Virus record (IMG/VR): IMGVR_UViG_3300034524_000119
Coordinates: 1-21,698 of that record
Direction: 5' to 3' (one strand)
Length of the DNA stretch: 21,698 bases
Origin: a virus
Part shown: positions 1 to 21,698 of the stretch, one piece after another
Layout: each line of letters begins with the position of its first letter
Position numbering within the stretch: the first letter of the stretch is position 1
The notes under the pieces: model-generated
Databases searched by the model: none
Seen by the model: the letters and a program-made list of their open reading frames with translations, nothing else
What the model was told of the DNA's origin: nothing
Made by a program: the position numbers and the translations under genes

Positions 1-1
1 T

Positions 2-91
2 AAAAATATTCGCAACTGGTCTCTGGAAGATGAAGTCTGGTTAAATCCAGAAAAAGATGAAGAGAATGCAACCAATAAATCAATCGGTTAA
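2..91 (+). CDS. 3' end of an unidentified gene (partial)
   Basis: An open frame runs from the window edge to a TAA stop and gives a hydrophilic 29-residue tail (ending NATNKSIG). It is followed by an intergenic stretch and then the metallopeptidase gene on the same strand. The acidic, Trp-containing tail shows no motif that I recognise. An integrase or another lysogeny-module gene would fit the position, but that is inference only. Confidence 0.4.
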   Translation, partial: KNIRNWSLEDEVWLNPEKDEENATNKSIG

Positions 92-114
92 TTTAAGAAA
101 AACTGCCAACTATC

Positions 115-143
115 TTGACAACTACCGGTATCCATTGTATTTG
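115..143 (+). promoter_or_regulatory. Possible promoter with internal TACCGGTA palindrome
   Basis: A perfect TTGACA at 115-120 is followed after 17 bp by TATTTG at 138-143, a weak -10. The 8-bp palindrome TACCGGTA lies at 123-130 inside the spacer, where a repressor would block RNA polymerase. It would transcribe the metallopeptidase gene. The weak -10 keeps confidence low. Confidence 0.35.
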
Positions 144-199
144 TAATACCTGAAGCTGACTATCATTATGATGAGTCGGAAGAAAAGAAAATATGGATT

Positions 200-1795
200 A
201 TGGTACGGTTTATAGGAGATCTTGCATGCAATTTGAAAGACTCGGAAATATATGATGTATCTGAGTATAATGGAAAAAACCGTGTGGAAAATCCGTTAGA
301 CGATTCACTAGTTCCGTATATATCTAAAGAGAAATTAGAGGAAGTAGCAACAACATTTTTAAAAAAATATTATCCTGAAGCTTTAAAGATCACATTTCGG
401 GGTCAGCAACCAGTAATGGTAGATTCTAGAGTTCTTACTGAGAGATTGGGATTAACAATAAAAACTCAGCGAATAAAAGAAGACGCTTCAATATTTGGAC
501 AGCTTTATTTTATCGATGCAGAAGTAGATATGTATGATTCTAAAGCGGAAGCAGATTCATTGATTTTTGTTGAAGGAAAGACAATTGTTGTTGACCCAGA
601 AATGTTTTTGTTGCGTAATCTTGGTTCTATAAATAATACTATTATTCACGAATGTGTCCATTGGGTTGAACATCGAAAAGTTTTTGAACTTGAGAAATTA
701 TTCAATTCATCAGCATCTTATATTAGTTGTGAAGTGGTTGGCGGTGCTTCAACAACAATCTCAAAAAAAGCAACAGATTTAATGGAGTATCAAGCTAATC
801 AACTAACACCTAAAATCCAAATGCCAGCAGAGCCATTCCGTGCAAAAGCAAATGAATATATAACTAAATTTATGCGTGAAACTAAAACAAAGCATAAAGT
901 CGATGTAATGGAGCAAGTAATTGCTGCTTTAGAAACTGCATTTGCGGTTTCTAAACAGGCAGCTAAAATTCGCCTTGTTGAATTAGGTTTTGAGGAGGCT
1001 ATTGGAACTTATATATATCTTGATGGTCACTATATAAAACCCCATGGTTTTAGTAAAGGGGCAGTAAAAGTTAATCAGACATTTTCAATAAGTGCACAGG
1101 ATGCAGCTATTGAACGTTTTATAAACCCGGAACTTCGAACATTAACTGAGAATGGCGATTACCTTTTTATTGATAACCATTTCGTATATAATTCACCGCT
1201 TTATGTTGAGTACGATAAAAGCGGAAAGCTTGATTTAACAGGATATGCTCGTTCGCATATGGATGAATGTTGTCTTCTATTTGATATGACCATCACAAGT
1301 AAGGTGAATAATACATATCATACTGCCTGTTTTTTAAACCGAGAGCCAAGTGATATTACGTTTGGAGTTAAGTTTCATAATGGATTTGAAAATGCACCCC
1401 AAGAACGCCAGGTCGCAATGCGAAAGAAACAGCAAGCTAAAGCAATAGAAATCCGTAAACAAATGACGGATGATCCGGAACAATGTATGGAGTTACTTTT
1501 GGATTGGCGAAATATGAATTATACTGATCTGGGACTTGAGATTGAACGAGACCCAAAGACAATAAGCCGAACTGTTAAAGGTTCAACAAAACCAAAGGTT
1601 AAAACTGCAGCACTTATCTGTTTTGGACTTCACTTACCTCCAATAATTAGTGATAAATTAATGGAGGTATTTAACTGTAAACCGAGTCCAATAAATGAAG
1701 AAGAACAGTGGATAAATGAAGCTCTACACCTAAAGTACCCAGAACCTTTATGGGCTATTCAAGAGTATCTTAGTCGTTATGGAGTAGAAATTTAA
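200..1795 (+). CDS. ImmA/IrrE-like metallopeptidase with C-terminal HTH
   Basis: Predicted zinc metallopeptidase of the ImmA/IrrE type, a family whose phage and ICE members cleave or inactivate repressors to trigger induction. Seen directly: an HECVH motif at residues 150-154, and the downstream family signature MEYQANQLTPKIQMP at about 195-209, whose Glu196 is the likely third zinc ligand. Residues of about 430-495 look like an XRE-type helix-turn-helix (YTDLGLEIERDPKTISR). In the classical arrangement a small separate ImmA follows an HTH repressor. Here the peptidase and DNA-binding parts are in one 531-residue chain with the HTH last. The start is uncertain: the frame stays open upstream to about 119 without ATG, GTG or TTG, and the 200 ATG has only a weak GGAAG-type ribosome binding site. 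A terminator and the repressor gene follow on the same strand. Confidence 0.75.
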   Translation: MVRFIGDLACNLKDSEIYDVSEYNGKNRVENPLDDSLVPYISKEKLEEVATTFLKKYYPEALKITFRGQQPVMVDSRVLTERLGLTIKTQRIKEDASIFGQLYFIDAEVDMYDSKAEADSLIFVEGKTIVVDPEMFLLRNLGSINNTIIHECVHWVEHRKVFELEKLFNSSASYISCEVVGGASTTISKKATDLMEYQANQLTPKIQMPAEPFRAKANEYITKFMRETKTKHKVDVMEQVIAALETAFAVSKQAAKIRLVELGFEEAIGTYIYLDGHYIKPHGFSKGAVKVNQTFSISAQDAAIERFINPELRTLTENGDYLFIDNHFVYNSPLYVEYDKSGKLDLTGYARSHMDECCLLFDMTITSKVNNTYHTACFLNREPSDITFGVKFHNGFENAPQERQVAMRKKQQAKAIEIRKQMTDDPEQCMELLLDWRNMNYTDLGLEIERDPKTISRTVKGSTKPKVKTAALICFGLHLPPIISDKLMEVFNCKPSPINEEEQWINEALHLKYPEPLWAIQEYLSRYGVEI

Positions 1796-1810
1796 AAAAT
1801 CTTTTTACGG

Positions 1811-1830
1811 AATGGACATGACGTGTCCGG
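1811..1830. promoter_or_regulatory. 20-bp operator-like site, copy 1
   Basis: AATGGACATGACGTGTCCGG contains the dyad GGACA-N5-TGTCC at 1814-1828. Its reverse complement recurs at 3217-3236 with 18 of 20 bases identical. This copy lies just after the metallopeptidase stop codon and before the terminator. Length and symmetry fit a dimeric repressor operator, but the binding protein is unknown. Confidence 0.5.
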
Positions 1831-1845
1831 AAATATAATAATTTT

Positions 1846-1877
1846 AAGCAGACTTTTTTAATAAAGCCTGCTTTTTT
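1846..1877 (+). terminator. Rho-independent terminator after the metallopeptidase gene
   Basis: AAGCAG-A-CTTT pairs with AAAG-C-CTGCTT (an 11-position stem with one mismatch) around a TTTAAT loop, and a run of T residues follows to 1877. It insulates the repressor promoter from upstream transcription. Confidence 0.8.
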
Positions 1878-1878
1878 A

Positions 1879-1963
1879 GTTCAAATAAAAAGTTTAAATT
1901 CATAAATTTGAACCATTGACATTCTATGGTTCAATATATATAATGTATTTAATAAAATTGAAC
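1879..1963 (+). promoter_or_regulatory. Operator array over the repressor promoter
   Basis: Four alternating half-sites are visible: GTTCAA at 1879-1884, TTGAAC at 1908-1913, GTTCAA at 1929-1934 and TTGAAC at 1958-1963. Each GTTCAA/TTGAAC pair is separated by exactly 23 bp, and the two pairs are offset by exactly 50 bp. The middle two half-sites sit in a perfect 9-bp inverted repeat, TTGAACCAT/ATGGTTCAA (1908-1916 and 1926-1934), covering the -35 box. The layout suggests autoregulation by the downstream XRE protein. Confidence 0.65.
1916..1944 (+). promoter_or_regulatory. Consensus sigma-A promoter of the repressor gene
   Basis: TTGACA (1916-1921), a 17-bp spacer and TATAAT (1939-1944) match the housekeeping consensus perfectly. 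It overlaps the operator array and points at the GTG start at 1976. This excludes the longer reading of the gene that begins at 1916. Confidence 0.85.
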
Positions 1964-1975
1964 GGAGGAATTTCT

Positions 1976-2923
1976 GTGTCAAGGCAATTTGATCAATATA
2001 TGAGCGACAAGTTTGAAATTTATGGTGATCTTTATTCTTTAATTGAGCCAGATAATTTTGATGAGTTAATGGAGGCTTTAAAAGTAAAAGATATTATTCA
2101 AAATGCAATCAATAGTCTAATGCACGATGAAGATTCAAGCAGTTACTGTGAGTTACTACAGATACAAGAGGATTATATTATTGAATATGTGAGTCGTTTG
2201 GGAGAATTTGAAAATTATTATCTCATTCAAAATATTAATTATATAACTAAGAAAAATGATTTGCGTATTGGCGAGTTAGAAAAATTGCTTGGTATTAGTA
2301 CCGGTTATATTTCACGCACAGCTAAGGAAAATTCTTCAAAAAAGATGAGTGTTGATGTTGTGTGGAAAATTGCAAAATTATTTGATGTAGATATAAAAAC
2401 TTTAATTGAAACAGATCTTAGAATCCCAAACACTAATACTGAATTGATTAAAAAGTTTATAGCAAAGATCAATCTGCAGACTCAAGAGAATGTCATTGAA
2501 TGGACCTCTCATGGCGGTATTGTAATGCTACTTGATGAAAGGTACAAATCGATGGGGCTAATTTCGGAGGGTGCATATGAGACTACTATTTATCATCCTG
2601 ATCGTTTAAATCAAGAATTCAAGTGGATTTTAACAGATGACATTGTCGCTTGTGAGAAATTTGAAGGAGATAGAGATTTAGTTATTATTCCATTTATGGC
2701 TGATGGTAGAAAAGACATGAAATTTTATGATTTTTTATTTGTATGGTCTGAAAATAAGAGATACCATTGGGAAAAGGTATTTTATACATCGGACGAGCCA
2801 TATGGAAAATTAACAGAATATGCTTCAATTCTTTATGATAGTATTCAGAGAACCGAGTTTGATGCCCAGATTACTACTGAAGTAAGAAATACGATTACTA
2901 ATTACTTGAAAGGGGGCATTTGA
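1976..2923 (+). CDS. XRE-family phage repressor-like regulator
   Basis: A 315-residue regulator. The GTG start at 1976 is chosen because a GGAGG ribosome binding site lies at 1964-1968 and the promoter occupies the sequence before it. A helix-turn-helix of the Cro/CI (XRE) type lies at about residues 87-146 (LRIGELEKLLGISTGYISR, then the recognition-side helix and LFDVDIKTLIE). The N-terminal 85 residues are acidic and helical, and the C-terminal 170 residues form a domain I do not recognise (Trp, Tyr and Phe rich). It lacks a recognisable LexA/CI-type Ser-Lys autoprotease. Together with the ImmA-like neighbour, this suggests a repressor inactivated by the peptidase rather than by self-cleavage; that is inference. 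It is translationally coupled (TGATG) to the next small gene. Confidence 0.75.
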   Translation: MSRQFDQYMSDKFEIYGDLYSLIEPDNFDELMEALKVKDIIQNAINSLMHDEDSSSYCELLQIQEDYIIEYVSRLGEFENYYLIQNINYITKKNDLRIGELEKLLGISTGYISRTAKENSSKKMSVDVVWKIAKLFDVDIKTLIETDLRIPNTNTELIKKFIAKINLQTQENVIEWTSHGGIVMLLDERYKSMGLISEGAYETTIYHPDRLNQEFKWILTDDIVACEKFEGDRDLVIIPFMADGRKDMKFYDFLFVWSENKRYHWEKVFYTSDEPYGKLTEYASILYDSIQRTEFDAQITTEVRNTITNYLKGGI

Positions 2924-3105
2924 TGATTAAAAAGCCTATCAGAAATCTTCATAGTGATAAACTTACACCACCAAGATTCTGTGATGTGATAATAGATGGA
3001 GATAAAATTTATCTTGAACAGAAAAAAGACAAAAATATTTTTATAAAAATTCCATGGGAAGATGTAGTCTACCAGGTTGAGTGTGCAAAAGCATTCCACG
3101 AATAA
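2923..3105 (+). CDS. 60-aa protein of unknown function, coupled to the repressor
   Basis: The ATG at 2923 overlaps the repressor TGA stop, and GAAAGGGGG at 2908-2916 supplies the ribosome binding site, so the two genes are translationally coupled. The 60-residue product has mixed charge, a beta-rich centre (DVIIDGDKIYLEQ) and a conserved-looking IPWEDVVYQVECAKA tail. No family is recognised. The tight coupling suggests that it works with, or modulates, the repressor. A strong terminator closes the unit. Confidence 0.65.
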   Translation: MIKKPIRNLHSDKLTPPRFCDVIIDGDKIYLEQKKDKNIFIKIPWEDVVYQVECAKAFHE

Positions 3106-3146
3106 ATAGAAACTACCACACCTGCCCCGTATTAAAACGAGGAGCT

Positions 3147-3207
3147 AACCGCTGGAGTTATCTAAAATAGCCTTTATTGGCTGATTAGATAACTCCAGCG
3201 GTTTTTT
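3147..3207 (+). terminator. Strong terminator closing the repressor operon
   Basis: A perfect 17-bp stem (3147-3163 with 3187-3203, core CCGCTGGAGTTATC) encloses a 23-nt loop that itself contains an AGCC/GGCT mini-hairpin. A T run follows. The stem is unusually long for an intrinsic terminator. Confidence 0.85.
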
Positions 3208-3216
3208 GTTTTTTGA

Positions 3217-3236
3217 CCGGACATGGCATGTCCATT
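3217..3236. promoter_or_regulatory. 20-bp operator-like site, copy 2 (inverted)
   Basis: CCGGACATGGCATGTCCATT contains the perfect dyad GGACATG-G-CATGTCC. As the reverse complement it matches the 1811-1830 site at 18 of 20 positions. It lies just downstream of the repressor terminator and upstream of a weak promoter-like TTTTGA-16-TATTAA (3247-3274). It could therefore control the 46-aa gene and what follows. Confidence 0.55.
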
Positions 3237-3294
3237 TTCAAAAATATTTTGATGTTAGGATAAGAGTATATTAAAGAATTAGGAGGTGAAAACA

Positions 3295-3435
3295 TTGGCC
3301 AAAAATCCAAAACAAACATCAAAATCAGTTGCTTCTAAAGCAAGTAAGATCCTGAGAGATAGCCGTTACAGTAAAAACTCGAGATCAGTAGCCGCAAGTG
3401 CTTTAGCACAAACGAGAACAAGCAAGAAAAATTAG
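3295..3435 (+). CDS. 46-aa Lys/Ser/Ala-rich basic protein (TTG start)
   Basis: A consensus AGGAGGTG at 3281-3288 lies 6 bp before a TTG codon that opens a 46-residue frame ending in TAG. The product is very basic and rich in Ser, Lys and Ala (MAKNPKQTSKSVASKASKIL at the start). It has the look of the small KNPKQTS..ASKASK proteins common in bacterial and phage genomes, whose function I do not know. The TTG start explains why a plain ATG search misses it. It may bind nucleic acid on account of its charge, but that is inference. Confidence 0.7.
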   Translation: MAKNPKQTSKSVASKASKILRDSRYSKNSRSVAASALAQTRTSKKN

Positions 3436-3453
3436 TTTTACGTAAGATAGACC

Positions 3454-3622
3454 CCGTTTCAATGTTCACCGCCTGATCAGCGGTGCCCAGAGCGGCGAAA
3501 CGGAAACAATTAAATACAGCCAACCCACTGGGACGGTTGGCCATTAGAAGTGAGGATTCATTCTTATGGCCAATTATTATGGGAAGTCCTGCGTGGATTC
3601 TCACTTCGATTTAAAAATCGAA
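3454..3622 (+). promoter_or_regulatory. Structured RNA leader with competing hairpins
   Basis: Several inverted repeats lie before the sigma-like gene. CCGTTTC/GAAACGG (3454-3460, 3497-3503) encloses CACCGC/GCGGTG (3467-3472, 3480-3485). GCCAACC/GGTTGGC is at 3519-3525 and 3535-3541. A 13-bp stem with one mismatch joins 3537-3549 to 3561-3573. AAGTGAG/CTCACTT is at 3548-3554 and 3600-3606. TTCGATTT/AAATCGAA (3605-3622) ends at the AGGAGG. The second and third stems overlap, as do the third and fourth, so they exclude each other, which is a switch-like arrangement. No known riboswitch class is recognised. Confidence 0.45.
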
Positions 3623-3636
3623 GGAGGATCTTCACA

Positions 3637-4137
3637 ATGGAAAAAATTGAAAATCTACAGACAAGCAAACAGTATTACATCCCAATGGAAGTATCATCAG
3701 AAACCATTAAAGATTTCGGTATTGACCCATCAGATGTGGTTTGGACGAAAATCGGGAACAAACGCAAGAAGGTGATTATGATTCCTGTATCAGAGGAGCA
3801 GTATTACGAGTATATGCGTCCGATTTGGCGCGAGGATAAGCGTGAACAGCGTCAAGAGCCAATGACTTCACTGGATAAAATGTACGAGGAGACCGAGTAC
3901 GAAACCGCTGATACCTATGACCTTGAAGCAAATGTTATGAAACAGGTTATGATTGACGAGCTGCATAAGGCGCTCGATGAATTGGAAGAAATTGACCGAA
4001 CCATTATGGAAATGTTCAGTCATAACCATTCTGAAGCGGAAATTGGGAAAGCTATTGGTATGAGCCAAAAGGGTGTCAATAAGCATAAGCACAAAGTTCT
4101 GCAAAAACTGAAGACCAGGCTAAACGATTATAGATAA
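3637..4137 (+). CDS. Sigma-70 region 4-like regulator
   Basis: A 166-residue protein with AAGGAGG ahead of the ATG at 3637. A sigma-70 region 4/LuxR-type helix-turn-helix lies at about residues 115-160 (LEEIDRTIMEMFSHNHSEAE, then IGKAIGMSQKGVNKHKHKVL), the part that reads -35 elements. The N-terminal part (residues 1-80) is beta-rich and carries an IPVSEEQYYEYMRPIWREDK segment seen in sigma-like proteins of Firmicute phages and conjugative elements. No region 2 is visible, so it is probably an auxiliary or region-4-only regulator rather than a complete sigma factor. It stands alone between a structured leader and a terminator, directly upstream of replication operon I, whose 42-bp entry element is a candidate target. 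Confidence 0.75.
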   Translation: MEKIENLQTSKQYYIPMEVSSETIKDFGIDPSDVVWTKIGNKRKKVIMIPVSEEQYYEYMRPIWREDKREQRQEPMTSLDKMYEETEYETADTYDLEANVMKQVMIDELHKALDELEEIDRTIMEMFSHNHSEAEIGKAIGMSQKGVNKHKHKVLQKLKTRLNDYR

Positions 4138-4152
4138 GAAATGCGAACCACT

Positions 4153-4198
4153 TGCTCCATCACATCTTTATGATGGAGCAGTTTTTTTATTTTTTTTG
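4153..4198 (+). terminator. Terminator after the sigma-like gene
   Basis: A perfect 10-bp stem TGCTCCATCA/TGATGGAGCA (4153-4162, 4171-4180) with an 8-nt loop is followed by two long T runs to 4198. Confidence 0.9.
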
Positions 4199-4205
4199 AA
4201 ATTTT

Positions 4206-4247
4206 GGTACTTAAAACATCTGCAGATGTCCTTTTACTCTCAGAGGG
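4206..4247 (+). promoter_or_regulatory. 42-bp bipartite element, copy A (replication operon I)
   Basis: GGTACTTAAAACAT, 7 variable bases, then TGTCCTTTTACTCTC and AGAGGG. The same arrangement recurs at 8863-8904 with 31 of 35 flank positions identical and 0 of 7 in the spacer. The element ends 34 bp before the first ATG of the operon. The spacer of this copy creates a 14-bp palindrome, ACATCTGCAGATGT. It is probably a phage-specific promoter or activator site. Confidence 0.6.
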
Positions 4248-4281
4248 GCAAGAAAGCTTCTCGGAAAGGATGGTGTCAATA

Positions 4282-4482
4282 ATGGACAACCGATGCAGAT
4301 CAGGCACTAAAGCAAATATCAGTCAGGAACTCGACCGTGAGTTATCTGATGTACTGATTGCAATTAGTGTCGTGTCAAGACGAATCGCTGACAGGATTTC
4401 TACAGTCAGCGGCAGAGAAAAACCCGGGGAAGGAGGCAATCAAAATGGGCAAAGTAAGCGAATTATCTATACTCGCCATTGA
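4282..4482 (+). CDS. 66-aa hypothetical protein, first gene of replication operon I
   Basis: The ATG at 4282 has GGAAAGG about 12 bp upstream; an in-frame ATG at 4270 is too close to it. The product starts MDNRCRSGTKANISQELDRE and has an amphipathic helical centre (ELSDVLIAISVVSRRIADRI) and a basic tail. It overlaps the next gene by 38 bp, which is typical of compact phage operons. I recognise the general style of clostridial phage replication operons but no function. Confidence 0.55.
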   Translation: MDNRCRSGTKANISQELDRELSDVLIAISVVSRRIADRISTVSGREKPGEGGNQNGQSKRIIYTRH

Positions 4483-4786
4483 ACTTAGAAAATGTGGCGA
4501 AACATTGGTGGATATCTCGGAGGGACTGGCAGAAATGTTTAGTGGCTCAGATAAAGAAAAGCAGCCAGCAAAAAAGAAAACTGCTGATGAGCCAAAGCCA
4601 CAAGAAAAAAAGTCTCTGACCCTTGAAGATGTCAGAGCCATATGTGCAGATAAATCCCGAAATGGCTTTACAGAAGAAGTAAAGGCAATTCTCACCAAAC
4701 ATGGTGCAGATAAACTGTCATCAGTGGATCCGGCAGAATATACGGCACTGCTTGCCAAAGTGGAGGTGCTTGGCAATGCCAAATAA
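4445..4786 (+). CDS. 113-aa phage protein of the type often labelled Rrp5-like
   Basis: GGAAGGAGG precedes the ATG at 4445. An N-terminal helix (MGKVSELSILAIELRKCGET) is followed by a Lys/Pro/Glu-rich linker (residues 38-58). A compact C-terminal domain begins SLTLEDVRAICADKSRNGFT and continues through EEVKAILTKHGADKLSSVDP. Proteins of this layout sit directly before DUF2800 genes in many clostridial phages and are often auto-annotated as rRNA biogenesis protein rrp5; that name is probably not meaningful. The C-terminal pattern also resembles small proteins next to recombination or ssDNA-binding genes, so a helper role in replication is plausible. It overlaps the DUF2800 start by 11 bp. Confidence 0.65.
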   Translation: MGKVSELSILAIELRKCGETLVDISEGLAEMFSGSDKEKQPAKKKTADEPKPQEKKSLTLEDVRAICADKSRNGFTEEVKAILTKHGADKLSSVDPAEYTALLAKVEVLGNAK

Positions 4787-5903
4787 GCACGCAGTATTAT
4801 CAGCATCCTCCAGTCATAGATGGTTGGAATGCCCGCCATCAGCACTACTTTGCTCTAAGATTGGTGATACAACAAGTGACTTTGCACTGCAGGGTACTGA
4901 TGCCCACAGCCTATGCGAACATAAGCTGAAAATCGCACTGGGTCAGAAGTCAGACGACCCGACGGCAGAGTTGCAGTATTTCGATGAGGAAATGGCTGAA
5001 TGCTCGGATATGTATGCCCAGTATGTGCTGGAGCAGCTTGCAGCCGCAAAAGAAAAATGTCAGGACCCAATTGTTCTGATTGAACAACGTCTTGATTTTT
5101 CTAAATGGGTGCCGGAGGGATTTGGGACTGGGGACTGTGTGATTGTTGCGGACGAAATACTTACAGTCATTGATTTTAAATACGGTGTTGGCATTTTAGT
5201 TGAGGCAGAAAAAAATCCACAAATGATGCTTTATGCCTTGGGTGCCTTACAGCTCTATGAAAACATTTATGATTTCAACACCATATCCATGACCATCTTT
5301 CAGCCTAGACGAAACAGTGTCAGCACCTATACAGTTTCAAAAGAAGAACTTCTGGAATGGGCAGATGAAGTGCTTGCACCGACTGCACAGCTTGCGGCTA
5401 AGGGCGAAGGCGAATACAAAGCCGGAGACCATTGTCAATTCTGCAAGATTAAAGCCACCTGCCGTAAACGAGCCGAATACAACCTTGAACTAGCCCGTTA
5501 TGATTTTGAAATGCCTTCCACCCTTGAAGATGATGAGATTGAGGCCATTTTATCAAAAGTAGACGTGCTGGTATCCTGGGCTAGCGATATTAAGGACTAT
5601 GCTTTAAAACAGGCGATCAGTGGCAAAGAATGGAAAGACTGGAAAATCGTCGAAGGGCGCTCCAACAGAAAATATGTCAATGAGGATGCCGTGGCAGATA
5701 CGGTCAAGGAAGCAGGTTATGATCCCTATGAACACAAAGTTCTGGGAATTACCGCAATGACCAAACTGCTCGGCAAGAAAAAATTTGAAGAATTGCTCTA
5801 TGAGTTAACACAGAAACCCCAGGGCAAGGCAACTTTAGTACCGATGTCGGACAAACGTCCGGCGATGAATACAGCAGCAAATGATTTTAAGGAGGACAAT
5901 TAA
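4776..5903 (+). CDS. DUF2800 protein: RecB-like PD-(D/E)XK nuclease with Fe-S cysteines
   Basis: A 375-residue protein, ATG at 4776 with GGAGGTG upstream. Visible RecB-family nuclease features are GTDAHSLCEH (motif I region), the Asp of FGTGD at residue 120 and DFK at 133-135. Four cysteines (C19 in LECPPS, then C220, C223 and C229 in CQFCKIKATC) match the spacing logic of the 4Fe-4S cluster of AddB, Cas4 and RecB-like exonucleases: one N-terminal Cys and three clustered C-terminal ones. This predicts a 5'-3' or end-processing exonuclease for phage recombination or replication, acting with the ssDNA-binding candidate encoded next, whose ATG lies 1 bp after this stop codon. DUF2800 membership is firm; biochemical polarity is unknown. 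Confidence 0.85.
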   Translation: MPNKHAVLSASSSHRWLECPPSALLCSKIGDTTSDFALQGTDAHSLCEHKLKIALGQKSDDPTAELQYFDEEMAECSDMYAQYVLEQLAAAKEKCQDPIVLIEQRLDFSKWVPEGFGTGDCVIVADEILTVIDFKYGVGILVEAEKNPQMMLYALGALQLYENIYDFNTISMTIFQPRRNSVSTYTVSKEELLEWADEVLAPTAQLAAKGEGEYKAGDHCQFCKIKATCRKRAEYNLELARYDFEMPSTLEDDEIEAILSKVDVLVSWASDIKDYALKQAISGKEWKDWKIVEGRSNRKYVNEDAVADTVKEAGYDPYEHKVLGITAMTKLLGKKKFEELLYELTQKPQGKATLVPMSDKRPAMNTAANDFKEDN

Positions 5904-5904
5904 T

Positions 5905-6471
5905 ATGTCAAAAAATTATACAAACCCAACCAAGGTAATCACCGGAGTAAACACAAGATGGTCTTATGCCAATATTTGGGATGCAAAGAGCATTGCAGGG
6001 GGAACACCTAAGTTCAGTGTATCTCTCATCATTTCCAAGGATGATACTGCAACTGTAAACAAGATTAAAGCGGCAATCCAGGCGGCCTATGAGGAAGGTC
6101 AGTCCAAGTTAAAGGGCAGCGGCAAGACTGTCCCTGCACTTTCGGTTCTTAAAACACCGATGCGGGACGGCGATTTGGAGCGCCCAGACGATGAGGCCTA
6201 TGAAAACTGCTATTTTATCAATGCCAATAGTGCAGCCGCACCCGGTGTTGTTGATGCCGACCGACAACCTATCCTTGATCGTAGTGAAGTTTATAGCGGG
6301 GTATATGGCCGTGCTTCGATCAACTTTTATGCCTTTAATTCCAACGGCAATAAAGGTATTGCCTGTGGGCTAAATAATCTTCAGAAAATTAAAGACGGCG
6401 ATCCACTTGGTGGAAAGAGCCGTGCTGAGGATGATTTTGCAACAGCTATCGATGACGATTTTCTCGCATAA
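5905..6471 (+). CDS. DUF2815 protein, likely ssDNA-binding
   Basis: A 188-residue protein with AAGGAGG before the ATG at 5905. It has the pattern of DUF2815: TGVNTRWSYANIWDAKSI, then GGTPKFSVSLIISKDD near residues 30-50, and a C-terminal NNLQKIKDGDPLGGKSRAED. The extreme C-terminus is acidic (EDDFATAIDDDFLA), a hallmark of phage ssDNA-binding proteins such as T7 gp2.5 and of bacterial SSB tails. DUF2815 genes regularly lie between DUF2800 and the phage polymerase, as here. The inferred role is to coat ssDNA during replication and recombination and recruit the polymerase or nuclease through the acidic tail. Confidence 0.82.
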   Translation: MSKNYTNPTKVITGVNTRWSYANIWDAKSIAGGTPKFSVSLIISKDDTATVNKIKAAIQAAYEEGQSKLKGSGKTVPALSVLKTPMRDGDLERPDDEAYENCYFINANSAAAPGVVDADRQPILDRSEVYSGVYGRASINFYAFNSNGNKGIACGLNNLQKIKDGDPLGGKSRAEDDFATAIDDDFLA

Positions 6472-6486
6472 GGAGGGTAACAGAAT

Positions 6487-6624
6487 ATGACAACAGTTGA
6501 GAGTTTAATGCTTGCGGTCTGCTTTGGAGCAATAATCGGTCACCTTCTTGCGGATGTAATATTTCTAATCTGTGGTGCAGTTAAAAAGCTTAAACAGAGA
6601 AAAAATAAGAAAAAAGAAGATTAA
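6487..6624 (+). CDS. 45-aa single-pass membrane protein
   Basis: The ATG at 6487 follows a strong AAGGAGGG at 6470-6477. The product begins MTTVESLMLAVCFGAIIGHL and contains a hydrophobic helix at about residues 6-31. A strongly basic tail (KKLKQRKNKKKED) predicts an N-out/C-in membrane anchor. It sits between the DUF2815 and polymerase genes, so it could tether replication to the membrane; this is inference. No family is recognised. Confidence 0.65.
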   Translation: MTTVESLMLAVCFGAIIGHLLADVIFLICGAVKKLKQRKNKKKED

Positions 6625-6629
6625 TTAAT

Positions 6630-6670
6630 ATCAGTGAGCGGCGCAGGTAATCCTTCGCCGCTTTGCTGAT
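6630..6670 (+). other. GC-rich hairpin before the polymerase gene
   Basis: ATCAG, then AGCGGCG, pair with CGCCGCT, then CTGAT (6630-6643 with 6656-6670), and AGG/CCT extends the stem into the loop. No U tract follows, and the polymerase ribosome binding site begins at 6672. It may be an attenuator, a processing site or a control on polymerase translation. Confidence 0.5.
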
Positions 6671-6687
6671 TGAAAGGATGTGACTAT

Positions 6688-8685
6688 ATGGAAAAAAGCA
6701 AGATGAAGCACATTAATCTGGATCTAGAAACTTATTCAGATGTCGATTTGCAAAAATGCGGATTATATAAATATGCCCAATCTCCTAATTTTGAAATACT
6801 TCTGTTTGGATATGCTGTCGATGGCGGGGAGGTGGAAGTGGTTGACCTTTCCTGCGGAGAGGAGATTCCACAAAAAATTATAGAAGCACTAACTGATGAC
6901 TCTGTAACTAAATGGGCATTTAATGCTTCATTTGAACGGATCTGTTTATCAGTATGGCTTCGACGGAATTATCCAGAAAATTTTAGCAGCTACAGCATAG
7001 ATGAAGATTCAGTCGGAGACTATCTTGACCCATCAGCCTGGAAATGCTCAATGATATGGTCTGCATATATGGGACTGCCCTTATCCCTAGCAGGTGTAGG
7101 CGCAGTGCTTGGTTTGGAGGAACAGAAGCTGAAGGAAGGTAAAGACCTCATTCGATATTTTTGTATCCCCTGCAAGCCGACCAAGGTTAACGGCGGAAGA
7201 ACACGTAATCATACGGAACATGATCTGGAAAAATGGAATCGTTTTAAATTCTATAACAAACGTGATGTTGAGGTGGAAATATCAATACAAGAAAAACTGA
7301 AAAAATATCCTGTGCCAGATTTTGTCTGGGAGGAATACCACCTCGACCAGGAAATCAATGACCGGGGGATTGCTCTTGATATGGCGGTGGTTAAGAATGC
7401 CATTGATTTTGACGCAAAATCTAAGTCAGAACTGTCTCGAAAAATTCAGGAGCTGACCAGTCTTGGTAACCCAAACTCTGTGATGCAGATGAAAAAGTGG
7501 CTTGCAGATAACGGACTGGATATGGACAGCCTTGGTAAAAAAGAAGTGGCACAGGCAGTTAAAACTGCTCCAAAAGAACTGGCAGATGTTTTGCGCCTTC
7601 GGCAGCAGCTTGCCAAATCCTCTGTAAAAAAATATCAGTCAATGCAGAACGCTGTCTGTGAAGACGCAAGAGCGAGAGGAATGTTTCAATTTTATGGCGG
7701 TAATAGAACGGGTCGGTATTCTGGTAGGCTCATTCAATTACAAAACCTTAGGCAGAACCATATGCCAGATTTGGAACAGGCGCGGGGTCTAGTTGAGTCA
7801 GGCAATTATAATGCGATGGAACTTTTATATGATGATATTCCGGATACCCTTTCGCAGTTGATCCGTACCGCCTTTGTCCCTCGTGATGGCATGAAGTTTA
7901 TAGTAGCAGACTTCTCAGCCATCGAAGCAAGAGCACTTTCATGGCTAGCGGGTGAAAGGTGGCGGATGGATGTTTTTGAAAAAAATGGAGATATCTACTG
8001 TGAAACGGCATCAAAAATGTTTCATTGTAAGGTCGTCAAACACGGCGAAAATAGTGAATTACGGCAGAAAGGGAAGCAATGCGAACTCAGCTGTGGTTAT
8101 GGCGGATCAGTCGGAGCTCTAAAAGCAATGGGGGCTCTAGAATCCGGAATGCAGGAGGATGAGCTAAAGCCACTGGTTGATGCCTGGCGTCAGGCTAATC
8201 CTAATATTGTATGTTTCTGGTGGGCAGTGGATCGTGCTGCAAAAAAATGCATCAAACAAAAAACGACAACAGAAACTCATGGTATTTACTTTTCTTATCA
8301 GAGTGGCTTTTTATTTATCACTCTTCCTTCTGGCAGAAAACTGGCTTATGTCAAGCCCCGAATTGGGGAGAATCGTTTTGGTGGTGAGTCAGTAACCTAT
8401 GAGGGGGTTGGCGGCACAAAAAAATGGGAACGCATCGAGAGCTATGGTCCGAAATTTGTCGAAAATATTGTCCAGGCAATCAGCCGGGATATTTTATGCT
8501 TTGCCATGGAGACTTTAAGAAATTACTTCATTGTGGCTCATGTCCATGATGAAGTGATCATTGAAGCGGATATGCGCATGTCACTTTCTGCTGTTTGCGA
8601 GCAAATGGCAAGAACACCACCCTGGGCAAAAGGCCTGTTACTGCGAGCCGATGGTTACGAATGTCAATTTTATCAAAAAGACTAA
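6688..8685 (+). CDS. Phage family A DNA polymerase with 3'-5' exonuclease
   Basis: A 665-residue replicative polymerase. The start at 6688 is preferred because GAAAGGA lies 9 bp upstream. The N-terminal DnaQ/Pol I-type proofreading domain has intact motifs: Exo I LDLETYS (D12, E14), Exo II NASFE (79-83) and Exo III YNKRD (189-193). The polymerase domain shows motif A VADFSAIEAR (D408), motif B RQKGKQCELSCGYGG and motif C HVHDEV (H620, D621, E622). All catalytic acids are present, so both activities should be functional. There is no 5'-3' exonuclease domain, as usual for phage enzymes. It closes replication operon I; primase/helicase functions are in operon II. Confidence 0.95.
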   Translation: MEKSKMKHINLDLETYSDVDLQKCGLYKYAQSPNFEILLFGYAVDGGEVEVVDLSCGEEIPQKIIEALTDDSVTKWAFNASFERICLSVWLRRNYPENFSSYSIDEDSVGDYLDPSAWKCSMIWSAYMGLPLSLAGVGAVLGLEEQKLKEGKDLIRYFCIPCKPTKVNGGRTRNHTEHDLEKWNRFKFYNKRDVEVEISIQEKLKKYPVPDFVWEEYHLDQEINDRGIALDMAVVKNAIDFDAKSKSELSRKIQELTSLGNPNSVMQMKKWLADNGLDMDSLGKKEVAQAVKTAPKELADVLRLRQQLAKSSVKKYQSMQNAVCEDARARGMFQFYGGNRTGRYSGRLIQLQNLRQNHMPDLEQARGLVESGNYNAMELLYDDIPDTLSQLIRTAFVPRDGMKFIVADFSAIEARALSWLAGERWRMDVFEKNGDIYCETASKMFHCKVVKHGENSELRQKGKQCELSCGYGGSVGALKAMGALESGMQEDELKPLVDAWRQANPNIVCFWWAVDRAAKKCIKQKTTTETHGIYFSYQSGFLFITLPSGRKLAYVKPRIGENRFGGESVTYEGVGGTKKWERIESYGPKFVENIVQAISRDILCFAMETLRNYFIVAHVHDEVIIEADMRMSLSAVCEQMARTPPWAKGLLLRADGYECQFYQKD

Positions 8686-8862
8686 CTTTTATAACCTCCC
8701 AATGCTAAGAGGTAGGGAGATTAATTCTCTCTGCAAAATTGGGAGGTAACGAATCACAAATATGTGATCCGTAACGATAGCACAAAAGAAATATGGTCAT
8801 CAGCTGATGAAGCGCATGTCAAATTTGATTTCATAAATTTTTTTCAAAAAGATTAGAAAAAT
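8686..8862. other. Intergenic spacer with a long inverted repeat; no confident gene
   Basis: A 10-bp perfect inverted repeat ACCTCCCAAT/ATTGGGAGGT (8694-8703, 8738-8747) encloses a smaller GGAGA/TCTCT hairpin, and ATCACA/TGTGAT follows at 8753-8768. A GTG-initiated 30-codon frame (8764-8856, beginning VIRNDSTKEIWSSADEAHVK) looks protein-like. Its only ribosome-binding sequence is too far upstream and lies inside the inverted repeat. There is no T run, so this is not a typical terminator. Confidence 0.4.
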
Positions 8863-8904
8863 GGTTCTTAAAACATTGTGTTTTGTCCTTTGACTATTAG
8901 AGGG
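8863..8904 (+). promoter_or_regulatory. 42-bp bipartite element, copy B (replication operon II)
   Basis: GGTTCTTAAAACAT, 7 variable bases, then TGTCCTTTGACTATT and AGAGGG, matching 4206-4247 at 31 of 35 flank positions. It ends 33 bp before the Rha ATG, against 34 bp for copy A. A small AGGGT/ACCCT hairpin follows. The fixed distance to the start codon suggests that the transcript begins within or just after the element. Confidence 0.6.
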
Positions 8905-8937
8905 TAAAACCCTACTTTTATAAACGGAGGTATTTCA

Positions 8938-9603
8938 ATGAAAGAATTGATACCTAAAGATGAATACGGAATTTTTGCTGACACCCATGACATAGCAAGG
9001 GTCGACAGCTTGTATGTGGCGGAGTTTTTCGAGAAAAATCATAAAGAGGTCCTGCGTGATATCCGAAAGATAACTGACACCGAATCTGGATTGAGTGCGG
9101 ATTTTCGACGGCGCAATTTTGCGCCGTCCTCATACACGAATAGCCAGAATAAAAAACAGCCATGCTACTGCTTGACTCGTGACGGATTTACCATGTTGGC
9201 AATGGGATATACTGGCAAAAAAGCTATGGAATTCAAGGAACAGTACATCAAACGCTTTAACGAGATGGAAAAGTTCATCAAAACGCTGGCATCTGCGAGA
9301 CAGGAATTTCCTTTGCTTACTGCAAATATCAAGCTGCTCCATGACAACCCAAAGCCTTATCACTATAGCAACGAGTGCAATCTTTTATACCGCATTGTGC
9401 TTGGAATGTCAGCAAAGCAATACAGAATTGCAAATAATCTTGAAAAAGGGATCGTGATCAGACCTTTTCTCAATCAAGAACAGATTGATATGTTAGAAAT
9501 TTTGCAGAAGGTTGATGTGGGGTTACTCGTGGCTTTTCCAAATTATGAAGATCGCAAACGTCATTTGGAATGGTACAAAACCAGATTAGAGGAGGACAAA
9601 TAA
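8938..9603 (+). CDS. Rha-family phage regulatory protein
   Basis: A 221-residue protein with GGAGG ahead of the ATG. The N-terminal Rha domain is clear: VAEFFEKNHKEVLRDIRKI at about residues 28-46, and YCLTRDGFTMLAMGYTGKKA followed by MEFKEQYIKRFNEME at about 78-112. The C-terminal 100 residues are helical and of an unassigned type. Rha proteins are phage regulators and antirepressor-like factors, known from phi-80/P22-type phages, where they can interfere with growth when integration host factor is absent. As first gene of operon II behind the shared element, it is expected to be made early. It is separated by a single base from the next start codon. Confidence 0.85.
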   Translation: MKELIPKDEYGIFADTHDIARVDSLYVAEFFEKNHKEVLRDIRKITDTESGLSADFRRRNFAPSSYTNSQNKKQPCYCLTRDGFTMLAMGYTGKKAMEFKEQYIKRFNEMEKFIKTLASARQEFPLLTANIKLLHDNPKPYHYSNECNLLYRIVLGMSAKQYRIANNLEKGIVIRPFLNQEQIDMLEILQKVDVGLLVAFPNYEDRKRHLEWYKTRLEEDK

Positions 9604-9604
9604 A

Positions 9605-9829
9605 ATGTTTTATGTGAAAGAACAATTAAACGATGTAATGGGGGTTTCCATTGAAATTAACGATGAGAATGTTTTCTGTCGCTGCCCGCACTGTGGCTCG
9701 GAGGTCCAGGTCGACTTGGCGGATGTGTTTGCCAATGGTGAGATTGACCTTTTCGGAACATCGGTACTTTGTGACAACTGCAGCAACGAATGGAAGAGAG
9801 GAAGGGCTTGTGGATGTGAGCAAATTTAA
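9605..9829 (+). CDS. Small zinc-ribbon protein
   Basis: A 74-residue protein starting 1 bp after the Rha stop. Two CxxC knuckles are visible, C27-PH-C30 and C56-DN-C59, separated by 25 residues, which is zinc-ribbon spacing. Further cysteines occur at 25, 69 and 71. Such ribbons bind nucleic acid or proteins in phage operons; no specific family is assigned. Its end overlaps the next gene by 20 bp. Confidence 0.7.
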   Translation: MFYVKEQLNDVMGVSIEINDENVFCRCPHCGSEVQVDLADVFANGEIDLFGTSVLCDNCSNEWKRGRACGCEQI

Positions 9830-10229
9830 TAGCAAAGGCAATCCTGATCCGACTACTTACGGTGGTTTAGCCAATCATGAAAAAGTGACAAGAGCGTACA
9901 GACGGATGGTGTATGTATGCTCCCCTTTTTCAGGGGATGTTGCCCGGAACATTGAAAATGCACGAAAGTATAGCCGGTTTGTCGTGGAGCAAGGATGCAT
10001 ACCGATTACTCCACATTTGCTGTTTCCGCAGTTTCTTAATGATAATGATTTGACGGAGCGCGAACTGGGGCTACATTTTGCGAATGTGCTGATGGACTAT
10101 TGCAGTGAGATGTGGGTGTTTGGAGAAATCATATCAGCTGGAATGGATGCTGAAATAAAAAGAACCCGAAGAAAAAATATCAAACTGCGTTATTTTAGCA
10201 GTGATTTGAAGGAGGTGCTTGATGTCTAA
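9810..10229 (+). CDS. DUF4406/deoxyribosyltransferase-like protein
   Basis: A 139-residue protein. The GTG start at 9810 has GAGGA 7 bp upstream; the longer frame from 9651 runs through the zinc-ribbon gene and reads like shadow sequence. Visible motifs of the nucleoside 2-deoxyribosyltransferase-like fold are VYVCSPFSGD with N-x-A-x-x-Y, ITPHLLFPQFLND and VFGE..SAGMDAEI, whose Glu is the likely nucleophile. DUF4406-type proteins are common in phage operons and may act on nucleotides or nucleobase-modified substrates. Activity is predicted from motifs only. It overlaps the next gene by 8 bp. Confidence 0.75.
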   Translation: MDVSKFNSKGNPDPTTYGGLANHEKVTRAYRRMVYVCSPFSGDVARNIENARKYSRFVVEQGCIPITPHLLFPQFLNDNDLTERELGLHFANVLMDYCSEMWVFGEIISAGMDAEIKRTRRKNIKLRYFSSDLKEVLDV

Positions 10230-11130
10230 TATTTGGGGATTTAAAGCTGGAAATAGAGAATATGAAAAATATATTCATAGTACAGAATGGAGAAAAATTG
10301 CTGACTCGCGCATGAAATTAGATAACTATACTTGTTGTGTTTGCGGTAAACCAGCATCGGATGTACATCACTTGACTTATGACCGATTTGGGAATGAAGA
10401 TGTGGATGATTTGGTTAGTCTTTGCCGTAAATGTCACAACAAGGCAGAAGAACTGTATGATCCTGCACTTACTCCTTGGGCGATGGATGAAGTGAAGCCA
10501 AATGGTAATAACTTCATGGCAGCAATGCGTACAGATGCACTTTCCATAGCACCTATAGTTTTTGACTACTTAAAAGAAGTGCGGGGCAGGGATTTTGATT
10601 CGCTTATGAGTCTTCGTCAGCCAGATGATTCAGAGGGAAAGAAGTACTGGAGAGTTCTGAAAAAAGCCGTAAACGCTCTATGTAAAAAGAGATATTCCAG
10701 AAATTGTGCAGAGGATCGAAAAGCATTGATGCTAGATGTTGTCACAAATCATATTGAGGTTATCTGTCTGGCAGAAATCGAACATTTTATACGAAATTCA
10801 ATCCAGCGTTCTCTCCATGAAATTGTTATGGTAGATTACGCTATTTTCGGAAAGTGGAATGTCGTTGGAGCAGAACTTGGTCTTACAACTGGCACTGTGC
10901 AGAAATTAAAGAAGGATGATGGTAGCAGTTTTGGTCCATCGCTGCGTGAAACGGTACTGTATTATTGTGGATTAGATGCAGTAGCAGGTATTCGTCCGGC
11001 CATAGGATTTAACTGCTTAAGTAAAACAGATTATAGAAAGTTGAATGAAATGGCAGATTATATAGCTGAGGTATCCGGTTCTGGTATGTTCAAAGGCGAT
11101 TATGTAAAGGAGGTCGAGGAAAATGCGTGA
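10222..11130 (+). CDS. HNH-domain protein with C-terminal extension
   Basis: A 302-residue protein, ATG at 10222 six bases after GGAGG. An HNH nuclease domain lies at about residues 20-80: C38-x2-C41, H49-H50, N59 and C68-x2-C71-H72. These zinc-binding and catalytic positions are complete. The remaining 220 residues form an unassigned domain with a possible helix-turn-helix (FGKWNVVGAELGLTTGTVQK). The order nuclease then DNA-binding resembles phage accessory nucleases. It lies in operon II just before the primase/helicase, overlapping it by 8 bp, so a role in replication or host DNA cleavage is more likely than a free-standing homing function. Confidence 0.75.
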   Translation: MSNIWGFKAGNREYEKYIHSTEWRKIADSRMKLDNYTCCVCGKPASDVHHLTYDRFGNEDVDDLVSLCRKCHNKAEELYDPALTPWAMDEVKPNGNNFMAAMRTDALSIAPIVFDYLKEVRGRDFDSLMSLRQPDDSEGKKYWRVLKKAVNALCKKRYSRNCAEDRKALMLDVVTNHIEVICLAEIEHFIRNSIQRSLHEIVMVDYAIFGKWNVVGAELGLTTGTVQKLKKDDGSSFGPSLRETVLYYCGLDAVAGIRPAIGFNCLSKTDYRKLNEMADYIAEVSGSGMFKGDYVKEVEENA

Positions 11131-13471
11131 TTTAAATATTGCATATGGAAACAGCCGGACTGCAAAGTTCTGGTCGAACAAGACCATAAAATTTGATGAA
11201 TTGTGTGCCAGGCTGCGCAGTCCGATTTATACATCAGAAACGGCAGAGGAATATCCGAAACTCCCCAAAGGTCAACGTGATGATATTAAGGACAAGGGCG
11301 GTTTTGTAGCAGGTCATTTGAGCGGCAACCGCAGACAGGCAAACAAGGTAGCATGCCGTTCCATGCTGGTCTATGATCTTGACAGCATTGAAGCCGCCTT
11401 TTTAAGAGACATCAGCAGTAAGGTCCATAACCGTGGCTGCTATTACACTACCCACAGTCATACGGCAGATAATCCGAGAGCGAGAATGATTATTCCGGTT
11501 AGCCGCGATATGACACCCGATGAGTTCAATGCGGCAGCAAGATATTATGCTCAAGACAATGGGTTTATTAACATGCTTGACCCATGCTCATTCTCCCCGC
11601 ATCAGCTGATGTATTGGCCAACCTGCCCTTCCAATGGAGAGTACCTGTTTGGTGAGATGGATGGTGATTGGCTTAACCCCGATGATATTTTTGCCAAACA
11701 CCCCAATTGGAGGGACTGCTCTTTGCTACCCACCACACCTAAAGAAAGCAAGGCGGCTGAACACAATGTGAAACAGCAGAAGGATCCGCTCGAAAAGGAC
11801 GGTGTGGTTGGAGCAGTATGTCGATGCTATACGGTACAGGAGGTCATGGAGAATTATCTTTCAGATGTTTATGCTCCAACAGCGGATGGGTCAGGAAGGT
11901 ATGATTTTATCCCCGGGGAAGGTTCCGCAGGTGTTGTCATCTATGAAGATAAGTTTGCATACAGTCACCATGCAACAGATCCGGCGGGAGGGAAGCTTTG
12001 TAATGCGTTTGATTTAATCCGAGTTCATCAATTCGGTGATTTGGATGATAAAAAATCCTATACCGAAGCCGTAGAATTTTGGCTGGGAAAGGACAGAATA
12101 AATGACCAGCTTTTAAAGGAAAGGCAGGAAAAAGCAAGTCAGGAGTTTGAGGACTGGACGAAAGGACTTCAGCGTGAAAAGAATGGTAATCTCTGCAATA
12201 CTCTTCAAAATCTGACTTTAATTCTTAAAAATGATGATAATCTTCGCGCCATCGTATTTAATCAGCAACTTGATGGGATGGAAATTAAAGGTGAGGTACC
12301 ATGGAAGCATCCGTCAAAATATTGGAGAGATGCAGATGATGCCCAGCTAATCAGCTACATTGATACAAACTACGGTTCATTCTCGGATAGAAATTATAAG
12401 ATCGCAGTGACAAAGGTAACGGACGACCGTTCCTACCATCCTATTCGAGAGTTTCTCAATGCACTGCCAGAGTGGGACGGTGTACAACGAGTAGACACTG
12501 TATTAATTGATTATCTCGGTGCTGTTGACAACAAATACGTACGTGCTGTTACTAGAAAATCCTTTTGCGGAGCAGTCAAAAGAGTTTTGGACCCCGGATG
12601 CAAGTTTGACAGTATGATCGTACTCAATGGTCCTCAGGGTATCGGAAAAAGTACACTGATTTCACTGCTAGGCGGAGAGTGGTTTTCTGACTCATTGAGT
12701 CTCAATGACACAAAAGATAAAACAGCGGCAGAAAAACTGCAAGGATATTGGATATTGGAAATTGGAGAGCTAGCTGGACTTCGCAAAGCAGAAGTGGAAA
12801 CACTTCGCTCATTTATCTCAAGGCAAAATGATATTTACAGGGCAGCATTCGGCAAGAGAGCAACACCACATCCACGGCAGTGTATTTTTATTGGAACGAC
12901 GAACGCTGAGTCTGGATATCTTCGCGATACTACGGGAAATAGGCGATTTTGGCCTGTCAAGACGCCTGGCAGCGGGAAAAAACATTCATGGGAATTAACA
13001 GAATATGATGTTCAGCAAATCTGGGCAGAGGTTTTGAAAATGGTCGAAGCTGGTGAAAAACTTTACCTGACACCGGAGGAAGATAGACTGGCAAAAGATG
13101 AGCAGCGAGCAGCTCTGGAGTCCGATGAACGTGAGGGTTTGGTACGGGAATATCTTGATACATTGCTCACAAATAACTGGGATGATATGGATTTATTTGA
13201 ACGCAGGAATTTCTTAAGTGGAAATGAACTGGGTGAAATCGGCAAAAGAGGAACGGTACAGAGAAATCAGGTCAGCAGTATGGAAATATGGTGTGAGTGT
13301 TTTGGTAAGGAAAGAGCCAATATTGGACGTGCAGATTCTAACGCCATAGCAGCAATTTTAATCAAGCTTGGTTGGGAGCGAATGCCAAATAAAACCAGGT
13401 TGCCAATGTATGGACCTCAATATATTTTTGTTCCTAAATGTGTTCCTGGCGATGTTCCCCAAAAACTGTAA
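11123..13471 (+). CDS. VirE-family phage primase-helicase
   Basis: A 782-residue protein. The C-terminal VirE/D5-like NTPase has Walker A GPQGIGKST (503-511), Walker B-like YWILEIGEL, sensor CIFIGTTN and an arginine-finger motif GNRRFWP (605-611). The N-terminal part resembles an archaeo-eukaryotic-type primase: LVYDLDS (D85, D87) and SPHQLMYW (H160) could be motifs I and II. Fused primase-helicases of this sort initiate replication of many Firmicute phages and elements. The last codons contain TGTTCC three times at a 12-bp spacing and encode V-P every four residues; the repeats continue downstream as a possible origin. The C-terminal sequence may therefore be shaped by DNA function. Confidence 0.88.
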   Translation: MRDLNIAYGNSRTAKFWSNKTIKFDELCARLRSPIYTSETAEEYPKLPKGQRDDIKDKGGFVAGHLSGNRRQANKVACRSMLVYDLDSIEAAFLRDISSKVHNRGCYYTTHSHTADNPRARMIIPVSRDMTPDEFNAAARYYAQDNGFINMLDPCSFSPHQLMYWPTCPSNGEYLFGEMDGDWLNPDDIFAKHPNWRDCSLLPTTPKESKAAEHNVKQQKDPLEKDGVVGAVCRCYTVQEVMENYLSDVYAPTADGSGRYDFIPGEGSAGVVIYEDKFAYSHHATDPAGGKLCNAFDLIRVHQFGDLDDKKSYTEAVEFWLGKDRINDQLLKERQEKASQEFEDWTKGLQREKNGNLCNTLQNLTLILKNDDNLRAIVFNQQLDGMEIKGEVPWKHPSKYWRDADDAQLISYIDTNYGSFSDRNYKIAVTKVTDDRSYHPIREFLNALPEWDGVQRVDTVLIDYLGAVDNKYVRAVTRKSFCGAVKRVLDPGCKFDSMIVLNGPQGIGKSTLISLLGGEWFSDSLSLNDTKDKTAAEKLQGYWILEIGELAGLRKAEVETLRSFISRQNDIYRAAFGKRATPHPRQCIFIGTTNAESGYLRDTTGNRRFWPVKTPGSGKKHSWELTEYDVQQIWAEVLKMVEAGEKLYLTPEEDRLAKDEQRAALESDEREGLVREYLDTLLTNNWDDMDLFERRNFLSGNELGEIGKRGTVQRNQVSSMEIWCECFGKERANIGRADSNAIAAILIKLGWERMPNKTRLPMYGPQYIFVPKCVPGDVPQKL

Positions 13472-13686
13472 TTTTCGGAACTGTTCCTCATCTTTGCTTC
13501 TGTTCCGAAAAAGGGATACAGGAACAAATTGAGGAACACCTCGTGGGCGCGGGCGGTAGCCAACTTTACTGCTTTCGTGCCTGTGTTCCTAAAAATTATA
13601 TTAAATACGAAATTGTAGTAATAGAGAGTATATAGCAAAAAATCCCGCGTATTTGCGCGTATAGGGATTTTTGAGTACCTGGAACA
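13429..13686. repeat. TGTTCC iteron-like array, candidate replication origin
   Basis: Nine copies of TGTTCC or its complement GGAACA occur: 13429, 13441, 13453, 13482, 13501 and 13584 on plus, and 13521, 13533 and 13681 on minus (leftmost bases). The first three are exactly 12 bp apart, as are 13521 and 13533. The array spans the 3' end of the primase-helicase gene and the gene-free stretch after it. This is the usual place for a phage origin recognised by the adjacent initiator. An AT-rich stretch (about 13590-13640) follows. Confidence 0.5.
13638..13672 (+). terminator. Terminator between primase-helicase and VRR-NUC genes
   Basis: A perfect 9-bp stem AAAAATCCC/GGGATTTTT (13638-13646, 13664-13672) with a 17-nt loop. 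The arms are A/T-rich at the base, so it can work on either strand. Confidence 0.65.
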
Positions 13687-13695
13687 GGAGTAAAA

Positions 13696-13977
13696 ATGAG
13701 AGAAAAAGTAATTGAACAAAAACTTGTAACGGCGGTTAAAAAGAATGGCGGGATCTGCCCCAAGTTCACATCACCAGGTTTCGATGGTATGCCAGACCGT
13801 TTGGTGCTTCTTCCTTTTGGAAAGCTTGCCTTTGTAGAAGTAAAAGCACCGGGAGAAAAGCCACGACCACTGCAGCTGGCAAGGCATGATATGTTACATC
13901 GGCTCGGCTTTCGAGTGTATGTATTGGATGATGTGAATCAGATTGGAGGAATGCTTGATGAAATACGAGCCACATAA
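13696..13977 (+). CDS. VRR-NUC domain nuclease
   Basis: A 93-residue single-domain nuclease. The family pattern is complete: GMPDRLVLLPFGKLAFVEVK gives the PD and ExK residues of the PD-(D/E)XK core, followed by the Gln and Arg typical of VRR-NUC. Single-domain phage VRR-NUC proteins are structure-specific endonucleases related to FAN1; the phage forms tend to dimerise and cut Holliday-type junctions. It overlaps the SNF2-like helicase start by 20 bp, and this pair recurs in phages, which suggests a joint role in processing branched replication intermediates. Confidence 0.9.
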   Translation: MREKVIEQKLVTAVKKNGGICPKFTSPGFDGMPDRLVLLPFGKLAFVEVKAPGEKPRPLQLARHDMLHRLGFRVYVLDDVNQIGGMLDEIRAT

Positions 13978-15340
13978 TTATCAGAGATATTCGGTTGAAT
14001 ATATCAAAAATCATCCGATTGCTGCCATTCTGCTTTCCATGGGTCTTGGAAAAACGAGTATTACCCTTACATCTGTCAACGATTTACTGTTTGACAGCTT
14101 TGAGGTTCATAAAATCATTGTGATAGCACCCCTTAGAGTCGCCACAGTGACGTGGGGAGCAGAAATTGAAAAATGGGACCATCTGCAGCTTTTGAAATAT
14201 TCTGTAGCAGTTGGAACGGAAGCAGAAAGACTGGCGGCTCTTAGAGCACAGGCAGATATTTATATTATCAACCGGGAAAATGTACAATGGCTGATTGAAA
14301 AAAGCGGTCTTCCCTTTGATTTTGATATGGTGGTTGTGGACGAGCTTTCGTCTTTCAAAAACCATCAATCCAAGCGGTTTAAGGCTTTGATGAAAGCAAG
14401 ACCAAAGATAAAGAGAATAGTGGGTCTGACAGGAACCCCAAGCAGTAATGGGCTAATGGATTTATTTGCAGAGTTTAAACTGTTGGATATGGGTGATCGG
14501 CTTGGCAGATTTATTGGCCAGTACCGAACTGCCTATTTCTCACCAGATAAACGAAACGGTCAAATTATTCACAGCTACAAACCGCTGCCGAATGCTGAAC
14601 AGCAGATATATGAAAAAATCTCTGACATTACCATTTCAATGAAATCCAATGACTACCTTCAAATGCCTGAACTGATCAGTACGCAGACAGAGGTTGTACT
14701 GTCTAAAGAAGAATCGAAAAAATATGAGGAACTAAAAAAAGATCTCGTATTGCAACTGCCGGATGGAGAAATAACCGCAGCCAATGCCGCTTCGCTTACA
14801 GGAAAGCTTTTGCAGATGGCTAATGGCGCGGTTTATGGAGATGATGATCGCATTTTAGAGATACACCAGAGAAAGTTGGATGCATTGGAAGATCTGATTG
14901 AGTCTGCCAATGAGAAGCCCTTGTTGGTGGCCTATTGGTACAAACATGATAAAAGTCGAATTCTTAAACGGTTTAATGTCCGATGCATTGATTCATCACA
15001 GGATATTGCTGATTGGAATGCTGGGAAAATACCAGTAGCTTTGATCCACCCGGCATCTGCCGGTCACGGTTTAAATCTTCAGGAGGGTGGATCGACGATT
15101 GTCTGGTTCGGGTTGACCTGGTCGCTTGAGCTGTACCAGCAGCTCAATGCAAGACTTTGGCGGCAAGGTCAAAAGAATACAGTGGTGATTCAGCATATCA
15201 TCACAAAAGGGACCCACGATGAAGATGTCATAAAAGCTTTAAAAAACAAGGATATTCAACAATCATCGCTGATTGAAGCGGTGAAAGCCAGAATTGGATT
15301 TGATAGATTGGAGGTACAAAATCATGTATGTCGCTCATAA
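13958..15340 (+). CDS. SNF2-family helicase/translocase
   Basis: A 460-residue protein; the ATG at 13958 follows GGAGGAATGCTTG. Superfamily 2 SNF2 motifs in order: Q-like NYQRYSVEY, motif I SMGLGKTS (27-34), motif II DELS (128-131), motif III LTGTPSS, motif V-like SAGHGLNLQEGG and motif VI QLNARLWRQGQ. It lacks extra targeting domains, as usual for the compact phage forms. Probable ATP-driven dsDNA translocase or fork-remodelling enzyme that works with the VRR-NUC nuclease encoded immediately before. It overlaps the next gene by 17 bp. Confidence 0.9.
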   Translation: MKYEPHNYQRYSVEYIKNHPIAAILLSMGLGKTSITLTSVNDLLFDSFEVHKIIVIAPLRVATVTWGAEIEKWDHLQLLKYSVAVGTEAERLAALRAQADIYIINRENVQWLIEKSGLPFDFDMVVVDELSSFKNHQSKRFKALMKARPKIKRIVGLTGTPSSNGLMDLFAEFKLLDMGDRLGRFIGQYRTAYFSPDKRNGQIIHSYKPLPNAEQQIYEKISDITISMKSNDYLQMPELISTQTEVVLSKEESKKYEELKKDLVLQLPDGEITAANAASLTGKLLQMANGAVYGDDDRILEIHQRKLDALEDLIESANEKPLLVAYWYKHDKSRILKRFNVRCIDSSQDIADWNAGKIPVALIHPASAGHGLNLQEGGSTIVWFGLTWSLELYQQLNARLWRQGQKNTVVIQHIITKGTHDEDVIKALKNKDIQQSSLIEAVKARIGFDRLEVQNHVCRS

Positions 15341-15587
15341 AAACGTTCAACCTGCTAATGAAGAAGAAATATATCGGGAACTTGGCAATGGCATAATTCT
15401 ACAGGCGGTTAGAGATTATCGCCGAGCATTGAAGAAACTGGCAAAATTCCCAGAGGATGAAGTCTCAAAGTATACCAAACGAGAGGTGGAGAGATTTTTT
15501 AGGAGTAGCTTATATTCAGCGATTACAGATATTCCACCTGAGATGCTGATTAAAAAACTCAATGAGGAGGTCAAGGATTATGAATGA
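15324..15587 (+). CDS. 87-aa hypothetical phage protein
   Basis: GGAGG at 15310-15314 precedes the ATG at 15324. The product begins MYVAHKNVQPANEEEIYREL and is mainly helical and charged; no motif is recognised. It lies between the SNF2 and DUF1492 genes with overlaps on both sides (17 and 8 bp), so it belongs to the same transcript. No function is assigned. Confidence 0.65.
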   Translation: MYVAHKNVQPANEEEIYRELGNGIILQAVRDYRRALKKLAKFPEDEVSKYTKREVERFFRSSLYSAITDIPPEMLIKKLNEEVKDYE

Positions 15588-16014
15588 GGTAATGACGGCA
15601 AAAGAATACTTGGGACAGGCTTATCGTTTAGATGAGCGTATCAATAGTAAAATTGAACAGGTTGATACACTCCATTCACTTGCCTGCAAAGCGACCAGTA
15701 CGATCAGCGATATGCCTGGCAGTCCGTCGAGAAAAACCCATCGGATGGAGGATATTGTTATTAAGATCATTGATCTGGAAAATGAAATCAACGCCGATAT
15801 CGATTTACTCGTGGCATTCAAAAAAGAATTTCCACAGGTGATTGAAAGTGTCAGCAACATGGATGAACAAATGGTTTTGCATTATCGTTATGTTCACAAC
15901 TTTACTTGGGCTAAAATCGGGGAAGTCATGGGTGTTAATGAGCGTACCATCCGTCGATGGCATGATTTGGCAATAGATCATATAAAAATACCAAAAAAAA
16001 TCACAAAAATTTAA
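15580..16014 (+). CDS. DUF1492 protein, sigma-like late regulator
   Basis: A 144-residue protein, ATG at 15580 with GGAGG nine bases upstream. It follows the DUF1492 pattern: YLGQAYRLDERINSKIEQVD at the N-terminus, a SDMPGSP segment at about 44-50, and a helical DLENEINADIDLLVAFKKE region. The sigma-70 region 4-like helix-turn-helix is at about 94-135 (LHYRYVHNFTWAKIGEVMGV, NERTIRRWHDLAID). Proteins of this group and the related ArpU group sit last in the early operon of many Firmicute phages and are thought to switch on late genes. A terminator follows, then the packaging region. Confidence 0.85.
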   Translation: MNEVMTAKEYLGQAYRLDERINSKIEQVDTLHSLACKATSTISDMPGSPSRKTHRMEDIVIKIIDLENEINADIDLLVAFKKEFPQVIESVSNMDEQMVLHYRYVHNFTWAKIGEVMGVNERTIRRWHDLAIDHIKIPKKITKI

Positions 16015-16093
16015 AATGTGCCGTGAATATCAGTGGATGTCCACGGGGGTTATGTGTTATTATTATGCTAGAGAAAATATATCAAAAGATATG

Positions 16094-16126
16094 AGTCTTG
16101 TTGGAACAATCCAGCAGGGCTTTTTT
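16094..16126 (+). terminator. Terminator ending replication operon II
   Basis: A 12-position stem with four G-T pairs (16094-16105 with 16110-16121), an ACAA loop and a T run. It lies between the DUF1492 gene and the HNH gene, marking the early/late boundary. A GTGGA-TG-TCCAC dyad lies upstream at about 16032-16043. Confidence 0.75.
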
Positions 16127-16144
16127 ATTGCAAAAAATGAGGTG

Positions 16145-16510
16145 ATGATCATACCAAGAAAACCAAAGCGCCCTTGCAGCCATCCTGGTTGCGGTGAATT
16201 AACGGACGGACGATTTTGTGAGAAGCATCAAAAATTACATGACCAACAATACAATAAGTACGCGCGCGATCCAGAAACACGGAAACGCTATGGCTGGGCC
16301 TGGAAGAAAATCAGAAACAAATACATTAAGAACAATCCACTTTGTGAACAGTGTTTAAAAGAAGGACGGCTAACCCCGGCTCAGGAGGTTCATCACATCA
16401 AACCCTTGTCAAAAGGTGGTACCCATGATGAAAAAAATCTTATGGCTTTGTGTAGCAGCTGTCATTCAACCATAACCGCCAAAGAAGGTGGCCGATGGGA
16501 CAGACACTGA
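16145..16510 (+). CDS. HNH endonuclease next to the small terminase
   Basis: A 121-residue protein. An N-terminal zinc-binding cluster (C11, C16, C25, H28) is followed by a complete HNH domain: C67-x2-C70, H83-H84, N98 and C103-x2-C106-H107. HNH proteins encoded directly before TerS in cos-type phages of the HK97 class take part in cleavage of the cos end together with the terminase. The position here, before a G-rich cos candidate and the P27 TerS gene, fits that role. The start is uncertain: ATG at 16145 has its GAGGTG too close, and the longer frame from 16016 overlaps the terminator, so I reject it. The stop is firm. Confidence 0.85.
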   Translation: MIIPRKPKRPCSHPGCGELTDGRFCEKHQKLHDQQYNKYARDPETRKRYGWAWKKIRNKYIKNNPLCEQCLKEGRLTPAQEVHHIKPLSKGGTHDEKNLMALCSSCHSTITAKEGGRWDRH

Positions 16511-16513
16511 TGC

Positions 16514-16828
16514 TTATAAAAGGCGAAGCCAATCACGACGGGCGTAGAGAATTCTTTCTACATTGACCACTTTTAATAGTTCATCAATGGTATAGAAAGC
16601 AATGTAATTCTTAATCAAAAGTTTTCGATATCCCATTGAAGATAGGCGTTCATCTCTTACAAGTGGATATTTCTCCGGCATCTCGGCTAAACTAAGGAGT
16701 GCTTCTTCAATTGTGTCCATCATTTTTGTAGCAGTCATTGGTGCTGATAATTGTGACGAAATGTACAGAATAATATCGCGGAGGTCATTTTCCGCTGGTT
16801 TAGAAATATCAATTCTATAAGTTGCCAT
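16514..16828 (-). CDS. RelE/ParE-family toxin
   Basis: A 104-residue protein on the minus strand. The ParE/RelE toxin pattern is visible: MATYRIDISKPAENDLRDII, the helical STISSQLSAP-like region after it, YPLVRDERLSSMGYRKLLIK, then NYIAFYTID and RILYARRDW. These match the ParE-type plasmid-stabilisation family, whose members poison gyrase or, in the RelE branch, cleave mRNA. It overlaps the antitoxin gene by 14 bp. It opposes the direction of every other gene here, indicating a separately acquired module. Whether it targets gyrase or ribosomes cannot be told from sequence. Confidence 0.85.
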   Translation of the reverse strand: MATYRIDISKPAENDLRDIILYISSQLSAPMTATKMMDTIEEALLSLAEMPEKYPLVRDERLSSMGYRKLLIKNYIAFYTIDELLKVVNVERILYARRDWLRLL

Positions 16829-17087
16829 CGATTATCTCTTTGCGTAGGTCATTCATTACATTGGCCAGTGGACGTTTTTCTCCGGCTTTGATAGCGGAGC
16901 GTCCTTCATCAAGAGCACGATAGAGTTCAAGCTTACCATTTAATAATTCGTAAGCTTCAATGCTCATTACCGCCAAGTCCCCCTGACCATTTTTGGTGAT
17001 AAAGACTGGCTCTTCATTTTCATGGCAGAATTTAGATATCTCATTGTAATTGTTTCTAAGATCCGTACTGGATTTAATGTTTGGCAT
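16815..17087 (-). CDS. Phd/YefM-family antitoxin
   Basis: A 90-residue protein on the minus strand with AGGAGGAC before the ATG. The Phd/YefM DNA-binding fold shows as SSTDLRNNYNEISKFCHENE, then PVFITKNGQGDLAVMSIEAY; the C-terminal part is acidic/basic helical and would wrap the toxin. It is the promoter-proximal gene, as usual for autoregulated pairs, and its operator is a perfect 11-bp inverted repeat spanning the -10 box. The module could keep the prophage from being lost. Confidence 0.88.
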   Translation of the reverse strand: MPNIKSSTDLRNNYNEISKFCHENEEPVFITKNGQGDLAVMSIEAYELLNGKLELYRALDEGRSAIKAGEKRPLANVMNDLRKEIIDGNL

Positions 17088-17105
17088 TTAATTGTCCTCC
17101 TTGAT

Positions 17106-17142
17106 TAATCTAAAGATATTATACAATTATTTCTTTAGATTA
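17106..17142 (-). promoter_or_regulatory. Toxin-antitoxin promoter and operator
   Basis: TAATCTAAAGA (17106-17116) and TCTTTAGATTA (17132-17142) form a perfect 11-bp inverted repeat with a 15-bp spacer. On the minus strand TATAAT (plus positions 17118-17123) lies in this spacer, with a weak TGGCTA 17 bp upstream. An antitoxin bound here would cover the promoter. Confidence 0.75.
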
Positions 17143-17149
17143 GCCATAA

Positions 17150-17276
17150 TTTTGCGGGGTGGGGGTGCAATAATCGCTAAAACGTGTTGCAAATGCAACG
17201 GGCAGGGGGGCACGCGCGAAAAAAACGGAAATCAAAGGGGGTATTAACCCCTGAAAGAAAAAGGCAGGTGAAAAAC
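17150..17276 (+). other. G-rich cos-site candidate upstream of TerS
   Basis: This 127-bp stretch has a base composition unlike its surroundings: G runs (GGGGTGGGGG, GGGGGG), a GCACGCGCG segment, a GTTGCA-AA-TGCAAC dyad (17186-17199) and a GGGGT/ACCCC hairpin at about 17238-17252. In cos-type phages with an HNH gene before TerS, the cohesive-end site lies at this place. The exact cut positions cannot be seen. Confidence 0.35.
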
Positions 17277-17810
17277 ATGGCAAAGGACGGAACAAACCGC
17301 GGCGGAGCTCGAATTGGAGCCGGGCGGAAATCAAAGGCTCTTACAGAAAAGATAAGTGATGGCAGGCTGGATGGCGCAATGGTGCTACCTGAGCCTGCCT
17401 CTTTTATTGGAGTCGATGTTCCGCCGGTGAAAGAGTACCTGAAAGCGACGCAGAAAAATGGTAAAAATCTGTGCGCGGAAGAAATATACAATGAAATCTA
17501 TCTGTGGCTGAAAGAACGGGAATGTGATCAACTGGTCAGCAGGCATCTGATTGAGCAGTACGCCATGAGCGTTTCCCGATGGATCCAGTGTGAAGAATGT
17601 ATTTCTGAATATGGATTTCTAGCCAAGCACCCTACAACCGGTAATGCCATTGCCAGCCCTTACGTTTCCATGTCCCAGCAGTATTTAAAGCAGTCCAATC
17701 AGATCTGGTATCAGATACACCAGGTCGTAAAAGAAAATTGCTCCGTTGCCTACAGCGGTGGAACTCCTCACGATGATATGATGGAGCGCCTGCTGTCAGG
17801 CCGGAAATAA
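17277..17810 (+). CDS. terS: P27-family terminase small subunit
   Basis: A 177-residue protein. The start at 17277 is chosen because MAKDGTNRGGARIGAGRKSK is the characteristic basic opening of P27-type TerS proteins and AGGTG precedes it; the longer frame from 17184 lies in the cos candidate. The helical centre (YNEIYLWLKERECDQLVSRH, then AMSVSRWIQCEECISEYG) is typical of the Terminase_4 family. TerS recognises cos or pac DNA and delivers it to TerL. TerL is absent directly downstream; an accessory locus occupies that place. Confidence 0.9.
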   Translation: MAKDGTNRGGARIGAGRKSKALTEKISDGRLDGAMVLPEPASFIGVDVPPVKEYLKATQKNGKNLCAEEIYNEIYLWLKERECDQLVSRHLIEQYAMSVSRWIQCEECISEYGFLAKHPTTGNAIASPYVSMSQQYLKQSNQIWYQIHQVVKENCSVAYSGGTPHDDMMERLLSGRK

Positions 17811-17825
17811 AAAGGTGGTGATCCA

Positions 17826-19142
17826 ATGAAAAAAACAATAACAGAAATGCAAATGGTCGAAACCAATAAACTGGTCCCTTATGTCAATAATGCCCGGACC
17901 CATTCCCCGGAACAAATTAATAAGCTTCGTTCCTCTCTCCGGGAGTTTGGATTTATTAATCCGGTTATCATTGATAGCAATCACGGGATAATTGCCGGAC
18001 ACGGCAGAGTGATGGCTGCTCAGGAAGAAGGTATTACTGAAGTACCGTGCGTACTCGTTGATCATCTCACTGAAGCTCAGAAGAAAGCTTATATTATTGC
18101 TGACAACCGATTTGCTCAAGATGCTGGCTGGGATGAAGAACTTCTTAGAATTGAAATTGAATCTTTGCAGGGTGCTGATTTCGATGTGTCCCTTACCGGT
18201 TTTGAGGAAGACGAAATTGCGGATTTGTTTAAAAGTGAAACTGATGAAGAAATCCAGGAGGATGATTTTGATGTTGACGAAGCGCTGGATGGACAAAGTT
18301 TTGTAGAATCCGGTGATGTCTGGTTGTTGGGTCGTCATCGCCTCTTATGTGGGGATTCAACAAAAGCAGATGATGTAACTACACTCATGGATGGCAAAAA
18401 AGCAAATCTGTGTATAACCGATCCGCCATACAACTGCAGTTATCAGGGTGGGACCGGTATGAAAATTATGAATGACAGCTGGTCAGACAGTGAAAAGTTT
18501 TATCAATTTCTTTTAGATGCACTGCAGAATGCTTATCAACACCTTGCTGATGGATCTCCGATTTATATTTTTCACTCGGATGCCGAGAAAGTGAATTTCT
18601 TTAATGCTACGGTCAATGCCGGATTTCACTATTCTACAACCTGTATCTGGGTCAAAAATGCCCTGGTGATTGGCCGGATGGATTTTCAGATGCGGCATGA
18701 ACCGGTTATTTACGCCTTCAAGGATACATCAAAACACAAATTTTATGGCGACCGCAAACAAACAACAGTGTGGGAATTTGACAAACCAACAAAATCAAAA
18801 CTACATCCGACGACGAAACCGCTTCCTCTGATTGGTTACCCGATGGGACTTTCTTCCCAGGAAAACGGAATCGTGTTGGATTTGTTTGGTGGAAGCGGTT
18901 CAACCCTAATCGCAGCTGAACAGATGAACAGAACAGGGTATCTTATGGAGATGGATCCCAAATATGCATCGGTAATTGTCAAACGATATGCGGCACTAAA
19001 AGGAACTACCGATGACATCAAAGTTTTCAGAAATGGAATGACCCTTGAATGTTCAGCGGTTTATAATACTGATTCAGAGGAATTTTCTTTTCAAGACGGA
19101 ACCGTTAATGACCTTCAGAAAGGCAGGAAAACAAAGGATTAA
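17826..19142 (+). CDS. ParB-domain beta-type DNA methyltransferase
   Basis: A 438-residue fusion. Residues of about 8-110 form a ParB/Srx-like domain (NNARTHSPEQ, FINPVIID, IIAGHGR at 55-61), which has NTPase or DNA-handling roles in relatives. Residues of about 165-410 form an S-adenosylmethionine-dependent methyltransferase: DPPY (199-202) comes before the SAM-binding DLFGGSGST (352-360), the beta-class order, so N4-cytosine or N6-adenine methylation is expected. An acidic linker joins them. It is a solitary methylase with no restriction partner here. In phages this combination protects the DNA from host restriction or marks it for packaging, and its place beside TerS supports that. Confidence 0.92.
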   Translation: MKKTITEMQMVETNKLVPYVNNARTHSPEQINKLRSSLREFGFINPVIIDSNHGIIAGHGRVMAAQEEGITEVPCVLVDHLTEAQKKAYIIADNRFAQDAGWDEELLRIEIESLQGADFDVSLTGFEEDEIADLFKSETDEEIQEDDFDVDEALDGQSFVESGDVWLLGRHRLLCGDSTKADDVTTLMDGKKANLCITDPPYNCSYQGGTGMKIMNDSWSDSEKFYQFLLDALQNAYQHLADGSPIYIFHSDAEKVNFFNATVNAGFHYSTTCIWVKNALVIGRMDFQMRHEPVIYAFKDTSKHKFYGDRKQTTVWEFDKPTKSKLHPTTKPLPLIGYPMGLSSQENGIVLDLFGGSGSTLIAAEQMNRTGYLMEMDPKYASVIVKRYAALKGTTDDIKVFRNGMTLECSAVYNTDSEEFSFQDGTVNDLQKGRKTKD

Positions 19143-19155
19143 TGTGAAAAACAAC

Positions 19156-19184
19156 TTGCTATTATCAGCCTTTTGAGTGATATA
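19156..19184 (+). promoter_or_regulatory. Promoter-like segment before the DUF4314 gene
   Basis: TTGCTA, 17 bp, GATATA. The spacer and the bases after the -10 (GAGTGATATATGGACA) recur almost unchanged before the amidoligase gene at 20108-20136. It probably serves DUF4314 and the overlapping 219-aa gene. Confidence 0.5.
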
Positions 19185-19216
19185 TGGACAAACTACTACA
19201 TTAAAGGAGATTTATC

Positions 19217-19429
19217 ATGAAAAAAGGTACACGAATACGGCTCATTTCTATGGACGATCCCTATTCAAGTCTTACTAAAGGAGAAACTGGCACCGTCGAA
19301 TTGATTGATGATATAGGAACCATTCATGTTGCATGGGATACCGGCAGCAGACTGGGTTTAATCCCAGGAGTTGATCGTTGGGAAGTAATCCCAAATACGA
19401 CCAAAAAGGAAACTGGTGAAGAGTCATGA
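19217..19429 (+). CDS. DUF4314 protein
   Basis: A 70-residue protein with AAAGGAGA before the ATG. The sequence follows the DUF4314 pattern: GTRIRLISMDDPYSSLTKGE, TGTVELIDDIGTIHVAWD and GLIPGVDRWEVI. This looks like a small SH3-like beta-barrel. Such genes accompany phage and ICE accessory loci next to amidoligase or methylase genes. The function is unknown. Its stop codon overlaps the next start (ATGA), so the two are translationally coupled. Confidence 0.85.
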   Translation: MKKGTRIRLISMDDPYSSLTKGETGTVELIDDIGTIHVAWDTGSRLGLIPGVDRWEVIPNTTKKETGEES

Positions 19430-20085
19430 CCAGAAGATTCCAATTAATCGATAATGATCGTAAAGCTCTGATCGCAACCATTGGTGAAATCCTTGAGACT
19501 AAACCTATCTATCTAGGAACACCAAGCTTCTCCTACACCATTGGTGATTTTGAAGTTGACAAACAGGGAGGACTAATTATTTCTGAAAGTATTGATAAGT
19601 CTGCAAGTGAGAGTTTACTAGAAATCTTACAATCAAAGGGATTTACTTTTGAAACTCCAGAAACTCCGGATGAAGAAGGTGACGAACTCATCATTGAAAT
19701 TCCAAAAGAAGGATTCACGGATGAAGCGATTCATAACCTTGAAAACCTGATTATTAGTAAATGCCATCTGATTAAAAAAGCCCTTGGCGCAGATTCATTA
19801 CACCTTGAAAAAACGCCGGATACCCTTCGATTTCCATGGTTCTCAGCAAATGCTGAACCAGATGCCATCAACGCTTATACACAATTTATCTCAGCCATTT
19901 GTGACATGGCCAAGAATCAAAAGCGTATTTCAGCAACCGTCAAAACAGTTGAGAATGAAAAGTACGCTTTCCGCTGTTTCCTGCTACGGCTTGGTTTTAT
20001 TGGGGATGAGTATAAAACAACCCGGAAGATTTTACTTTCCAACTTATCTGGCAGTTCAGCTTTCAAAACTGAACGAACAAGATAA
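19426..20085 (+). CDS. 219-aa protein of unknown function sharing its C-terminus with the amidoligase
   Basis: The ATG overlaps the DUF4314 stop. The N-terminal part (FQLIDNDRKALIATIGEILE, then KPIYLGTPSFSYTIGDFEVD) is a mixed alpha/beta segment common in clostridial mobile elements and sometimes labelled virulence-related; I know no assigned function. The last 45 residues (ENEKYAFRCFLLRLGFIGDE, then YKTTRKILLSNLSGSSAF) match the amidoligase C-terminus encoded 0.9 kb downstream (ENEKFAMRTYLNRIGFIGKE, then FANCREHLTAALTGSAAW) at about half of the positions. Two different proteins with one tail suggest a shared docking or partner-binding module. Confidence 0.7.
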   Translation: MTRRFQLIDNDRKALIATIGEILETKPIYLGTPSFSYTIGDFEVDKQGGLIISESIDKSASESLLEILQSKGFTFETPETPDEEGDELIIEIPKEGFTDEAIHNLENLIISKCHLIKKALGADSLHLEKTPDTLRFPWFSANAEPDAINAYTQFISAICDMAKNQKRISATVKTVENEKYAFRCFLLRLGFIGDEYKTTRKILLSNLSGSSAFKTERTR

Positions 20086-20107
20086 ACTGTATTTCTGTAG
20101 AATTGAC

Positions 20108-20136
20108 TTGATATTAATGTTCTTTAGAGTGATATA
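20108..20136 (+). promoter_or_regulatory. Promoter-like segment before the amidoligase gene
   Basis: TTGATA, 17 bp, GATATA. It is aligned base for base with 19156-19184: TTGnTATTA, then CTTT, then GAGTGATATATG. The two segments are either duplicated or respond to a common regulator. Confidence 0.5.
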
Positions 20137-20179
20137 TGTACATGATAAAAAACAAATACACTCATAAGGAGAGAACACA

Positions 20180-21079
20180 ATGTTAACAGCAAACTTTGGA
20201 ATTGAAATTGAATTTACCGGGATTACAAGAAAAAAGGCTGCTGAAGTTGCGGCAAAATTTTTAAACGCAACTTACGAAGAAGGCGGTACCTACTACGACA
20301 CCAAAAAGGTTACGACCACGGATGGCCGAGTTTGGAAGTTTATGAGCGATGGCAGTATTGATTGCCAACGTAAAACGCAAGGCCGAAAGGTTTGTGCAAG
20401 TCGAGCCTATAGTGTGGAGCTGGTCAGCCCCATTCTTTCATACCTGGAAGATATTGGCATCCTTCAGGAATTGGTCAGGCGGCTTAGAAAAGCGGGAGCC
20501 TTTACCAACAGCTCCTGCGGCATTCATATTCACCTTGATGGCAAAAGCCACTCTCCACGAAGCATTCGAAACTTCATTAACATCATTGCCAGCAAGAACG
20601 ACCTTTTTTACAAGGCTTTAGAAATTGCCCCGGAACGCATGACCTACTGCAAGAAAATGGACAATATCCTGATTGAAAATTTGAAAAGGAAGAAGCCAAC
20701 CACCATGAAAGAAATTGAGGACATTTGGTACGAAGGCTACATTGACAGCCGACGAACACATTACCACAACAGCCGTTACCATTTCCTAAACCTGCACAGC
20801 TTTTTTACCGGCCATCATACGGTCGAACTACGAGGCTTCAACAGCGTACTTCACGCTGGTAAAATCAGAAGCTACATTGTTTTAGCACTGGCCATCAACC
20901 AGCAGGCTTTAACCCAAAAGTGTGCTTCTGCCAAGAAACCACAGGTTGAAAATGAAAAATTTGCCATGCGCACTTACTTAAATCGCATCGGCTTTATTGG
21001 GAAAGAATTTGCAAATTGCCGAGAGCACTTAACGGCAGCTCTAACCGGGTCAGCAGCATGGCGATACGGGGTAGCATAA
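20180..21079 (+). CDS. Amidoligase-family enzyme (COOH-NH2 ligase fold)
   Basis: A 299-residue protein with AAGGAGAG before the ATG. It has the glutamine-synthetase/GCS-like amidoligase pattern: GIEIEF (7-12, Mg/ATP-binding acidic strand), FMSDGSID, ELVSPIL, SCGIHIHLD (112-120) and RYHFLNLHSF with VELRGFNSVLHAGKIRSYI. The predicted reaction is ATP-dependent amide or isopeptide bond formation between a carboxylate and an amine. Comparative genomics of amidoligases describes operons pairing them with AIG2-like cyclotransferases, as here. The substrate (phage protein, cell-wall peptide or metabolite) is unknown. The last 42 residues are shared with the upstream 219-aa protein, so the tail is not part of the catalytic core. 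Confidence 0.88.
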   Translation: MLTANFGIEIEFTGITRKKAAEVAAKFLNATYEEGGTYYDTKKVTTTDGRVWKFMSDGSIDCQRKTQGRKVCASRAYSVELVSPILSYLEDIGILQELVRRLRKAGAFTNSSCGIHIHLDGKSHSPRSIRNFINIIASKNDLFYKALEIAPERMTYCKKMDNILIENLKRKKPTTMKEIEDIWYEGYIDSRRTHYHNSRYHFLNLHSFFTGHHTVELRGFNSVLHAGKIRSYIVLALAINQQALTQKCASAKKPQVENEKFAMRTYLNRIGFIGKEFANCREHLTAALTGSAAWRYGVA

Positions 21080-21115
21080 GTTGCCCCGATTCAAATGAAA
21101 GTAAGGTGAATCGAT

Positions 21116-21574
21116 ATGGAATCAAAATTTTATCTGGCCTACGGTTCAAATTTAAATCTGGAGCAAATGGCCAAGCGTTGCCCTACGGCTAAGGTTGTGG
21201 GAAGCTGTAATCTTGAAGGATACCAACTGCTGTTTAAGGGTCCGCATGATGGTGCTGTCGCAACCATTGAAGCAAAAGAAAACAGTCAAGTGCCGGTACT
21301 TATCTGGGAAATAAAGCCTGATGATGAATTAGCACTGGACTATTATGAAGGCTGGCCAGTCCTATATCGAAAAGAAACAATCAAAGTTACTGTCGGCAAG
21401 CGTCTTGTACCTGCGATGGTTTATCTCATGAACGGAAACCGCCCCTTGGGGTTACCGAGCTGTTACTACTACAGCATCATTCAGGAAGGTTATAAAGCCG
21501 CCGAGTTTGACGTCGAAATCCTGCGCCAAGCGGTTAGTGATTCCACGGGTGACGAGTTGGATAGTAGCGTTTAA
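21116..21574 (+). CDS. Gamma-glutamylcyclotransferase-like (AIG2/GGCT) protein
   Basis: A 152-residue protein with AAGGTG before the ATG. The GGCT fold is shown by YGSNL (9-13), which binds the gamma-glutamyl group, and by the catalytic Glu in DYYEGWP (E78), with the later VYLMNG strand. GGCT enzymes cleave gamma-glutamyl amines and release 5-oxoproline. Beside an amidoligase it could trim, reverse or proofread the amide bonds the ligase makes, or remove gamma-glutamyl groups introduced by it. The gene follows the amidoligase by 36 bp and is probably co-transcribed. Confidence 0.88.
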   Translation: MESKFYLAYGSNLNLEQMAKRCPTAKVVGSCNLEGYQLLFKGPHDGAVATIEAKENSQVPVLIWEIKPDDELALDYYEGWPVLYRKETIKVTVGKRLVPAMVYLMNGNRPLGLPSCYYYSIIQEGYKAAEFDVEILRQAVSDSTGDELDSSV

Positions 21575-21589
21575 ATGAAAATATTAATC

Positions 21590-21606
21590 CCCCAGCTGTG
21601 CTGGGG
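21590..21606 (+). other. Short perfect hairpin after the GGCT gene
   Basis: CCCCAGC-TGT-GCTGGGG forms a perfect 7-bp stem with a 3-nt loop. No T run follows, so it is not a standard terminator. The remaining 92 bp to the window end hold no gene that I can support. Confidence 0.4.
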
Positions 21607-21698
21607 AGAATAGGAAGAACGGAAGTGTAACGTATGTCGATAAAAAGCCTCCTATGATAAGATAATGTTGGTGTCGTAAGCCAAAATTAAAAAACATA

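Follow-up and report, generated by a model that had tools for sequence, protein, structure and literature searches.

Paired dyads at a phage M78-HTH locus as candidate bridged operators of an early promoter

Two 20-bp sites in opposite orientation enclose a unit of about 1.4 kb in a stretch of viral DNA of 21,698 nucleotides (the window), which raises the question of what protein, if any, acts on them and to what end. The sequence AATGGACATGACGTGTCCGG at 1811-1830 and the reverse complement of 3217-3236 agree at 18 of 20 positions, as an earlier note had correctly recorded, with two mismatches between the 20-mers. Each site has as its core a 15-bp dyad, GGACA-N5-TGTCC, and these dyads are called O1 and O2 below (Table 1). 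No further match to the 20-mers with up to three mismatches was found in the 21.7-kb window (0 expected from 100 shuffles), nor was a third dyad with at most one mismatch in the ten arm bases. Comparison with related loci suggests that O1 and O2 are operators of the M78-HTH protein encoded just upstream, that they are bridged, and that they govern the early promoter, be it by activation or by repression; the probability of this reading is put at about 0.75. Elsewhere in the window, at 16514-17087 on the minus strand, two small ORFs resemble by eye a RelE/ParE-type toxin and a Phd/YefM-type antitoxin and are oriented opposite to the genes around them.

Table 1. Positions of the features discussed, in window coordinates
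Feature	Position	Strand	Description	Support or occurrence
M78 (IrrE/ImmA-type) peptidase + C-terminal HTH gene	120..1795	+	proposed binder of both operators	PHROG_4031, E 5e-200
O1	1814..1828	.	candidate operator dyad GGACATGACGTGTCC, 18 bp past the M78-HTH stop (1795)	equivalents in 115/164 loci
Terminator-like hairpin of the M78-HTH gene	1846..1873 (approx.)	+	inside the O1-O2 interval	fold; aligned in cargo-less L012
Cargo slot	1890..3100	+	missing from cargo-less relatives	L012 joins window 1889 to 3101
Consensus promoter of the cargo itself	1916-1944	+		12/12 match
XRE gene	~1976-2923	+	within the cargo slot; protein has an HTH	
Small ORF	2923-3105	+	in the cargo slot, last bases reach the conserved flank	
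Long hairpin + T-run	3147..3200 (approx.)	+	3' end of the cargo	aligned in cargo-less L011, L012, L021
O2	3219..3233	.	candidate operator dyad GGACATGGCATGTCC, centre ~-42 of the early promoter	site 2 in 116/164 loci
Extended -10, TGT-TAGGAT	3253..3261	+	early promoter, 22 nt past O2, without a -35	
DUF2800 RNA motif	3454..3603	+	early operon leader	Rfam RF02960, 75.7 bits

A search with an M78-HTH alignment supplied 160 loci, and 164 usable loci were counted. Because the sampling selected loci for resemblance to the M78-HTH protein, co-occurrence of the dyad with its gene is by design; the informative properties are the position, pairing, covariation, spacing and phase of the sites. Kinship between loci was only partly removed by dereplication. 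Sites were called with at most two mismatches in the ten arm bases, and O1 was required to lie within -20 to +70 of the M78-HTH gene stop. Both dyads are present in 109 of 164 loci (counts for the single sites are in Table 1) and occupy the same places there, O1 just past the stop and O2 before the early operon. Conservation among related prophages, on which the earlier note had made its proposal depend, was checked in this way and found.

The dyad is rarely seen elsewhere. Only 23 near-matches with at most one mismatch lie outside the O1 and O2 places across the 1.9 Mb scanned. The complete phages PV036414 and PV036450 have the layout of the window, with a dyad at both places and exactly two perfect dyads per 50-kb stretch. 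Seven exact matches to CGGACATGNCATGTCCG were obtained from IMG/VR, two of them M78 loci already in the set; the other five, regarded as chance copies, are without an M78 gene in the stretch searched, without a partner site and without a -10 at the spacing described below. A scan of DNA for exact matches to a stricter motif gave none, and a literature search on the motif found nothing relevant.

The paired sites also change together with the protein. Loci without GGACA carry other dyads, likewise in pairs and in the O1 and O2 positions: GGACG..CGTCC (L125, L126), CGACT..AGTCG (L078, where the dyad reads CCGACTCGATGAGTCGG, and L145), CTAC..GTAG (L143), CGACA..TGTCG (L069, L146), GTACA..TGTAC (L139) and GGAAG..CTTCC (L167, L168), some of the divergent dyads having been read by hand. 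A recognition helix of the type x-T/Q/K-I/L/V-x-R is found in all 43 dereplicated GGACA loci and is absent from seven of ten loci with other dyads (Fisher p 8e-7, for a signature chosen after inspection). Partial Mantel tests with rest-of-protein distance removed link half-site distance to the 13 residues of the helix (p 0.0015) and to the HTH domain (p 0.0005); of the blocks of the protein, the HTH-containing one at 431-470 shows the strongest partial correlation. In an unbiased six-residue scan the best stretch falls directly behind the recognition helix, with the helix stretches themselves lower, near the 95% null limit. Taken together, the fixed places and the covariation with the DNA-binding helix strongly support, at the level of sequence, O1 and O2 as operators of the upstream-encoded M78-HTH protein, in keeping with the earlier suggestion that both sites serve one regulator.

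The protein has the features expected of a peptidase joined to a DNA-binding domain. Its HEXXH motif is invariant (H150-E151-x-x-H154), and Pfam M78 scores slightly below the cut-off for the window ORF and above it for the L004 protein. An AF2 model (pLDDT 83.8) contains a five-helix HTH at 426-490 with the recognition helix at 452-460; the top Foldseek match is IrrE (3dti, E 4.5e-4), the C-terminal part matches the HTH of DdrO, and PADLOC reports a capP match (4.6e-8). The frame opens at about 120, after another ORF ends, and the listed ORF starts at ATG 200. Compared with relatives (627 aa in L004), the window protein is about 70-100 residues shorter at its N terminus and is possibly truncated or rearranged. 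No conserved HTH repressor as a partner turned up among the loci read; here the HTH and M78 belong to a single chain. Three loci, L006-L008, have a split form with a separate HTH gene (128 aa) and an M78 gene (268 aa), and there a different dyad, TGTCAAC..GTTGAC, flanks the split gene pair on both sides. Variable, defence-looking gene sets lie upstream of the M78-HTH gene in L004, L016, L017, L023, L073, L110 and L155, and include by eye McrBC-like, DNA methyltransferase and GmrSD-like genes.

The unit between the sites is incidental to them. The earlier note had the sites bracket a repressor unit; they do not belong to it, as relatives without that unit retain both sites, and most loci are free of cargo. 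When cargo-less L012 is aligned to the window, O1 and its terminator fall to the left of the junction, with O2 and the second hairpin to its right. The same note placed both sites outside the terminators; this holds for site 2, which follows the long hairpin, and fails for site 1, which precedes the hairpin of the M78-HTH gene. A very stable hairpin forms in the stretch 3100-3215 (-46.8 kcal/mol, z -9.3); at 3113-3212 and in the equivalents of L011, L012 and L021 its 5' part is conserved.

The O1-O2 spacing is 77-279 bp without cargo in 87 automatically paired loci and 1183-1956 bp in 32 cargo-loaded loci. L073, from B. xiamenensis, is one of the cargo-less relatives. The loaded loci hold eight unrelated cargo protein families, the XRE type being present in 12, and the main cargo ORF is on the plus strand in all 32; the opposite orientation was not found among them. 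In one of the two complete phages the gene between the sites is of the DUF6076 type, matching HEPN weakly, and not an XRE gene. The slot of L005, L014 and L096 holds a DUF6076 gene, its product weakly similar to HEPN, which may serve in defence. A protein search of viral contigs found no relatives of the XRE protein. Judged by these sequence comparisons, the XRE unit is passenger cargo, one of at least eight interchangeable types that occur between the operators; the slot is one location in which these phages keep additional genes.

The spacing of the sites gives a separate line of evidence. Cargo-less O1-O2 distances cluster at 99-102, 108-112, 119-124, 130-134 and 139-143 bp, and over a tested range of 8-14 bp the best period in these loci is 10.5-10.6 bp (R 0.58). 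The periodicity has p values of at most 5e-5 with proteins dereplicated below 80, 70 or 60% identity, 1e-4 below 55% and 0.002 below 50%; below 45%, with ten loci, the signal is thin and a 10.5-bp period is not the best (p 0.019). Phasing at 10.5 bp is a prediction of bridged operators and therefore supports a looping reading, which the earlier note had listed among its options. The mean phase is 0.53, near a half turn, so that the geometry is not that of simple same-face contact on relaxed DNA. In loaded loci the phase is random (R 0.05), as expected for kilobase loops, a result that is also uninformative.

A further constraint links O2 to the promoter. Among 68 dereplicated loci, 62 have a TANNNT element that starts exactly 22 or 23 nt downstream of O2, against a mean of 4.05 and a maximum of 11 in shuffled sequence, and no comparable -10 spacing was found after O1 in either direction, for which reason O1 was rejected as a promoter site. 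The best -35 match at the early promoter is no better than in shuffled sequence. A -10 at this distance and no -35 hexamer put the centre of O2 at about -42/-43, an activator-type position. Since the variant-dyad loci retain the O2-to-(-10) spacing, that spacing appears to constrain the bound protein and not a sigma-factor sequence. In the subgroup of the window the -10 is of the extended kind, with TGn in 17 of 24 loci that have the 22-nt spacing; an extended -10 can work without an activator, so repression by occlusion is also possible. A conserved leader, AATATCAAATGCCTGATTTGCAATAAGGGCAAAGGATACATATTG, follows O2 in L073, L110 and L074 and is common to several phages; in L073 and L110 it has no Rfam match, and no Rfam family was found for the leaders or the long hairpin of relatives.

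Several steps can be proposed for how such a locus would work. M78-HTH dimers would use the C-terminal HTH to recognise the dyads, and contact between the proteins at O1 and those at O2 would bridge the DNA in between. The protein bound at O2, in place of a -35, would then activate early transcription in a class II manner. Given that O2 stands at the -35 place, the bound protein probably activates the early promoter, and we favour this sign; repression of that promoter by the M78-HTH protein appears less probable, with the odds against it. The M78 domain would place this activity under the control of a signal, for which DNA damage and single-stranded DNA are candidates. IrrE/PprI and CapP cleave HTH repressors, and ssDNA stimulates this cleavage (PMC10904395); by analogy, the M78 domain here may make the switch responsive to DNA damage. 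The most complete form of the proposal is tentative: a single-chain peptidase and DNA-binding protein, with fused ImmA/ImmR-type halves, could be the lysis-lysogeny switch of a large group of Bacillota phages, one that activates the early promoter by bridging phased operators and has a cargo slot inside the bridge. PHROG 4031 is labelled 'unknown function', yet it occurs in prophages of Bacillus, Clostridium, Ruminococcus, Lactococcus and others, and from the sequence record one can now read a likely binding site and target promoter for it, together with, from natural variation, a partial recognition code relating helix residues to half-sites.

Three other accounts of the sites fare poorly against these data. 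In the window alone, the XRE protein is an obvious candidate binder, as it is encoded between the sites and has an HTH. Yet this kind of XRE gene fills a minority of loaded slots, the 87 detected short pairs have no cargo at all, and the half-sites track the helix of the M78-HTH protein. With its unit one of eight cargo types and most loci without cargo, the XRE protein is a very improbable binder, and it was rejected because cargo is interchangeable or absent at conserved pairs. The inverted arrangement with 18 of 20 matches likewise invites a reading as recombination sites that flip the 1.4-kb unit, an option that the earlier note had also raised. The centres of the paired dyads are identical in just five of 67 loci, however, and the cargo has a single orientation in the loaded loci, for which an inversion device was rejected; this is the least probable of the readings considered. 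Nor do the flanks show an inverted bias: the earlier note saw related asymmetric flanks in the window, whereas in relatives flank agreement is equal in direct (2.73/6) and inverted (2.90/6) comparison, which indicates that the dyads have no defined orientation. The dyads could alternatively act as RNA hairpins, in processing or as terminator-like elements, and not as protein-binding DNA, given that each folds weakly (about -7 kcal/mol) and that site 1 is in a 3' UTR. However, the arms are constant, not compensatory, across proteins down to 30% identity, site 2 is upstream of the -10 and hence outside the transcript to be controlled, and helical phasing is meaningless for RNA. This reading was dropped, and we regard it as very improbable.

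The more serious competitor keeps the same operators and the same protein and makes the M78-HTH protein an immunity repressor, which in a lysogen would sit on O2 beside the early promoter, with the O1-O2 bridge strengthening repression until cleavage or inactivation upon DNA damage frees the early genes. The M78-HTH protein is the conserved regulator adjoining the early operon, where L006-L008 have their split HTH and M78 pairs, and in the M78 precedents, IrrE/DdrO and CapP/CapH, the outcome is relief of repression (PMC10904395). The extended -10 of the window's subgroup also fits a promoter of this kind. On the other hand, repression does not call for a site held at base-pair precision from the -10, one would expect an early promoter under repression to have a -35, which is absent here, and no operator was found near the 5' end of the M78-HTH gene. 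An immunity repressor is on balance unlikely, though clearly ahead of the three accounts above.

Bridged M78-HTH operators at an early promoter have partial parallels in known systems. With lac repressor, the classic evidence for looping is that changes of operator spacing over 58-156 bp have effects in vivo that follow helical phase (PMC1762422). Unlike those loops, which were measured in vivo, the phase here is read from natural spacings. Lambda CI at PRM contacts RNA polymerase from a site near -42, and OL-OR looping bridges distant operators. In contrast to lambda, no divergent CI/Cro region was seen at the M78-HTH locus, which has one downstream promoter and two operators, phased at 10.5 bp where they lie close together. 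At the Mu Pm promoter, Mor binds two 5-bp inverted repeats that are centred at -43.5 and replace the -35, with a -10 present (PMC4390567). The early promoter described here resembles Pm in having a short inverted-repeat element in the -35 place, a -10, and a phage protein proposed to act on a phage promoter. It differs in that Mor is a protein of 129 aa and not an M78-HTH protein, the dyad here is 15 bp and centred at about -42/-43, and Pm is a middle promoter, whereas this locus has a second phased operator, O1, and serves early genes. With IrrE(PprI)/DdrO, ImmA/ImmR of ICEBs1 and CapP/CapH, the locus shares an M78 fold with HEXXH, an HTH and the character of a mobile-element switch. Those systems divide peptidase and dsDNA-binding regulator between two proteins, whereas here a chain of about 630 aa combines them, and the candidate operators lie downstream of the regulator's own gene.
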